Source: Neoalteromonas arenosi (lineage in GTDB: Bacteria; Pseudomonadota; Gammaproteobacteria; Enterobacterales; Alteromonadaceae). From it: a stretch of DNA of 64,000 bases. Both the position numbers and the translations under genes were made by a program. Under the pieces are notes generated by a model. That model ran no database searches. It was not told the origin of the DNA and was given only the letters and a program-made list of their open reading frames with translations. Each line of letters opens with the position of its first letter. Position 1 is the first letter of the stretch. The DNA is taken from assembly GCF_030362855.1 (NCBI RefSeq), contig NZ_JAUCBP010000013.1, positions 62,001-126,000 of the forward strand, given 5' to 3'. Shown piece after piece: positions 1 to 64,000 of the stretch.

Positions 1-557
1 TACCTGATTTCGCTGTGAAAAAGGATGCCAACCCGGGCTTTATCAACGAAGCGTGGACGCAAGTTGATGTACCGGGGATCTACCGCGGTCAATGCGCGGA
101 GTTGTGCGGTAAAGATCACGGCTACATGCCAGTTGTGGTCATCGCAAAAGAGCCAGCAGAGTACGAAGCATGGATCACTGAACAAGAAACGGCGCAACGC
201 ATTGCAAAAGAAGAAGAACAGCGCCTTCTAGCACTGAGCATGAGCATGGAAGAGTTAATGGCTGAAGGTGAACGTGTTTACATGGCAGCTTGTGCTGCTT
301 GCCACATGCCTAACGGTGAAGGTATTCCGGGTGTATTCCCTGCACTTAAGGGCAGCCCCATGGCATTGAATGATATTCCAGCCCACATTGATATTGTATT
401 GAACGGTAAAACCGGAACAGCGATGCAAGCCTTTGATAAACAGTTGACGCTATCTGAAATCGCAGCGGTAGTGACTTACGAGCGTAATGCTTGGGGTAAC
501 AATACTGGCGAAATGGTTCAGGCTAAAGACGTCAACGACATCGCAACTGGTCAATAG
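1..557 (+). CDS. coxB: Cytochrome c oxidase subunit II with fused cytochrome c domain (5' end outside window)
   Basis: This is the C-terminal part of the subunit that takes electrons from cytochrome c into the terminal oxidase on the periplasmic side. The frame is open from the first complete codon at base 3, so the gene begins upstream. The CuA-site signature Cys-x3-Cys-x3-His-x2-Met is visible from about base 93. A C-terminal class I cytochrome c domain follows, with its CxxCH heme motif at 291-305 and a likely distal Met in GSPM near 354-365. A heme c domain on subunit II is the mark of a caa3-type oxidase. The next gene, coxA, starts 9 bases after the stop. Confidence 0.95.
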   Translation, partial: PDFAVKKDANPGFINEAWTQVDVPGIYRGQCAELCGKDHGYMPVVVIAKEPAEYEAWITEQETAQRIAKEEEQRLLALSMSMEELMAEGERVYMAACAACHMPNGEGIPGVFPALKGSPMALNDIPAHIDIVLNGKTGTAMQAFDKQLTLSEIAAVVTYERNAWGNNTGEMVQAKDVNDIATGQ

Positions 558-566
558 GAGAGAGTT

Positions 567-2189
567 ATGAGTTCTGCAACTGAACATGCGACTACAGATG
601 TCGCGCATGGCCATGATGAGCATGCACATGACGATCATCATCATGCCATACCGACCGGTATAAAGCGCTGGTTGTTTACCACAAACCACAAAGACATCGG
701 AACATTGTACCTGTGGTTTGCATTTATTATGTTCTTGGTTGGCGGCGCCATGGCGATGGTTATTCGCGCGGAGTTGTTCCAGCCAGGTTTACAAATAGTT
801 GATCCTAATTTCTTTAACCAAATGACCACGGTGCACGGTTTGATCATGGTATTTGGTGCAGTTATGCCGGCATTTACTGGCTTGGCGAACTGGCTAGTAC
901 CGATGATGATCGGTGCACCAGATATGGCATTGCCACGGATGAATAACTGGAGCTTCTGGATCCTGCCATTCGCATTTGCAATTCTACTTGCTTCGTTGTT
1001 TGTTGAAGGTGGTGGTCCTGCTTTTGGTTGGACGTTCTACGCCCCGCTTTCTACAACCTATAGTTCTGACAGTACAGCGCTATTCGTATTCTCTGTGCAC
1101 ATTATGGGTATCAGCTCAATCATGGGCGCGATCAACGTTATCGTAACCATTTTCAACATGCGTGCGCCTGGTATGACATGGATGAAAATGCCGCTATTCG
1201 TGTGGACTTGGCTAATTACTGCATTTCTACTGATTGCCGTTATGCCAGTGCTTGCGGGTGTGGTAACCATGGTGCTCACAGATAAATATTTCGGCACTAG
1301 CTTCTTTGACGCGGCTGGTGGTGGTGATCCAGTATTATTCCAGCACATATTCTGGTTCTTTGGTCACCCAGAAGTGTACATTATGATCTTGCCGGCATTC
1401 GGCATCATCTCGCAAATCATACCCACGTTTGCACGTAAGAAACTGTTTGGCTACGCCTCCATGGTTTACGCCACGGCGTCGATTGCATTGCTGTCGTTTA
1501 TTGTATGGGCACACCACATGTTTACCACGGGTATGCCGCTGGCTGCAGAAATGTTCTTTATGTTTGCGACTATGCTTATCTCGGTACCAACGGGTGTTAA
1601 GGTGTTTAACTGGGTTGCTACCATGTGGCGCGGCTCTATGACCTTTGAGGTGCCAATGCTGTTTGCGCTGGCCTTTATTGTGCTGTTTACCATTGGTGGC
1701 TTGTCAGGTTTAATGCTAGCGATTACACCGGTTGACTTCCAATACCATGATACTTACTTCGTAGTGGCTCACTTCCACTATGTATTGGTAACGGGGGCAG
1801 TGTTCTCCATCATGGCTGCGGTGTATTATTGGCTACCGAAATGGACAGGTAAGATGTTCGACATCACGTTGGCCAAATGGCACTTCTGGTGTTCACTGAT
1901 TTCGGTAAACGTGTTGTTCTTCCCTATGCACTTTGTCGGTCTGGCCGGTATGCCACGTCGTATTCCTGACTATGCACTGCAATTTGCTGACTTTAACAAG
2001 TGGATATCAATTGGTGGCTTTGCCTTTGGTTTGTCACAGCTTATCTTCCTTGCTTTGTTGATAAAGGCGTGTCGTAAGCAAGGCGAACCGGTGTCTGATC
2101 AAGTATGGGAGGGCGCAGAAGGTCTTGAATGGGAAATCCCTTCGCCAGCACCGTATCACACATTTGATACGCCACCGGTAGTGAAGTAA
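567..2189 (+). CDS. coxA: Cytochrome c oxidase subunit I (heme-copper oxidase catalytic subunit)
   Basis: Catalytic subunit that reduces oxygen to water and pumps protons; integral inner-membrane protein of 540 aa, normal for the family, with about 12 hydrophobic segments. Diagnostic motifs are [14 protein letters not shown] (CuB His and the D-channel Glu region of A-family oxidases) and the heme-ligand segment [11 protein letters not shown]. The N-terminus carries an unusual soluble extension with eight His in the first 26 residues before the conserved core begins near residue 32. An AGGAGAG ribosome site precedes the ATG. It lies between coxB and ctaG in one operon. Confidence 0.97.
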
Positions 2190-2201
2190 TAGGTTACTAC
2201 C

Positions 2202-2798
2202 ATGGCATCTCATGATCCTCAAAATGCAAATGGCCGATTAGTTCTAAAGCTAATCGGCATTACGCTTGGCATGTTTGGTTTTGGCTTTGCGCTAGTGCCA
2301 CTCTATGAGGTGTTTTGTGATATCACCGGTATTAATGGCAAAACTGAAGATGAGGCTGCAGTATACACAGCCGTCGAGGTCGACACTTCTCGTTGGGTCA
2401 CTGTTGAGTTTTTAACCCGCACCAATAGCGGTATGCCCTGGGAATTTGAAGCGCGAACTAAACGCATCAAAGTCAACCCGGGAGAGCTTCATACGGTCGA
2501 ATTTTACGTCCGAAACCCAGCGCGTCGAGACATTGTCGCCCAAGCCATTCCATCAGTTTCGCCGGGAACTGCCGCACTTTACGTAAATAAAACCGAGTGT
2601 TTTTGCTTTAATCATCAGCCCTTAGGCGCAGGTGAGGAAGCGTTAATGCCGATGCAGTTTTACGTCGATCCGCAGTTACCAGAAGAAATTGAAGTCTTTA
2701 CCTTGCAGTACACACTTTACGATGTAACAGAAGAGGCCAAAGAAGCCTCAGAAACTGCTGCATTGCCGACGCTTGATGCAGTCGCAGTTGGCAGCTAA
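2202..2798 (+). CDS. ctaG: Cytochrome c oxidase assembly protein CtaG/Cox11
   Basis: Membrane-anchored copper chaperone that delivers copper to the CuB site of subunit I. The 198-aa protein has one N-terminal membrane helix (about residues 13-33) and a periplasmic immunoglobulin-like domain. The Cox11 copper-binding signature is present as ECFCFNHQPL (about residues 132-141). It begins 12 bases after coxA and ends 12 bases before coxC, the usual position for this gene. Its acidic, Ala-rich C-terminal tail of about 20 residues looks like lineage-specific padding. Confidence 0.95.
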   Translation: MASHDPQNANGRLVLKLIGITLGMFGFGFALVPLYEVFCDITGINGKTEDEAAVYTAVEVDTSRWVTVEFLTRTNSGMPWEFEARTKRIKVNPGELHTVEFYVRNPARRDIVAQAIPSVSPGTAALYVNKTECFCFNHQPLGAGEEALMPMQFYVDPQLPEEIEVFTLQYTLYDVTEEAKEASETAALPTLDAVAVGS

Positions 2799-2810
2799 AA
2801 GGAGAAATTC

Positions 2811-3704
2811 ATGTCTCAGCAAGAAACACCAGCTACTTACGAGAAATACTACGTTCCAGAACAAAGTATTTGGCCTATCGTCGGCGCCGTTGCGTTGTTC
2901 CTGATAGCCGTTGGCGCTGGGAATTATGTAGTTGAAGTAACGCGCGCAAAAGACGGTTACGGCAGCTATATTCTAGCGGCTGGTATTTTTACGTTACTCA
3001 TCATGCTTTTCGGTTGGTTTCGCGACCAAATCAGAGAGTCAATGGGCGGCTTGTATTCAGCCCAATTGGGCCGCTCTTACCGTCAGGGAATGATGTGGTT
3101 TATTTTCTCAGAGGTTATGTTCTTTGCGGCATTCTTCGGCGCTTTGTTCTATGCGCGAATGATTGCAGTACCGTGGTTAGGTGGCGCTTCTAACAATGCC
3201 ATGACTAACGAAGTATTATGGCCGACGTTTGAAGCCATGTGGCCGCTGTTGTCCACCCCTGGTGGTGTGCAAACCACTGAAATGCCGTGGCAAGGATTGG
3301 CGACGTACAACACTATTATTCTTTTGATTTCTTCGGTCACGTTGCATTACGCACATGTTGGATTGGAGAAGAATAAACGTAGTCAACTCAATGTAATGTT
3401 ACTCGTAACTATTTTATTGGGCTGTATATTCCTTGGCTTGCAAGCCTATGAATATGTGCATGCGTATCGCGATTTAGGTTTAACGCTACAAAGTGGTATT
3501 TACGGTAACACCTTCTTCTTGTTAACGGGGTTCCATGGTTTACACGTAACCTTGGGAACAATCATTTTGATCGTGCTTTACCTGCGTGTGCTGAAAGGTC
3601 ACTTTACGCCAAAAGAGCACTTTGCTTTCCAAGCGGGTAGCTGGTACTGGCACTTTGTTGACGTTGTGTGGGTTATGTTGTTCTTCTTTGTTTATATTAT
3701 TTAA
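2811..3704 (+). CDS. coxC: Cytochrome c oxidase subunit III
   Basis: Third core subunit of the aa3/caa3-type oxidase, an inner-membrane protein that stabilises subunit I. It has 297 aa and about seven hydrophobic helices. The family segment FHGLHVTLG is visible near residues 244-252, and the C-terminus WYWHFVDVVWVMLFFFVYI is typical of the family. AAGGAG precedes the ATG. It is the last structural gene of the plus-strand run, followed at once by a strong hairpin (3713-3733). Confidence 0.96.
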   Translation: MSQQETPATYEKYYVPEQSIWPIVGAVALFLIAVGAGNYVVEVTRAKDGYGSYILAAGIFTLLIMLFGWFRDQIRESMGGLYSAQLGRSYRQGMMWFIFSEVMFFAAFFGALFYARMIAVPWLGGASNNAMTNEVLWPTFEAMWPLLSTPGGVQTTEMPWQGLATYNTIILLISSVTLHYAHVGLEKNKRSQLNVMLLVTILLGCIFLGLQAYEYVHAYRDLGLTLQSGIYGNTFFLLTGFHGLHVTLGTIILIVLYLRVLKGHFTPKEHFAFQAGSWYWHFVDVVWVMLFFFVYII

Positions 3705-3712
3705 GACTGACA

Positions 3713-3733
3713 TTGAGGGGCTTAGCCCCTCAA
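3713..3733. terminator. Hairpin between convergent coxC and DUF2909 genes
   Basis: A perfect 9-bp inverted repeat, TTGAGGGGC / GCCCCTCAA, with a 3-nt TTA loop, lies between the coxC stop and the stop of the minus-strand small gene. The T-rich tail is weak (ACTTTCT on plus). It probably ends transcription of the oxidase structural genes, possibly in both directions. Confidence 0.7.
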
Positions 3734-3745
3734 ACTTTCTAGGCC

Positions 3746-3955
3746 TCAGACGGGTCTTGGATTAGGAGTGATTAAACCGGTGGCAACAGCCACTAAGATA
3801 ATGATAACGATAATGGCAGAGGTAAGTACTCGACGACCAATGTACTTACTCATAGGTTCGCCATCAGGGTCGTGATTCATCATTACCTTCATCGCCATAA
3901 ATAAGTTGTAAATCATATAAATCAGCAAGCCGCATAGTATTATTTTTATTAGCAT
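3746..3955 (-). CDS. DUF2909 small twin-helix membrane protein
   Basis: A 69-aa protein with two hydrophobic segments (about residues 2-22 and 46-62) joined by a short polar loop rich in Met, Asp and Lys. I recognise it as the DUF2909 type often found beside SURF1 genes in gammaproteobacteria. Its function is unknown; its position suggests a role in oxidase assembly or stability. It is the only minus-strand gene within the cytochrome oxidase cluster, divergent from the SURF1 gene with only 18 bases between starts, so the two share one promoter region. Confidence 0.75.
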   Translation of the reverse strand: MLIKIILCGLLIYMIYNLFMAMKVMMNHDPDGEPMSKYIGRRVLTSAIIVIIILVAVATGLITPNPRPV

Positions 3956-3973
3956 TTTTTTTCCAGGTTAGAG

Positions 3974-4693
3974 ATGGTTGCTGCAAACAAAACGGTTCCA
4001 GTATTAGCTACTCTAGTAACATTTGTAGCAATTGTCACCATGCTTCGCCTGGGCTTCTGGCAGTTGGAGCGGATGGACTACAAGCAGCAACGTCTAGCCG
4101 ACTTAGCCGATCGACAAACACGCGAGCCGGTCGACTTAGTTACCTTAAACTCATATCCATACGAGTTGGCCGATATCCCAGTTGCCTTCGTTGGCACACC
4201 TGATGAAAACCGTTTACTGCTGTTAGACAATCGCATAGTTGATGGGCAAGTGGGTTACGAGGTTTTAGCGTTTGCTGAAACCAATGTCGGTTCGGTGTTA
4301 GTGAATTATGGCTGGATTAAAGCGCCAGCTACTCGCGACCAGTTACCTGTAATCGATATTGCCGCCGGGCAACAGGTGTTTGAGGGTAATGTCGTCATTC
4401 CCAACATCAATCCTGTGGTACGTGAGACTGCGACGCAAAACAGTGAGTTTCCACTGCGCATTCAACAACTGGATTTAGATCGCATTGCGCAACTTACCAA
4501 TACCAATTTACAGCCGTTTGTTATCGCATTGGCACAGCAGAACTCTACGTTTATCAATAACTGGCGCCCCGTTGTTATGGCGCCAGAAAAGCACCTCGGC
4601 TATGCCATTCAATGGTTTGGTCTCGCGGGGGCTGCATTCATCATTTTTACAATTGCGCTTTTCAAAAGGAAAAAAACCAGTGACCAAGTCTAA
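3974..4693 (+). CDS. SURF1 family cytochrome oxidase biogenesis protein
   Basis: Inner-membrane assembly factor implicated in placing heme a in subunit I. The 239-aa protein has an N-terminal helix (about residues 8-28) followed by the family motif RLGFWQLERM, a periplasmic domain, and a C-terminal helix preceded by HLGYAIQWFGLA, which is the SURF1 signature. The reading frame overlaps the start of the next gene by 14 bases, which suggests translational coupling. Confidence 0.92.
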   Translation: MVAANKTVPVLATLVTFVAIVTMLRLGFWQLERMDYKQQRLADLADRQTREPVDLVTLNSYPYELADIPVAFVGTPDENRLLLLDNRIVDGQVGYEVLAFAETNVGSVLVNYGWIKAPATRDQLPVIDIAAGQQVFEGNVVIPNINPVVRETATQNSEFPLRIQQLDLDRIAQLTNTNLQPFVIALAQQNSTFINNWRPVVMAPEKHLGYAIQWFGLAGAAFIIFTIALFKRKKTSDQV

Positions 4694-5234
4694 TCGCATC
4701 ACCATTATCTTGTTAGTTGTCGTATTTGTTTTACCGGTGATCCTCGCCAAGTTTGCATTGGAGAATGACTGGTTTAATCGCGGTTCAACTAATCGTGGTG
4801 AATTGATGGAGCCGCCGCTCGATTTATCTGCGGTTATGACAGAAGCGCAACCGAGTTGGCGGATCTTATATGTAATGCCCGAAACCTGTGATGTTAAATG
4901 CAGCAACGCACTGTACAGTTTAGAGCAGGTATGGGTGGCTTTAGGGCGCCAAGCTGAACGTGCACAGGCCACTGTCTTGCTAACCGAAAGTAGTGATGTG
5001 GCATTTCTTAGTTCATTATCTGAACAAAATCACCTGCACTTGTTAACGGCGGATCAGCAAAATGTTAATCAAGTGTTTAAAGATGTAGCTACTGATGGTA
5101 TTTTCATAGTCGACACATTGAATAACGCCATGTTGCGTTATCCACTACAAGAACAACAAGAACAAGCTGTCATGGACAGTCGTGATATGTTGGCTGACTT
5201 GAAAAAGCTATTAAAGCTATCACGCATCGGTTAG
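4680..5234 (+). CDS. Membrane-anchored Sco/thioredoxin-like oxidase assembly protein
   Basis: A 184-aa protein with one N-terminal membrane helix (about residues 6-24) and a periplasmic domain. A Cys-x3-Cys motif (TCDVKC, about residues 63-68) sits where Sco proteins carry their copper-binding CxxxC, and IFIVDTLNNAMLRYP resembles the late Sco/thioredoxin strand. I do not see the Sco-specific distal His. I chose the GTG at 4680 because the open frame upstream only shadows SURF1 and the hydrophobic anchor follows this start directly. It lies between SURF1 and ctaA, which supports a role in copper or thiol handling during oxidase maturation. Confidence 0.8.
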   Translation: MTKSNRITIILLVVVFVLPVILAKFALENDWFNRGSTNRGELMEPPLDLSAVMTEAQPSWRILYVMPETCDVKCSNALYSLEQVWVALGRQAERAQATVLLTESSDVAFLSSLSEQNHLHLLTADQQNVNQVFKDVATDGIFIVDTLNNAMLRYPLQEQQEQAVMDSRDMLADLKKLLKLSRIG

Positions 5235-5245
5235 GGGTTATAGCA

Positions 5246-6223
5246 ATGAAAAAGCTGGTACTAGTGAGTATTCTACTGGCTCTGGTCGTTATCGTTTTGG
5301 GGGCATATACGCGCTTGACGGACGCTGGACTTGGCTGTCCAGACTGGCCGGGTTGCTATGGACACTTGACCATCCCGCAAACTGAAGAGCACATTGCTAA
5401 GGCCAATGAAGCTTTCCCTGAACGACCTGTCGAGGCTGAAAAAGCCTGGAATGAAATGGTGCACCGTTATTTCGCTGCGGCACTGGGTTTCTTTATTCTG
5501 GTTATCGCGATTATTGCCATTACCAAGCGCGGCTATAACCAGCCGCTGAAACTGCCACTGGTGTTACTTGGGCTAGTAATTTTTCAGGGCATGCTGGGAA
5601 TGTGGACCGTCACACTTAACCTGTTGCCCGCCGTGGTAATGGGCCATTTGCTGGGCGGTTTTACGGTTTTATCCTGTTTGTTTTTGCTCTACCTGCGCAT
5701 GTCGCATTTCCGGGTTCCCGGTGGTGATCCACAATTAAAACCATTAGCAAAATACGCTGCGTTGGGCATTGTCATACTCGTTTGCCAGATTGCGCTAGGC
5801 GGATGGACGTCAGCTAACTATGCCGCTTTAGCTTGTACAGAATTTCCGCTGTGCCAAGGTAATTGGACTGAGCGCTGGGACTTCGCTGGCGCCTTTAGTA
5901 TTCCAGATGCTGACAACTACGAGTTTGGCGCACATGATTACGATGAACGCATGACGATGCACGTTATGCATCGCATTGGCGCAATAGTTACTTTTATCTA
6001 TTTGTGTTGGCTCGGTATTGCCGTCTACACCCGCGCTGCTTCTCAGGCAGTGAAAAGTTTATCTGTATTGATGGTACTTGTGTTGGGTGTGCAAGTACTG
6101 CTTGGTATCAGCAATGTTGTTTATAGCCTACCGCTTACAGTGGCTGTGGCGCACAATGCGGTTGCCGCGTGTTTATTATTAGTGATGGTCATGTTGACCT
6201 ACACGCTTTATCGCAAGATCTAA
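5246..6223 (+). CDS. ctaA: Heme A synthase (COX15/CtaA)
   Basis: Oxidises the C8 methyl of heme O to the formyl group of heme A in the inner membrane. The 325-aa protein has eight predicted helices in two pseudo-symmetric halves. Heme-ligand His motifs EMVHRYFA (about residues 69-76) and MHRIGA (about 241-246) match the family, as does the N-terminal GAYTRLTDAGLGCPDWPGCYG region and its repeat TEFPLCQG in the second half. It precedes ctaB, so heme O and heme A steps are encoded together. Confidence 0.95.
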   Translation: MKKLVLVSILLALVVIVLGAYTRLTDAGLGCPDWPGCYGHLTIPQTEEHIAKANEAFPERPVEAEKAWNEMVHRYFAAALGFFILVIAIIAITKRGYNQPLKLPLVLLGLVIFQGMLGMWTVTLNLLPAVVMGHLLGGFTVLSCLFLLYLRMSHFRVPGGDPQLKPLAKYAALGIVILVCQIALGGWTSANYAALACTEFPLCQGNWTERWDFAGAFSIPDADNYEFGAHDYDERMTMHVMHRIGAIVTFIYLCWLGIAVYTRAASQAVKSLSVLMVLVLGVQVLLGISNVVYSLPLTVAVAHNAVAACLLLVMVMLTYTLYRKI

Positions 6224-6239
6224 TTTTTAGGAGAAAATC

Positions 6240-7166
6240 GTGGCTCGTACAGCGTCTATTCCCGCTACCGCAAAGACTTCTCAGGTAGCTACGCAACGCG
6301 CAACATGGCGTGATTATTACGAATTAACCAAACCACGGGTAGTGATGTTATTACTACTTACCGCATTAGTGGGTATGTGCTTAGCCAGTGATTCTTGGAT
6401 TGCCTGGCAAACGCTTGTGGCGGGTATTTTCGGTATTGGCGCATTGTCTTCAGCTGCCGCAGTAGTTAATCACGTTGTAGACCATCGAATCGATAGTCAG
6501 ATGGCACGTACCTTCAATCGTCCCGTAGCACGTGGCAAAGTATCCGTCGTCAAAGCGCTGGCTTTTGCGTTTGTGCTGACGGTGGTTGGTATGGCAACTT
6601 TGCTGCTATTTGTAAATGCCTTAACAGCATGGTTAACCTTTGCCAGCTTACTCGGCTACGCAGTGGTTTACACAATGTTTTTAAAACGCGCTACGCCGCA
6701 GAATATCGTGATTGGTGGATTGGCCGGTGCTGCACCTCCGCTACTTGGCTGGACTGCTGTCACAGGTGAGATGCACTCGCATGCCTTACTACTAGTCTTG
6801 ATTATCTTTACTTGGACACCGCCGCACTTTTGGGCGCTGGCAATCCACCGTGAGAAAGACTACGCCAAAGCGGAAATACCCATGCTCCCTGTTACGCATG
6901 GCGTGAGTTTTACCAAGACCTCAGTATTGTTATATACCGTGCTCTTATGTGTGATCTGCTTGCTGCCGTACCTCGTGGGTATGACAGGCATTATTTATTT
7001 GGTCGGCTCTTCATTGCTCAATGCAGGCTTTTTGTATTACGCTTGGAAACTCAAATTCGGCAAAGACCCCAAAACTGCCATGCAAACCTTTAAGTTTTCT
7101 ATTGTCCACTTAATGGTGTTGTTTGTGGTTTTATTGGTTGATCATTACGTTTCTATCGGGCTATGA
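6240..7166 (+). CDS. ctaB: Protoheme IX farnesyltransferase (heme O synthase)
   Basis: UbiA-family prenyltransferase that adds a farnesyl group to heme b to make heme O, the substrate of CtaA. The 308-aa protein is polytopic. The first Asp-rich substrate motif reads [19 protein letters not shown] (about residues 77-95), and the second region includes [19 protein letters not shown] (about 189-207), both diagnostic. Start is GTG at 6240 after a GGAGAAAATC ribosome site. The stop overlaps the next gene by four bases (ATGA). Confidence 0.95.
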
Positions 7167-7834
7167 CGCAAAAAAAAATCACTGGAATTGTTGCCTTTGT
7201 TGCATTAGTGGTGGGGATTTATGTCGCTACCATTATTGCTCCACCGGGTGTGCAAACCGGATCTCCGGATGCTGAGCAACAGACATTCAACACTGAATAT
7301 GTTCAACTTTTTCCGCAACCGCGAGCACTGACAGACTTCGCTCTCATCGACCACAATAATCAGCCTGTCGACAAATCGGTGTTTACTGGCAAGTGGTCGC
7401 TGCTGTTTGTTGGCTATACTTATTGCCCAGATGTGTGTCCAACTACAATGGCGGCGATAAATTCCGCTTACAAAGATTTAGTCAGCGCGACGCCTGCTGA
7501 GCCACAAGTGGTGTTTTTGTCCGTCGACCCTAAGCGCGACACCATTGAGCGTCTCAATGAATATATGAATTTCTTCAATCCGGCATTCATTGGTATGACG
7601 GGCGAGCACAAAGAATTATTCCCTCTGGTGCGCAGTATGGGAATGATGTACGCAATGACCGAAAGCACTGACACACCTGATTATTTAATTGATCACAGTG
7701 CGTCTATTGTTGTCATTAATCCACAAGCTCAAGTTGTGGGCCGCTTCAAACCTCAACATACGCCGGGGCAACTAGCGATCAGTGATACAGACCAAATTAT
7801 CGCTGACCTGCCAATACTTATGAGTCAAGGTTAA
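7163..7834 (+). CDS. SCO1/SenC family copper chaperone
   Basis: Periplasmic, membrane-anchored thioredoxin-fold protein that helps build the CuA centre of subunit II. It has 223 aa with one N-terminal helix (about residues 8-26). The copper ligands are present: Cys-x3-Cys in [10 protein letters not shown] (about residues 92-101) and a distal His in LIDHSASI (about 174-181). The four-base ATGA overlap with ctaB shows coupling, and this gene ends the oxidase biogenesis set. Confidence 0.93.
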
Positions 7835-7841
7835 ACGTTCC

Positions 7842-8450
7842 ATGGCATCAATAGCGCGGGTTGTTGATGCTACCGCCAGTGATGCACAGACCCTCAGTGA
7901 GCTAGTTTTTGCAGCAGCTCCTGCGATGCTGACGGAACTGTTTGGCGCGGGTGATAGTGGCATTGTTAAGCAATTTTTGGCCGACGGTTTTAGACATCCT
8001 AATGGCCAATTCGGGTATGCCAACCATCGAGTTGTGCGCTCAGGTAGTGACACCATAGCTGTAGCCTGTGGTTGGCATGACACATTGCCGAAAAACTTTG
8101 ATAGTGCGACCGTAAGCCACATCCACGAGTTTTTTGGATTTGAACGGAGCATTGCAATATTGGAGCGCAATCGCCTGATAAGCCACTGGATAAGACCACC
8201 AGAATCTCACGAATACGCAATTGGTCATTTAAGCGTTGCACCTGAGCATCAGCGGCAGGGAATAGCAAAATTACTGCTTTCTGATTGCGTGAAAGCCGCT
8301 CAAGCACTAAATAAACCTCAGATCATTTTAGATGTCGAAACCGATAACCATGCCGCTATTGGCTGTTATCAATCATTCGGTTTTACATCGTTGCCTGTGG
8401 CTAGCGGCTCACCCTATGTCAGGTTGGTCTTCTCTTTGGCTGCCAGTTAG
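7842..8450 (+). CDS. GNAT family N-acetyltransferase
   Basis: A 202-aa acetyl-CoA-dependent N-acetyltransferase of unknown substrate. The acetyl-CoA loop is visible as VAPEHQRQGIAKLLL (about residues 133-147, the Q/RxxGxG/A pattern), followed by a C-terminal strand ending YQSFGF, typical of GNAT folds. It begins 7 bases after the SCO1 gene on the same strand, so it may be co-transcribed, but nothing ties it to the oxidase functionally. Confidence 0.85.
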   Translation: MASIARVVDATASDAQTLSELVFAAAPAMLTELFGAGDSGIVKQFLADGFRHPNGQFGYANHRVVRSGSDTIAVACGWHDTLPKNFDSATVSHIHEFFGFERSIAILERNRLISHWIRPPESHEYAIGHLSVAPEHQRQGIAKLLLSDCVKAAQALNKPQIILDVETDNHAAIGCYQSFGFTSLPVASGSPYVRLVFSLAAS

Positions 8451-8454
8451 CTTG

Positions 8455-9528
8455 TTAGTCTGGGTAGTGACCATTTTCATCAGCGACAAAAAACGGCTGG
8501 GAATACCAGTGAAAACGACCCGGTACAGTGCTTGGCGCCGTGCAGTTAACGCGGCTTCGCCCCGCCTCAAGCGGTTCAGGAACGGTAAAGCTGAGTATTT
8601 GGCCCTGGGTAGTCGTTGTGATCACTTCGTTCCTGTAAAAACAGGTTACTTGACTCGCTTTGGGTTGCGTTTGGTTGAGTTCAAGACTTATCTCGGGTTG
8701 TGCGCCTAGGGCGAACATCGGATCTGAAGGATTTGAGACGTTTAGCGCCATGCTGTTGAGCTTGGTTTTTAAAGTGTTTAAATTGGCGTAGATACCCGCA
8801 GACGGGAAACGTGGAATAGCGCCAAAATCACTACTCGATGAAACCGCACCTGAATGCTGGGCAAAACCGATATAACCGTCAGCCAACAAAGCGTCGCGAA
8901 GCTTGAAATTAAATTCACCAAAGGGATAGGCCAAGTACTTAAGCGAGTAGTCTAGTTGTTCAGTAATCATAGCCTCTGCCGCTCGAATATTCTGCATGGT
9001 GCGCGTTAGCCATTGCGCTTCTGTTTCATTTTCCTTGCGGCTGAGTAAGTGTGCGTGATCCATCGTGTGATTGGCAAACAATACGCCTTCTTGACTCATG
9101 CGCTTAACTTCTGACCACGTTAATTGATCACGCCGAACACCAATCTCTGGTGGATTAATAAAAATCGTGTACGGCATATTGTATTGCTGCAACAACGGGT
9201 GAGCATTCTCTAAGATGTTTCGGTAACCATCGTCAAAGGTAATTGCAATGGCTTTATCTGGGAGCACTTGACCTGTCTTTAGGGAATTGACGAGCACATC
9301 TAACGGCAGTACTACGTGATGCTCATTAATATGCGCAAGGTGTGCGGCAAACTGCTCAGGACTGATACTGGTTGACGGCGGTGTCTGTGTAGAAACGTGA
9401 TGGTACACCAGGATAACGGCATTATCGCGCTCTTGAGCTTGCACAAATGTACAGCTCGGGAGTATCAACAATGTGACTACAACGCAGCACAGTAAGCGGC
9501 GTAAATGCGATATGGTTTTCTGGTTCAT
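8455..9528 (-). CDS. Secreted polysaccharide deacetylase (NodB domain)
   Basis: A 357-aa exported protein; residues 1-31 form a signal peptide ending VQA. The NodB deacetylase domain has the first motif ITFDDGYRN (about residues 96-104, with the catalytic and metal Asp pair) and a metal-binding His pair in NHTMDHAHL (about 153-161). A C-terminal part of about 100 residues is Ser/Thr-rich and beta-like, with no domain I recognise. Probable substrate is a cell-surface or exported N-acetylated sugar polymer; PgaB-type enzymes are the nearest well-known relatives. It converges on the acetyltransferase gene with a 4-base gap. Confidence 0.88.
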   Translation of the reverse strand: MNQKTISHLRRLLCCVVVTLLILPSCTFVQAQERDNAVILVYHHVSTQTPPSTSISPEQFAAHLAHINEHHVVLPLDVLVNSLKTGQVLPDKAIAITFDDGYRNILENAHPLLQQYNMPYTIFINPPEIGVRRDQLTWSEVKRMSQEGVLFANHTMDHAHLLSRKENETEAQWLTRTMQNIRAAEAMITEQLDYSLKYLAYPFGEFNFKLRDALLADGYIGFAQHSGAVSSSSDFGAIPRFPSAGIYANLNTLKTKLNSMALNVSNPSDPMFALGAQPEISLELNQTQPKASQVTCFYRNEVITTTTQGQILSFTVPEPLEAGRSRVNCTAPSTVPGRFHWYSQPFFVADENGHYPD

Positions 9529-9623
9529 AAGCGATTTGACCCTTTATTCTGCTGCGGGATATTACCATTTTAAGGTACTCTTACGCTTTGTTTTAGCGAA
9601 TCGACCTGTCACTCAACGAATTT

Positions 9624-10943
9624 ATGTCTGTAATCTCTGCTCAGGACAAGCGTTTATTGTTGCTGGCTGCACCAATGATTCTTGCGAATATCACTACGCC
9701 GATATTGGGCATGGTGGATACTGCAGTATTGGGGCACTTGCCATCTGTAGAGGCTTTAGCCGGCGCTTCTATTGGCGCTTTGGTCATAACGCAAATTTAT
9801 TGGGTTTGTGGTTTTCTGAGGATGTCGATTACCGGCCTAAGCGCACAGCAAAAGGGTGCTAAACAACCTTCCGAGCTCGACTATGCAAAGCCATTATTAC
9901 AAGGCGCGTTGCTCGCAGTCGTACTTGGGCTACTCATCATCACAGTGCATCCGTGGGTTGTTCAAGCCACGCAAAGCGTTGCGCAAACCACGGGCTTAAC
10001 TGACCAATTCGTTGCTGATTACATCAGCATACGGGCATTTGGTGCGCCTGCGGCGTTGTTAAACCTAGTCGTGATTGGCTGGTTAATTGGACAGCAGTAC
10101 ACGCGCCAAGTACTAATCTTGCAGGTCGCCGGCAATGTGTTAAACATCGTTTTAAGCATTACATTCGTTTGGCTGCTCAGTTGGGGCGTTAGCGGTGTCG
10201 CAGCAGCAACTGTAGTAGCGGAATGTTTTATGGCGGTTGCAGGGTTTTTTTGGGCAACACGCGGTTTATCGCTAAAAACCGCTCAGCGTGGCTGGTTTGC
10301 AAAATCTGCAATGGTACGTGTTTTCTCACTCAATGCTGCGATGTTTGTACGCAATTTAATGCTGCAACTTTGCCTTGCTTTCATTACCTTTCAGGGCGCA
10401 AGATTAGGCGCACAAACTGCGGCTGTTAATGCGATTTTGATGCAATTCTTTGTATTGATTTCGCTTGGTCTGGACGGTATCGCATATGCAGTGGAAGCGT
10501 TAGTGGGTGAGGCAAAAGGACAACGAAATAGCGCGCGCATCGCGCAGTACACGCAAAGAGGACTTGTTTGGTCTTCAGTTTTTGCAGTTGCTTATAGTAC
10601 TTTTTTTTGGGCCGCCGCTGATTTTATCGTCAGCTTGTTAACCAATAAGCCCGAACTACAGGCCGCTACATCACCTTTTTTGGTTTTGATGGTTGCATTG
10701 CCGTTAATCGCACATTGGTGTTTTCTGTTTGATGGTGTATTCGTAGGTCTTAGCCAAGCAAAGGCGATGCGAAATACCATGGTACTGAGTGCGTTAGGCG
10801 TCTTTTTCCCCATTTGGTGGCTAACCGCCGAATATCAAAATTGGGCTTTGTGGCTGGCTTTTTTGGCGTTTCTAGGGGCTAGAGGGTTAAGTTTGGGATG
10901 GCTTTATTTCAATCGTCAGCAAAGGGATCATTTATTTGATTAG
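9624..10943 (+). CDS. MATE family efflux transporter (DinF-like)
   Basis: A 439-aa inner-membrane protein with about 12 hydrophobic helices. The N-terminal segment PMILANITTPILGMVDTAVL matches the first helix of DinF-type MATE exporters, which use sodium or proton gradients to expel organic cations or oxidants. It lies divergent from the deacetylase gene. Its 3' end overlaps the next, minus-strand gene by 35 bases, tail to tail. The substrate cannot be told from sequence. Confidence 0.9.
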   Translation: MSVISAQDKRLLLLAAPMILANITTPILGMVDTAVLGHLPSVEALAGASIGALVITQIYWVCGFLRMSITGLSAQQKGAKQPSELDYAKPLLQGALLAVVLGLLIITVHPWVVQATQSVAQTTGLTDQFVADYISIRAFGAPAALLNLVVIGWLIGQQYTRQVLILQVAGNVLNIVLSITFVWLLSWGVSGVAAATVVAECFMAVAGFFWATRGLSLKTAQRGWFAKSAMVRVFSLNAAMFVRNLMLQLCLAFITFQGARLGAQTAAVNAILMQFFVLISLGLDGIAYAVEALVGEAKGQRNSARIAQYTQRGLVWSSVFAVAYSTFFWAAADFIVSLLTNKPELQAATSPFLVLMVALPLIAHWCFLFDGVFVGLSQAKAMRNTMVLSALGVFFPIWWLTAEYQNWALWLAFLAFLGARGLSLGWLYFNRQQRDHLFD

Positions 10944-11184
10944 CATCGCGTTGCTCTAGCACCCGAGCAAAGCGATTGGCAAAAATCCCCCAGTAGCCGC
11001 GCATGGAAACTACAAAACCACTAAGCACGACACCTACAGCGGGCCAGTACAAAGCAACTAGGTAACGCTGTGAGGCAATCAATAATAAAACGCCAACAAC
11101 AAAAATGACCATGCCCAAACGAAACTGCAACCAGCTTCGCTTGGGGTTTTGACCTGCTCGATAAAGCCGGTTGCGGAATGACAT
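10909..11184 (-). CDS. Small two-helix membrane protein, unknown function
   Basis: A 91-aa protein with a basic N-terminus, two hydrophobic helices (about residues 25-42 and 47-65) and an acidic C-terminus ending in FADD. I do not recognise a named family. It is likely real because it follows nfuA on the same strand with a 13-base gap, has membrane-protein composition and positive-inside charge, and overlaps the MATE gene only at its end. Confidence 0.55.
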   Translation of the reverse strand: MSFRNRLYRAGQNPKRSWLQFRLGMVIFVVGVLLLIASQRYLVALYWPAVGVVLSGFVVSMRGYWGIFANRFARVLEQRDANQINDPFADD

Positions 11185-11197
11185 AAGTGAGTACTAA

Positions 11198-11776
11198 CTA
11201 GTAGTAAGAATGCTCGCCAGCTTGATGTTCGGTCGCATCTTTCACGCCAGTTAGTTCACCCGCGAATTGCGCGAGCATTTGTTTTTCTATGCCTTCTTTT
11301 AAGGTTACATCAACCATTGAGCAACCGTTACAGCCGCCACCAAACTGGAGTACAGCCACACCGTCTTCGGTGACTTCGATCAGAGAAACATTACCGCCAT
11401 GACTCGCAAGGCCAGGATTGATTTCAGATTCAATCAAGTAATTAATGCGCGCAATTAAAGGGGCATCGTCATCCACTTTACGCGCTTTCGCGTTAGGTGC
11501 CTTAAGGGTTAATTGAGAGCCCATTTGGTCGGTAACGAAGTCAATTTCCGCTTCTTCTAAATAAGGCGCACTTTCCTTATCAACAACTGCATCAAAGCCT
11601 TTGAAATTCAGAGTAATATCATTTTCCTCGACGGCGTCTGGCGGGCAATAAGAAACACCGCATTCCGCGCCAGAAGTTCCCGGATTAACGACGAAAACGC
11701 GAATATTGGTACCCTCAGCTTGTTTAGACAGCAACTTAACGAAGTGCTCTTGGGCTTGTTCAGAAATCGTGATCAT
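11198..11776 (-). CDS. nfuA: Fe-S cluster biogenesis protein NfuA
   Basis: Carrier that receives 4Fe-4S clusters and hands them to apoproteins, important under oxidative or iron stress. The 192-aa protein has an N-terminal degenerate A-type domain and a C-terminal Nfu domain with the cluster ligands in [11 protein letters not shown] (about residues 149-159). I chose the ATG at 11776, preceded by AAGGTGG, over an upstream in-frame start that adds 31 non-conserved residues. nfuA near gntX/comF and bioH matches enterobacterial order, here with an M14 peptidase gene inserted. Confidence 0.95.
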
Positions 11777-11939
11777 AATATCCACCTTAAAACTGCAATA
11801 CGCACATAATAACAAAATTACCTGAGTAAACCACTCGGGTATTAATGCTTTTTGCCATATTTTATGCACAATCGGCGATCCAAGTTATAGTACTTGCAAT
11901 TATAAGAACCAATCAGCCGACCGACTTGAAGAATTTGGG

Positions 11940-14543
11940 ATGTTTATGAAGTCACTACAGACCCTTCGCAACTGTTGCGCGTACAGCCTTTGTGCGTTAG
12001 CACAAATTACACTATTCACTACCCTGGCACTTCACAGTGTTGCCGCACAAGCTGGCAAACCCGTACACGAATACCTGCCACAAGGTATCGAATACAATAG
12101 TGATGTGCCAGTGCCTTCGAGTGTGTTAGGTGCTCATGTCGGCGAATGGCACGTACGCCCTGACCAGTTGGTCGCTTATATGTACGCGATTGCTGAGGCT
12201 TCTCCACGCGTCACTGTGGTTGAGTATGCCCGCTCCCATGAAAACCGTCCGTTGTTACTATTGCAGATTACATCCCCAGACAATCATGCGCGATTGGATG
12301 AGTTGCAGAAGACGCATATGGAGACGTTGTTAGCTGGCGAAAAGCCAGCGCAAGACGCGCCGCTGGTTATGTACATGGGGTATAGTGTCCACGGTAACGA
12401 GCCGTCAGGCGCAAATGCAGCTTTAGTGATTGCCTATTATTTAGCAGCGGCTAATTCAACCGCTGTCGACACGCTGCTGAATAACAATATTGTACTGTTG
12501 GATCCGGTTCTCAATCCCGATGGCCTTGCACGATTTGCGCATTGGGCGAATATGCACCGCGGCCAAACTTTGACCGCCGATCGCGATCACCGTGAGCATC
12601 AAGAAGGCTGGCCTTCTGGACGGACTAATCACTATTGGTTTGACTTAAATCGCGACTGGCTGTTGCTGACGCACCCTGAGTCACGGGGCAGAATTGCACA
12701 GTATCAAGCATGGCGCCCGCATGTACTGACTGATTTTCACGAGATGGGTACTGATAGCACTTACTTCTTCCAGCCGGGTGTACCAAGCCGTAAAAATCCA
12801 CTGACACCACAGTCGAATGTGACGCTCACTGGTGCATTAGCTGAGTTTCACGCAGCGGCGCTAGACGCGCAGGGCGAGTTGTATTTTACTGAAGAGAGCT
12901 TTGATGATTTTTACTTTGGTAAGGGTTCGACCTATCCGGATGCACATGGCAGCATTGGCATCTTGTTCGAACAAGCCAGTAGCCGCGGACACTTACAAGA
13001 GTCTATCAATGGTGAATTGGCATTTGAGCAAACGATTCAAAATCAGGTGACGACCAGTTTATCGACTTTTGCTGGTGCGCTGGCTAACAAGCAAGCGCTA
13101 TTGGCCTATCAACAGCAGTTCTACAAAGAAACGCAAGACTTGTATAAAGACGATAAAACCACCGGTTATTTAATCGCTGCGAGTGCTGATAACACGCGGA
13201 TGCGCAAAGTCGCTGAGTTTTTGTCGGCGCACAAGATCAACTTTCAGTATTTGCGTGACGACTTTTCAGTTGCTCAGCAACGCTTTGCGAGTGGCAGTAT
13301 TTTCGTACCTACCGACCAAGCGCAATACCGCTTGTTGAAGTCGCTGTTTTCGACGCGTACCAGCTTTGCAGATAATACCTTCTATGACGTGTCTACATGG
13401 AATCTGCCGTATGCATTCGATTTAAACTTTGCCGGTATTGAGCGCAGTGAAAGACGACGCTTGAAGTTAACCGAAGAAGAGCCCGCGTTCAGTCCTCAGC
13501 CGTCGTTAACTGACGCCTATGCCTATGCTTTCGAGTGGCATGACTATCAGTCACCCGCATTGCTGACGCAATTGTTGCGCAAAGGTATCGATGTGCGAGT
13601 TGCAGGTGCGGGTTTCACTGCACAAACCACCGTTGGTATGCACATTTTTAAGCCGGGAAGTGTTGTTGTGCCAATGGGTTTGGAACAGCCGGATGGCGCT
13701 CGCCAAATGCTCACCGAGTTAGCTACTGAGTATCAAATACAAGTACATAACATAACCTCTGGTTTAACGCCTTCGGGTATCGACCTAGGTTCAAGGCAAT
13801 TGCGCAAACTTGAAATGCCGCGCGTGGCAATTGTGGGGGGCTTAGGCACTTCTGAAAATGAAGTAGGGGAGATCTGGCATTTTCTCGATACTCGTTTGCA
13901 CATGCCAGCTTCAATCATCGAAGCCCAGCGCCTTGAGCGTGTCGATCTGAGCCAGTACACGCACCTTATATTTGCTAACGGTAACTATGCCAATATGTCT
14001 GGGTTACTCGCGAGTAATATCGACAAATGGCTCAATGCGGGTGGAGTTTTGATCGGCCAAAAAGCTGGCGTTGATTTATTGATTGAAAGAAATTGGTTAA
14101 ACGCGGAGCTGATGCCTGCCACTGAGGTGGATAAATTGTTCGCCACTAAAGGGTTACAATACAGTGATCGCGAAGCCTTGCTAGCGCGCAAGCGCATTGC
14201 CGGTACGGTATTTATGACTCAAGCGGATTTAACTCACCCTCTCGCATTTGGTTTGGATGATACGCAAATGCCGATGTTTAAGAATAGCAGTCGCGTAGTT
14301 AGACAGCCGCAAGAGCCGTTTTTGGTGCCTTTCAGCTATGTTGAAGCGCCTCTAGCTGCGGGTTATGCAGATCTTAAAATGGCGGATCTAGTCGCAGAGA
14401 CTCCGGCGGTAATTGCGCATAGCTTTGGTCAGGGGCAAGTCATCGGTTTTGTTGATGACATGAATTTTCGCGGTTATTGGTACGGTACCAGTAAGTTGTT
14501 CGCCAATGCCATTTATATGTCGAGCTTAATCCAGACTCGCTAA
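11940..14543 (+). CDS. Exported M14 family zinc carboxypeptidase
   Basis: An 867-aa secreted or periplasmic metallopeptidase. Residues 1-37 form a signal peptide ending SVAAQA. The M14 zinc site is seen in YSVHGNEPSG (HxxE, about residues 149-158), with DLNRDW further on and DFHEMG as a likely third-ligand segment. The roughly 500 residues after the catalytic domain include a stretch (about 625-720) resembling the glutamine-amidotransferase-like fold appended to large M14 proteins. A second ATG two codons downstream is an alternative start. The gene lies divergent from nfuA, and its 3' end overlaps comF by 18 bases. Confidence 0.88.
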   Translation: MFMKSLQTLRNCCAYSLCALAQITLFTTLALHSVAAQAGKPVHEYLPQGIEYNSDVPVPSSVLGAHVGEWHVRPDQLVAYMYAIAEASPRVTVVEYARSHENRPLLLLQITSPDNHARLDELQKTHMETLLAGEKPAQDAPLVMYMGYSVHGNEPSGANAALVIAYYLAAANSTAVDTLLNNNIVLLDPVLNPDGLARFAHWANMHRGQTLTADRDHREHQEGWPSGRTNHYWFDLNRDWLLLTHPESRGRIAQYQAWRPHVLTDFHEMGTDSTYFFQPGVPSRKNPLTPQSNVTLTGALAEFHAAALDAQGELYFTEESFDDFYFGKGSTYPDAHGSIGILFEQASSRGHLQESINGELAFEQTIQNQVTTSLSTFAGALANKQALLAYQQQFYKETQDLYKDDKTTGYLIAASADNTRMRKVAEFLSAHKINFQYLRDDFSVAQQRFASGSIFVPTDQAQYRLLKSLFSTRTSFADNTFYDVSTWNLPYAFDLNFAGIERSERRRLKLTEEEPAFSPQPSLTDAYAYAFEWHDYQSPALLTQLLRKGIDVRVAGAGFTAQTTVGMHIFKPGSVVVPMGLEQPDGARQMLTELATEYQIQVHNITSGLTPSGIDLGSRQLRKLEMPRVAIVGGLGTSENEVGEIWHFLDTRLHMPASIIEAQRLERVDLSQYTHLIFANGNYANMSGLLASNIDKWLNAGGVLIGQKAGVDLLIERNWLNAELMPATEVDKLFATKGLQYSDREALLARKRIAGTVFMTQADLTHPLAFGLDDTQMPMFKNSSRVVRQPQEPFLVPFSYVEAPLAAGYADLKMADLVAETPAVIAHSFGQGQVIGFVDDMNFRGYWYGTSKLFANAIYMSSLIQTR

Positions 14544-15227
14544 CGCTATACAGATAGCCCAAATTTCGATGATGAGATTTGGGTTAGCGGCAAGAATTGC
14601 TTTACGCATGGCATGCATGGTTGCACCCGTGGTGACAACGTCGTCAAACAATGCAATATGCGTAATGTGCGAGGGTAATACAGCGCAGCTAAACGAGTCT
14701 GCGACGTTTGCAAGCCGCTGATCGCGTCCAAGTTGCACTTGTGCCGTGGTGTGCCGAACGCGTTGTAGGCTGTTCAGGCGACACTCTAGTTCTAGTTGGT
14801 CAGCAACGCTTATTGCTATTTCAACCGTTTGATTGAATTGACGCTGTAGATAGCGAGTAGGGTACAATGGCGTAGGGATGATGCATTGGGGTAATGCGTG
14901 TTGGCGTCCTCTCAGGCTGTCGCTAAAACAATTGGCCAGCGCTTCAGCGCAGCTAAGCCGTTTCTGAAATTTTAATTCAGTGATCATTTTTGCCAATGGG
15001 TATTCGTAGTCACCAATCGCGTGAACACGATGAAAACTATGCGGCTTTAATGCACTGGCTACTTTCGGCCAACGCATCAAATTAAAGCCGTATGCGCGAT
15101 GAGCAAACTTAGCTATTGCGTCTCGACAATGTGAGCAGGGGAGTTGCTGACAATTGCACAGGCAAAGCATGCACTGCTGGGGCACCAGCTTAGCCAGTTT
15201 GTGACCGAGTTTTGCTAATCGAAACAC
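14526..15227 (-). CDS. gntX: ComF/GntX family phosphoribosyltransferase-like protein
   Basis: A 233-aa protein of the ComF family. Four N-terminal Cys (CMLCLCNC, then CSHC, about residues 19-38) form a zinc-finger-like element, and the PRPP-binding loop is visible as FDDVVTTGATMHAM (about residues 196-209). In naturally competent bacteria ComF supports DNA uptake; in E. coli the gene beside bioH is called gntX and its role is uncertain. The start is one base from the divergent bioH open frame, so the two genes share a very short promoter region. No competence cluster is near. Confidence 0.85.
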   Translation of the reverse strand: MFRLAKLGHKLAKLVPQQCMLCLCNCQQLPCSHCRDAIAKFAHRAYGFNLMRWPKVASALKPHSFHRVHAIGDYEYPLAKMITELKFQKRLSCAEALANCFSDSLRGRQHALPQCIIPTPLYPTRYLQRQFNQTVEIAISVADQLELECRLNSLQRVRHTTAQVQLGRDQRLANVADSFSCAVLPSHITHIALFDDVVTTGATMHAMRKAILAANPNLIIEIWAICIALASLD

Positions 15228-15255
15228 TTTGAAAACACCAAGGAAATTGTTAACT

Positions 15256-16077
15256 GTGATTTTTTATGAATCTTCGCACAGTCAGTCGCCGCTAATCAGC
15301 CGTACATATGGTGCAGAAAATCCGAATGCAGTGGACACTGATAAACCCGTCCTTGTGATGCTTCATGGTTGGGGGCTAAATAGCGGGGTTTGGCACTCGG
15401 TGATCCCGCTTTTAGCCGAGCACTTTACCGTTATCTCCATTGATTTACCGGGCTTTGGGACAAACAGCAGACAGCTTCCAAAAGACTATAGTTTGGCGCA
15501 TATCAGTGAGTGGGTCAGTGCCTGTATTCCAATGGCGAGCATAGTGTTGGGATGGTCGATGGGCGGGCTTGTTGCTCAGCACATAGCCTTACAAGCACCC
15601 GAAAAAGTTAAACGTCTAGTAACGGTGGCATCAACACCGTGTTTTGAACAAAAGGCTGACTGGCATGGAATAAAGCCTAACGTGCTGAATGCTTTTGAAC
15701 AGCAGTTAGAAGCCGATTTTGGTAAAACGCTTGCGCGTTTTTTGGCTATTCAAGCACTTGGTAGCCCAAGCGCCAAAGCTGATATTAAACAGATCCAGCG
15801 CCATGTACGTAAATTTTCGGCGCCCTCGCCCGTGGCGTTGTTAGCGGGGTTGCAATTGTTGTCTAGCGTTGATTTGCGCCACACAATTGCTTCGATAAGC
15901 TGTCCGACACTGCGTATTTATGGGCGTCTTGATTCACTTGTTCCTGCCGATGGTATTCCTCTAATTCAAGCATTACAGCCAGATTGTGTGTCGAAAATCA
16001 TTCAACACGCAGCGCATGCTCCGTTTATTTCTCATCCGCGCGAGTGGGTTGAGCTGATCGTTGAGTTTGGTACTTAG
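15256..16077 (+). CDS. bioH: Pimeloyl-ACP methyl ester carboxylesterase BioH
   Basis: Alpha/beta hydrolase that releases the pimeloyl chain from its methyl ester for biotin synthesis. The catalytic Ser lies in GWSMGG, the oxyanion region is HGWGLNSGVW, and the late Asp (RLDSLVP) and His (HAAHAPFI) are present. I chose the GTG at 15256 because CAAGGA stands 11 bases upstream; a TTG at 15229 would extend the frame by nine residues without a ribosome site. This gives 273 aa against about 256 in E. coli. Placement beside comF supports BioH over a generic esterase. Confidence 0.85.
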   Translation: MIFYESSHSQSPLISRTYGAENPNAVDTDKPVLVMLHGWGLNSGVWHSVIPLLAEHFTVISIDLPGFGTNSRQLPKDYSLAHISEWVSACIPMASIVLGWSMGGLVAQHIALQAPEKVKRLVTVASTPCFEQKADWHGIKPNVLNAFEQQLEADFGKTLARFLAIQALGSPSAKADIKQIQRHVRKFSAPSPVALLAGLQLLSSVDLRHTIASISCPTLRIYGRLDSLVPADGIPLIQALQPDCVSKIIQHAAHAPFISHPREWVELIVEFGT

Positions 16078-16148
16078 GCGTTTGCTGGCTATAGCGTACG
16101 GTTATAAAAAGTTACTACTTCATAGCCAATCAAACTTGCTTGAGGGTT

Positions 16149-16174
16149 TAAAAATTAACCAATTTACCCGATAA
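16149..16174 (+). promoter_or_regulatory. Possible FliA (sigma-28) type promoter
   Basis: TAAA at 16149-16152, a 14-base spacer and CCCGATAA at 16167-16174 resemble the flagellar sigma-28 consensus (TAAA, about 15 bases, GCCGATAA). The predicted start lies about 20-25 bases before the ATG of the flagellar-rod-like gene at 16204. The spacer is one base short of the common length. Confidence 0.5.
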
Positions 16175-16203
16175 TGTAATAGAGGTAGCGTGAGGGTAAA
16201 TGT

Positions 16204-16536
16204 ATGCCAATTGATACTGGGTACAATGTTAATTCTGCAATTTTGTCAGGCCAGTTTGGGTTGCAGCGGGCGTCTGAGGGGATCACTCAGGCTTCCTTAA
16301 ATCTTGCCCAGCGTGTGGCGCAGCAGGATGTTGCTGAAAATGGGCCGGCGGGTGTGTTGTTAAACGCCGCAGAACAACAGATCGGCAACACGCGCAATTT
16401 ACTCCCATCAGGCGGAGATTCCGTCACCACCGATTTATTGTCGCTGCAAATCAACGCGCGCAACGCTCAGGCGTCTGCCGCCGTTGTTGATCGTGCCGAT
16501 GAAACGGTCGGTCGAATCATCGATATCTTCGCCTAA
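16204..16536 (+). CDS. Small flagellar rod/hook-like protein
   Basis: A 110-aa protein with a polar N-terminus followed by a helical segment, and a C-terminal region ending in repeated small residues and ETVGRIIDIF. The pattern of a short N-terminal helix, a Q/N-rich centre and a C-terminal helix resembles the ends of flagellar axial proteins such as FlgB/FlgC, but the large flagellar apparatus is absent from the window. GAGGG stands seven bases before the ATG and a sigma-28-like promoter lies just upstream. The next gene follows after 12 bases, so the two are likely co-transcribed. Exact function unknown. Confidence 0.6.
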   Translation: MPIDTGYNVNSAILSGQFGLQRASEGITQASLNLAQRVAQQDVAENGPAGVLLNAAEQQIGNTRNLLPSGGDSVTTDLLSLQINARNAQASAAVVDRADETVGRIIDIFA

Positions 16537-16548
16537 TGGAAATCTAGA

Positions 16549-17517
16549 ATGAATATCGTGACGCCAATTCCCACCGGTATCGTGTTTACCAACACGAACC
16601 TCAACACCGAGTCCGCTCGGCGGGAGAATTTGGCGCGCGAAACGATTCCGCAAACCTCAGCCAATGAAAATTCTGAGGCAAAAGCGGGTTTAGGGTCTGA
16701 GTCTGATCGGCTGCGCAATCCGGGGCAGCCAGCGAGTCCTTTGGTCTACGAGCGTCCTCAACCAAACCAAAATCCCACTGCGCAGATTTTCGGCGACAAC
16801 TCTAATGCTAATCCAGATAACGCCAACCAAGAAAGCGCTGGACGCGAGAGTGCGGAGCAGCGTCAACAAGAGCAGCAAGAGCAGGCTGAACAGCTTGAAA
16901 TTCAACAGCTACAGCAGCGCGACCAAGAAGTCAGATCCCATGAACAAGCTCACGCCTCTGTGGGCGGGCAATATGCTGGTTTGCCGGTTTATGAGTATGA
17001 AACAGGCCCAGACGGCAAGCGTTATGCGGTTGGTGGCGAAGTATCTATAGATATTGGCGAGGAAATTACTCCTGATGAAACGTTGCGCAAGATGTTGCAA
17101 GTTAAGGCTGCAGCTTTAGCACCGGCTGAGCCTTCACCACAAGATTTGCGTGTAGCCAGTGAAGCGAGTCAGCGCGCATTTGAAGCGCGTAGTGAACTCA
17201 ACGAACAACGTGCCGAGGAACTGCAACAAGCCGTTGAACAGCGCCGTTCAGGCGAGTCATCAACGCCGGGTGTAGAACCCGAAATCCCGGATTTGGACGA
17301 TATCGTCGACGCAATCGATATTACAATTCCAGAGCGCTCGCTCGACGCCAATGGGCTTGGCGCTAGCGCTGCAGTGGAAAAAGAACAGCTAAACGAAAAT
17401 CCTGAGACTGCACAGTTGCAACAGTCTGAAGCAATACTGCAGCGGGTGAATGTGATTCAAAATACCTATCAGAATATAGCCACGCCCACGGCGCTTAATT
17501 TTTCAGCTACAGCCTAG
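16549..17517 (+). CDS. SprA-related putative metalloprotease-like protein (PF12118 type)
   Basis: A 322-aa protein with a long Gln/Glu/Asn-rich low-complexity region (about residues 60-125) followed by a conserved core. The core has SHEQAHASVGGQYAGLPVY (about residues 128-146), containing an HExxH-like HEQAH, and then YETGPDGKRYAVGGEV, which I recognise as the SprA-related family. The C-terminal third is again acidic and Gln-rich. There is no clear signal peptide. Protease activity is suggested only by the HExxH pattern. It is the second gene after the sigma-28-like promoter. Confidence 0.75.
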   Translation: MNIVTPIPTGIVFTNTNLNTESARRENLARETIPQTSANENSEAKAGLGSESDRLRNPGQPASPLVYERPQPNQNPTAQIFGDNSNANPDNANQESAGRESAEQRQQEQQEQAEQLEIQQLQQRDQEVRSHEQAHASVGGQYAGLPVYEYETGPDGKRYAVGGEVSIDIGEEITPDETLRKMLQVKAAALAPAEPSPQDLRVASEASQRAFEARSELNEQRAEELQQAVEQRRSGESSTPGVEPEIPDLDDIVDAIDITIPERSLDANGLGASAAVEKEQLNENPETAQLQQSEAILQRVNVIQNTYQNIATPTALNFSATA

Positions 17518-17595
17518 TCTCGCAACTAGCATTGCCGTTAGATAGCGCTCGGTTTACACTACCGTCGCTATTCAGTAATGAGCGCAAGGACAGCA

Positions 17596-17919
17596 ATGGG
17601 TTTTGAAGTGAGTTTCTTTTTAATTGATGTGTTTTTCACAACCATTACCTTGTTTATTGCCTCCAAACTGTCTTTTATCAAGATCGAGTTCAAAGTACTT
17701 ATTCCGATCGTGGCCATTGTTACATTAGTGTCCCTGCTTCCCTACATCGGCTGGATACTGAGTATTATTGCGTTCTGCTATATGGTTATACGCGTCAGTG
17801 ATGCCGAGTTAATCGATTGTTTTTGGGTTGTGTTGTTCGCCAAATTAGTTGCCATTGGAGCGGCATTAATCTTGGGTGTGCTGGGCGTGAATGTCAGTAT
17901 CTTTTTAGGACCTCAGTAG
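17596..17919 (+). CDS. Hypothetical membrane protein with three to four helices
   Basis: A 107-aa very hydrophobic protein with predicted helices at about residues 5-25, 33-65 (probably two, broken near a Pro) and 80-103. I do not recognise a family. The ATG at 17596 is preferred over one at 17578 because AAGGA stands five bases before it. The gene ends one base before the RNA methyltransferase start, so they are probably co-transcribed. Confidence 0.6.
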   Translation: MGFEVSFFLIDVFFTTITLFIASKLSFIKIEFKVLIPIVAIVTLVSLLPYIGWILSIIAFCYMVIRVSDAELIDCFWVVLFAKLVAIGAALILGVLGVNVSIFLGPQ

Positions 17920-17920
17920 C

Positions 17921-18427
17921 GTGACTCAACACTGTGTATCGATTGGATTGTGTAACCCAAAATCTGCAACTAATGTCGCATCGATTTTACGTGCGTGCGG
18001 TTGCTATGGCGCCTCATCGGTGTTTTATACCGGTCAACGGTTTGGCTACGCCAAACAGTACAACCCCGACACTCAGAACATGCGCGCGGTAATACCTACC
18101 GTAGGTGTGGATGATTTGCTGGCCTATAAACCTAAAGGGGCAAGCATTGTTACCATAGAGCTTGTCGACGGGGCTATTCCGCTGCCCGAATTCACCCATC
18201 CAGACAATGCGTTTTACATCTTTGGGCCTGAAGATGGTTCGGTTGAACAAGAGGTTATCGACGCTTCAGACCATGTTGTTTACATCCCTACGTTTAACAG
18301 TATGAATTTAGCGGCGACGGCAAATGTGGTACTGTATGACCGCTTGGCTAAGTCTCAATTTGATCGGTCTTCAGCGCTAATAGCCAGCAGTAAAGATAAT
18401 AACAACAACCGTCAATGGCGGGGTTGA
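17921..18427 (+). CDS. SpoU/TrmH family RNA 2'-O-methyltransferase
   Basis: A 168-aa SPOUT-class methyltransferase that would transfer a methyl from S-adenosylmethionine to a ribose 2'-OH in RNA. Motif 1 is seen in NPKSATNVASILRACGCYGAS (N and R conserved), motif 2 in FYIFGPEDGSV, and motif 3 in VYIPTFNSMNLAATANVVLYD, which form the knot. It lacks the N-terminal substrate-binding domain of full-length TrmH/RlmB. Target RNA unknown. Start is GTG at 17921. Confidence 0.88.
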   Translation: MTQHCVSIGLCNPKSATNVASILRACGCYGASSVFYTGQRFGYAKQYNPDTQNMRAVIPTVGVDDLLAYKPKGASIVTIELVDGAIPLPEFTHPDNAFYIFGPEDGSVEQEVIDASDHVVYIPTFNSMNLAATANVVLYDRLAKSQFDRSSALIASSKDNNNNRQWRG

Positions 18428-18433
18428 TCCAAT

Positions 18434-18451
18434 ACCCGAAACTACTCGGGT
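18434..18451. terminator. Weak hairpin between convergent RNA methyltransferase and yheV
   Basis: ACCCGA (18434-18439) and TCGGGT (18446-18451) form a 6-bp stem with a 6-nt loop followed by TTTAAA on the plus strand. It overlaps the last codons of yheV, so it may only reflect coding sequence. Confidence 0.35.
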
Positions 18452-18648
18452 TTAAATACGCCTATCACGTCAGCGCTACCTTTTGCAGCGACAGAAACTT
18501 CGGACTTAGCTTGTGATTGATGATAGCCACACTTAACGCATTCCATCTTTTCTACGTTGTGTTCAAAATAAAGCATAAGCGTGTCTTGAGCACGACACTT
18601 GGGACACGTAGCGCCAGCGATGAAGCGCTTTTTGGTTTTTTGTGACAT
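18442..18648 (-). CDS. yheV: YheV family zinc-ribbon protein
   Basis: A 68-aa protein with two Cys-x2-Cys knuckles, CPKC (about residues 15-18) and CVKC (about 37-40), forming a small zinc ribbon, and a basic KKRF N-terminus. This matches the YheV family (DUF2387), whose function is unknown. The ATG at 18648 is chosen because AGAGGTG stands shortly upstream; the open frame continues 19 codons further without conserved sequence. It is found near yheSTU as in enterobacteria. Confidence 0.85.
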   Translation of the reverse strand: MSQKTKKRFIAGATCPKCRAQDTLMLYFEHNVEKMECVKCGYHQSQAKSEVSVAAKGSADVIGVFKPE

Positions 18649-18810
18649 TAAACTACACACCTCTTTGTTGGCTCGATATTGTACTCTTACTGACAAAATT
18701 AACATAGCGATCGATTTACAGTAGAAATCGAAAAAGGAGATTTCTGCGCGAGTTCGCCTATATCTTCTATACTTAGGCCTAATCTCTTCAACAAGGAAGC
18801 GGCGGCATAC

Positions 18811-20053
18811 ATGGATACGCCGAGTTCAAACTCCCCCGTTGAGCACAGTCAGCGCCATGATATCCTCGATGCATTACGCGGTTTTGCACTATTTGGCATT
18901 TGTCTTGCGAACTTGACCGTGTTCAGTGGCTGGGTCGCGACTCCGCCGCCCATTAAAGAAAGCATTGCTGGTGCTCATGTGTTTGATTTCATGCAAAGCT
19001 TACTCATAGACGGTCGCTTTTATACACTGTTTAGTTTCCTGTTCGGCCTGGGTTTTGCGCTGCAACTGTCGAGACTCCAGCCATCAAATGGCCATTCTGG
19101 TATGGCAATTTATCTGCGCAGACTGGCTATCTTGTTGTTGATAGGGCTACTGCACATCTTCCTACTCTGGCACGGTGATATCCTTGCTCTGTATGCCATA
19201 TTAGGCTTTGTGTTGGTGTTGTTTCGCAACCTCAGTGACAGGACTGTGCTGCTGAGTGCGCTGGGGTTCTTGTTAATGCCTATTGGTGGTTATGCACTGT
19301 TTTGGTATTTGGGGTTAGACCCTGACGGCGGCTTTTACGAAGCGACTAGTTTGGCCTTGGGAGGGGATGGTAGCATACGTTTTTCTCTTTCAGGGGTTTT
19401 CGTTAAACCAAACCACAACGGATTTCGCGGTCTTCTACGAGACCCTTGCCGCGTTATCTAATTTCCGGGTTGGATATCTAATCGAAACTTGGCGTGTGCC
19501 GAAGGTGCTCGGTATTATGCTGATAGGTCTTTGGGCCGGCAGAAAGTTGATCGCCGGAACACTCATGACTGACAAAACACTGCTCAAACGCACGCTAGTA
19601 ATTGGACTCGTGATTGCCTTTCCCGCGAGCTTGTGGCTAAAGCAACTCGGCGGCCTAAATGTGTTTAGTGATTACAGTGCCAATGGCCTATATTCTGTGA
19701 TCGCCTATTCATTGGCAGTATTTCCTATGGGATTAGCCTATGCTGCTGGGTTTGCGTTGCTGTGGTTCAAAAAATCGTATTGGTTCATTATTTTCGCAGC
19801 ACCTGGTCGCATGGCTCTGACTAATTACTTAAGCCAAACATTAATAAGTATCATCATTTTCTACGGTCTTGGTTTTGGCTTGGGAATGCGGGGTGCGCCG
19901 ATGAGCCTACTTTTTATCGCCCTGATAATTCTCGTCTTGCAAATCGGCTATTCGGCCTTGTGGTTGAAGTATTTTCGCTTCGGGCCGGTTGAGTGGCTTT
20001 GGCGCTGTATGACTTATGGTAAGCTTATCCCGATCAGATATGTCAATCGTTGA
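18811..20053 (+). pseudogene. DUF418 family membrane protein, broken by a frameshift
   Basis: Two overlapping frames together make one DUF418 protein of about 410 aa. The first (18811-19461) holds the N-terminal half with HDILDALRGFALFGICLANL, an INPxxF-like start of this family, and several membrane helices. The second (from about 19367 to 20053, one base out of phase) holds the C-terminal DUF418 domain, including VPKVLGIMLIGLWAGR, PGRMALTNYLSQT and the closing FGPVEWLWRCMTYGK. The switch fits one extra G in GGGG at 19363-19366: dropping one G joins ALGG directly to MVAYVFLFQGF. It is either a recent pseudogene or a base-call error in a G run. Confidence 0.85.
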
Positions 20054-20176
20054 AACTCATGATTACGCTGGAGTGACAAGAAGGCGCAATCCCCCAATTT
20101 GATCAAACAACAGCAATGCCCATTTTGATGGTTATTTGCTATCATCCCCGGCGATTTTTAGCTGAGTTGTACATCC

Positions 20177-22093
20177 ATGATTAAACTGACCGATATATCC
20201 CTCATGCGCGGCACCAAAGTGCTGCTTGAAAACGTGTCGGTCGAAATTTCTCCCCGACAAAAAGTCGCGCTAATTGGTGCAAATGGATGCGGTAAGTCCA
20301 GTTTGTTCGCCATGTTACGTGGCGAGCTTGGCACCGAATCGGGTGAGCTTCGGATCCCAAAAGCATGGCGAATTGTCGCGGTTGCACAAGAAGTTGAAGC
20401 TAATGACAGGGCCGCCATCGAGTATGTCATTGATGGTGATACTCACCTGCGAAACTTACAACAGCAGTTAGCACAATATGAACAGTCGGAAAATGGTGCC
20501 AAGGTGGCAGAGATACACACTGCGCTGGAAGAAGCCGGTGTTTATGAAGTTGAAGCTCGCGCCGCGACTATTTTGGCGGGTTTAGGCTTTAGCCAAGCAC
20601 AACTTCGCCAGCCCGTTAGTGCGTTTTCTGGCGGTTGGCAAATGCGTCTGAATTTGGCCCAAGCTCTACTCTGCCCCTCGGACTTGTTGTTACTCGATGA
20701 ACCGACCAACCACTTGGATTTAGACGCAGTCATTTGGCTTGAAAAATGGTTACAGCGCTACACTGGAACGCTATTGCTGATTTCGCATGACAAAGCGTTT
20801 ATCGATAATTGTGTGGAGAAAATTTTAAGTGTTGAGCAACAGCAGCTAATTGGCTACACCGGTAATTACAGTGCTTACGAAAAGCAAAAAGCAGAGCGAA
20901 TACGTTTGCAAGCGTTGGAGTACGATAAACAGCAAGACAAGATTGCTCACCTCCAGTCTTTTATTGACCGTTTCAAGGCCAAGGCGTCGAAGGCAAAGCA
21001 AGCGCAGTCACGGATCAAGCAGCTCGAACGCATGGAAACACTTTTACCCGTGCACAGCCAGTCGCCGTTTAATTTTAGTTTTGCACCGCCAGCGAAATTG
21101 CCGAACCCGTTAGTCAGTATGGAGCAGGTTAAAGTCGGCTACGAACAAACCGTCATTCTCAATCAGGTCAAGCTTAACTTAGTACCGGGCAGTCGTATCG
21201 GTTTGCTAGGCCGCAATGGTGCAGGTAAGTCGACATTGATCAAGCTGCTAGCTGGCGACAAACAGCCGATGTCGGGGCGATATGATTTGTCGGCAGGGCT
21301 AAACGTCGGCTACTTTGCTCAGCATCAGTTGGAGTACTTGGATTTACAAGCGTCGGCGTTAACCCATATTCAGCGTCTAGATCAGAAAGCAACTGAGCAG
21401 TCCATACGCGACTTTCTCGGTGGTTTTAATTTCCATGGTGATAACGCTTTGAGCCCTGTTGCGCCGTTTTCGGGTGGCGAGAAAGCGCGCTTGGTACTGG
21501 CAATGATTGTGTATCAAAAACCCAACCTATTGCTGCTCGACGAACCCACTAACCACCTCGATTTAGAGATGCGTGAAGCTCTGAATCTTGCCTTACAGAG
21601 CTTTGAGGGCGCTATGATCTTGGTATCGCACGATCGCTCATTGCTCAATTCGGTGTGCGAAGAATTTTACTTAGTTAATGCTGGAACCGTCGAACAATTC
21701 AACGGTGATCTAGAGGATTACCGCCAATGGCTAGCTGATGATGAGAAAGCGACAAAAGCTGATACTGTCGATAATCAAAAAGAGGAAAAGTCGCCAGCTC
21801 AAGATCGCAAAGTGCAAAAGCGCCTTGCTGCTGAGTTTCGTCAAGCCACCGCGCCACTGCGTAAACGAATCGCTGCGGCGGAGCAAAAAATGGCCAAGCT
21901 GCAACTTGAATTAGAGCAGTTGCAAACGCAGTTGGCTGATCCCAGTTTGTATCAAGATGACCAAAAGCAAACTCTTAAAGATCTTATTACTGTTGAGTCT
22001 CAAGCCAAGCAAGCGCTCACAAACCTAGAAGAGGCTTGGCTACTTGATCAAGAAGAGCTGGAACAGCTGAGTGCTGAGTTTGACGCGGGGTGA
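20177..22093 (+). CDS. yheS: ABC-F ATPase YheS
   Basis: Soluble ABC-F protein with two ATPase domains that acts on ribosomes rather than in membrane transport. In the 638-aa sequence, Walker A motifs are GANGCGKSS (about residue 34) and GRNGAGKST (about 346). Signature motifs are SGGWQMRL and SGGEKARL, and both Walker B motifs read LLLLDEPTNHLDL. The linker and a charged coiled-coil tail (about residues 540-635) fit YheS rather than Uup or EttA. It is followed within four bases by the TIGR02444 gene and then yheT and yheU. Confidence 0.95.
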   Translation: MIKLTDISLMRGTKVLLENVSVEISPRQKVALIGANGCGKSSLFAMLRGELGTESGELRIPKAWRIVAVAQEVEANDRAAIEYVIDGDTHLRNLQQQLAQYEQSENGAKVAEIHTALEEAGVYEVEARAATILAGLGFSQAQLRQPVSAFSGGWQMRLNLAQALLCPSDLLLLDEPTNHLDLDAVIWLEKWLQRYTGTLLLISHDKAFIDNCVEKILSVEQQQLIGYTGNYSAYEKQKAERIRLQALEYDKQQDKIAHLQSFIDRFKAKASKAKQAQSRIKQLERMETLLPVHSQSPFNFSFAPPAKLPNPLVSMEQVKVGYEQTVILNQVKLNLVPGSRIGLLGRNGAGKSTLIKLLAGDKQPMSGRYDLSAGLNVGYFAQHQLEYLDLQASALTHIQRLDQKATEQSIRDFLGGFNFHGDNALSPVAPFSGGEKARLVLAMIVYQKPNLLLLDEPTNHLDLEMREALNLALQSFEGAMILVSHDRSLLNSVCEEFYLVNAGTVEQFNGDLEDYRQWLADDEKATKADTVDNQKEEKSPAQDRKVQKRLAAEFRQATAPLRKRIAAAEQKMAKLQLELEQLQTQLADPSLYQDDQKQTLKDLITVESQAKQALTNLEEAWLLDQEELEQLSAEFDAG

Positions 22094-22096
22094 TCA

Positions 22097-22567
22097 GTGA
22101 CATCTCATTTGCTGACTATTGATACCGCATGGCAAGAAGCGCTGGCGATTTATGCCCTGCCAGGTGCGGCCGATCACCTCATTAAACTGCAAGATAACTA
22201 CGGCTGTAATGTAAACCTCATTCTGCTGTGTATTGTGCTTGGGAATCGACAGTTTTCGCTAGAAAGAATGCATATTGAACAGTTGATCAGTGGGATCGAG
22301 CAATCAGAACGCCAGCTAGCGTTACATCGAGAGTTACGACGTGCGGCAAAACTGGGAGCCGCAAAGGCATATGAGCGGCTTAAGCAGCACGAACTGATAT
22401 TAGAGCAGCGGCAACACACATTATTGCTAACAACTTTGAACCAATTTAACTTAACGCGTGTAAACACAGACGCAAAGTCTATGCTAGGTTTGGTATTGGA
22501 GTACTATGCGGTACCACAGTCAGAAATTGAAGCGTCGATGGTTTGTTTAGCAGACGCGCTAAAGTAA
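22097..22567 (+). CDS. TIGR02444 (DUF2390) family protein
   Basis: A 156-aa mostly helical protein of unknown function. The N-terminus has the family-like pattern WQEALAIYALPGAADHLIKLQDNYGCNVNLILLC, here spanning about residues 11-44, and the rest is a charged Gln/Leu-rich helical region. Members of this family are usually encoded beside yheS in gammaproteobacteria, as here. Start is GTG at 22097, three bases after the yheS stop. Confidence 0.8.
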   Translation: MTSHLLTIDTAWQEALAIYALPGAADHLIKLQDNYGCNVNLILLCIVLGNRQFSLERMHIEQLISGIEQSERQLALHRELRRAAKLGAAKAYERLKQHELILEQRQHTLLLTTLNQFNLTRVNTDAKSMLGLVLEYYAVPQSEIEASMVCLADALK

Positions 22568-22582
22568 GGATAACTAATCATA

Positions 22583-23617
22583 GTGAGCGACAAACACATT
22601 GAGCGAAATGCTCATGGCCGGATAAAACGCAGCGACTTTTCACCCGCGTTTTGGGCGACTAATCGTCATGTACAGACTATTTGGCCGCGTTTTCTCATGC
22701 GTCGCCCAAAAGTCGAAGTCCGGCATGAGAAAGTGACAACACCGGATGGTGATTTTGTCGATCTCGCATGGTCCTCAAAGCCTGAACAAAGTAAAGGTTT
22801 AGTGGTGATTTTCCACGGCCTTGAAGGCTCCATTCGCTCCCACTATGCCAATGATACTATGGCTGCGTTGTACAAACAGGGCTGGCAGGTCGTGTTAATG
22901 CATTTTCGCGGTTGCAGCGGCGAGCCCAATCATACTACCCGTACCTATCACTCGGGTGATACTCGCGATGCGCGGTTTATATTAGAACGTCTGCGCAAAC
23001 AGTTTCCGAATGATTTTATGGTTGCGATTGGTTTTTCATTGGGGGGCAATATGCTGCTCAAACTGCTGGGCGAAAACCCGCTACAGAAATGGCTACACAG
23101 TGCTTGCGTGATTTCCGCACCACTAAAGCTGGCAGAGTGTTCTAGCAGTATCAATCAGGGATTTTCACGCGTTTACCAAAAGTATCTGTTGGCCAGTATG
23201 CGTCGCACACTGCTGACCAAAATGCGCACCTTGGATTACTCAGCAGAGCCGCAAATTACCCAAGCGAAGATCCGCGCATTAAAGACATTTCGCGAGTTTG
23301 ATGATTTGGTTACTGCACCACTCCACGGTTACCAAGATGCGATTGATTACTATGAAAAGTGTAGCGGATTTAACTTTTTACAGGCGATTCGCACACCAAC
23401 GCTTATCTTGCACGCTAAGGATGACCCATTTATGAATGAGAATGTCATACCCGAGGAAGTCGATCTTGCGCGTGCTGTAACGCTTGAGCTCAGTGATCGC
23501 GGCGGGCATGTTGGCTTCATGCAAGGCACGCCGTGGCGTCCAGTCATCTGGTTTCACCAACGCGTATTAACGTTTCTTGAAACGCAGCGTGGGCAACTAC
23601 TAGCAAAGTCGCGATGA
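22583..23617 (+). CDS. yheT: YheT family alpha/beta hydrolase
   Basis: A 344-aa predicted esterase or hydrolase of the YheT (AB-hydrolase 4) family. The nucleophile elbow is [15 protein letters not shown] (about residues 152-166), with the family segments [16 protein letters not shown] at the N-terminus and [10 protein letters not shown]. The acid and His are in AKDDPFM and DRGGHVGF. Substrate unknown. Start is GTG at 22583; its stop overlaps yheU by four bases. Confidence 0.92.
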
Positions 23618-23820
23618 TTATTCCGATAGAGGAACTAGAAGCAGAGACGTTGAAAAATATCGTCGAGTCAGTTGTGTTACGCGAGGGCACGGATTATGGC
23701 GAAGAAGAATTGAGTTTTGCGACTAAGGTCGAGCAGTTGCTGACCCAGTTGCGCAGCGGTGAAGCCGTGTTGCAGTACTCCGAACTACACGAAAGTGTCG
23801 ATATAGTGCCAAAGGCGTGA
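23614..23820 (+). CDS. yheU: YheU family protein
   Basis: A 68-aa acidic protein starting [25 protein letters not shown] (in two parts: the first ten residues and the following helix), which is the UPF0270/YheU family pattern. Function unknown. The four-base ATGA overlap with yheT shows translational coupling, and the same pair occurs in enterobacteria. Confidence 0.92.
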
Positions 23821-23851
23821 GTCGCGCTTGGCACTGTTATCCAAGTCTTGT

Positions 23852-24415
23852 TTAGCGCACAAATTGTACTGAGAAAGACACAGGTACTGCGTAACTGATG
23901 TTGGCTAGTCCCGCAATTTTCTGCAAAGCATCTACACCACCGGCTAAGCCAAACTGACTCGCATTAATCATGCTGGGTTTAGTGGTGTAAGCGATAAACA
24001 CATCTTCGCTCACGCGTACAACTTTCACATGCACGGGTACTTTAGATGTGGCACCGTGCAATGCTAACTCACCATTGGTCATTAGTATTTGTTGCTCGCC
24101 AACCGACATGCTGAAGACATCGTCAGATAATTTTGCAGTGAACGTTGCTTGAGCGAATTCACTGACGTTGAAAAGTAATTCTTGCATCCGAGAGTCGCGG
24201 ATCGGGATCATAGTATTAACTGAGGTAAGATCAATGCTAACCGACACCTCACCGGCATCATTTAGGCTGCCGCTGAAGCGATCGAATTGGTGAATTTCAC
24301 TGATGTGCGTGTTTTTGGTCGAGATAAAATTAATCGAACTGTTAGCTAAATCTAACTGCCAATTGGCAAATGCCGATGAGCAGCACAGCAGCATGCTCAA
24401 AACCATTAAGCGCAT
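23852..24415 (-). CDS. YceI family periplasmic lipid-binding-like protein
   Basis: A 187-aa exported protein; signal peptide residues 1-17 end SAFA before NWQLD. The YceI lipocalin-like barrel is recognised by INFISTKNTHISEIHQFDRFSG and the SVNTMIPIRDSRM segment. Family members bind isoprenoid or other amphiphilic lipids in the periplasm. It lies 18 bases downstream of cysQ on the same strand and may be transcribed with nudE-cysQ. It faces yheU tail to tail. Confidence 0.85.
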   Translation of the reverse strand: MRLMVLSMLLCCSSAFANWQLDLANSSINFISTKNTHISEIHQFDRFSGSLNDAGEVSVSIDLTSVNTMIPIRDSRMQELLFNVSEFAQATFTAKLSDDVFSMSVGEQQILMTNGELALHGATSKVPVHVKVVRVSEDVFIAYTTKPSMINASQFGLAGGVDALQKIAGLANISYAVPVSFSVQFVR

Positions 24416-24433
24416 GGTAACTCCATTGTTAAA

Positions 24434-25255
24434 TTAGTGATATTGGACGATGTCTCGCCAGTCGACGCGCTGGTCGCCAAGCACTACAAAGTCTGGATTC
24501 TCTACAGAATTACGTTGATTGTAGGTTAATGGCTCAAAATCGGCGGCTAAAATCTTACCGCCAGCTTCGGTCACGATACATTGTGATGCGCCGGTATCCC
24601 ATTCTCCGGTAACGCCCAAACGCATAAATACGTCGGCTTTTCCTTCGGCAATAAAACAGGCTTTTAACGAGCAACTACCCAGAGGTAGTGTTTGATAAAC
24701 ACGCTTAGCGCTCATCCGAGAGAACACTTTCTCACGCGACTGACGTCGACTAATAGCGATTATCACCACGCTATCTTCGGGCTTGTCGAGCTTGCGGACA
24801 GAGATGCGTTCAGTGCCTTCTGGAGACTCTTTATACGCACCTTTCCCCTTTGAGGCATAATACAAGGACTGCCCAGGAGGCCAGAAGATCACCCCTATCT
24901 TAGGCATGTTATTTTCGATTAACGCTATATTGACCGCGAAGTCACCGCTGCGGGCAATAAATTCTTGCGTACCGTCTATCGGGTCAATCAGCCAATAGCG
25001 TTGCCAATGAGCGCGGTCAGCTAAGGTTCCTTGCTTGGTTTCTTCTGACATGATGGGAATATCAGGCGTTTCGGTGCGCAGCATATCCATAATGATTTCG
25101 TTGGCGTGATAGTCAGCACTGGTTACTGGCGACTCATCGGCTTTGGCATAGCTTTCATAGTCACCAGAGTCATAAATTTCTAGTACGGCGGCTCCGGCTT
25201 TCAGTGCTGCTCGTTTAGCGATGTCCAGCAAAACCTCAGTGCTGTAATCGGTCAT
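24434..25255 (-). CDS. cysQ: 3'(2'),5'-bisphosphate nucleotidase CysQ
   Basis: Magnesium-dependent phosphatase that converts 3'-phosphoadenosine 5'-phosphate to AMP and so clears the by-product of sulfate assimilation. The 273-aa protein has the metal-site motifs MSEETKQG, WLIDPIDGTQEF (about residues 90-101) and WDTGASQCIVTEAGG (about 220-234). The ATG at 25255 overlaps the nudE stop by one base (TAATG), which fixes the start; the frame remains open a few codons upstream. Confidence 0.93.
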   Translation of the reverse strand: MTDYSTEVLLDIAKRAALKAGAAVLEIYDSGDYESYAKADESPVTSADYHANEIIMDMLRTETPDIPIMSEETKQGTLADRAHWQRYWLIDPIDGTQEFIARSGDFAVNIALIENNMPKIGVIFWPPGQSLYYASKGKGAYKESPEGTERISVRKLDKPEDSVVIIAISRRQSREKVFSRMSAKRVYQTLPLGSCSLKACFIAEGKADVFMRLGVTGEWDTGASQCIVTEAGGKILAADFEPLTYNQRNSVENPDFVVLGDQRVDWRDIVQYH

Positions 25256-25821
25256 TATGATTGTTCCTTTAACCAACGTTGCGTTAAAAATAATGCGGCG
25301 ATTCCGCGGGCTTCTATAAAATCGTCCCGTGCTAGCAATGCCTCTGCATCAGCCAGCGGCCATTTGATCACCTCAAGCGGTTCTGGCTCGTCACCCTCTA
25401 ATTTCTGCGGGTACAAATCACGTGCAATAACGATATGCATCCGCGCATTAAAGAAAGTCGGTGCCATCCCTACAGTATGAATATCATGTAATTCATTAGC
25501 AGCATAACCGACCTCTTCTTGCAGTTCGCGATTGGCAGCTTCAAGTGGAGATTCACCGGGGTCGATCAGACCTTTGGGAAAACCGAGTTGATAAGAATGC
25601 GTACCCGCACCATATTCACGAATGAGTAATAGGTCATTGTCAGCGGTTATGGGGACAATCATTACGGCTCCACGCCCTTGACCCGCCATGCGTTCGAACT
25701 GCCGAGTAGCGCCGTTAGAGAACTCTAAATCAACGCGCTCAACCCGAAAAAATTGGCTTTTCGCAACAATTTCGCGGTTGTGAATAGTTGGCAAAGGTTT
25801 GTTCGGATCTATTTTACTCAT
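25255..25821 (-). CDS. nudE: ADP compounds hydrolase NudE
   Basis: Nudix hydrolase that splits ADP-ribose, NADH and diadenosine polyphosphates. The full Nudix box is present: GFPKGLIDPGESPLEAANRE followed by LQEEVGY (about residues 79-105). The 188-aa length fits NudE. It is the first gene of a nudE-cysQ pair coupled by a TAATG junction, and lies divergent from yrfG, as is common in gammaproteobacteria. Confidence 0.93.
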   Translation of the reverse strand: MSKIDPNKPLPTIHNREIVAKSQFFRVERVDLEFSNGATRQFERMAGQGRGAVMIVPITADNDLLLIREYGAGTHSYQLGFPKGLIDPGESPLEAANRELQEEVGYAANELHDIHTVGMAPTFFNARMHIVIARDLYPQKLEGDEPEPLEVIKWPLADAEALLARDDFIEARGIAALFLTQRWLKEQS

Positions 25822-25936
25822 CTGCTGAACCAGCTAAACTTGATTATCAAATCTATACTATCAAATCACACTTAGCGATCGGTTAACGTGTGATTTATGG
25901 TTTTTCTATAGCTTACTGTAAAAGAAGGATAATCGC

Positions 25937-26623
25937 TTGCCTAATCTTGCATGGGATCAAATTGAAACAGTGTTGCTCGATATGGACGGCACGCTATTGG
26001 ACCTGCATTTTGACAATCACTTTTGGATTGAACATTTGCCGAAAAAAATTGCTGAGAAAACCGGTAAGCCTGTCGCTGAGTGTCGTGCTGATATGCTTGC
26101 TCATTACGAGCGCGTGATGGGACAAATTGAATGGTACTGTCTTGATTACTGGGCTGACTATCTAGATATGGATATCGTCGCTGCCAAGCGCGAAGTCGAA
26201 CACTTAATTGCCATGCGCGATGATACATTGCCATTCCTTGACGCGCTCCGGGATACGGGACGTCAGGTGATTTTGGTTACCAATGCACACCCTGGCAGTT
26301 TGTCGTTAAAAGTTGAACATACCAAGCTCGATAGTCATATTGATACCTTGGTGTCGACCCATGTATACGGGGTAACCAAAGAATCACAGTTGTTGTGGCA
26401 AAAGTTACAGGCCGACTATAACTTTGATCCGGCAAAAACATTATTTGTCGATGATAGCCTCACCATTTTGACGGCAGCACAAACGTATGGGATTGCCCAT
26501 TTGTTGGCGGTAGAGAATCCGGATAGCAAACTGCCAACGCGTGAAATTGAAGGCTTTGAATCGGTAAGCGATTATCGCGATTTACTCGAAGTCATTCGAG
26601 CTAACCCAGTAACGGCAGCATAA
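25937..26623 (+). CDS. yrfG: GMP/IMP nucleotidase YrfG (HAD superfamily)
   Basis: HAD-type 5'-nucleotidase acting on purine nucleotides. The 228-aa protein has motif I LLDMDGTLLDLHFD (about residues 14-27), motif II in VILVTNAHPG and the C-terminal VDDSLTIL Asp pair. The start is TTG at 25937 with AAGAAGGA seven bases upstream; no better start fits. In E. coli yrfG lies next to hslR-hslO; here the T2SS operon separates them. Confidence 0.9.
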   Translation: MPNLAWDQIETVLLDMDGTLLDLHFDNHFWIEHLPKKIAEKTGKPVAECRADMLAHYERVMGQIEWYCLDYWADYLDMDIVAAKREVEHLIAMRDDTLPFLDALRDTGRQVILVTNAHPGSLSLKVEHTKLDSHIDTLVSTHVYGVTKESQLLWQKLQADYNFDPAKTLFVDDSLTILTAAQTYGIAHLLAVENPDSKLPTREIEGFESVSDYRDLLEVIRANPVTAA

Positions 26624-26641
26624 GTTGATTGCGGAGTTTAT

Positions 26642-27169
26642 ATGTCATTAAAGGTAATTGTCGGCTCGCAAAACCCAGTAAAAATTGGTGCAGGTCAACG
26701 GGCAATAAGTCAATGGTTTGATAATGAGCACGTGGTTGCAGAGGGGATGAGTGTGCCGTCGGGGGTTGCTGATCAACCCATGACTGAGGCGGAAACTCGC
26801 TTGGGTGCCGTCAATCGTGTGCGTAAGTGTTTGCAACAGCTGGCACTAGAAAAACGCAGCGCTGATTGGGTTATCGCTTATGAAGGTGGGGTGGATAAAT
26901 TTATTGATGGCCCGGCGACGTTTGCTTATGTTGCGATCAGTAATGGCAAGGACATGGCCGTAGGCCGCAGTGCTAATTTACCGCTACCACATGCCGTATA
27001 CGCGGATTTACTCAAGGGTGTGGAACTGGGTGATGTGATGGATAAACACTTCAACACCGAAAACATTAAACAAAAAGGTGGAGCTATAGGTCTACTGACT
27101 AAGGGGCTAGCCACGCGCCAAAGTGTTTATGTCACGGCAACCATAATGGCGATGGCGCGGTTCCTGTAG
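26642..27169 (+). CDS. yjjX: Inosine/xanthosine triphosphatase YjjX
   Basis: House-cleaning NTPase that hydrolyses ITP and XTP to keep damaged purines out of nucleic acids. The 175-aa protein has the family N-terminus VIVGSQNPVKIGAGQRAI and the segments IAYEGGVD (about residues 78-85) and NIKQKGGAIGLLTKGLATRQ near the C-terminus. It follows yrfG by 18 bases, pairing two purine nucleotide hydrolases. Its end is nine bases from the convergent end of gspN. Confidence 0.92.
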   Translation: MSLKVIVGSQNPVKIGAGQRAISQWFDNEHVVAEGMSVPSGVADQPMTEAETRLGAVNRVRKCLQQLALEKRSADWVIAYEGGVDKFIDGPATFAYVAISNGKDMAVGRSANLPLPHAVYADLLKGVELGDVMDKHFNTENIKQKGGAIGLLTKGLATRQSVYVTATIMAMARFL

Positions 27170-27178
27170 GCTAATAAT

Positions 27179-27934
27179 TTACAGGTTGATCAAGCGATAG
27201 CCGTCAGCGTCAACGTCTGTAAAGAACAATGCTGAAGCTTGATGGACTTCTTCGTGCAAGCTTGGATCGGGTTTAAATTTGCCGGTAACCGCAATATTGC
27301 GAAACGAACTAATTCGCGCGACCAAATTAAGACCAAGTAGATTTGGCTCTGCCACATTGGCAACTATCACGCCGTTATCACAACTGAGCTCAGCGTTGTA
27401 AACACCCATTGGAATGTTCTCCGTTGTACCTGCGACGCTGGCATTCAGCCATTCACCGCGGCCGACTAGAACGGCGCATTGTTGATCAAAATCCAGCTCA
27501 TTGATGGTAACGCGAAAGCGACCACCGGCAATCACTGGAATAGGTAATTGAACGTTGGCTAAGACTTGATCGGTAGGCAAATATAGAATGAAATTATCGC
27601 TGGACAGCACGGGCTCACCACTGAAGTCAGTGGTCAACTCACCCGCAAATGAAATCTCATCGGCACGACGCTGATTGCCGGCGTCTAGGTCCAACGCTAC
27701 TGAGCCCCACAGCAAAGGTAACGCTGAAAGACTCCAATTGACATCTTTGATAGGTAAACCGTTAACCACAACGTTACGCGCCTTGCCATTCCAAAACGTC
27801 CCCGATACGCCACTAACGCTTATGTTTTTGGGTAACTCAACGCGGCTCAATACTTGATTGGCAGGCACATATGCGACTAAAAAGACTAAGAATAAAACTG
27901 TGGCTAATACACCTATGCCGATTTTTGACTTCAT
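27179..27934 (-). CDS. gspN: Type II secretion system protein N
   Basis: Last gene of the T2SS operon; a 251-aa inner-membrane protein with one N-terminal helix (about residues 5-23) and a periplasmic domain. The N-terminal sequence LSRVELPKNISVSGVSGTFWNG is the GspN family signature. GspN is accessory and missing from some systems. Its ATG overlaps gspM by four bases. Confidence 0.9.
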   Translation of the reverse strand: MKSKIGIGVLATVLFLVFLVAYVPANQVLSRVELPKNISVSGVSGTFWNGKARNVVVNGLPIKDVNWSLSALPLLWGSVALDLDAGNQRRADEISFAGELTTDFSGEPVLSSDNFILYLPTDQVLANVQLPIPVIAGGRFRVTINELDFDQQCAVLVGRGEWLNASVAGTTENIPMGVYNAELSCDNGVIVANVAEPNLLGLNLVARISSFRNIAVTGKFKPDPSLHEEVHQASALFFTDVDADGYRLINL

Positions 27935-28410
27935 GGTTTTCCTAACTGTAAACGGCGGATCTTAATTTGCCCAGGCGACTCTGCTTCGGTGACATCAACT
28001 TGTAGCACAACAACGCCCATATTCTCCAAAGCATTAATCCAATCTAACATGGCGTCAAACGGTACTTGGTCAACCCACACTTGTAACTCTTCACCTTGTG
28101 GTTGCATCCGCGAGATCACGATATTAAAGCGATTAGTTGTAGAGTTGACGGCTTGGGGTAACGAGCCATTGAACGTGCGCTGACCGCCATTAGAACGGCG
28201 TAATTGCGTAGCGCGCTGTGCACTTTGTTGCACCCACGCGAGTAAATCTTGATCGCGCTCTATTTGCGCTTGGCGCTGCTCAATACTCGTGACTAATGGC
28301 GACCAAATTACAAAATAAAATAAGCCAACCACGATAAACACCGCTGCGATCATGAGGATAATTTGTTCGCGTTCAGTCAGTGCTTTGTAACGTTCTATCA
28401 ATGCTTGCAT
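27931..28410 (-). CDS. gspM: Type II secretion system protein M
   Basis: Inner-membrane platform protein that binds GspL. The 159-aa sequence has a cytoplasmic start with the family motif LTEREQIIL (about residues 11-19), one helix (about 19-36), a coiled region and a periplasmic ferredoxin-like domain. It lies six bases after gspL and overlaps gspN by four bases. Confidence 0.9.
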   Translation of the reverse strand: MQALIERYKALTEREQIILMIAAVFIVVGLFYFVIWSPLVTSIEQRQAQIERDQDLLAWVQQSAQRATQLRRSNGGQRTFNGSLPQAVNSTTNRFNIVISRMQPQGEELQVWVDQVPFDAMLDWINALENMGVVVLQVDVTEAESPGQIKIRRLQLGKP

Positions 28411-28416
28411 GTTGAC

Positions 28417-29610
28417 TTACCCTTTGATGATCACTGAACCGATGACTTGGTTGTCACGGTTGTTGATGGCGCCTTGCTCAACGGTGAAGCCAGCTTGCTG
28501 AGCTTGATTGCCAAACTGTTCTAGGGCTTCAAATGTGCTCGCAACCGCCTGTAAACGCAGCTCCCCGCGTTCACCATCAAAGCGAATCGACTGCGGCTTA
28601 ACTTGGGTTTGGGAAAACGCTGGCGAGAGTTGGTCGAGCATTGCTAGCATCGTCAACCCATTGCCGCCCTGTTCCAGCTTTGCCAACTCACTATTGACCT
28701 TGCGACGTACGTCGCGGTATGCCCCAATATCGGGGAATCCGCGTTTGATTTCACTATCGATTGCCGCACTTAGCTCTTCGTGTTGCTGATTTAGGCTACT
28801 CAGTGTTATCACTCTGTCGACGACAGACAAGGATAGTGCAATAAGTGCTAAAGACGCGGCTAATCGCCATTTTTTCCATGCAGCGTTGGTTTGTTTCTTT
28901 ACCTTGTACTCGTTTTGCAGCAAGTTGAACGTGGCTGTTTGGCTACCCTTCACTAGCACATGCATTGGCAGCTCGAGGGTCTGTGTTTGCCATTCAACGT
29001 TGGCCAGAGAGCCCACTTCGATACCGCTGTAGTCGTGAATGAGCAAAGGGTCTTCCTGCTGCTTAGCATAATGTGCCACTGCAGGCATAAGCCATGCTTG
29101 TTCACCTTGCATACCGCTCCACTGGTCTTGACGTATGAGCCATTCACTGCCGACTTCAAGTAAGCTCCAGCCAGCTTCATTGTGTGGCAATGCCAAAACA
29201 TCGGGAATTAACTTGTCACAGAACAAACCGGCTTCTGCGAGAACGGCCGACCAAAAATCCATTTGACTGCGTTTAACAATGGCAACTGCTTGCTGATTGC
29301 CATTCTTCGGCCCAAGGGCGAAGAATTGCTCGCTAACATCCGTTGATATCTCATCTTCGAGCATATAAGGGATCGCCGCAATGGCTTTGCGACCAGCGCG
29401 AGGTGGCAAGGTCACCCATTTCAATAATATGTCGCTACTTGGCGCTAAAGCCGTGACTGGACGCGAGCCAGCGCGTTCAGCGAGCGTCGCTAATTCAGCC
29501 GCATTGGGTAATTCACCGGATGCGATGATCTCTTGCTCAGCATCTGACCAGACGATCCAAAAGACTGGGCTTTGGGTGTCTGAGCCTAACCTGACTATCA
29601 GTTGCTCCAT
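28417..29610 (-). CDS. gspL: Type II secretion system protein L
   Basis: Platform protein of 397 aa that links the cytoplasmic ATPase GspE to the membrane complex. It has an actin-like cytoplasmic domain (about residues 1-235, with LPPRAGRKAIAAIPYMLED typical of the family), one helix (about 248-268) and a periplasmic domain. It starts directly after the gspK stop. Confidence 0.92.
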   Translation of the reverse strand: MEQLIVRLGSDTQSPVFWIVWSDAEQEIIASGELPNAAELATLAERAGSRPVTALAPSSDILLKWVTLPPRAGRKAIAAIPYMLEDEISTDVSEQFFALGPKNGNQQAVAIVKRSQMDFWSAVLAEAGLFCDKLIPDVLALPHNEAGWSLLEVGSEWLIRQDQWSGMQGEQAWLMPAVAHYAKQQEDPLLIHDYSGIEVGSLANVEWQTQTLELPMHVLVKGSQTATFNLLQNEYKVKKQTNAAWKKWRLAASLALIALSLSVVDRVITLSSLNQQHEELSAAIDSEIKRGFPDIGAYRDVRRKVNSELAKLEQGGNGLTMLAMLDQLSPAFSQTQVKPQSIRFDGERGELRLQAVASTFEALEQFGNQAQQAGFTVEQGAINNRDNQVIGSVIIKG

Positions 29611-30612
29611 TTAGTATCGGCCTCCGAATTCGCGTCGTACTACACTGACTTTGTTGTCGTCACCAACGAAAAATACCGATGACATTGAAAAAGTCGCGTT
29701 ATTGTAACGGGTCTTTGTGTATAGAATAAAATATTGTGTGGTTACTGAAAACCACTGTGATCGCTCTTCGTCGAGCTCGAGTGCCGTAATATCGGGCTCG
29801 GCCAAGAAGGTTGCCACGTCGTCGTAACCATCCGCGGGGCGACCGGCAATCAGTCTTGCGGCCTGCTCAGTATCTAAACTGGTAACGGCAGCTAACACGG
29901 GGGCTAGTTCCTCAGTCAGCGTATTCACATTGATTTTCATGCGTGCATCGTTAGGTATCGCACACACATAAGGTAATAGCTCGTTAATCCATTCAGGTGA
30001 TACGCCGTTGACCATACGTAACTCAGTCTTATTCAGCATTAGCGTATTTGCCGCTAAATAAGGATTGGGTAAGGATTCATAATCAATATCTTCAGCACCG
30101 TAGCTACGCAACGAATCATCTTCATCGAGCCAATCAGCCAGAGAGTCGCGTACCGTATCGGCGGTAAATGAATCTAATTCGGGCAATAAGTCACGGGTTA
30201 GCATTAAGCGGTGAAACGCCTCCATGGTAGCCGTTACTTGTTCGCGATTGTTGGTGTTGTTGCTTTGTGAGTTAGTGCGTAGACTGTTGAGATTAAAACA
30301 GCTTTGCAAATCGACCAGTTGCGCTTTGATGCCACCATTGTCCAAAGGATAAATAAACTCTTGTGACCAAGGTTGGTCGAGGTGAATTTTATCGTTCGAT
30401 TGTTCGAATAACAACTCAATGGATTTGCGTGCATACTGCTCTGCACCCAAGGCATACCAATAGGCCTGGTTACTATCCTTAATGTTGGCAGTACGCTGGG
30501 CTTGCAATTGCAGTCTCGCAACCATTTCAGTCCCGACAATAGCTACCAAGGCTACCACCAGTAAGACGATTAAAAGTGCGACGCCTCTGGCGCGGGCGAT
30601 TCTAGTTTTCAT
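29611..30612 (-). CDS. gspK: Type II secretion minor pseudopilin K
   Basis: Large minor pseudopilin thought to cap the pseudopilus tip. The prepilin-like leader is short and basic (MKTRIARARG) and the following VALLIVLLVVALVA lacks the usual Glu at position 5, as expected for GspK. The 333-aa length fits the family, with a helical insert domain. I chose the ATG at 30612, which overlaps the gspJ stop by 11 bases; the frame extends nine codons further without a leader. Confidence 0.92.
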   Translation of the reverse strand: MKTRIARARGVALLIVLLVVALVAIVGTEMVARLQLQAQRTANIKDSNQAYWYALGAEQYARKSIELLFEQSNDKIHLDQPWSQEFIYPLDNGGIKAQLVDLQSCFNLNSLRTNSQSNNTNNREQVTATMEAFHRLMLTRDLLPELDSFTADTVRDSLADWLDEDDSLRSYGAEDIDYESLPNPYLAANTLMLNKTELRMVNGVSPEWINELLPYVCAIPNDARMKINVNTLTEELAPVLAAVTSLDTEQAARLIAGRPADGYDDVATFLAEPDITALELDEERSQWFSVTTQYFILYTKTRYNNATFSMSSVFFVGDDNKVSVVRREFGGRY

Positions 30613-31243
30613 CGACTTGTGCCAGGCTACTGGTGACAAATTCGCGACGGATTTCGCCGAAGGCTTGGGTGGTAATAATCAGTGCTACTGCGCGCGGCAG
30701 GACACTGCCATTATAGTTTTCATTCCAGTCACGTTCTGACTCTGGCGCACCTTCGCGTTTCACAAAAAACTCAACTTGGAAGTCCTCTACACCTTCGAGC
30801 AATACCCGCACTTTTGGCTCATAGCCAATGACATTGTCGACAAAATTACCGTAAACCCGTTCTAGCCGGTTATCTTGTAATCGATAGGCGACTAGTTGTA
30901 AATTGCTTCGTGGTAACATCAGCTGTGGGTTGTGCCAACCGGTGCGCACAAACGCAATACCATCGGCATCACTGTCTGCGCCAACACCACCGATCATGAC
31001 CGACTCTTGTAAGTCGCCCTCAACCCGTGCTGGGCGCGGCACTGCTTGAAGTAAATCACGTTCGATAATCAATAGCGCCCGTTGCAGTTTCTCCAACTCT
31101 GCAAAGCGTTCATCAGATACATCATTAGCATCTATCATACGACTTAGCAGTGCGGAGGAGGCGACGCCTATCATCGCGAATATCGCGATGGCGATTAAAA
31201 TTTCAAGGAGTGTGAAGCCGCGCGTGCGGTGCCAGTTATTCAT
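30602..31243 (-). CDS. gspJ: Type II secretion minor pseudopilin J
   Basis: A 213-aa minor pseudopilin with leader MNNWHRTRG cleaved before FTLLEILIAIAIFAM, Glu at position 5 present. GspJ joins GspI and GspK to start pseudopilus assembly. The ATG at 31243 overlaps the gspI stop (ATGAATAA); a longer frame upstream has no prepilin leader and is rejected. Confidence 0.93.
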   Translation of the reverse strand: MNNWHRTRGFTLLEILIAIAIFAMIGVASSALLSRMIDANDVSDERFAELEKLQRALLIIERDLLQAVPRPARVEGDLQESVMIGGVGADSDADGIAFVRTGWHNPQLMLPRSNLQLVAYRLQDNRLERVYGNFVDNVIGYEPKVRVLLEGVEDFQVEFFVKREGAPESERDWNENYNGSVLPRAVALIITTQAFGEIRREFVTSSLAQVDEN

Positions 31244-31607
31244 TGGGCTTAGCCACAAAGCTGGTGACGCTGGTGATTGAATCGGCGAAGGTTGGATCGA
31301 GTCCAACAGCGATTTCAATTGCGCGCAGATCGTCGTCATTGGTTTTGCTGACAACGCGCTGCCAGTGCCAAGTGCGTCCAGCCATTTCTACACTGCCGCG
31401 GCGATTATTCGCTGGTGGCCAGCGATTATCTAGGTGTGTGCGGGTCAGTTGATTATTCGCGACCCAAGTTGCCAATGTTATTTCTTCCAATAACTCGACG
31501 TTGCGTAAATGATCCGTTGCGGTTTTCATAATAGCTGTTCCAGCCAGTGCAAATATCGCTATCGCGACCATGACTTCGAGCAATGTCATACCGGATGTGC
31601 GCGTCAT
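31236..31607 (-). CDS. gspI: Type II secretion minor pseudopilin I
   Basis: A 123-aa minor pseudopilin with leader MTRTSG cleaved before MTLLEVMVAIAIFALAG, Glu at position 5 present. The later pattern WVANNQLTRTHLDNRWP with the RTWHWQR strand fits GspI. It overlaps gspH by four bases and gspJ by eight. Confidence 0.93.
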   Translation of the reverse strand: MTRTSGMTLLEVMVAIAIFALAGTAIMKTATDHLRNVELLEEITLATWVANNQLTRTHLDNRWPPANNRRGSVEMAGRTWHWQRVVSKTNDDDLRAIEIAVGLDPTFADSITSVTSFVAKPNE

Positions 31608-32236
31608 AAGTCCTCATCCGGTCGCAACAGTGGACCTAAGCGTTGTAATGGTGCGGATTCTTCACCCTCTAGACGAAAATACGCGGGTTCATCATCTCCG
31701 AACTCCGGTTCGTAGCTAAACACCAAGCTGAAAGGCGTGATGTCGCCACTGGATAAAATCAAAATCTGGGGTGGTGGGGGTGGCTTATCATCCTCGCCTA
31801 TTTCAACGCCGTCTTCAGAAACCGAGAGACTCTCATCAAAAACACCGCGGTCAAACAAACTGTCTTCGTCATTCCAAGGTAAATCGTCGAGATTGAGTTC
31901 CATGCTGAACTCGATAGGTAATTCATGCTCGGCGAAGGTGGGTACATCACTGATTGGTTGCCACTCATCGTCGTCATCGAGCATAGCAAAATGATAAGTA
32001 CCTTCGTCTTCGTTGATGTAGAGGCCTAATTGCTGTTGATTCAAAATAGCGAAGTCTGAGGCCATATCAAAAACAACTTGTAGGCGTTTGACGTGTTCCT
32101 GCAGGCGGTCCGACTGGCTGGCTGAAAACGCATTATACATCACAACCGCCGCAGCAACGCCAATCATAAATAGCACCACCATCACTTCTAATAGTGTAAA
32201 GCCCTTTCTATTTGAGGTGATGAAGGTGGTAAGCAC
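31604..32236 (-). CDS. gspH: Type II secretion minor pseudopilin H
   Basis: Minor pseudopilin with leader ending RKG and FTLLEVMVVLFMIG. At 210 aa it is longer than many GspH proteins. The middle is strongly acidic, with DDDDEW near residue 87 and a stretch ending EDDKPPPPPQIL near residue 155, suggesting an extended, possibly calcium-binding or surface-exposed loop. The C-terminal beta domain (FSLVFSYEPEFG) fits GspH. Confidence 0.88.
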   Translation of the reverse strand: MLTTFITSNRKGFTLLEVMVVLFMIGVAAAVVMYNAFSASQSDRLQEHVKRLQVVFDMASDFAILNQQQLGLYINEDEGTYHFAMLDDDDEWQPISDVPTFAEHELPIEFSMELNLDDLPWNDEDSLFDRGVFDESLSVSEDGVEIGEDDKPPPPPQILILSSGDITPFSLVFSYEPEFGDDEPAYFRLEGEESAPLQRLGPLLRPDEDL

Positions 32237-32242
32237 TTACTT

Positions 32243-32668
32243 TTAATTCAAATATTCGTTGATATTCCAATTGCCGATATCGTCGTCCGTGCCGGGCTCT
32301 TGATCCGGACCATTTGAGAACACATCTACCAATCCCAGCTCTCCGGGACTGATTAATGTGTAAGGGTTACCCCACGGGTCCTCAGGTAAACGCTGAATAA
32401 AACCACCCACGGGGAAGTTGCGTGGTAATGGTTCAATCGTCGGCTCTTCCACTAAGGCTTCAAGGCCTTGCTCAGTGGTAGGAAACACATTATTGCGCAA
32501 CTTATACATCTGTAGCGCACCTTCAATATTTTGAATATCAATAGCGGCTTTCTTTAGCTGCGCCTCTTCCTGGCTGCCGATAATATTCGGTGCGACTATT
32601 GCTGTCATAATGCCGATGATCAAAATCACCACCATTACTTCAATCAAACTAAATCCTTTGGTTTTCAT
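32243..32668 (-). CDS. gspG: Type II secretion major pseudopilin G
   Basis: Major subunit of the periplasmic pseudopilus that pushes substrates out through GspD. The leader MKTKG is followed by FSLIEVMVVILIIG with Glu at position 5. The signature LQMYKLRNNVFPTTEQGLEAL and the C-terminal calcium loop (PGTDDDIGNWN) are present. The 141-aa length is standard. It lies between gspF and gspH. Confidence 0.96.
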   Translation of the reverse strand: MKTKGFSLIEVMVVILIIGIMTAIVAPNIIGSQEEAQLKKAAIDIQNIEGALQMYKLRNNVFPTTEQGLEALVEEPTIEPLPRNFPVGGFIQRLPEDPWGNPYTLISPGELGLVDVFSNGPDQEPGTDDDIGNWNINEYLN

Positions 32669-32681
32669 AAAACATCTCCAA

Positions 32682-33902
32682 TTAGATCATATTGTTGAGA
32701 GATATGATCGGTAACAAAATTGCGATTACGATAAAAAATACAATGGCTGCCATGGTTAAAATTAGCACCGGCCCTAGTATCGCTAATGCAATATTGACCT
32801 GCATTTCAAATTCACGTTCTTGGTTGAGCGCTGCACGGGCGAGCATATCTTGCAACTCTCCACTCTTTTCACCTGAGGCAATCATATGAATCATCATGGG
32901 TGGAAAAACCTTGGTGGCCTCAAGCGAGCCGCGCAAACTGGTTCCGCCCTGGACTTTGCCCGCAGCTTCCATGACCAGCTGCTTTATATAAGTATTCTCC
33001 AATACATTACCCGCAATCCGCATACCTTCTAGTACCGGAATTGCACTGGCAGTAAGAATACTCAGCGTACTGGCAAACCGTGATGTATTGATACTTTTTA
33101 TGACCTTGCCTAATACTGGAAAGTTTAATCGCATTTTATGTGATTTCAGACGAAAACGCTCATTGCGCATTAACTGACGATAGCCCACATACAAAAGTAC
33201 AAGCCCGATTAACACCAGTAGTCCGTAACTCTTGGTGGCATCTGACAAAGCAATTAGAAACTGCGTAACCCCAGGGAGTTCTTGCCCCATATTGTCAAAC
33301 TGTCCAACAATTTTAGGCACTACATAAGTCAATAACAGGCTAACAATACCTACAGCCACAACCAGCATAATGATGGGATAAATCAACGCTTGGGTAATTT
33401 GGTTTTTGACTACGTTACGGCGCTCAGTGTAATCAGCTAAGCGATTGAGCACCGTATCTAAATGACCTGATTTTTCACCAGCGGCAACCATCGAGCGATA
33501 GAGATTATCAAATACACTGGGGAACTCTCCTAACGCATCAGCCAGTGCGAAGCCCTCTACAACTTTAGAGCGAATGGCCATCATCATGTTCTTATGACGC
33601 GGTTTTTCACTCTGCTCGGCGACCGCTAATAGCGCCTCTTCAATAGGTAGCGCAGATTCAATAAGGGTAGCGAGTTGACGCGTTAATAATGCCAAGTCCG
33701 AAACGCTAATTTTGGGCGCAAATAGGTTGAATGTATTGCCTTTACCAGCGGCAGATTTTTTGTCGCTAACTTCATCCACATTGATAGGGATCAGCGCCAT
33801 ATCGCGCAATTGCTGACGCACTTGACGCGCATTGTCAGCTTCTAACACGCCTGACTTATTTTTCCCTGCTTGGGTTAAGGCTTTGTAGGCATAGGCTGGC
33901 AT
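32682..33902 (-). CDS. gspF: Type II secretion inner-membrane protein F
   Basis: Polytopic platform protein of 406 aa with two repeated cytoplasmic helical domains and three membrane helices (about residues 172-192, 222-242 and 376-398). Signature sequences are SALPIEEALLAVAEQ and the repeat SAIPVLEGMRIAGNVLEN. It starts one base from the gspE stop. Confidence 0.95.
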   Translation of the reverse strand: MPAYAYKALTQAGKNKSGVLEADNARQVRQQLRDMALIPINVDEVSDKKSAAGKGNTFNLFAPKISVSDLALLTRQLATLIESALPIEEALLAVAEQSEKPRHKNMMMAIRSKVVEGFALADALGEFPSVFDNLYRSMVAAGEKSGHLDTVLNRLADYTERRNVVKNQITQALIYPIIMLVVAVGIVSLLLTYVVPKIVGQFDNMGQELPGVTQFLIALSDATKSYGLLVLIGLVLLYVGYRQLMRNERFRLKSHKMRLNFPVLGKVIKSINTSRFASTLSILTASAIPVLEGMRIAGNVLENTYIKQLVMEAAGKVQGGTSLRGSLEATKVFPPMMIHMIASGEKSGELQDMLARAALNQEREFEMQVNIALAILGPVLILTMAAIVFFIVIAILLPIISLNNMI

Positions 33903-33903
33903 G

Positions 33904-35463
33904 TCAATCCTCGCGAGTAACGCGCAGTACTTCTTCTAATGCAGTGAGGCCTTGTAAGACTTTTGCACAACCATCTTCGCGAATACTTGGAGTCGTTGTA
34001 CGCACGTACTTTTCAATACTTTGCTCACCTTTACCTGCATGCATCAGATCGCGGATGTTTTCATCAACGACTAATAATTCATGAATACCAGTACGGCCGC
34101 GATACCCTGTTTGATTGCATTCTGCGCAGCCTTTTGCACTGTAAATCGTCGTTGTAGCGGCGGTTTGGGCATCTAGCCCTAATATTGCTGCTTCTTGACT
34201 ACTCGGTGCGTGAGGCTGTTTACAGCTAGGACACAGTGTTCTCACCAACCGCTGCGATAATACTGCCAGTAGTGAAGAGGATAATAAAAATGACTCAATA
34301 CCCATATCTTCTAGCCGCGTGATCGCGCCCGCTGCGGTATTGGTGTGTAATGTTGAAAGTACTAAGTGGCCAGTCAGTGACGCTTGCACCGCGATTTGCG
34401 CTGTTTCGAGGTCACGGATTTCACCCACCATAACGACATCTGGGTCTTGTCGTAAGATAGCGCGTAGGCCTCTAGCGAAGGTCATATCAACACGCGGATT
34501 AACTTGGGTTTGACCAATACCTTGGAGATCGAATTCAATCGGATCCTCTACCGTAAGGATATTGCGATCTTTGCTGTTGATCTCGCTCAAGCCTGCATAC
34601 AAAGTAGTACTTTTACCTGAACCTGTAGGTCCAGTGACCAGGATTATCCCGTGTGGCTTGCGAATAAGGCCTGAAAACAAACCGCGATTGACCTGCGTCA
34701 TGCCGAGATCTTCTAGATTCAAACGTGCATTGTTTTTGTCTAGCAAACGCAAAACTACTCGCTCGCCATGACTGGCGGGCATGGTTGAAACCCGCACATC
34801 CACCGCTCGACCGGCTATTCGCAAGGTAATTCGACCATCTTGCGGTACGCGCTTTTCAGCGATATCAAGCTTGGCCATGACTTTGATCCGCGAGACCAAC
34901 ATGGACGAGAGTTTACGATTGGGGCGCAGTATTTCGCGCAATACGCCGTCAACCCGAAAGCGCACCACCAATTGGCTCTCAAAGGTTTCGATATGAATAT
35001 CTGACGCCCCTTCTTTAATCGCTTCACTGAGCATGGCATTGATCAGTTTGATGATCGGCGCGTCGTCTTCACTTTCGAGTAAGTCTTCGGTGTCTGGCAA
35101 TTCTTCGGCCAGTGAAAATAAATCACTTTCATTGCCCAAATCTTCCATCAACTGTTTAGCGGCCGATGAATCGCGCTGGAATGCGTTAGTAAGTACTTGC
35201 TCAAAGCGGTCGTCACTAATTTCTTCGAGTACAAATGGGGCACCAAAGAAGCGACGCACTTCGGCAAAGATATGAAACGGGGTCTCTGCGGTGTGGTAAA
35301 GCACGGCGGGTGTGGTATTTGTCTCTAATATGACTTTGTGGCGCTTGGCGAAACTGAACGAAAGCTGTGCGGGTTTTTCTACTGCCGATGCTTCTTCGGT
35401 ATCGACCGCTTCAACCGCAGCCTCTTCAGTAAGCGCATCTGGATTGGTTGATAGCTCGCTCAT
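33904..35463 (-). CDS. gspE: Type II secretion ATPase E
   Basis: Cytoplasmic hexameric ATPase that drives pseudopilus growth. In the 519-aa sequence, Walker A is [12 protein letters not shown] (about residues 278-289), the Asp box and Walker B are in [15 protein letters not shown] (about 337-351), and a His box follows. A tetra-Cys zinc element is present (CPSC ... CAEC, about 411-448). The stop/start with gspD overlaps by one base. Confidence 0.96.
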
Positions 35464-37514
35464 TAATCATCCTGTCCACGCTCGTCGCGCTCTTTCTGCA
35501 ATAAGTACTCTTCGTACGAAGGTGGCAAGGTTAACGCATCATTCCACTCAGGAATTAATGGACCTTCTTCATTAGGCATCAAGGGAACGCCTTCAGACTG
35601 GCGTTGCAATTGTTGGGCGCGGATATAGTTGTATTTGCGGTGTGAAATCTCATTCATTGTAACACCGTCGCGGACAATCTTAGGGCGCAAGAAAACCATT
35701 AGGTTGCGCTTGCGTTTCGACGTAGATGTCGTTTTAAACAGGTGACCTAAAAACGGGATATCACCTAATATTGGTACTTTTGAGACACTCTCTTGCACGT
35801 CTTCGTCAATCAAACCACCCAGTACAATGGTGCCGCCATCGTCAACGATAACTGTGGTTTTAATTTCGCGTTTGTTGATAGAAATATCAACTGATGTAGC
35901 ACCACTTACACTTGATACTTCTTGTTCAATCAACATTTGCACGGCTGTACCTTCGTTGATTTGTGGTGTGACTTTTAGCTTGATACCGATTTCCTGACGA
36001 TCCACGGTTGTGAATGGGTTGGAGTTATTTGCACCGGTCGTGGTACCAGTAATAACCGGGACTTCTTGACCAACTATAAAAAAGGCTTCTTCATTATCCA
36101 TTGTGGTCAGATGCGGCGTAGCAAGGATATTGGAATTGGTATCATTGCTCACTGCTTGAACAACTGCACCCCATCCATCTTCGATAATGCCCGCAATCAG
36201 GCCGTTTGCGCCACCCAGTAAGTTTGCCAGCGGTGTTAGATTGCCTTCAATTGTTCGGGTGCTGGGAACTTCGGTGCCGTCACCTAACGTTCTTATCTCA
36301 TTAACTTCTCGGTCTTCAGCTTGTCGCAGTGCTACACCAAGCGATCCAACAGGAACAACACCATTAGTAAATTGTGTTCCACCACCACTTTCTGAAAGCC
36401 ATTGCACACCTAATGTTGTGCCGTCACCTTCAAACACCTCAACAATAATGGCTTCCACCTGCACCTGAGCACGACGTACGTCGAGTTGACGAATAACTTC
36501 ATCAAGCGAACGCATCATATCGGGTTCAGCAGTAATGACCAGAGAGTTGGAGTCTTCGTGTGCGTCAATACTGACTTCGCGATTGCTTGAGCCTCGACGA
36601 CTAGAGCCACTGCTTTGTTCTTCGGCTTGGATACTGGCAGATACCCCTTGGAGTACCTTTACCAAATCTTCTGCTTTGGCATAATTTAGAAAGATAACAC
36701 GCGTATTACCGCTGGTTTCAAGTTCTTGATCCATGCGCTGGATAAGATTGATCAGACGTTGACGCGCTTTAACATCACCACTAACAATCACGCTATTGGT
36801 GCGGTCATCAGCGACAACTCGAGGATCTGATTTAGCACCTGTTCCAGCTTGTTTACCTTGTGATTTGTTGATGCTTTCAATGATGCGCACCATTTCTGAT
36901 GCCGAAGCGAATCTAAGCTTAACGATTTCAACTTCTTCGTCACCGGCGCGGTCAACGCGTTCAATGATTTCAACTAAGCGGTTTACGACGGCTGCACGGC
37001 CTGTCAGCATCATTACGTTTGAAGGGTCATGACTAACCACATTACCGCCGCCAGCTTGGTCATTTAACTGACGCAAAATCGGCGCCAATTCACGTACAGG
37101 CACGTTGTACACCGGCACTACGCGAGTGATAAATTCGTCACCATTCATCAAGGCGCCTTCAACGACTGGAATGTTTGAAGCTTTAGCGTCTTTTGAGCGA
37201 ACGACTTTCAAGATACCGCTAGGCATTTCTACAACAGCGTACTCATATACCTGAAGAACATTTAGGAAAAATTGATAATATTGTTCTTCGGTAAGCAAAT
37301 CGTAACTGCGCACAGAAATTTTGCCGCGGACATTGGGATCAACAATAATTGTCTTTTTTAGGTTCTTACCAACGATGTTAATAAATTCGCTAATTTCCGT
37401 GTCTTTGAAGTTCGGTTGGTATTGTTCAGCGCTTACACCCACAGTATAAGTCAAACCAAACGATAAGCTTGCTACCAATAAGAGCCTTAGTTTTAGACGG
37501 CGCATAAAGCCCAT
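35463..37514 (-). CDS. gspD: Type II secretion outer membrane secretin D
   Basis: Secretin that forms the multimeric outer-membrane exit channel. It has a signal peptide (about residues 1-28, ending VSA), N0 to N3 domains and the C-terminal secretin core with the [15 protein letters not shown] motif near residue 610. I chose the ATG at 37514, preceded by AGGAAG, giving 683 aa; an upstream in-frame GTG/ATG adds eight residues and would overlap gspC. A Ser/Arg-rich loop with [13 protein letters not shown] sits in the N3 region (about 304-316). Confidence 0.94.
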
Positions 37515-37524
37515 AGTAATCTTC

Positions 37525-38433
37525 CTATTCCTCATCACTTGTTTCTGGTAAATCCAGATACAACGTCAAAAATTGTTCGTCACGTAAAACCGTTAACTGC
37601 AATGCATCAGCGGTGCGCAATTCACCCAAGGCTTCACGTGCTTGTTGCGGATCTGTTACGTCAAAACCATTAATTTCGGTGATCACATCACCAGCAACTA
37701 AACCGGCGGCTGTAAATAGTGCGGGGTTTTTACCTGGTTGCACTCGGTAGCCTAGCAGTTGCCCATCAACTTGTACTTGTGAAATCGATATAAAGTCAGT
37801 AAAGCTCGCTGGTTGTTCGCGTAACTGCTGGGTTGCTTCTAGCGCCTCATCACTTAAGCGAGGTTGCGGTGTGGGTTCTGAGCGTTGTGGTTGAGTGCGC
37901 GCGGTTTGACGACGACTGCGGTTTGCCTCGTCAAAATCAATACCATCTAGCATTAGTGTTTCGTTGCGTGCGCCATTACGAATGATAACGCGATCGCTGA
38001 AGACTTCGCGTAATGTCGCGTTGGTACCTTCAATTTTCTCACCGATACCATACGTTTGCTGATCACCGCGATGTTCAATAATTGCTGCGCCATTTGATTC
38101 TTGTGTGGAAGCAACCACACCGGTTAAGACTAAGTTCAATGAGGTTTCTGGTGCATCTGTAACACTCTCTTCTTCCGTTACAGTAACCTGTTGATTGAAC
38201 TCGCCGAATAGATTGAGACGCTTAATCGCGGTCAGATTGATTTGGCTGCCATCTGGGCGCGTCGACCGGTCGACTTGGCGCTGTGCAGTGTTGCCTGTCG
38301 CTGATTCAGGCGCGGGAATTAGTCGCCATGTAAGCTCTGCTAAATATGCAATGAGATATATCGCCAACAACGCAACGATCACTGAATTAATCAATGACTG
38401 TCGTTGGTTAATAAAAGAAATAGCAGCTTGCAT
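37525..38433 (-). CDS. gspC: Type II secretion system protein C
   Basis: First gene of the T2SS operon; inner-membrane protein of 302 aa that links the platform to the secretin and helps choose substrates. One N-terminal helix (about residues 13-33), a homology region (about 60-160, including LNLVLTGVVASTQES), a Gln/Pro-rich linker and a C-terminal PDZ domain (about 215-295, with GLVAGDVITEINGFDV) are visible. The promoter should lie in 38434-38520, shared with the divergent hslR region. Confidence 0.92.
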   Translation of the reverse strand: MQAAISFINQRQSLINSVIVALLAIYLIAYLAELTWRLIPAPESATGNTAQRQVDRSTRPDGSQINLTAIKRLNLFGEFNQQVTVTEEESVTDAPETSLNLVLTGVVASTQESNGAAIIEHRGDQQTYGIGEKIEGTNATLREVFSDRVIIRNGARNETLMLDGIDFDEANRSRRQTARTQPQRSEPTPQPRLSDEALEATQQLREQPASFTDFISISQVQVDGQLLGYRVQPGKNPALFTAAGLVAGDVITEINGFDVTDPQQAREALGELRTADALQLTVLRDEQFLTLYLDLPETSDEE

Positions 38434-38524
38434 AGTTGATTTTATACTGTCTTTTTATCGTTATTGAGTCGGGTCATAAAGCAGAGGGCGAAGGCACAGA
38501 CTGCAAATTGTGCGACTTTGTATT

Positions 38525-38553
38525 CTTGAGTAATTAGTAACACACCCCATAAT
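38525..38553 (+). promoter_or_regulatory. Sigma-32 (heat shock) like promoter for hslR-hslO
   Basis: CTTGAGT at 38525-38531, a 13-base spacer and CCCCATAAT at 38545-38553 match the heat-shock promoter pattern (CTTGAAA, 11-16 bases, CCCCATnT) with only small changes in the -35. Both genes downstream encode heat shock proteins. Predicted transcript start is near 38560, about 75 bases before hslR. Confidence 0.75.
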
Positions 38554-38634
38554 AGCCCAGAGTGCGATGCGGTCACAACACTAAAGCATAGGTATGATAC
38601 AATTATGACAACACAAAGGGCGTTTTAATTCCCT

Positions 38635-39024
38635 ATGGATGAGACGAGTACGGTAGTTCGACTAGATAAATGGCTTTGGGCCGCTCGGTTTTTTAAAACT
38701 CGGGCGCTCGCGCGTGATGCCGTTCAAGCCGGTAAGGTTCACTATAACGGCCAACGCAGCAAACCGGGTAAAGCAGTAGAGCTCGGTGCAACGCTGCGGA
38801 TCCCTGCAGGATATGACATTAAGGAAATCGAAGTCCTGGAGTTATTTGATAAGCGTCGTGCAGCACCACTCGCTCAAAAAATGTATCGCGAAACTGCACC
38901 GAGTATGCTGAAGCGTCAACAAAACGCAGAAGCGCGTAAAGCACAAGCGTTCCACAATCCTCGTCCGGAACATCGGCCAGATAAAAAGCAGCGTCGCGAG
39001 CTGATTAAATTTAAACATCAATGA
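38635..39024 (+). CDS. hslR: Heat shock protein Hsp15, ribosome-associated S4-domain protein
   Basis: A 129-aa protein that binds stalled 50S subunits carrying peptidyl-tRNA and helps recycle them. The S4 RNA-binding domain is clear: VRLDKWLWAARFFKTRALAR followed by VQAGKVHYNGQRSKPGKAV (about residues 8-48), with a basic C-terminal tail. A sigma-32-like promoter lies about 75 bases upstream, and hslO follows after 34 bases. Confidence 0.93.
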   Translation: MDETSTVVRLDKWLWAARFFKTRALARDAVQAGKVHYNGQRSKPGKAVELGATLRIPAGYDIKEIEVLELFDKRRAAPLAQKMYRETAPSMLKRQQNAEARKAQAFHNPRPEHRPDKKQRRELIKFKHQ

Positions 39025-39058
39025 TTTTGGCTGCCAGCGTTCAGCCGTTTGGAACTAT

Positions 39059-39970
39059 ATGAATAACGATCAACTACAACGATATACATTCCCTGATGCA
39101 AGTGTACGTGGCGAGCTTGTTCAACTGAGCGACAGCTATGCGCGCTTGGTGGGATCACATAATTACCCTCTACCTGTCCGCCAGTTATTAGGTGAACTAG
39201 TAGCCGCGGCGACCTTGCTCACCGCCACACTTAAATTCAAGGGCGAAATTAGCCTACAAATTCAAAGTGAAGGATTGATCAAATACGCTGTAGTTGACGC
39301 TACCGACAAACAACAAGTTCGCGGTATCGCTCGGTGGGACGAGAATGTTGAAAGTTGGCCTGAAAACTTTACTGATTTGTTTCACAAAGGCGTATTGGCT
39401 ATCACGATAACACCGGCAAAAGGTGAGCGATATCAAGGTTTAGTGGGCTTAACCCAGACAACATTAGCTGAGTGTTTAGAAGATTACTTTACCCAATCTG
39501 AGCAATTACCTACCAAAGTAAAGCTGTTCACTAGTGCGAACAGCGAAGCACCGAAAGCGGCCGGATTGTTACTACAAGTCTTACCGCGTGACGCCAGCGC
39601 GACTGATTTAACGCAGCATCGTGCCTTCAATGACTTATCGGTGCTTACAGATACGATGACTGAGTCAGAAATTTTAACGTTGGATGCCAAAACCGTGATG
39701 CACCGTCTGTATCACGAATACGATATTGAATTATTTGCGGCGCAGCCGGTGGAGTTTAAATGTACCTGTTCGCGAGAGCGCAGTGCTAATGCATTACAAA
39801 ATATCGATAAGCAGGAACTCTTAGCGGTTATTGCAGAAGAAGGCCAGATCAAGATGGATTGTCAGTATTGCCATGCGCAGTACATGTTTGACGCACTAGA
39901 CGTGGAATCAATTCACGCGGGCTTTGTTGCGTCGGTAAATAGCGATTCAAATACAAAAAATTTATCCTAG
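39059..39970 (+). CDS. hslO: Redox-regulated chaperone Hsp33
   Basis: Holdase chaperone switched on by oxidation of zinc-bound cysteines. The 303-aa protein has the N-terminal core with VGSHNYPLPVRQLLGELVAA and the C-terminal redox switch CTCSRER ... CQYCHAQYMF (CxC about residue 235 and CxxC about 268). It forms an operon with hslR behind the sigma-32-like promoter. Confidence 0.95.
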   Translation: MNNDQLQRYTFPDASVRGELVQLSDSYARLVGSHNYPLPVRQLLGELVAAATLLTATLKFKGEISLQIQSEGLIKYAVVDATDKQQVRGIARWDENVESWPENFTDLFHKGVLAITITPAKGERYQGLVGLTQTTLAECLEDYFTQSEQLPTKVKLFTSANSEAPKAAGLLLQVLPRDASATDLTQHRAFNDLSVLTDTMTESEILTLDAKTVMHRLYHEYDIELFAAQPVEFKCTCSRERSANALQNIDKQELLAVIAEEGQIKMDCQYCHAQYMFDALDVESIHAGFVASVNSDSNTKNLS

Positions 39971-40485
39971 CTTCCAGCTAGATGAACTGAGCAATAAGGG
40001 TGACTAACCAGTTAATCGTCACTCTCTTTCTATGCAGCCCAAACATCGCGCTCTCACATTTCCACCATCAATGAAAACTTATTTCGACATAATCTGTATT
40101 AATAACACACTCAACAATCTGCCGAATGTTAAGGTCTACTCGACGTTATTTATGCACGGCTTTATGAACCCTCGTTCAACTAATTATTCGTCTGTAGCCG
40201 CGCACCAGTATTGGCTTGCAATCAAATCGCACTGGAAGAGTCTGTAATAAAACTACAGGCAAATTGAAAATGTATTCAATTTTCCATACGGGCGATCATT
40301 CTTTTTACTGCTGTGGACCGGTCGGCTTATATTTTTTCATGAATGATAACTATATGCTCAAAGCTATATTAATCAGCGCTTGTGGCGCTTTTAGCTTGCG
40401 TAAAGTAGATAACATCTGTATTGTCGCGGCGCATAATAACAACACATGAAAGTTATCCTGTAACCTTACGAAACGAGATAGTGTT
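39971..40485. other. 515-bp intergenic region between hslO and pckA
   Basis: No gene I can support. A weak hairpin, GTGAC (40000-40004) with GTCAC (40018-40022) followed by TCTCTTTCT, may end the hslRO transcript. Further on are small inverted repeats, including ATTGAA / TTCAAT near 40264 and AGCGC / GCGCT with a T-rich tail near 40375-40392. Two short open frames (40032-40247 and 40216-40449) have no ribosome site or recognisable product. The region probably holds the pckA promoter and a long untranslated leader. Confidence 0.5.
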
Positions 40486-42072
40486 ATGACCCTTGTCGCA
40501 GAGTTAAATCCCTCTAAAAATTCAATCGCCAATCAGACTACATCAAATTGCTACACCAGCTTGCCCCCCGCGCAATTAATCGAACAAGCATTACTGCGCG
40601 GTGAAGGCGTTTTGGCTGACAATGGCGCATTGGTTGTCAAAACGGGAAGTCGAACTGGCCGTTCACCCGCTGACCGCTTTATTGTTGATGAACCTTCAAG
40701 TAGCAGCGAGATAGACTGGGGTAAGGTTAACCGTCCTTTTGATGCTGAAAAGTTTGACCAGCTATGGACCCGTGTCGAAGATTTCATCAATGCACGCGAT
40801 CGATTTAATTCGATGATGCAGGTCGGAGCTTGCGAAGAGCACGGTATTCCAGTCAGTGTAACGACTGAAACCGCATGGCAGCATTTATTCGCACACAACA
40901 TGTTTATCCAATCTACTGCAGCATTAGATAACGGCCGTCCAACTTGGCAGATTTTGAATTGCCCAGGTTTTGAATGTGTACCCGAGCGTGATGGCACCAA
41001 TAGTGATGGCGTTGTCATTATTAACTTTGCTCAGCGCAAAGTGTTGATTGCCGGCATGCGTTATGCGGGTGAGATGAAAAAAGCGATGTTTTCGGTACAG
41101 AATTTCTTATTGCCAGCGTCTAAGGTTTTGCCGATGCACTGCAGTGCAAACGTCGGTGAAGAAGGTGATGTAACTCTATTCTTTGGTTTATCTGGCACGG
41201 GCAAAACGACGTTGTCGGCCGATCCTAAGCGATTCTTAATCGGTGATGATGAACACGGTTGGGGAGTGGGTCGTGTATTTAATTTCGAGGGCGGTTGTTA
41301 TGCTAAGTGCATCGATCTCTCTCAGAAGAACGAGCCGGTTATTTGGGATGCGATTAAATACGGCGCTATTTTGGAGAATGTTGTGCTCGACGAACAGCGC
41401 CGTGCTGATTACGCTGATACTAGCCTTACCCAAAACTCTCGTGCAGCGTACCCTTTACAACACATAGACAAGCGTATTGAAGAGAATCGCGCTGGCGAGC
41501 CGCGCGCTATTGTGTTTTTAACTTGCGATGTCAGTGGTGTATTACCGCCAGTATCGATGCTAGACGAACAGGCTGCTGCTTATCACTTCTTAAGCGGCTA
41601 TACAGCGAAGGTAGGTTCGACAGAGATTGGCTCTACTGCGGAGATCGAATCGACTTTTAGTACCTGTTTCGGCGCACCATTCTTCCCTCGACCCGCACGT
41701 GTTTATGCTGATTTGCTGATTGAGCGGATCAAGACTTTTGGCACCAAGGTATTTCTAGTCAATACAGGATGGACTGGCGGACCTTATGGTATTGGTCAGC
41801 GTTTTGATATCCCGACAACGCGAGCAATCATTGATGCAATCGTAAATGATCAATTAGACATTGCTGATACCCGTTTGATTCCAGGGTTAAACCTGCGCGT
41901 GCCGAACGCCATTGATGGGGTTAACGCGCAATTGCTGAATCCTCGTGACACTTGGGCCGACCAAGAAGCCTATGATATTTATCTTGGCAAGCTGGTAGCA
42001 GAGTTCCAAGCTAACTTTGAACAATATGACGTAGATGCAGCTATTACGGCGGCAGGTCCACAAACACTATAA
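40486..42072 (+). CDS. pckA: Phosphoenolpyruvate carboxykinase (ATP)
   Basis: Key gluconeogenic enzyme: oxaloacetate plus ATP gives phosphoenolpyruvate, CO2 and ADP. The 528-aa length is normal. The kinase loop [16 protein letters not shown] (about residues 228-243), the metal region LIGDDEHGW and the substrate segments [10 protein letters not shown] and [14 protein letters not shown] identify the ATP-dependent family. It is monocistronic, between a 515-bp leader region and a strong terminator. Confidence 0.97.
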
Positions 42073-42100
42073 TTTAATACGCGAAATGTAACGTCTAACA

Positions 42101-42129
42101 AACGGTAGCCTTTAGCTGCCGTTTTTTTT
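42101..42129 (+). terminator. Rho-independent terminator of pckA
   Basis: AACGGTAGC (42101-42109) pairs with GCTGCCGTT (42115-42123) with one T-G pair and a CTTTA loop, followed by a run of eight T ending at 42129. It begins 29 bases after the pckA stop. Confidence 0.9.
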
Positions 42130-42201
42130 GCGTGAAATTTATTAGAGTAACCAACGGTATTATTAAGAGTCTACTGTACTGATAATTACCGGAGCTTATG
42201 C

Positions 42202-42462
42202 ATGCCACCACGCATACCTTGCCAAATACACGATTATTTTGAAGCGGCTTGTGTGCGCAATTACACCCTTGATGTTGAAATTTACTCGGCACAGCGGATC
42301 ACGGCAAAAGCCGTCGATATTCGTTATGACAAAGACAAAAATGAATACCTTGTGCTCGCAACTTTGGGTCGACAGAAATTCATTAAATTGACCGATATTC
42401 GTTCAGTAAGCGTTTTGGATAGCGACGCTGATTTTTCAGAAATCCCAATAAATGATTTATAA
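42202..42462 (+). CDS. rof: Rho-binding antiterminator (Rof-like)
   Basis: An 86-aa protein similar in layout to E. coli Rof (YaeO), which binds Rho and blocks its entry onto RNA. The pattern is IPCQIHDYFEAACVRNYTL, a strand pair with AKAVDIRYDKDKNEYLVL, and IKLTDIRSVSVLD, matching the Sm-like fold of Rof. GGAG stands seven bases before the ATG. The AT-rich operator region of the next module begins directly after its stop. Confidence 0.8.
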   Translation: MPPRIPCQIHDYFEAACVRNYTLDVEIYSAQRITAKAVDIRYDKDKNEYLVLATLGRQKFIKLTDIRSVSVLDSDADFSEIPINDL

Positions 42463-42523
42463 TTTGAGCATATTTATGCGCATTGTGTTATTTTTAGTGT
42501 ATATTTGAGCAAAAAAATGCGCA
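42463..42523 (+). promoter_or_regulatory. Two 20-bp repeated palindromic operators ahead of the HipA/HipB-like pair
   Basis: TTTGAGCA-N5-ATGCGCA occurs twice, at 42463-42482 and 42504-42523, exactly 41 bases apart (about four helical turns). Each copy is itself an imperfect palindrome (TGAGCA with TGCGCA; 5 of 6 positions pair). They flank a short AT-rich segment. This is the arrangement expected for autoregulation by the HTH protein encoded at 43769. A possible -35/-10 pair overlaps the first copy. Confidence 0.7.
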
Positions 42524-42530
42524 AGATTTG

Positions 42531-43772
42531 ATGTACAAAATTTTTTCTTTTGTAGCGGATGACTGGCAATTCACGGCTGAATTACAGTCGCTGATCACTA
42601 CAAATTGGTCTTCTCAAGGAAATGTGAACACTCAAATTCAAGAGTTAGTGTTGGCTTACAATGATGAGTTTGTGATAGCCAATTGGGGTGTTGAAAAGTC
42701 GGTTTCACTTTCTTCTACAATGCCGCTACAGCTTATGGAAGTATTTCGACATACTTCAATATCGAGTTGGTTAGAACAATATAAGCCGCTGCGACCACAA
42801 CAGATAAGTCCACAATATACGTTTGGCAATATTGCGATTGCACTCTCTTCTGAACATGAGCTGAGAGTCGCAAGTAATGAACCAGTGACGCCGATGGAAC
42901 TGTCGCATGTCACTGAAGAACAATTTACCGTTGCTGGTACCCGTCTGACCGGGTGGTACGCAGGTTATCAGTTTCTATTTGCCAAGTTGACTAATAATAG
43001 TTTATATCCGCTTGATTTTACTGCTCAAAAGCCAAATGAAAGCTGGGTCTTCATGCCCTTTTACAGTTGTGTAGAATTGCAACATTTGAGTACAAGTCGA
43101 AAACAGCTTAATAGCTATTTGCATGCACAATCACTATTTTTCATGCATCTAAATCGTTGTGCTGGTGGTGTGGAACAAAAAGGTACAAAGCAGCTCAACA
43201 TACACAACGGTCTCCTTACGCGTTTCGATATCCACAACAATTCGCTATGTAAAGTTAACCATTTATCTTTAGTCTTAGGTTGTGATTGTCGAGAGTCTAG
43301 TGATTTTCTTGAGTTTATTAAAATGTGTGTAAGTGCCAACAAACATTTAGAAGCCCTTGATCTCGCTGCGAGTGAACTCATCTTACTACTGCTGGTGCGC
43401 GATTTAATTTGTCGTCTGTTTACTGATGCGTCGCATCGGTGTTGTTTTAATTTGGTATATGGTGACGACTGGGCGCTATTCGCACCCATCGTTTGGGACC
43501 AAAACTCGCCCGCTGAAGCACACCCAGTGCTGCAGTGGCCAATTCAATTTATGCTTAACGATAGACCTGACTATGCTGCCATATGTGCTGCACTTTCCGA
43601 CTATGCTGAGCCTCATGAATTATTATTCAACTTAACTGAAAGTGCTGAAAACTTGATGAAAATTAATTCGCTTCTGCTTGAGGATGATCCTGAAGCAGGC
43701 GCAATTGTGGGCCAAATGTACGGCTTGCCAAACGTTGCCCAAAAGCTCCATCATTTGGAACTCATCCTATGA
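42531..43772 (+). CDS. Divergent HipA-like protein with disrupted catalytic loop
   Basis: A 413-aa protein I read as a distant HipA kinase relative. The segment GLLTRFDI followed by KVNHLSLVLG (about residues 227-250) matches the HipA pattern of a strand ending RFDR before an H...D/SLALG helix. LFTDASHRCCFNLVYGDDWALFAPIVWDQ (split across about 296-324) lines up with NxDxHxKNFSLL ... LAPxYD: the two Asp are 24 residues apart, against 23 in E. coli HipA (D309, D332). The Asn-x-Asp and Lys-Asn parts of the loop are missing and no clear ATP-binding Lys is seen, so kinase activity is doubtful. TTG at 42528 is an alternative start. The stop overlaps the HTH gene by four bases. Confidence 0.55.
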   Translation: MYKIFSFVADDWQFTAELQSLITTNWSSQGNVNTQIQELVLAYNDEFVIANWGVEKSVSLSSTMPLQLMEVFRHTSISSWLEQYKPLRPQQISPQYTFGNIAIALSSEHELRVASNEPVTPMELSHVTEEQFTVAGTRLTGWYAGYQFLFAKLTNNSLYPLDFTAQKPNESWVFMPFYSCVELQHLSTSRKQLNSYLHAQSLFFMHLNRCAGGVEQKGTKQLNIHNGLLTRFDIHNNSLCKVNHLSLVLGCDCRESSDFLEFIKMCVSANKHLEALDLAASELILLLLVRDLICRLFTDASHRCCFNLVYGDDWALFAPIVWDQNSPAEAHPVLQWPIQFMLNDRPDYAAICAALSDYAEPHELLFNLTESAENLMKINSLLLEDDPEAGAIVGQMYGLPNVAQKLHHLELIL

Positions 43773-44080
43773 AAAGTATCTTGCAATCAGCAACCGAAAG
43801 AGAAAAGCTGTTACTTGAAGGCTACCGTAATTTTATGCTTGGCAAGCTAACCCGAGGGCAATTATTAAGGCAACTACGCAAGTCAGTACTAGGTATGAAT
43901 CAAACTGCTTTTGCCCAATTAGCAGGAGTGAGTAGGCGCTCACTTACACAGATTGAAAATGACGCTTGCGATTTCTCAGAGGAAACCCTAAATCGGGTGT
44001 TCAAAATTTTTGGGTTGCGAGTCGGCTTACAATTACGTTCTGAGTATCAGGTGCGTAAACTACTTGAGCGGCAGAATTAG
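43769..44080 (+). CDS. HipB-like XRE family HTH regulator
   Basis: A 103-aa DNA-binding protein. The helix-turn-helix is LLRQLRKSVLGMNQTAFAQL followed by AGVSRRSLTQIEND (about residues 35-68), and the C-terminal FKIFGLRVGLQL resembles the HipB dimerisation strand. The four-base ATGA overlap with the HipA-like gene shows coupling. Likely binds the two repeats at 42463-42523. In usual hipBA the HTH gene comes first; here it is second. Its last four bases overlap the convergent HD-GYP gene. Confidence 0.85.
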   Translation: MKSILQSATEREKLLLEGYRNFMLGKLTRGQLLRQLRKSVLGMNQTAFAQLAGVSRRSLTQIENDACDFSEETLNRVFKIFGLRVGLQLRSEYQVRKLLERQN

Positions 44081-45294
44081 ATCGCGATTTTTTCTTCAAA
44101 GAACGTATTGAAATCAATTTTATAATCACTGGCAAGTACAGCTTTTTCTACTGTCACTTTTGTACCCCTGGACAAATCTACGTCTTCCGGGGCCATGTAG
44201 TGTTTACCTTTAGTGTTATAAAAAACTTTAACTACCGGTTTAAGAGGGGCGTCTTCATTGTGCTTGACCACCATGGCAATGGTTTCGTCACTCAGTTTGA
44301 CCAGACTACCAACGGGGTAAATACCAATACACTTAATGAACTTCTGAACTAAATCCCGATCGTATTTGTCGGGCGTATCTTTGAGAAGTATTTGTAGCGC
44401 TTTCTGACTCGGCATTCCCGCTTTGTAAACGCGATCAGCTGTTAGTGCATCGTAGACATCGACAATAGATATCATTCGACCGAAAAAGCTGACCTCATCA
44501 TCGCGTTTCCCTTCTGGGTAACCGTAACCATCAAGTCGCTCGTGGTGCTCGCCGACGGTGCGGATCATACGTTCGGGAATTTGCATTTCCTCAAGTGCTT
44601 CAATGCCATACACGACGTGATCACGCATAATATTCATTTCTTGGTCGGTCAAGCGTCCGGGCTTGTGCAATATTTTGTCTGGGATTTTTATTTTGCCAAT
44701 GTCGTGAAGGAAACCTGAAAGCGCCAATTCTTGAACAATTTCTTCTTCTAACCCGATATATTGCGCAAAGTTAGCTAAAAGGATTGCTACATTGAGTGAG
44801 TGTTCGAGAAGATAGTCGTCCTTCTCCCTGATTTTGGTTAAGCACAAGAGGGCGTTCGGGTTGCGATCTATCGAGCCCACCAAATTACGTGAAAATTCCT
44901 CGGGAACTGAAATATCGGTGGGTAAGCCTTTGGCGACGCTGTTCAGCAATTGCTTTTGAATGGACTTGCCTTTTTTGTGAAGCTTATTGGCAACGGCTAT
45001 TTCTTGATCGAATTTGAGCTTTTGCTTCTTTTTCTCAGGTTCAGGCTCGGGCGCTGGCGCAGATTCAACAGGAGCTTCTTCTTCAACTTCTTCAGGAGCT
45101 GGTTCAAATTGCTTTGAGGGATCGATAATCACCGCGAGTACGCCGCGACGTCGCAATTGGCCAACGATAGCTCGACTGGTCACTTTACCGCGACTGGCGA
45201 CCTGTAAGTTGCCTTTTTGCTCAGCAATACTATCAACATACATGCCTGGCTTGAGGTCATCTATGGATATTTTAGTTAACGAATCTGACGACAT
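44077..45294 (-). CDS. HD-GYP domain cyclic-di-GMP phosphodiesterase
   Basis: A 405-aa protein with an N-terminal DUF3391 domain (SIDDLKPGMYVDSI start), a Pro/Glu/Lys linker (about residues 64-95) and a C-terminal HD-GYP domain. Metal motif FLHDIGKIKIPD and the HHERLDGYGYP motif are intact, so it should hydrolyse cyclic di-GMP. No membrane helix or receiver domain. I chose the ATG at 45294; a TTG at 45351 would add 19 residues, and neither has a clear ribosome site. Confidence 0.9.
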   Translation of the reverse strand: MSSDSLTKISIDDLKPGMYVDSIAEQKGNLQVASRGKVTSRAIVGQLRRRGVLAVIIDPSKQFEPAPEEVEEEAPVESAPAPEPEPEKKKQKLKFDQEIAVANKLHKKGKSIQKQLLNSVAKGLPTDISVPEEFSRNLVGSIDRNPNALLCLTKIREKDDYLLEHSLNVAILLANFAQYIGLEEEIVQELALSGFLHDIGKIKIPDKILHKPGRLTDQEMNIMRDHVVYGIEALEEMQIPERMIRTVGEHHERLDGYGYPEGKRDDEVSFFGRMISIVDVYDALTADRVYKAGMPSQKALQILLKDTPDKYDRDLVQKFIKCIGIYPVGSLVKLSDETIAMVVKHNEDAPLKPVVKVFYNTKGKHYMAPEDVDLSRGTKVTVEKAVLASDYKIDFNTFFEEKIAI

Positions 45295-45380
45295 TAGGAA
45301 TAGTTCATTGACCCATAAATGAAAACTAATCGAATCGTCGTCAATTCTCAAGTTTTTAACATTATCTATTGAATAATTGA

Positions 45381-45722
45381 TTAAAAATCCAGCTGGTATA
45401 ACAAGGTATTTAGATCCGGTTGCCAGCGATATAGGTTCATATCGACTCGCATAGACCTTACAACTACGCCTTCTTCGGTAAGTAAGCTGTGTTGCAGAGT
45501 GGCGTTTTCGTGACCTTTGGGAAACGCAATATGTCCACTAGAGCGCAATATTCTATGCCAAGGTAACTGCAACTCTAGTGGGGCAGCACCAAGTGCCTTA
45601 GATGTCAGTCGGGCACGTCCCGGCAGTCCTGCAAGATCGGCCACCTGACCGTAACTTGCCACTTTGCCTATTGGAATTAATTTGGCAACCTGCCATATAC
45701 GTTGTATCGACTGCGTAGTCAC
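45381..45722 (-). CDS. Alkyltransferase-like protein (ATL) of the MGMT family
   Basis: A 113-aa DNA-binding protein of the O6-methylguanine methyltransferase fold. The active-site PCHR is replaced by PWHRIL (about residues 54-59), Trp in place of the acceptor Cys. Such ATL proteins (E. coli YbaZ, yeast Atl1) bind O6-alkylguanine without repairing it and pass it to nucleotide excision repair. The VASYGQVADLAGLPGRAR helix-turn-helix region is intact. Start is GTG at 45722. Confidence 0.9.
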   Translation of the reverse strand: MTTQSIQRIWQVAKLIPIGKVASYGQVADLAGLPGRARLTSKALGAAPLELQLPWHRILRSSGHIAFPKGHENATLQHSLLTEEGVVVRSMRVDMNLYRWQPDLNTLLYQLDF

Positions 45723-45908
45723 TACTGTCTTACACCATTGAACAAGATGTTTTTAGGGTAGCCATTTCAGCGTGATAAATCGACTGGCCTTATAGCTAAA
45801 CCGTTGATTTATTTTCCATTCATCTTTCATTCAGCGTTTTGGCGCTTAAATACGTCCTGCATAAAGCAACACTTTCCGATAAATGGAACAAGAACAAGGA
45901 AACAAATT

Positions 45909-46439
45909 ATGAAAAAGATTAAAACCTCAATGCTGGCAATGGCTACAGCGAGCTTACTCATGGCAGGTTCAGCTCACGCTGATTGGAATTGGTCTGCGGG
46001 TTATACCAATATTTCTGATGATGATGACGGCATTGATATCTCGCTAAGTGCGGTCACTGTGGGTGTTGGTTATGAATTTGAGACGACGTACGACGCCTTT
46101 ACTGTTATGCCGGAACTAAAAGTTGGTTTTGGGGTGGCTGATGATAACGTCCGCATAGCAGATACAAACATTAATGTTGATATTGATCGTTACACCGAGT
46201 TGTCTGTTCGCGCCAATTATCAGGTGAATGATTCATTCTTTATTTATGCACAGCCTGCCTATGCAAACCTAAAAATAGATGCAAGTGCCAATGGATTCAG
46301 TGAGTCGGAGGACGACTGGGAATTTGGTTATGGCGTTGGCGCAGGTTTCAAAGCATCAGACGACCTAGCGTTTGAATTGAGTTATCAAGACTTTGACGGT
46401 ACCGATGTGGTTAGTGGAACCGTGCGATATTTCTTCTAA
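45909..46439 (+). CDS. Outer membrane beta-barrel protein (OmpA/OmpX-like)
   Basis: A 176-aa exported protein; signal peptide residues 1-24 end AHA. The mature part alternates hydrophobic and polar residues in about eight strands and ends in VRYFF, a typical C-terminal Phe for outer-membrane insertion. Loops are rich in Asp (DDDDGIDI, SEDDWEF). The ATG at 45909 is chosen because AAGGA stands eight bases upstream and the signal peptide begins there. It is monocistronic, followed by a strong hairpin. Confidence 0.85.
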   Translation: MKKIKTSMLAMATASLLMAGSAHADWNWSAGYTNISDDDDGIDISLSAVTVGVGYEFETTYDAFTVMPELKVGFGVADDNVRIADTNINVDIDRYTELSVRANYQVNDSFFIYAQPAYANLKIDASANGFSESEDDWEFGYGVGAGFKASDDLAFELSYQDFDGTDVVSGTVRYFF

Positions 46440-46455
46440 ACCAATAACCTTTGTT

Positions 46456-46484
46456 ACAGCCTCGATTCGAGGCTGTCTCTTCTT
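46456..46484 (+). terminator. Rho-independent terminator after the outer membrane barrel gene
   Basis: ACAGCCTCGA and TCGAGGCTGT (46456-46476) form a perfect inverted repeat around one central T, followed by CTCTTCTT. It starts 17 bases after the stop codon. Confidence 0.8.
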
Positions 46485-46559
46485 AATTTACCTCGACCTA
46501 CTAATTGAATCGTTTACACTAAGAAGCAAACCAAATACTTCTTTAGAGTAACCGTTCAG

Positions 46560-47669
46560 ATGCGTCGTATCTTGTTAAATGTCCTAATCCTGATTGGATT
46601 GGCTCTTGGCTCGGCAGCTGGTCTGCTTTACCTGTTACCCAATAAAATTTCGGCTGTCGCCTGGCAGGCCCCGAATAACAATGGTTTCAAAGGGGTGTTT
46701 GGCAATTATGAGTCGCTCACGCCAGTTCAGCTCATTGCTATGAATGGACAACATGGACCAGAGGATTTGGCGATTAGTCCAGATGGTGATGTTGTTGTAC
46801 CTTCAGCGCAAGGGTATTTACTCAAACTCAATGTGACTAAAAATCAATTTGAACCCTGGTTGTATACTGGAGGATATCCATTGGGGATGCGCTATGCCGC
46901 AAATGGTGAATTGTGGGTAGCGGATGCGCGGCTGGGTCTCCTTCAAGTGTCCACTAGTGGTGACATCTCAATAAAAGCAAATGAACATGCCAACCAACCC
47001 TTCGGCTTCGTCGATGCAGTTGCTTTGGGCGGTGATGGTACCGTGTATTTTACTGATGCAAGTGTGAAGTTTTCGTTGCGAGATTACCGCAACCCAGACT
47101 ACGCTAGTCATTATGATATTTTGGAACACGGCGGCCATGGTAGGGTTTATGCCTATCATCCAACCACAGGCCAAACCGAACTATTAAGTTCAGGTATTGT
47201 GTTTGCCAACGGTATTGCGGTTAGTCACGACCAGACTCATCTGTTGGTTGTTGAAACCGGTAAGTATCGCGTACTAAAAATTGATTTAGTCGGTGAACAT
47301 CGCGGCAGAGTTACTTCACTTATTGATAACTTACCGGGGTTTCCCGACAACTTGAGTGTTAGACCGCAGGGTGGATATTGGCTGGGATTAATTGCGCCGC
47401 GTTCAGCGTTACTGGACGCTTTAGACAGCTGGCCAAGTGTGCGCAATATGATCGCAAAGCTACCAAAATCACTTCAACCGGCCCCTGAGCATTTCAGCCA
47501 CGTTGTGCAATTAAACAACGCCGGTGAAATTGTTCTAAGTGTGCAAGACCCAATTGGCAGCATCCCTTTAACAACCGGGGCTGTGGAATATCGGGATAAA
47601 CTTTATATCACAAGTCTCTCTACACCATTTGTTGCAATCAAATCGTTGCGGCCTAGCGAAGAGCATTAA
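46560..47669 (+). CDS. Strictosidine synthase / SMP-30-like beta-propeller protein
   Basis: A 369-aa protein with an N-terminal membrane anchor (about residues 5-24) and a six-blade propeller. The segment YFTDASVKFSLRDYRN and GRVYAYHPTTGQTELL followed by FANGIAVSHDQTHLLVVETGKYRVLKI is the strictosidine-synthase-like (PF03088) pattern. Bacterial members are usually lactonase-like or of unknown substrate; alkaloid synthesis is not implied. It overlaps the convergent DUF1801 gene by four bases. Confidence 0.85.
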   Translation: MRRILLNVLILIGLALGSAAGLLYLLPNKISAVAWQAPNNNGFKGVFGNYESLTPVQLIAMNGQHGPEDLAISPDGDVVVPSAQGYLLKLNVTKNQFEPWLYTGGYPLGMRYAANGELWVADARLGLLQVSTSGDISIKANEHANQPFGFVDAVALGGDGTVYFTDASVKFSLRDYRNPDYASHYDILEHGGHGRVYAYHPTTGQTELLSSGIVFANGIAVSHDQTHLLVVETGKYRVLKIDLVGEHRGRVTSLIDNLPGFPDNLSVRPQGGYWLGLIAPRSALLDALDSWPSVRNMIAKLPKSLQPAPEHFSHVVQLNNAGEIVLSVQDPIGSIPLTTGAVEYRDKLYITSLSTPFVAIKSLRPSEEH

Positions 47670-48055
47670 CTTATGCGTTGTCGCCAGTCATCAACGGTGG
47701 CCACCAGAAGCTGCTGAATGGTATCCGTTTGTGCCGCTTTGGTGCGTTTAATTCGCACACATGAGCGGCCACAATCGAACGTCTGGAAAACTGCACCGGT
47801 CGGGTCGACACGTTTTACATCACCGACATACACGCTGACATAGTTCTTCTGTGCATTCATACAACAAATCGCATCACCATCAACTTGTACCGCAGCTTCA
47901 GGTGTGCCAAAGGCTAGCATGCCATATTTTATAAAGGGTACTGAATCTGGTGCAAGCGAACGGATGCTAGCGCTGATGTCTTCAATTAAGGCTTTGCGCC
48001 AATCTTGATCTAGGCTCGCCATATAGGCTTGAGGCGATTCACAGTTGTGTTGCAT
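47666..48055 (-). CDS. DUF1801 domain protein
   Basis: A 129-aa protein with the DUF1801 pattern: SIRSLAPDSVPFIKYGMLAFG followed by VSVYVGDV and a C-terminal FDCGRSCVRIKR strand. This fold is related to YdhG/frataxin-like small proteins; function unknown. The ATG at 48055 has AAGGAG five bases upstream. It is 14 bases downstream of the HAD gene, so probably its partner in transcription. Confidence 0.8.
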   Translation of the reverse strand: MQHNCESPQAYMASLDQDWRKALIEDISASIRSLAPDSVPFIKYGMLAFGTPEAAVQVDGDAICCMNAQKNYVSVYVGDVKRVDPTGAVFQTFDCGRSCVRIKRTKAAQTDTIQQLLVATVDDWRQRIS

Positions 48056-48069
48056 TTCGCTCCTTTTCA

Positions 48070-48585
48070 CTAACCAAATGGCGAATAGCAAAAGCGCATG
48101 TTGGCATTTGCCGCGGCCTGTTCGTCATAGATGTAATCACCTACATACAATAGTTGTTCAGTGGGGATTTGCCAACGTTCTGCTATCAACAAAAGCGCAG
48201 TGGGGTCAGGTTTGGCGGGAGCATCTTCTCGGGTCAGTACCAACTGAATGGGAATTGCGTTTTGGGTAATTTTACGTTGCGTTGCTGCCACACAATTACG
48301 CGTAACAATTGCCATTGGGATATTGCGCGCAACGAGTGACTCAACAAAAGACCGCGCGCCTGTTAACCAGCGAGCATGAATGGCATCGTCAAGTTCGTGC
48401 TGGAGCACAATACCGTGGGCTCGGGCTCTGGCCTCGGGGGTGGGAAGTGCATCGATGTAGGCTAAAAGGTCGACGCCGTCAGGGCATCCTACAGCCTGTC
48501 GAATAGCATTAAAATCTAGGTTGGATTCAACAAGGGTGCCGTCTAAGTCAAAAATAACGCCTTGTGCGCTTTGTATATCAATCAT
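48070..48585 (-). CDS. HAD family hydrolase (phosphoglycolate phosphatase-like)
   Basis: A 171-aa HAD phosphatase with motif I VIFDLDGTLVESN (about residues 10-22), motif II IVTRN, Lys in APAKPDP and motif III YVGDYIYDEQAA. The small cap region is alpha-helical. It is shorter than typical Gph (about 220-250 aa). ATG at 48585 is preferred to the TTG one codon upstream. It lies divergent from yebG; the LexA box stands 20 bases before its start. Confidence 0.85.
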   Translation of the reverse strand: MIDIQSAQGVIFDLDGTLVESNLDFNAIRQAVGCPDGVDLLAYIDALPTPEARARAHGIVLQHELDDAIHARWLTGARSFVESLVARNIPMAIVTRNCVAATQRKITQNAIPIQLVLTREDAPAKPDPTALLLIAERWQIPTEQLLYVGDYIYDEQAAANANMRFCYSPFG

Positions 48586-48604
48586 CAATTACTAAGCCTT
48601 AAAA

Positions 48605-48624
48605 TACTGTTTATTTATACAGTT
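48605..48624 (+). promoter_or_regulatory. LexA (SOS) box upstream of yebG
   Basis: TACTGTTTATTTATACAGTT has the CTG-N10-CAG core with an AT-rich centre and differs little from the E. coli SOS consensus. It stands 46 bases before the yebG ATG. It may also affect the divergent HAD gene. Confidence 0.85.
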
Positions 48625-48670
48625 CAATGGTGTATGGTTACATCAACTGTTCACCAAGAGGGTGCCGAAA

Positions 48671-48964
48671 ATGGCGATTAGCATTCAATACGTAGTTACT
48701 TACAAAGGGGTTGAGAAATTGGTCACAACGGATAAAAAAGCCGCCGATCAGTACGACAAGATGCTCGACGTTGCAGACAATTTGCAGCAATATTTAACCG
48801 CAAAAGGCGTTGCAATGTCGGAAGCAGAATTAGAATCTCTCACCTTCTTACTCGCTCAAGAAAAGCTGAACGTGAGTAAATTACTAAAGGGTAGTCCAGC
48901 GGATCAACTTCTGGCAGAAGATGCGGCCGAAGTGGTAGAGATTAACAGCGCAAAAGCGAGTTAA
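48671..48964 (+). CDS. yebG: YebG family SOS-response protein
   Basis: A 97-aa protein with the family start MAISIQYVVTYKGVEKLVTT and the pattern KKAADQYDKMLDVADNL. YebG is induced by DNA damage in E. coli; its molecular role is not settled. The LexA box upstream agrees with this. ATG at 48671 is chosen because AGAGG stands nine bases before it; a GTG at 48662 would overlap that ribosome site. Confidence 0.92.
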   Translation: MAISIQYVVTYKGVEKLVTTDKKAADQYDKMLDVADNLQQYLTAKGVAMSEAELESLTFLLAQEKLNVSKLLKGSPADQLLAEDAAEVVEINSAKAS

Positions 48965-48972
48965 GGCGGGAT

Positions 48973-50913
48973 TTAGGCCGATTCTAATTGGCTTGTTTGT
49001 GTCACTGGAAACTCGATAAACACGGTCAAGCCATCATCGGGTTCGCAGTAGCAATTGATTTTACCATTCAAGCGCTGGGTCGCTAAGTTGTACACAATAC
49101 TTAAACCTAGGCCGCTGCCACCAGACTGTCTGCTGGTGGTGTAGAAAGGATCAAAGAGCTTGGGAAGCGATTCCGGTGGAACCCCTTGGCCATTGTCTTT
49201 GTAGGTTAAATCCAACTCACTATTGCCCGTGAGGTGAAATTCAATCGAGACTACCCTCTCTCCTTCATGCTCGTCTGAATAAGCGTGCTTTATCGTGTTT
49301 AAAATCAAGTTACCAAGAATCTGACTAAACGCCCCAGGGTAAGTTTCAATATAACAATCCGGTGGCCCTTCTAGCTCAACGGTAATGCTATGTCGATCTA
49401 GCTCTTTTTGCAGACTGCGCAGCACCAAATTGATGTACTCATGAACATTAATCGCCCGCTTTTGTTCGCTCGACTGGTCAACTGAAACCGCCTTGAAACT
49501 CTGGATAAGTTCAGCAGCGCGCTCTGTGTTTTTACTCAATATCTCCATGCAGCTGGTGGCATTGTCGATGAAATCTGACATCACCGAACGCGATAACTTA
49601 TTATTGGCATATGCGTCTTTAAGTGTTGTTAGACTATTCTCAAGAATACTGGTGGCGGTCACGCAGACGCCTATGGGCGTATTTACTTCATGAGCAACAC
49701 CCGCAACTAGTACACCAATCTGCGACATCTTTTCTGACTCGACCAGCTGATTTTGCGTTCTGATCAGCTCGCGGTTGATTTTCTTAACTTCAGTAAGTGC
49801 TTGTTCTAATGCTTCGGTGCGATTGGCCACTTTCGCTTCTAAGCCTTCTTGATGCTCGCGAATATCCTTACCCATCTCATTGAGTAACTGAGCGACGTTG
49901 CGAAATTCAATAAAAGGCAAATTGGCTTCAGTGTTTGAAAAATCACCTTGGTGAAACTTTCTGACTATTTGGTTTAATCCATCCAAAGGTTTTAGCTCTA
50001 GCCGAACAAACATATAACCTACTAACAAGAAGGCAATAACAATAATACCTGCATAGAGGCTAAACCGAGCGGTCAGTACATCGATGGGCGCAAGAGCGAC
50101 ATCTTCACGCAAATAAAAGTTAGCCTTTAGTTCAACTTGATTCTCAAATAAAGAAATGGAGGCCTGTGCATTGAGAATGTCGACATCCTCTTCCGCTGGA
50201 TCAAATGTTAATGTCACATTATCACTGGATATCGATGCCAAAGATAATTCACCACTGCGTTGATAGATCAATCGAGCTACATCTTCGATCAATATTACTG
50301 CAACCAGAGCTCCGGTATAGGTAGAGCGTGAATCTAGGCGTTCGGTTTCGCTTAGATATAGTGGAATCGACAACACCAGCAAGTGGCCAGAAATTTCGCT
50401 ACTTAACGGTACATTGCGTGTAATTTCGAATAACTCTCTTGCCAACTCAGGATGATATTTAATGCTCGCTTCGATTACTGATAAACGCTGGGGTTTATCC
50501 TTGGCGGACATTTCAGCGAGCCATTCAGAGGGTAAAGTAAGCGCTTCAGTTGGTGATGCTTCGACCACACCACCACGAGCATCTAACAGCATTGCAGATG
50601 CAACAAAAGGGTTTTGAAATTCAAAATCACTCAATGCATTGGCGGCACTGTAACCAAACAACAATGATTGACCTGCCAGTGCAACGTTCTTATCTCGTGC
50701 TAACTGTTCGAGTGAGATATAGGCTTTCTCTAATGCGAATTGCGCAGTACTCATTACCCGATCAGCTACGGCCCGTTGTTGCTCGACTTGCTGGTCGATT
50801 TGCAAAGTGCGGAAGCTAGAAATAAAAAATGCGCTGAGCAGCAATAACGGTACCAGAGCACAAAGCACAAATTGAATAATCAATGTGAACTTTAACGATA
50901 CCGATTTAATCAT
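48973..50913 (-). CDS. Transmembrane sensor histidine kinase
   Basis: A 646-aa kinase with two membrane helices (about residues 9-30 and 281-303) framing a periplasmic sensor of about 250 residues that looks like a double-Cache fold. Then come HAMP-like sequence, a coiled coil, the phospho-acceptor region VAGVAHEVNTPIG (His about 413) and an ATPase domain with NLILNTIKHA, DNGQGV and GSGLGLSIV. It overlaps the solute-binding-protein gene upstream by eight bases, so the two are co-expressed. No response regulator is adjacent. Confidence 0.92.
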   Translation of the reverse strand: MIKSVSLKFTLIIQFVLCALVPLLLLSAFFISSFRTLQIDQQVEQQRAVADRVMSTAQFALEKAYISLEQLARDKNVALAGQSLLFGYSAANALSDFEFQNPFVASAMLLDARGGVVEASPTEALTLPSEWLAEMSAKDKPQRLSVIEASIKYHPELARELFEITRNVPLSSEISGHLLVLSIPLYLSETERLDSRSTYTGALVAVILIEDVARLIYQRSGELSLASISSDNVTLTFDPAEEDVDILNAQASISLFENQVELKANFYLREDVALAPIDVLTARFSLYAGIIVIAFLLVGYMFVRLELKPLDGLNQIVRKFHQGDFSNTEANLPFIEFRNVAQLLNEMGKDIREHQEGLEAKVANRTEALEQALTEVKKINRELIRTQNQLVESEKMSQIGVLVAGVAHEVNTPIGVCVTATSILENSLTTLKDAYANNKLSRSVMSDFIDNATSCMEILSKNTERAAELIQSFKAVSVDQSSEQKRAINVHEYINLVLRSLQKELDRHSITVELEGPPDCYIETYPGAFSQILGNLILNTIKHAYSDEHEGERVVSIEFHLTGNSELDLTYKDNGQGVPPESLPKLFDPFYTTSRQSGGSGLGLSIVYNLATQRLNGKINCYCEPDDGLTVFIEFPVTQTSQLESA

Positions 50914-52126
50914 CTTTATGCTCTATTTGGCGTTGTGCCTGTAAGGCAACAGTTTGCATGTAAACACGTGTTTCATCGACGGTTAGTCGATTGGCAAAAA
51001 ATAAGCTTAAGCCTTTTCGCAAACTATTCCAAATCGGAACGAACGCACTGTCTGCTGGCATATGATAGGCATCGCTATGCATTTGCCAAAGCTGATAAAC
51101 CAGGGGGGAATCGGTTAGGCGGGCTATATTTCCGGGGTTTGCCGGTACCATTGAAGTTGTTTCAATCAGGTAGGCTTGAGCATAGTCACTCAGCATGAAA
51201 TCCGTAAATGTTCTAATTGCCTCGTGTTTGGTGCTATTCCAACTGTCTCCTGGATATGTAAGCACAACAGCTGATGAGAGGCTGCGCATCTTGTGTTGCT
51301 GATAGCTAGGAAGAGGTGAAATGCCTAAGTCTTCGCCCAATGCATTGCGGGCATCGGACAAAGCCCATGTGCCATTAATTGCATAAGCAACATTACCGGC
51401 GTAAAAGTCCACCGATACACAGTCATAGCCGCATTGTGAATCGGTTACACCTAGCTCACTTAAGTATCTATAGAACGTCAGTGCTGAAGCAACTTCTGGC
51501 GTATCTAAATTGGGCCTGCCATTCAATACAAATTGATTTTCAAACAAGGTCATAAAATGGGCAACCCAATAGCTTTCGCCAAAAAGCACGCCCACCGGTA
51601 AAATGTTGCGCGACTGTAAAACTGACGCTTGACCCAGGATTTGCTCCCAGGACGCTGCAGGCTCACGGATCAGGGACTTGTTGTAGTACAACACCAGTTG
51701 ATTGACTAACTGAATGGGAACACTGTAAAGCTTATCGTTTACTAGTAGTGAATCTCTTATTGCGTCAGGCAAACTTTCAGGTAAATAGTCCTGCGGCACT
51801 TGAGATAATGCCAACTGCTCTGCATACACGGTATTGTCTGATGAGAGGATGGCAATATCCGGACTGTTGTTATTCAGAATGGTTTTGAAAATTGACGATT
51901 TTAAATCTTCGTTTGGAATATTGACGACATTAATAGAGATACCTTCATTCTGCGCACTAAACGTATCGGCTAAATGGTAGAGCGGCCCATTGAGCTGATC
52001 GGAGGCATACCAGATGTTGAGGGTAATAGATTCATCATCGGATTGAGCAAATGCAACTTGACTCGCTACGATTGCCCATATCAAATTTATTGTTGACCAC
52101 TTGCGCTTGCAGATACATTTCATCAT
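50906..52126 (-). CDS. Extracellular solute-binding protein (ABC family 1 type)
   Basis: A 406-aa periplasmic binding protein; signal peptide ends AFA before QSDDES. The fold pattern (LNIWYASDQLNGPLYHLADTF, VNIPNEDLKS, SPDIAILSSD, LYYNKSL, AINGTWAL) resembles sugar-binding subunits of ABC importers. No permease or ATPase gene is nearby; it is instead coupled by eight bases to a histidine kinase. The likely role is to present a ligand to that sensor. A GTG one codon upstream is an alternative start. Confidence 0.88.
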   Translation of the reverse strand: MMKCICKRKWSTINLIWAIVASQVAFAQSDDESITLNIWYASDQLNGPLYHLADTFSAQNEGISINVVNIPNEDLKSSIFKTILNNNSPDIAILSSDNTVYAEQLALSQVPQDYLPESLPDAIRDSLLVNDKLYSVPIQLVNQLVLYYNKSLIREPAASWEQILGQASVLQSRNILPVGVLFGESYWVAHFMTLFENQFVLNGRPNLDTPEVASALTFYRYLSELGVTDSQCGYDCVSVDFYAGNVAYAINGTWALSDARNALGEDLGISPLPSYQQHKMRSLSSAVVLTYPGDSWNSTKHEAIRTFTDFMLSDYAQAYLIETTSMVPANPGNIARLTDSPLVYQLWQMHSDAYHMPADSAFVPIWNSLRKGLSLFFANRLTVDETRVYMQTVALQAQRQIEHKDD

Positions 52127-52210
52127 CACTTAGAAAAAATATAGGCATTTTGAACATTTTGCAAAGTCTCAGTGCTATTGAACTAGCCCGTTCGGTGTTC
52201 TTTTTACGGC

Positions 52211-52240
52211 AAAAAAAAGCACGCTTGAAGCGTGCTTTTT
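52211..52240. terminator. Bidirectional terminator after the tyrosine catabolism genes
   Basis: AAAAGCACGCT and AGCGTGCTTTT form a perfect 11-bp stem with a three-base TGA loop and A/T runs on both sides. Read on the minus strand, it follows the fumarylacetoacetase-like gene by 22 bases and ends in a T-run. Confidence 0.9.
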
Positions 52241-52261
52241 AGATCTTTTAACTAGCGGCTG

Positions 52262-53269
52262 TTACTGCTTGACTACCTGTTGCGCGATTTGACCAAAAAT
52301 TGACTGGCCTTGTGAATCGAACATTTCGATGGCTACGCTATCGCCAAATTTCATAAAGGGTGTCGTTGGCTGACCGTTTTGTATAGTCTCAATCATGCGG
52401 ATTTCCGCAATACAACTGTAACCTACACCGCCGTCTTTAACTGGTTTTCCAGGGCCACCGTCGAGTTTATTTGAAACCGTACCCGAGCCAATAATAGTGC
52501 CTGCCGCCAAAGGTCTGGTCTTGGCTGCGTGGGCGATTAATTGACCAAAATGAAATGTCATGTCAATGCCCGCATCGGGTTGACCGAATACTTCGCCATT
52601 AAGGTGCGAAACGAGTGGCAATTGCAATTTTCCACCTTGCCAAGCGTCACCTAGCATTTCAGGCGTGACACAAACAGGGCTAAACGCGCTTGAAGGCTTG
52701 GACTGGAAAAAACCAAAACCCTTCGCCAGTTCGCCAGGGATCAAGCCGCGCAGTGATACGTCATTAACGATCATGATTAAGCGGATGTAATCCAACGCCT
52801 CTTCAGCGCCTACACCCATGGGTACATCACCAGTCACTACTGCGATTTCGGCTTCAAAGTCGATACCAAAACCATCATCTTGTGGCATTACGATATTGTC
52901 ACGTGGGCCAAGGAAGCTGTCTGATCCGCCTTGATACATCAATGGGTCAGTCCAAAAACTCGCCGGCATTTCGGCATTCCGCGCTTTGCGGACTAATTCT
53001 ACGTGATTGACATAAGCGCTCCCGTCCGCCCACTGAAATGCGCGCGGTAATGGCGAGTGACAGTCTTCTTGGACAAAGGCTTCGCCGTCAATTTCACCGT
53101 TTTCTAATTGTGCGAAACGATGCGCAAGTTGCTCACTCACTGAGTCCCAATTGTCCAATGCATATTGCATAGTTGAAGCGATCCCCTGAGCTGATGTCAT
53201 CTTCGTCAAATTAGTATTGACGATTACTAACTGACCATCACGGCCGCCTTTCAAACTCGCTAATTTCAT
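52262..53269 (-). CDS. fahA: Fumarylacetoacetate hydrolase family protein
   Basis: A 335-aa protein of the FAH fold that would cut fumarylacetoacetate to fumarate and acetoacetate, the last step of tyrosine breakdown. The metal site is visible in DFEAEIAVVTGDVP (about residues 135-148) and the catalytic-loop region around VNDVSLRG. The core ends with GTIIGSGTVSN. The short bacterial form lacks the eukaryotic N-terminal domain. Its ATG overlaps the VOC gene stop by four bases. Confidence 0.88.
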   Translation of the reverse strand: MKLASLKGGRDGQLVIVNTNLTKMTSAQGIASTMQYALDNWDSVSEQLAHRFAQLENGEIDGEAFVQEDCHSPLPRAFQWADGSAYVNHVELVRKARNAEMPASFWTDPLMYQGGSDSFLGPRDNIVMPQDDGFGIDFEAEIAVVTGDVPMGVGAEEALDYIRLIMIVNDVSLRGLIPGELAKGFGFFQSKPSSAFSPVCVTPEMLGDAWQGGKLQLPLVSHLNGEVFGQPDAGIDMTFHFGQLIAHAAKTRPLAAGTIIGSGTVSNKLDGGPGKPVKDGGVGYSCIAEIRMIETIQNGQPTTPFMKFGDSVAIEMFDSQGQSIFGQIAQQVVKQ

Positions 53270-53814
53270 GCTTTTGCTCCTGGAAAACCTTTACCATTGT
53301 GCAGCCAATCGGCGTGCTTCGGGGCTTTTTTAGTTTGCGCCCACTCTTCAAGCATTGCCGGCGCTACGCGTTTCAACTCTGCCATCATTTCCGGCGTTTG
53401 AGTATTGGTTGCCAATTCAATACGGTGTCCGTTGGGATCAAAGAAGTAAATTGATTGGAAAATACCGTGATCAGTTGGACCCAACACTTTAATATCATCA
53501 GCTTCAAGTTTGGCTTTCGCCGCTAATAAGTCGTCCATACTAGGCACTTCAAACGCGATGTGCTGTACCCACTCAGGCGTATTGCCGTCGCGTCCCATTT
53601 GCGGGGAGTTTGGCAACTCAAAAAACGCCAACACGTTGCCACAGCCGGCATCCAAAAATACATGCATGTATGGATCAGGTGCTTGCGTAGAGGGTACTTT
53701 GTCTTCAGCAATCGCCAATTGAAAATCCATATTCAAATAGTGCTGATAAAACTCAACCGTTTGTTTGGCATCATTACAACGATACGCCACATGATGGATT
53801 CTTGAGAGTTGCAT
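53266..53814 (-). CDS. VOC superfamily (glyoxalase/dioxygenase fold) protein
   Basis: A 182-aa metalloenzyme of the vicinal-oxygen-chelate fold. Probable metal ligands are His8 (IHHVAYR), Glu66 (AFFELP), His85 (WVQHIAFEV) and Glu133 (NGHRIELA). The C-terminal 45 residues are an extra tail. Position between hppD and fahA, where homogentisate dioxygenase and maleylacetoacetate isomerase might be expected, suggests a role in the same pathway, but its reaction cannot be read from sequence. Confidence 0.8.
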   Translation of the reverse strand: MQLSRIHHVAYRCNDAKQTVEFYQHYLNMDFQLAIAEDKVPSTQAPDPYMHVFLDAGCGNVLAFFELPNSPQMGRDGNTPEWVQHIAFEVPSMDDLLAAKAKLEADDIKVLGPTDHGIFQSIYFFDPNGHRIELATNTQTPEMMAELKRVAPAMLEEWAQTKKAPKHADWLHNGKGFPGAKA

Positions 53815-53816
53815 GC

Positions 53817-54905
53817 TTACGCTTCCTCTTTAGTGTTTATCACACCGCGTGCTACTTGGTCGCGTTCGATGGACTCGAACAAGGCTTTAAAGTTGCCTTC
53901 GCCAAATCCTTCGTCTTGTTTGCGTTGAATAAATTCAAAGAACACTGGGCCAAGGACGGTCTCTGAGAATATCTGCAACAACAAGCGAGGCTGACCGCCT
54001 TCGGTGGTGCCATCCAGCAAAATGCCGCGTGCTTGCAATTCATCCACGGGTTCACCGTGACCAGGTAAGCGCTCTTCAAGCATTTCGTAGTAGGTCGCTG
54101 GTGGTGCGGTCATAAACTTCATGCCGAGTTTCTTCAAACGATCCCAACACGCAGGTAGGTCGTCACATGCAAAAGCAATGTGCTGAATACCTTCGCCATT
54201 GTAAGCCATTAAAAATTCTTCGATTTGGCCGCCACCGCCGCCACCTGCTTCTTCATTTAGTGGAATGCGAATTTTGCCGTCAGGCGCTGTCATTGCTTTA
54301 GATAGCAATCCAGTATATTCGCCTTTGATATCGAAGTAACGAATTTCACGGAAGTTAAACAGGTTGGTGTAGAAATCTGCCCAATAGCCCATGCGACCGC
54401 GATAGACGTTGTGGGTTAAGTGATCAAGTGTGTGGAAACCACAGCCTTCTGGATGACGGTCAACACCTTCAATCCACTCAAAGTCGATATCGTAAATCGT
54501 TTCGCCTTCTTTATAGCGATCAATCAAATAAAGTGCTGCGCCACCGATACCTTTGATTGCGGGTAAACGCAATTCCATTGGGCCGGTGTATAGCTCAACC
54601 GGCTGCGCACCTTTGCGCAGTGCCTCGTTGTAGGCAAACTGTGCATCTTTAACGCGAAATGCCATGCCACACGCCGAAGGACCGTGCTCTTCTGCGTAAT
54701 AGGCTGCCGGGCTTTTTTTCTCGTAGTTGGTGATGAAATTGATGTCACCTTGGCGCCACAGCTCAACTTCTTTTGATTTGTGCACAGCAACTTTGGTAAA
54801 ACCCATCATTTCAAACACAGGCTCTAAGATGCCTTTTTCTGGTGCAGTAAATTCTACAAATTCAAAGCCATCTAAGCCCATCGGGTTTTCAAATAAATCT
54901 GCCAT
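53817..54905 (-). CDS. hppD: 4-hydroxyphenylpyruvate dioxygenase
   Basis: Non-heme iron enzyme that turns 4-hydroxyphenylpyruvate into homogentisate. The 362-aa sequence has two VOC domains; iron ligands are His in [12 protein letters not shown] (about 164), His in [10 protein letters not shown] (about 242) and Glu in FFEFIQR (about 322). [19 protein letters not shown] and the C-terminal [16 protein letters not shown] are diagnostic. First gene of the operon hppD-VOC-fahA, divergent from a marR gene with an operator cluster between. Confidence 0.95.
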
Positions 54906-54958
54906 TGCTCAATATCCTCGTAGATGATTAGTTGACTATTCGTGCCAAATGATCAGTA

Positions 54959-54999
54959 ATAGTTGTGATAGCAACTAAATTAGTTGTTAGTGCAACTAA
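54959..54999. promoter_or_regulatory. MarR-type operator cluster between hppD and marR
   Basis: Alternating half-sites of CAACTAA/TTAGTTG: AGTTG at 54961-54965, CAACTAA at 54972-54978, TTAGTTG at 54980-54986 and CAACTAA at 54993-54999. Two perfect palindromes share the central half-site (CAACTAA-A-TTAGTTG, and TTAGTTG-N6-CAACTAA). Another TTAGTTG lies at 54928-54934 near hppD. Confidence 0.75.
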
Positions 55000-55045
55000 T
55001 GTCAAGTTGTGACCCGTTTATGCCGCCAATGAGGGTAAAGTTTTT

Positions 55046-55507
55046 ATGACAAAAGCCAATCAAGAACATCTTAAGTTAGAGCGATTTTTACCCTACCGCC
55101 TATCGATTCTGTCGAATAAAGTGAGCGGCATTATTGCTGAGACTTATAAAGATAAATTTGCTTTGTCGATCACTGAGTGGCGGATCATGGCGGTGCTCGG
55201 TGAGTTTTCCGATATCTCGGCAGATGAGATATCGTCTAAAACACAGCTAGAGAAATCGATTTTGAGTCGCGCAATTAGCAAACTGTTAAAGCGTAATTTG
55301 ATTGAGCGCAGTATTGCCGCAGACGATCGCCGCCGCTCAGAAATTCGTCTGTCGGCCACCGGTATGACGGTCTACAGAGAAATTGTGCCTCTGTCGTATC
55401 AATACGAAGAGGCATTGCTCAAGTGCTTAACGGAGTCCGAGCAACGCCAGTTTAGTGAGTTAATTGACCGTTTGTATGCACACGCGGACTCGCTCAACAC
55501 GCCCTAG
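55046..55507 (+). CDS. MarR family transcriptional regulator
   Basis: A 153-aa winged-helix repressor. The DNA-binding part is ISADEISSKTQLEKSILSRA followed by ISKLLKRNLIERS (about residues 53-85) and the wing AADDRRRSEIRLSATG. It is divergent from hppD across the CAACTAA operator cluster, so it probably represses the tyrosine catabolism operon and itself, with a pathway aromatic acid as likely inducer. Its 3' end overlaps the convergent hydrolase gene by 14 bases. Confidence 0.9.
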   Translation: MTKANQEHLKLERFLPYRLSILSNKVSGIIAETYKDKFALSITEWRIMAVLGEFSDISADEISSKTQLEKSILSRAISKLLKRNLIERSIAADDRRRSEIRLSATGMTVYREIVPLSYQYEEALLKCLTESEQRQFSELIDRLYAHADSLNTP

Positions 55508-56357
55508 TTTGGGCGTTGAAATACTCGAAAATATCCGGCCATAACGCACTGGCATTACTGCGAAAGTAGCCCATGTGACCGATTTCGCGCACGCCAATCG
55601 ACTCAGCACTCACCGTAACCCGTTCCAGAGGACTATTGCGATAGTAACGCACAAATGCATCGCGCGAGGCAGGCATGGCCCATTTATCGTCAGCTGCCGT
55701 CACCGCTTTGATGGGCGTTTTGACGGCGGCGAATAGCGCTTCCATTTCGGGATGCTTGGGATCGTTAAAAAAGTAGTAGGGAAATCGACACCAGCGTTTC
55801 CATTGGCGGTAGACGCCCAAGGGTAAGTCTTCACCCATACCCAACACACTCCAACCCAAGAAGCCTTTCCAGCGGGTAATGACCGGCGCTATCACATTCC
55901 ACATCAGTTTCACGCGCCACTTTTCCATAGCGGGCATCCAGCCGTGCCAACCGGCGCCAGTACCGAAGAAATAGGCTGCGCTGATACGTTCGTGATTACT
56001 GAGTAAGCCCAGCGCATGGCCACCATAGGAGTGCCCTACGATAAAAGTGGGCAAATCAATCGCGGCAGCGAATTCGACTACGGCGGATAAATCTTGGCGC
56101 GCCCAATCGCGATAATCCATATTAAAACCCCGTAGTGTGCGTGGGGCTGACTCGCCAATACCACGATAATCGAAGGTGATTACGTGATATCCCTGAATGA
56201 CAGCGTGCTCGGCAAACTTGCGATAGAACCCCTGAGGTACACCTGTGGCGCTAGCAACAACTATTACTCCACGCGGTTGCGACGCAGAAAACACCCGCCC
56301 TTGAATCGTATAACCGTCGGCGGTAACAAATGACTGTTTATTCGTTATGACTGGCAT
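55494..56357 (-). CDS. Alpha/beta hydrolase
   Basis: A 287-aa hydrolase with nucleophile elbow GHSYGGHAL (Ser about residue 105), oxyanion-side VASATGVPQGFYRKFA and the late His in REIGHMGYFR. It resembles serine-aminopeptidase-like esterases found with redox or electrophile regulators. The ATG at 56357 is chosen (GGGGTC upstream); the frame extends 11 codons further through the promoter region. The MerR-type promoter at 56391-56421 points toward this gene. Confidence 0.82.
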   Translation of the reverse strand: MPVITNKQSFVTADGYTIQGRVFSASQPRGVIVVASATGVPQGFYRKFAEHAVIQGYHVITFDYRGIGESAPRTLRGFNMDYRDWARQDLSAVVEFAAAIDLPTFIVGHSYGGHALGLLSNHERISAAYFFGTGAGWHGWMPAMEKWRVKLMWNVIAPVITRWKGFLGWSVLGMGEDLPLGVYRQWKRWCRFPYYFFNDPKHPEMEALFAAVKTPIKAVTAADDKWAMPASRDAFVRYYRNSPLERVTVSAESIGVREIGHMGYFRSNASALWPDIFEYFNAQTRAC

Positions 56358-56390
56358 TGAAGACCCCATTGCTCGATGACCTTGGGGCAA

Positions 56391-56421
56391 TGATAAAGTA
56401 TGGAGTATACTCCATAGTCAA
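56391..56421 (-). promoter_or_regulatory. MerR-type promoter and 18-bp palindromic operator
   Basis: A perfect palindrome, TATGGAGTATACTCCATA, lies at 56399-56416. On the minus strand it sits between TTGACT (-35, 56416-56421) and TTATCA (-10, 56391-56396), a 19-base spacer as is typical of MerR-activated promoters. On the plus strand TTGGGG (56382-56387) and TATACT (56406-56411) could serve merR itself, with the -10 inside the operator. Confidence 0.8.
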
Positions 56422-56443
56422 GGGTTTATTAGAGGATTGTTTT

Positions 56444-56812
56444 ATGAACGCAGCTGAAGTCGCCAAGCGCGCTGGAATTGGCAAAGATACTTTGCGTTAT
56501 TACGAGAAGATCGGGTTAATCAGCCCGCCACCGCGCAGTGCTAATGGTTATCGAGCGTACAATCCTGCGGTGTTGGATGAGCTCAGGTTTATCAAACTCG
56601 GACAGTCAGTCGGCTTTACCCTCAGCGAAATAAAACCGGCAATACCTTTTGTTCGCGACCCTAGGCCAGGCTGTCCGTTGCTGACTAAGGCATTAGTGGC
56701 GCAGGTTGAACGGGTCGATGAGAAAATTGCCGAATTGGAACAAGCAAAGATTACCTTGCAGCGCTGGTTAACAAAACTAGCCAGCCAACAAGTTTCTAAT
56801 TCTGGTGCGTAG
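56444..56812 (+). CDS. MerR family transcriptional regulator
   Basis: A 122-aa regulator with the MerR winged helix: AAEVAKRAGIGKDTLRYYEK followed by IGLISPPPRSANGYRAY (about residues 3-39), then a long dimerisation helix (VERVDEKIAELEQAKITLQRWL). One Cys lies in RPGCPLL (about residue 84) where metal or thiol sensors have their effector Cys, but the C-terminal metal loop of CueR/ZntR is missing, which points to an NmlR/AdhR-like electrophile sensor. ATG 56444 follows AGAGGATTG. It is divergent from the hydrolase it probably controls. Confidence 0.88.
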   Translation: MNAAEVAKRAGIGKDTLRYYEKIGLISPPPRSANGYRAYNPAVLDELRFIKLGQSVGFTLSEIKPAIPFVRDPRPGCPLLTKALVAQVERVDEKIAELEQAKITLQRWLTKLASQQVSNSGA

Positions 56813-57352
56813 CGCTGGAAGGGTCGATTGTTCAAACCATGCATAACGCTTCAACCAGCGATTATTGCGGCCAGAGGGGTGAGGCAGGGCAATACAGTTT
56901 TGGTTGAGTAGCGCTTCGTAGTCTTGCACGGCAGCGGTTAGGGTTGCATATTGCGGCAGATAGTTTTGCTGTGCATAACGGCCGAGATAAATTGTAAGCG
57001 ATGCATTAGAGAGCGATAAAAAGTGCGGGTGCCATTGCGGAGCACAGGCTTTCAGTGGTGGTGCATCAGCGCCATTTTTATAACCGGGAAAACAAAAGCT
57101 CATTGGCAACACGTTCACCAATTGCTGTTGATAGAACTGCGATTCACTTAGCCCCAGCCACCGCCGCAAACGCTTACCTGAAGCATCCAGCCAAGCGATA
57201 TTCTTATCATGAGCAACTTTACCTGGCGCTTGACTAATCAAATTGATGACAGCCTTATCGCAAAACATAAAAATTGGTCGGGGGGATTGAGGCAGCTCGC
57301 TCTGACACAAGGTACATTGCCGTGCTTGTGTCACGAGTTCATGTGTCTTCAC
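56777..57352 (-). CDS. Uracil-DNA glycosylase family protein
   Basis: A 191-aa protein of the uracil-DNA glycosylase fold. Motif 1 is ISQAPGKVAHDKNIAW (about residues 38-53, GQAPG-like) and motif 2 is LPHPSGRNNRW (about 156-166). Two N-terminal Cys (CTLC, residues 14-17) are present, but I do not see the full four-Cys iron-sulfur set of family 4. Probably removes uracil or related bases. It overlaps the 3' end of merR by 36 bases. Confidence 0.82.
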   Translation of the reverse strand: MKTHELVTQARQCTLCQSELPQSPRPIFMFCDKAVINLISQAPGKVAHDKNIAWLDASGKRLRRWLGLSESQFYQQQLVNVLPMSFCFPGYKNGADAPPLKACAPQWHPHFLSLSNASLTIYLGRYAQQNYLPQYATLTAAVQDYEALLNQNCIALPHPSGRNNRWLKRYAWFEQSTLPALRTRIRNLLAG

Positions 57353-57443
57353 TGTAAAAACCTGAGGAAAATGCCATGCGAGAATATCTTTGCACGTTAT
57401 TCGTTGATAGGCTATTAATCATAAACAACATTGTAGTTCGCAA

Positions 57444-57854
57444 GTGAGCAAATTCTTGTTTGATTTCAATACACTTATCATTGACGACAGTGAGATCGAC
57501 CGCTACATTCTCGCCCGTCAGCTCAAGCAGCTGGGAATTTCTCAGATCGCAGAGCACGCCAGTGCTAAATCTGCCAAAGACTACCTTGTTGCGCTACGAG
57601 AGCAACAGGCGGGAGTGTTTCCGAAGCTGTTAATTGTCGATATGCATATGCCACTGATGGGGGGCGTGGAGCTGCTTCGCGACCTTCGGCCGTGGTTTGA
57701 TAGCGGCCCTCTGCAATCCGCACAAGTATTGATGTACTCAGCCAGCGAGGCCCCTGAAGAGCAAGCCGAAGCGATGGCTTTGCCGATGGTTAAAGGTTTT
57801 TTGGTAAAAGGCGCAAGTATCGAGCAACTTCAGCAGTCTTTGTCTAAGCTATAA
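57444..57854 (+). CDS. Single-domain response regulator
   Basis: A 136-aa CheY-like receiver domain with no output domain. The acidic pair is IDDSE (about residues 12-16), the phospho-acceptor Asp is in LIVDMHMP (about 61), and the Lys in FLVKGAS (about 118). The Ser in YSAS serves as the conserved Thr/Ser. It is followed after 26 bases by a soluble hybrid-type kinase gene, its probable partner. Start is GTG at 57444. Confidence 0.88.
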   Translation: MSKFLFDFNTLIIDDSEIDRYILARQLKQLGISQIAEHASAKSAKDYLVALREQQAGVFPKLLIVDMHMPLMGGVELLRDLRPWFDSGPLQSAQVLMYSASEAPEEQAEAMALPMVKGFLVKGASIEQLQQSLSKL

Positions 57855-57880
57855 CACGTAGTTAAACACTTTGGAATCTC

Positions 57881-59440
57881 ATGCAAAAACCAGCATTACC
57901 CGACAATGAAGTAGAGCGCTTAGCGGCCCTCCAGTCATATAACATCATGGACAGTGACGCCGATCCTGTGCTTGATGATTTGACCGACATAATCGCTGAG
58001 TTATGTAATGTCCCCATTGCGCTGGTGAGCTTGGTTGATGATCACCGCCAATGGTTCAAAGCTGCATGTGGCTTAAACGCTGAGCAAACCGATAAAGATA
58101 TCGCATTTTGTGCCCATGCTATTCACGGTGATGATATTTTTGAGGTGAGTAATGCGTTAGACGATCCGCGCTTTCACGACAATCCGTTAGTTACTGGTGA
58201 TCCACATATTCGCTTCTATGCCGGAATGCCACTGATCACCGAAGATAACTTCGCCTTAGGCACACTGTGTGTTATTGACACTAAGCCGCGCATTTTGACC
58301 GACAAGCAGCGCCAATTTTTGCGTTCTTTGGCAGGCGAAGTGGTGACGCGTTTTGAGCTGGAGCGAAAAAACCGTCAGCTAATGCAGGCGCAACAGCTGC
58401 AGCGCTTAATCTCTGACACCAACCAAGACTACATTTTTGTAAAAGATGAGGATTTTCGCATCGTTTTCGCCAACAAAGCCTTTATGACTTTGTATCCGGA
58501 AAATATGCAAGACAAGATCATTGGCTACACGACCGTTGAGGATTATAAGCCGGAAGAGGCTGAGCAATTTCTTGCCGATGACCGCTATGCGTTTGCTAAT
58601 GGTCGTATAGAACGTTTTGAAACTATAGTTTTTCCAGATGGCGCTACTCGTACATTATTTACCACCAAGCTGCGGTTTAAGGATACTGAGAATGCCAACT
58701 ACATCTTGGGCGTTGCACGAGATGTCACCGAGCGTGAAGCACTCATCGATTCGCTTAAAAAGTCGAATGCGGACTTAGATGAATTTGCTTACGTGGCGTC
58801 ACATGATTTGCGTTCACCTTTGACCGCTATTCGGCGCTTGATTGAATGGGTGAAAGACGATGCAGTAGGTAAGTTAGACCCTGAATCACTGCGTCATATT
58901 GAAATGATCGAGACTCGTGCGGATCGGATGAATCGACTCCTCTCTGACTTATTACAATATTCTCAAGTAGGGCGTCAGCAACACGAAGCTGAAACACTTG
59001 AATTGGAATCAATTGTGGCCGACTGTGTGCAATTAATCGATGTTCCGGCGGGTTTTTCAGTAACGGCTGTTAATCAGGCGCTTTTACTGCCCAAATTCCC
59101 ACTTGAACTGGTACTGACGAACCTCATTTCCAATGCCATCAAACACCACGACAAGGCGACGGGCAATATTGCTGTCGATTGCCAAGAGTTGGAGGCGAGC
59201 TATGCCATTCAGGTCAGTGACGATGGTCCGGGCATTGCACCAGAACATCGCCAAAAAGTGTTTGAAAAATTCACACGCTTACAATCGGAAGACCAAGTTG
59301 TGGGTAGTGGTTTGGGACTCGCGATGGTCGTCAAAATGGTCGAACACTACGGTGGCTCGATTGCCATCGAGGATAATGCACCGCGCGGCTGCACATTTAT
59401 TATTCAGTGGCCGAAGACTCATTCAGTCCGCGACCACTAA
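57881..59440 (+). CDS. Soluble GAF-PAS sensor histidine kinase
   Basis: A 519-aa cytoplasmic kinase without membrane helices. A GAF domain (about residues 25-165, with SLVDDHRQWFKAACGL and FYAGMPLI) is followed by a PAS domain (about 175-290), the His phospho-acceptor region ASHDLRSPLTAIRR (about 307-320) and an ATPase domain with NLISNAIKHH, DDGPGIAPEH and GSGLGLAMV. Architecture resembles kinases that sense internal small molecules or redox. It pairs with the single-domain response regulator just upstream. Confidence 0.92.
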   Translation: MQKPALPDNEVERLAALQSYNIMDSDADPVLDDLTDIIAELCNVPIALVSLVDDHRQWFKAACGLNAEQTDKDIAFCAHAIHGDDIFEVSNALDDPRFHDNPLVTGDPHIRFYAGMPLITEDNFALGTLCVIDTKPRILTDKQRQFLRSLAGEVVTRFELERKNRQLMQAQQLQRLISDTNQDYIFVKDEDFRIVFANKAFMTLYPENMQDKIIGYTTVEDYKPEEAEQFLADDRYAFANGRIERFETIVFPDGATRTLFTTKLRFKDTENANYILGVARDVTEREALIDSLKKSNADLDEFAYVASHDLRSPLTAIRRLIEWVKDDAVGKLDPESLRHIEMIETRADRMNRLLSDLLQYSQVGRQQHEAETLELESIVADCVQLIDVPAGFSVTAVNQALLLPKFPLELVLTNLISNAIKHHDKATGNIAVDCQELEASYAIQVSDDGPGIAPEHRQKVFEKFTRLQSEDQVVGSGLGLAMVVKMVEHYGGSIAIEDNAPRGCTFIIQWPKTHSVRDH

Positions 59441-59456
59441 ATTTTCATTTTAAGAG

Positions 59457-62400
59457 TTAATGAACCACATCAGCAGGTTTTGGTGAGCTTGGCAATGGCT
59501 CAGCGTCCATCGCGGGTATGGGTTCTTGCTGCATTTTTTGTTGCAGCAAATCAATGGCTGCTTGCAACTGGGCATCTTCGCCGTTAAACGTCGCATGTGG
59601 CGGATTACTCACTTCAATATCGGGCGCCACACCACTACCCTCCACAATCCAGCGGCCATCCATTGCGAACACCGGATATTCAGCAACCCGTGAAATGCCA
59701 TTGTCGACGACGCGATTACGCCCAGACAACCACACCCCAGCACCTGCCGTTTGCTTGCCAATAACGGTACCTAGGTCGAGGGCTTTTATACCCGCCGTAA
59801 AAGTTTCACCATCAGAGTAAGTAAACTCATCGGCTAACACCACTAAATGGCCCCGGAAAGTCTGTTGCATATTAGTGGATTGTTCACCATTTGGCGTTTG
59901 CCAGAACATCCAAGCACGCTTGAGTAACTTTTCCAGAATCCATGCATCTACGTTGCCGCCGCGGTTGCGACGTACATCGATAATAAGGCCAGCTTTTTGG
60001 TATTGAGCGTAGAATTCACGTGCAAAGCTAGCTACGTCCCGGCCCCCCATAGCGTAGAGGTGCAGGTAACCAATATCATCGTTTGCGTCGGCAACTTTGG
60101 CGCCATTGTGTTGTACCCAATCGTTATAGCGCAGCATAAAATCAGTGTTTGCACTGACGGGTTTGACTACCGTCTGATGGGACTGGCTATCACGAGCGAT
60201 AGTCAACAGAACTTGCTGGCCGGCTTGATTGCGCAGGCTCTTTACCAAGCCCGCTGTATTGCTTATAGGCATACCATTCACATGAGTGATGACATCGCCA
60301 ATTACCACGTCAACACCCGGTTTATTGAGTGGTGATGCTTGCGCTGGAAGCTCTGGATCGTGGCGGTAAATGTGTGTCACTTCAACGCCCTCATCAGCAT
60401 CTGCAAAGGTACCGCCCAAGCTAGCCGCTTTGGGTTTGTTCGGGTCATCCGGTGTATCACCACCTCGTACTTGTGAGTGCAGCGCATTGAGCTCGCCCAT
60501 CATTTGCTCAAAAATATCATTGAGCTCATGGCGGTCAGTCAGTCGTGCAAGTAATGGCGAGTATTTGCTGTACACTTGCTGCCAATCCAAACCGCGCATA
60601 TTGGCGTCGAATAGTGAGTCGCGTTGCATTAACCAGGTATCGCGGAAAATCTGCTGCCACTCTTGCTGCGGTAAAATCGCCAACTTCCATTGCTTCGTTT
60701 GCAGTTTTGCATCTTTACTATCAGCGGGGAATTTTGCGCCCGCGCTAACAATAAATTGATTGTCGTTGTTACCGCCAGCTTTGCGTACAAACAGGCTTTT
60801 GCCTTCACTGCCCAATTGATAATCAGCAACATTATCGGTAAAGGTTTCAAGTTTAGTCTTGGGTTTTATCGCGATGGACTTTAGGGCTGGTTTTTGATTT
60901 GGTTCAAGCACCTGATCAATTACATAAAGAAAGCTGTCGTTGACCGCTAGCTTGGTATAATTCCCCGCTGGCACAGGTACTTGCCACAAACGCTCATTCA
61001 AGCCCGACCAATCGATTGTTACAGCGGTTGCATTATCGTCTGCCGCGCTCTCCTCGCTTGCACTGTTATCGTCGGTAGCCCCTGTCAATTCTGTCGGCGG
61101 TTGAAATGGGAACTGTGCATTTGCGTTTAATGCTAATGCATATATCAGTGTGCGTCGGTCAAATAGGGTGCCCATATTCCGATCTCCCCACGGTGAAGAT
61201 GGCGTGGCATTGAACTCGCGATTCGACAGAAAGTACAACCATTGTCCGTCAGGGCTAAACGCCGGAGAGAATGACTCATACTTTTCACTGGTCAAAACGG
61301 CCTTGCGCTGCTCGGCGACCGAATATAGCAAAATACTCGGACGTTCAGACGTGCGTCGGTTGTGGGTTATGGCTAGCATTTGGCTATCAGCTGACCAAGT
61401 GAGACTAGCAATTTCTGCGATGCCAGTATTGTTATCAAGGACATTGCGATTTTCACCCGTGGCTAAATTTAACAACCAAAGGTTACCCTGCTTGTCGTCA
61501 TGCGCGATGTACTGACCATCCGGCGATGGATAAATATTCCAGCGGAAACCTACGGCATCATTGGTCAACTGTGTTGCATTGGGTGAGCCGTCAGCGGCAT
61601 ATTGCCATATTTCCATTTCACCGCTGGCATCGTTGAGCGCGTACACCCATTTACCATCATGGCTTAAAATTGCTTGGCGCGTGCGCGATGTTGGGTCGGT
61701 GGCGATTTCAACTAGACGCTGGGAATCAGTACTGGCGACTGCGACGCGACCGCGAGCAGTGATGGTGACTTTCTCGACTGCGCTGGTGTAGCGCGCTGAA
61801 TTGAGATACTTAAGTGGCTGATTCACCCAGCGCTCACGCAGTTGGGGAAAATCGGAGACCAGCGAAACCTCTACGGTGGATACGCGGTTTGTTGCGAGAT
61901 CGAGGATTTTCAAATCGGCACCGTGCTGGAAAATAATACGGCCCTTATTGAGCATGGCATCACGCACTGCCCATTCAGAAAACTGGGTGATTTGTTGCTG
62001 ATCACTGCCATCTGTCGACATCGACCATATATTATCCATGCCGCTCTGATTACTGACGAAAAATAGCATGTTATCGGCAATCATGGGTTCGCGGACTGAG
62101 CCTGCATGGGTGGCGGTGAGTGGCTCGGCTTCACGGTTCTGATTTAACCGGAAGCGCCAAATCTCGCCCGTGGCGCCACCGTTGTATTGATGGGCATTGT
62201 CAGTTGAAATTTGTAAACCAAACTGCGTGAAGTAAAGTGCGTTACCGGCGTTATTGATGCGTCCCTCTACCGCATCCGAGAGCGGGAGTGTGCGGCTATT
62301 TAGCGTAGTCGGATCGACGACTTTGAGCACCCAGCTTCCCGTAGGCCCTACCCGACTGTTGGTTGCGTAGACAATGCCTTCAGCGTGCCACTGATGTAGC

Positions 62401-62720
62401 TTTACGCTGCTATTTTCAAAGCTCACACGGGTGGCGACACCGCCAGACATTGGCATTACATACACTTCGGTAGTTCCCGAATAATTCGCCGCAAATGCAA
62501 TCATACTGCCATCAGGCGATATAACTGCGCTGTGCTCTTCGGCAGGGTGAGTCGTCAAGCGCATGGCGGTGGGGTTATCTAATGATACTCGCCAGATATC
62601 GCCTTCAGCGGTAAATATCACCGTATTGCCATGCAAGCTGGGTTGCCGATAATAGCCTGGCGCAGCAATGGCTGTACCGGCTAATAAAAACGTTAAGAAC
62701 ACACACAGTCGAGTCGTCAT
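59457..62720 (-). CDS. Tricorn protease-like S41 peptidase
   Basis: A 1087-aa exported protein; signal peptide ends AIAA. The N-terminal half holds beta-propeller repeats of the TolB/WD-like type (ISPDGSMIAF, PSPDGQYIAHD, FSPDGQWLYFL). Then come a tricorn core domain, a PDZ domain (about residues 770-850) and the S41 catalytic domain with the nucleophile Ser in FTYSDGETFTAGI (about 955-967) and a late GSGVAPDIEV. It is probably a periplasmic peptidase that degrades oligopeptides. Family members in bacteria are often of this size. Confidence 0.92.
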   Translation of the reverse strand: MTTRLCVFLTFLLAGTAIAAPGYYRQPSLHGNTVIFTAEGDIWRVSLDNPTAMRLTTHPAEEHSAVISPDGSMIAFAANYSGTTEVYVMPMSGGVATRVSFENSSVKLHQWHAEGIVYATNSRVGPTGSWVLKVVDPTTLNSRTLPLSDAVEGRINNAGNALYFTQFGLQISTDNAHQYNGGATGEIWRFRLNQNREAEPLTATHAGSVREPMIADNMLFFVSNQSGMDNIWSMSTDGSDQQQITQFSEWAVRDAMLNKGRIIFQHGADLKILDLATNRVSTVEVSLVSDFPQLRERWVNQPLKYLNSARYTSAVEKVTITARGRVAVASTDSQRLVEIATDPTSRTRQAILSHDGKWVYALNDASGEMEIWQYAADGSPNATQLTNDAVGFRWNIYPSPDGQYIAHDDKQGNLWLLNLATGENRNVLDNNTGIAEIASLTWSADSQMLAITHNRRTSERPSILLYSVAEQRKAVLTSEKYESFSPAFSPDGQWLYFLSNREFNATPSSPWGDRNMGTLFDRRTLIYALALNANAQFPFQPPTELTGATDDNSASEESAADDNATAVTIDWSGLNERLWQVPVPAGNYTKLAVNDSFLYVIDQVLEPNQKPALKSIAIKPKTKLETFTDNVADYQLGSEGKSLFVRKAGGNNDNQFIVSAGAKFPADSKDAKLQTKQWKLAILPQQEWQQIFRDTWLMQRDSLFDANMRGLDWQQVYSKYSPLLARLTDRHELNDIFEQMMGELNALHSQVRGGDTPDDPNKPKAASLGGTFADADEGVEVTHIYRHDPELPAQASPLNKPGVDVVIGDVITHVNGMPISNTAGLVKSLRNQAGQQVLLTIARDSQSHQTVVKPVSANTDFMLRYNDWVQHNGAKVADANDDIGYLHLYAMGGRDVASFAREFYAQYQKAGLIIDVRRNRGGNVDAWILEKLLKRAWMFWQTPNGEQSTNMQQTFRGHLVVLADEFTYSDGETFTAGIKALDLGTVIGKQTAGAGVWLSGRNRVVDNGISRVAEYPVFAMDGRWIVEGSGVAPDIEVSNPPHATFNGEDAQLQAAIDLLQQKMQQEPIPAMDAEPLPSSPKPADVVH

Positions 62721-62885
62721 ATAAATCCACCTTACACATTGAGGTTTTGCTGCGAAGGGTACTATGGCGAAATTCGCGTTAGAAGTGTAGTAACTTATCG
62801 ACAGAGTGCAGATTGTTGAGACAGACTTTTGTTGCAGAGATACTGCCGATTTATGAAAGAGTGCGACTGCAGCCTAGCCGTTTAA

Positions 62886-63821
62886 TTATTGCAAAGCGAC
62901 ATAATCGATAGCGAATTGCTCTCCTTGCGCCTTATCGCTTAAGAAAAAATCAATCCGAGCAACCTCACCAAGATTCAGTAAGCGACTTTTAGGCGCGTTT
63001 TCTATTTCCGTCAAAGGGATTATTAGTTCGTTGCTACCAGGAGAAAGGGTAAAACCACCATTATAACGTTCATCGTAATGATGCACGCCTACCTCATGCA
63101 TTCGATCGGTAATTTTTACAGTCACTCTAATAGGCGAGGCGTTAGGGTTTTCCAAACGAATAATTAAATGTTCATACCCCTGCCAGTTCATCGGGAAATC
63201 ACGAAAAAATACGCCGGAAAAATGCCGATCAGCAGTGGTGAATACGTTGAGCTTACCGGGAGTATATTCGATTAACGCATAGTTACCTTGCCAGCTAGAG
63301 GCTTCAAACGAATAGTCAAAGCTGGCCAAAATTGGCGCGTTGATTTGAAAATAAGCTTGCAATGCGACTAATTTAGCAAGGGCAAAACGCTCGTATACAA
63401 AAACTGCGACGATTACGAAAAACATCATACCCGCGAGTTTTTTATCGCTAGGTGTACTGACGTACAAACGCCAACGCAAAGTAATTGCCAACCCCATACC
63501 AATAAAGTTACGCAGTATGTCAGCCCATTGAAACGCGCGTCCGACTGTATCTTGAATGCCTTCGATTGCGATGCTGGCCAGGGCTGTTATGAATAATAAG
63601 AATAAACTGCGCCTAGCTACATGGCCTGAAATGAGTGGAAAGAGCACCCATCCAACAATGAAAAACACACCGATATGTGCACCATCAAGTAATTCATTGA
63701 TAAACGGTGAGCCCACACTTTGGATGCGGACAAAAAACAGCGGCAAAAAACACACTGCTACCAAGCCATAGCGGATTAGTTTGGCTCTTCGCGACTGGCT
63801 TCTTAGTGCTTTAAGGACCAA
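62886..63821 (-). CDS. VanZ-like membrane protein fused to a periplasmic beta-sandwich domain
   Basis: A 311-aa protein. Residues about 15-150 form a VanZ-like region with five hydrophobic helices and motifs ELLDGAHIGVFFIVGWVLFP and ADILRNFIGMGLA. The C-terminal part (about 160-311) is beta-rich (WQGYEHLIIRLENP, VTVKITDRM, IDFFLSDKAQGEQFAIDYVAL) and looks like a carbohydrate-binding CIA30-like sandwich exposed to the periplasm. Function unknown. The glycopeptide resistance role of VanZ is not implied. Confidence 0.75.
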   Translation of the reverse strand: MVLKALRSQSRRAKLIRYGLVAVCFLPLFFVRIQSVGSPFINELLDGAHIGVFFIVGWVLFPLISGHVARRSLFLLFITALASIAIEGIQDTVGRAFQWADILRNFIGMGLAITLRWRLYVSTPSDKKLAGMMFFVIVAVFVYERFALAKLVALQAYFQINAPILASFDYSFEASSWQGNYALIEYTPGKLNVFTTADRHFSGVFFRDFPMNWQGYEHLIIRLENPNASPIRVTVKITDRMHEVGVHHYDERYNGGFTLSPGSNELIIPLTEIENAPKSRLLNLGEVARIDFFLSDKAQGEQFAIDYVALQ

Positions 63822-63894
63822 TTTATTTCTCGACCGTGGATATTAAACAAGACTGTCTCATTTTTGCCTTTTTAATTGCAAGCTTAACATTTCC

Positions 63895-64000
63895 CTAATG
63901 TATGGACCTTACGGTGATATTGGTACTGCTACTGCGACCGAGATCGTCACTTACGTGTAATTCATAAACACCCGGTTTGGCATCCCAAACTAGAGGCTGC
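63895..64000 (-). CDS. pbpC: C-terminal end of a probable penicillin-binding protein 1C (5' part outside window)
   Basis: The last 34 codons of a minus-strand gene, ending in TAG at 63895-63897. The translation (PLVWDAKPGVYELHVSDDLG then RSSSTNITVR) matches the closing strands of the C-terminal beta domain of PbpC, in which the sequence ends with a GRS/A-x-V-x-V pattern. Only this piece is visible, so the name rests on a short match. It is the gene upstream of the VanZ protein gene on the same strand. Confidence 0.55.
   Translation of the reverse strand, partial: QPLVWDAKPGVYELHVSDDLGRSSSTNITVRSIH

Follow-up and report, generated by a model that had tools for sequence, protein, structure and literature searches.

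We identified, in the 64-kb stretch of Neoalteromonas arenosi DNA analyzed here (the window), a pair of overlapping genes whose features suggest that a former toxin has been retained as part of a gene switch in two related bacteria of one genus. Toxin-antitoxin modules of the chromosome have often been suggested to evolve into regulators; here, the toxin seems to have been kept as an open, kinase-dead protein, with the operator sites staying in place. The computed evidence comprises profile homology to HipA, synteny in two species, loss of the kinase motifs, conserved sequence and spacing of operator-like sites, and open reading frames.

Gene pair and genomic context

The first gene (positions 42531 to 43772, plus strand) encodes a 413-aa HipA-derived protein, a predicted pseudokinase that has lost its kinase motifs, and was recognized from its open reading frame (ORF), profile comparison, and a syntenic counterpart in Alteromonas oceanisediminis. 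The second (positions 43769 to 44080, plus strand) encodes a 103-aa HipB-like HTH protein, a putative regulator or antitoxin derivative, which was assigned from its ORF, Pfam/NCBIfam matches, and HTH relatives. The start codon of the HipA-like gene is the ATG at 42531, and a TTG lies in frame at 42528. By ORF reading, the two genes have the bases ATGA in common, with the HipA-like gene first; rereading both ORFs and the shared ATGA bore out the four-base overlap and the position of the toxin-like gene ahead of the HTH gene, as given in the original prediction. Judging by the overlap, the pair probably forms a two-gene operon. Its GC content is 0.42, compared with 0.469 for the window (1.9% of the window's 1550-bp stretches are lower), so that the greater AT richness relative to the neighbors noted before is real but mild.

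Directly upstream of the pair lies a rof-like gene (positions 42202 to 42462, plus strand; Rho-binding antiterminator family, PF07073, E = 8e-20), whose membership in the unit is uncertain. A rof-like gene occupies the same place in A. oceanisediminis (PF07073 at G003:C2:60265-60492), PF07073 is on a different contig in genome G001, and genome G002 gave no match. We considered rof as a third component, given that it adjoins the pair in both species, and did not adopt it because PF07073 is present in 20 of the 59 genomes searched and the operator-like sites sit between rof and the pair. Downstream lies a convergent gene that looks by eye like an HD-GYP gene; it and the HTH gene overlap at their stop ends.

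The HTH protein passes the Pfam cutoffs for HTH_31 and HTH_3 and resembles the HipB-type model TIGR03070 (E = 3.6e-10, under the cutoff of that model). It is 47% identical to its A. oceanisediminis homolog over 103 codons and, among the best 80 of the 178 HTH relatives described below, is equally near by identity to HTH proteins of Microbulbifer (47%) and Cellvibrio (48%). A quick tree, with SH-aLRT support only, pairs the window with A. oceanisediminis (SH-aLRT, 82) on long branches.

HipA ancestry of the first protein

Profile comparison indicates that the first protein shares ancestry with HipA and that its kinase core is largely gone. Single-model searches with this protein gave no Pfam or NCBIfam match at E values up to 1 and no PADLOC match at E values up to 10, and a sequence search of the PDB returned one chance-level match (E = 0.73). 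It fails the gathering score of PF07804 (HipA_C), which all five intact relatives in that scan pass; the only Pfam match of the counterpart is DUF4457 (E = 0.22). Profile methods, in contrast to these searches, detect a relationship over nearly the whole length of the protein. Alignment of the window and A. oceanisediminis proteins with 10 intact relatives by hhalign gave a probability of 95.3 and an E value of 2.1e-8 over 376 aligned columns, and the window protein alone gave 89.9 and 1.7e-6 over residues 195 to 411. When the window's stop-to-stop frames of 60 aa or more (281 frames) were searched by hmmsearch with a profile of 36 intact relatives, the frame of the first protein ranked first (E = 2.2e-8; second frame, 0.33), with the match strongest in the C-lobe and weak in the N-terminal part. 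Together with the Pfam matches of the HTH protein, these values uphold the HipA/HipB ancestry originally proposed for the pair.

The count of retained family-invariant residues was rejected as homology evidence: the window protein keeps 35 of 127 and the counterpart 47, and 20 re-aligned shuffles give 24 to 41, a range that takes in the window's value. The case for ancestry rests for this reason on the profiles, the gene order, and the operator sites. Shuffling letters inside a fixed alignment gave a maximum of 15, versus 40 of 141 for the window.

AF2 modeling with a HipA-rich alignment (A5; the window protein, the counterpart, and 26 of the 65 intact HipAs described below) yielded a mean pLDDT of 57.5 and a pTM of 0.61, with high values at residues 341 to 413 (blocks of 87 to 95) and values under 50 at residues 73 to 190; the two degenerate sequences alone gave an uninformative model (pLDDT, 33). 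Foldseek with the HipA-rich model produced 43 matches, none at an E value up to 0.001 and no HipA among them. VIA-align, run on the same model and covering 554 of Foldseek's 557 chains, placed HipA-family entries in rows 1 to 12 with modest Z scores (5.4 to 6.9), followed by 4.4 in row 13. HipA, HipT, or CtkA is named in the titles of 8 of these 12 rows; CtkA is presumably kin of HipA, and we take 3dnt, 7wcf, and 7vkc to be HipA-family structures. Entry 7vkb is reported as the structure of lpg2370 (HipT) (PMC9758233).

Loss of kinase motifs

The D-x-H-x-x-N catalytic loop is missing from the window protein, where the remnant FTDASHRCCFN (residues 297 to 307; positions 43419 to 43451, plus strand) takes the place of the N[ST]DNHGRN loop seen in intact relatives, and the counterpart has no equivalent. 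The Gly-rich loop (GGATGAGGEAPK in relatives) and the lysine of YLVK, which we take to be the ATP lysine, are missing in both proteins, in a region where the alignment is uncertain. At the Mg-binding Asp (PIYDFAPM), the window has PIVWDQNSP with its Asp out of register, and the counterpart has no Asp at that place. The codon of this residue, Asp323, lies at positions 43497 to 43499 (plus strand), 24 residues past Asp299. Relative to His302, Asp299 is itself shifted by one residue, the Asn follows at +8 rather than at +5, and the catalytic Asp is deleted in the window's profile alignment. Equivalents of both Asp299 and Asp323 are absent from the counterpart.

The degenerate kinase loop in the original prediction is supported; of the spacing said to be kept between the key Asp residues, the 24-residue distance stands, but the residues are out of register and the spacing is not kept in the counterpart. 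Homologs with an intact loop, which were to have pointed to an error or local decay, do exist, but they are distant (about 18 to 22% identity), and the syntenic counterpart is also degenerate. Since the counterpart shares the motif loss, neither a sequencing error nor decay confined to this one genome is likely. The option of a changed active site is weakened by the absence of D-x-H-x-x-N and Asp323 from the counterpart and of the Gly-rich loop and ATP lysine from both proteins, and the reading as a pseudokinase or HipA-derived regulator, with a motif loss common to the window and its counterpart, is the best fit. The HipA-like protein is best regarded as a candidate pseudokinase, probably without kinase activity and nontoxic.

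Relatives and synteny

When 98 genomes were searched with the first protein, a single place beyond the window's own came up (29% over residues 239 to 411; E = 2.6e-4), namely, in A. oceanisediminis SM 2104, where a 416-aa frame is followed by a 111-aa HTH gene. The counterpart frame measures 401 to 416 aa according to the choice of start, a start 15 codons later being likelier. The order of the rof-like gene, the pair, and the HD-GYP gene there matches the window site. In two other genomes of the genus, neither gene of the pair was found by search, and other genes lie beside the HD-GYP gene. Close sequence relatives of the first protein were not confirmed among 23 pattern matches in an initial scan of genome_contigs or 36 in viral_contigs, and plasmids gave no match to it at E values up to 0.01.

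With an E value limit of 0.01, a two-row profile built from the window and counterpart proteins had matches in 21 of the 395 genomes of the family (i.e., the window's own genome, A. oceanisediminis [G003], and 19 others); 17 of these 19 carry D-x-H-x-x-N in the frames read, and the matched frames in the remaining two (G263 and G287) are 134 and 58 aa. Among 394 order genomes, 5 matched: the window's own and 4 with NSDNHGRN. The HTH protein had matches in 79 of the 395 family genomes, and frame reading, which covered loci other than L099 to L110, found a D-x-H-x-x-N HipA upstream at many of the HTH loci, with several HTH relatives standing alone.

Scanning genome_contigs (84,980 species) with an HTH alignment led to 178 confirmed relatives, of which the best 80 were examined. 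Among these 80, 65 have a full-length upstream HipA with N[ST]DNHGRN (63 NSDNHGRN and 2 NTDNHGRN), and in 63 of the 65 the HipA frame overlaps the HTH frame when longest-frame starts are used. The remainder consists of eight loci with a fragmentary hipA, five with none upstream, one at a contig end, and A. oceanisediminis. A full-length HipA-like protein without kinase motifs was found only in the window and A. oceanisediminis among the loci examined. Because 65 of the best 80 of 178 relatives are intact, reversed-order hipAB is, as far as these loci indicate, a widespread type in Gammaproteobacteria (Acinetobacter, Vibrio, Marinomonas, Rahnella, and others), of which the window would be a rare derived form. 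The family's Proteus member was considered as part of an R391-like ICE and dropped; its neighbors are hydrogenase-like by eye, and it had no near match in E. coli genomes.

The intact reversed relatives are homologous at the protein level and match the window in their short overlap and operator layout; the window protein differs in having lost the N[ST]DNHGRN loop. Reversed order is also described for subclades of HipA clades VI and VII and for hipEB (Gerdes 2021, PMC8262856), where, as in the window, a kinase-like gene comes first and an HTH gene second. The search for homologs with the same gene order was thus successful, and the order itself, which had been treated as distinctive, proved to be that of most of the relatives examined and of a published group. 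To call the pair an undescribed system was too strong; it is a derived hipAB.

Operator-like sites and promoter

Upstream of the HipA-like gene are two 18-bp operator-like sites of the form TGAGC-N8-GCGCA, i.e., O1 (TGAGCATATTTATGCGCA; positions 42465 to 42482, plus strand) and O2 (TGAGCAAAAAAATGCGCA; positions 42506 to 42523, plus strand), the latter 41 bp from the former. The pattern TGMGC-N8-GCKCA occurs three times in the 64-kb window versus 0.55 expected, a count that 2 of 100 shuffles attain; O1 and O2 account for two of these occurrences. Two sites of this kind also precede the counterpart gene, again 41 bp apart; they point in opposite directions, and one carries a mismatch. They are at -69 and -28 from the likely start of that gene, compared with -66 and -25 in the window. 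A -10-like hexamer, TATAAT (positions 42458 to 42463, plus strand), abuts O1, with TTCAGA 17 bp upstream (10/12 match in a promoter scan); as a promoter it has weak evidence, because the scan of the stretch found 6 promoter-like sites versus 5.4 expected. The hexamer TATATT (positions 42500 to 42505, plus strand), which abuts O2, was read from the sequence and is absent among the promoter-scan sites.

A motif-free scan for pairs of 5-N8-5 palindromes in 68 upstream regions (including the window, L116, and one unrelated hipA, L128) had its peak at 41 bp. Pairs at this distance with both palindromes perfect occurred in 10 of the 68 regions (2 for the next distance) and, with one mismatch allowed, in 28 (17 for the next). 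The window is not counted in these numbers because one arm pair is mismatched in O1 and likewise in O2. The motif TGAG[CT]-N8-[GA]CTCA, with one mismatch at most, was present in 61 of 67 upstream regions (65 intact loci, L116, and the window, with 14 loci omitted: 8 fragmentary, 5 with no hipA, and 1 at a contig end), versus a mean of 0.72 in 50 rounds of single-letter shuffling. The dominant site distances were 82 bp (32/67 regions) and 41 bp (20/67 regions). In the intact loci, a site was found in 59 of 65 and two sites spaced by 41 or 82 bp, with no more than two mismatches, in 54 of 65; these counts and those for the 67 regions are not independent, since the motif was picked after the window and some loci had been viewed, and the motif-free palindrome scan is the cleaner test.

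An operator-like site also stands upstream in 10 of the 13 loci with a fragmentary or missing hipA. A whole-genome search for single sites with up to 2 mismatches gave 213 places per strand versus 57 for a reversed control, so single sites are too common in the genome for the motif alone to name targets. Tandem palindromic operator-like sites, by which type II hipAB modules are recognized, are present in the window at the sequence level.

Divergence between the two species

At 4-fold sites of the HD-GYP gene, 0.76 of 133 differ between the window and A. oceanisediminis, i.e., synonymous sites are saturated. The HipA-like proteins are 27% identical over 375 codons, and the neighboring proteins range from 83% (HD-GYP) through 63% (part of Hsp33) and 56% (MGMT-like) to 38% (rof-like). 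Both frames of the pair are open in both species despite this saturation. In a neutral simulation, whose premise is one degenerate ancestor and which leaves selection for coupling alone outside the model, none of 400 runs kept an open frame once changes reached 0.2 per site, and the share that did so was 1.5% at 0.1 and 10.75% at 0.05. Given saturated synonymous sites and one degenerate ancestor, neutral change would thus have closed the frame. That the two genes decayed separately, one in each species, is less likely, given that they agree in location, in the spacing of their sites, and in the motifs that are missing.

Proposed function and alternative explanations

The explanation that we consider best, giving it about an even chance, is that a hipAB module has become an autoregulated HTH/pseudokinase pair in which the pseudokinase serves as co-repressor. 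On this view, a hipAB toxin-antitoxin module of reversed order gave rise to the pair. The HTH protein would dimerize, bind O1 and O2 in the stretch separating rof from the pair, and repress both genes. The HipA-like protein would have lost phosphotransfer and probably ATP binding, would have kept its C-lobe, and may bind the HTH dimer as a nontoxic co-repressor that bridges or stabilizes HTH dimers on sites with this 41-bp spacing. Complex formation, DNA binding, repression, and co-repression are all predictions from sequence; the co-repressor role fits in that catalysis is lost and the partner and operator sites are kept. Should the protein be a nontoxic co-repressor, the pair would allow the operator cooperativity of the HipA type to be studied without kinase activity or growth arrest. 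Because TGAG[CT]-N8-[GA]CTCA recurs in 41-bp phase at the majority of the hipAB loci examined from Gammaproteobacteria, regulation can be tested across the whole family. More doubtfully, the toxin kinase may have been domesticated into a subunit of a transcription regulator, the pseudokinase being the half that senses or bridges in an HTH repressor of its own promoter and possibly of other genes; if true, the domesticated HipA would be a natural separation of regulatory from toxic function.

It is unlikely, but has precedent among the relatives, that only the HTH protein and the operators are under selection and that the HipA-like gene is a decaying leftover held open through translational coupling to the overlapping HTH gene. 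The toxin has been lost and the HTH protein kept in 13 of the best 80 of 178 relatives (8 fragmentary and 5 none), an operator-like site persists upstream in 10 of these 13, several HTH relatives of the family are solitary, and the window protein has lost most family-invariant residues. Against this, two species have frames of 413 and 401 to 416 aa that retain 27% identity and a similar C-lobe after synonymous saturation; the neutral simulation, within its premise of one degenerate ancestor and with coupling selection outside the model, leaves no frame open; and the fragmentary relatives display what real decay looks like. As for the co-repressor explanation itself, it concerns only two species, and retained sites are equally expected of a mere leftover.

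We consider it improbable that the HipA-like protein is still a toxin that acts without phosphotransfer (e.g., by target binding), with the HTH protein as its antitoxin: toxicity of Legionella HipT is reported to require kinase activity (PMC10653801), which speaks against a toxin of this kind, even though the overlapping two-gene operon, the HTH partner, and the operator-like sites are those of a type II module. Fast divergence would also suit such a toxin (27% identity, versus 83%, 63%, and 56% for HD-GYP, the Hsp33 part, and the MGMT-like protein, respectively), yet identity is as low as 38% for the rof-like protein. An active kinase whose site is rearranged, in which Asp299 would be catalytic and Asp323 metal binding, has very little probability; the 24-residue distance and the likeness of PIVWD to PIYD are offset by the register of Asp299 relative to His302, the Asn at +8, the deletion of the catalytic Asp in the profile alignment, the missing Gly-rich loop and ATP lysine, and a counterpart without either Asp. 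Least probable of all is that the partner of the HTH regulator is unrelated to HipA and its apparent ancestry spurious. The failure to reach Pfam and Foldseek thresholds and a residue retention not above re-aligned shuffles would be as expected from it, and it is opposed by the hhalign and hmmsearch E values, by a gene order, overlap, size, and site layout that match intact hipAB, and by the 12 HipA-family rows at the top of the VIA-align results on the HipA-rich model.

Comparison with known systems

In the titles and abstract openings of the papers listed in literature searches, most subscription papers aside, we found neither a kinase-dead HipA kept with its operators nor the operator motif TGAG[CT]-N8-[GA]CTCA. 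E. coli hipBA resembles the window in its HipA-related protein with an HTH partner and in its tandem 18-bp 5-N8-5 operators, and differs in its order (BA), half-site (TATCC), spacings (28, 39, and 28 bp), and active kinase. HipA is a co-repressor of hipBA according to a review (PMC3920265). In hipBST of E. coli O127, HipB alone is reported to repress, and the kinase-dead HipBST(D233Q) represses its promoter (PMC10627512); leaky expression of hipBST or hipBT suffices for repression, and hipB alone requires high expression (PMC10627512). Strengthening of repression by HipT together with HipB, as reported there (PMC10627512), is the feature that the co-repressor explanation would share. The hipBST modules differ from the window in having three genes, a separate HipS antitoxin, and an active kinase; a separate HipS gene beside a short HipT kinase was not found in the window, which has a single 413-aa protein preceded by the rof-like gene. 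The Legionella hipBST operators are evenly spaced, as those of the window and its relatives are, but have 53-bp inter-operator gaps (PMC10653801). In ICE R391, overlapping hipA and hipB are described as a functional toxin-antitoxin pair, and deletion of hipA raises loss of the element 12-fold, so the R391 toxin works (PMC4489591). Compared by description, R391 hipAB and the window thus have an overlapping pair in common, and the functional R391 toxin is unlike the predicted pseudokinase.

Loss of hipA and retention of the HTH gene

At eight loci in Vibrio, Salinivibrio, Motilimonas and Rahnella, hipA is either shortened (L126, L131, L153 and L165) or in pieces (L141, L151, L160 and L174), and an open HTH frame persists beside it. 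These loci represent repeated losses of the toxin with retention of the regulator. Putative operator-like sites, recognized by their sequence pattern, are still present upstream.

Among the loci read in several Alteromonadaceae genera, eight HTH genes akin to that of the window have no hipA beside them. The solitary gene lies near 1430-1790 in L011, L016, L018, L021 and L022, and near 1460-1845 in L012, L013 and L014. It is perhaps an orphan antitoxin retained as a regulator. By names assigned by eye, a yicC-like gene precedes it in five of the eight loci, and an exported-looking protein (~220-250 aa) and a small NTF2-like protein are encoded close to it in all eight.

Spacing of operator-like sites in an intact relative

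The intact hipAB relative L077 (genome G282) has a different half-site, TGTTT-N8-AAACA. Three copies occur upstream of hipA, at -104, -63, and -22, with the same 41-bp spacing. The spacing is kept, while the half-site letters differ.

Other HipA proteins and features of the window locus

A PF07804 search returned no HipA in the window's own genome or in G001, three in Alteromonas oceanisediminis (L107, L108, and L109) and one in G002 (L110). The loops NHDDHAKN, NTDDHARN, and NYDAHGKN were read in three of these four proteins; none is NSDNHGRN.

A rof-like gene (42202-42462) immediately precedes the pair in the window, an arrangement shared with A. oceanisediminis; a search of G002 for this gene gave no match, and in G001 it sits on a different contig. 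Within the catalytic-loop remnant of the HipA-derived gene, a predicted terminator-like hairpin (43421-43441) is followed by a T-rich stretch. The region 42060-44150 contains five terminator-like sites, versus a shuffle mean of 1.8.
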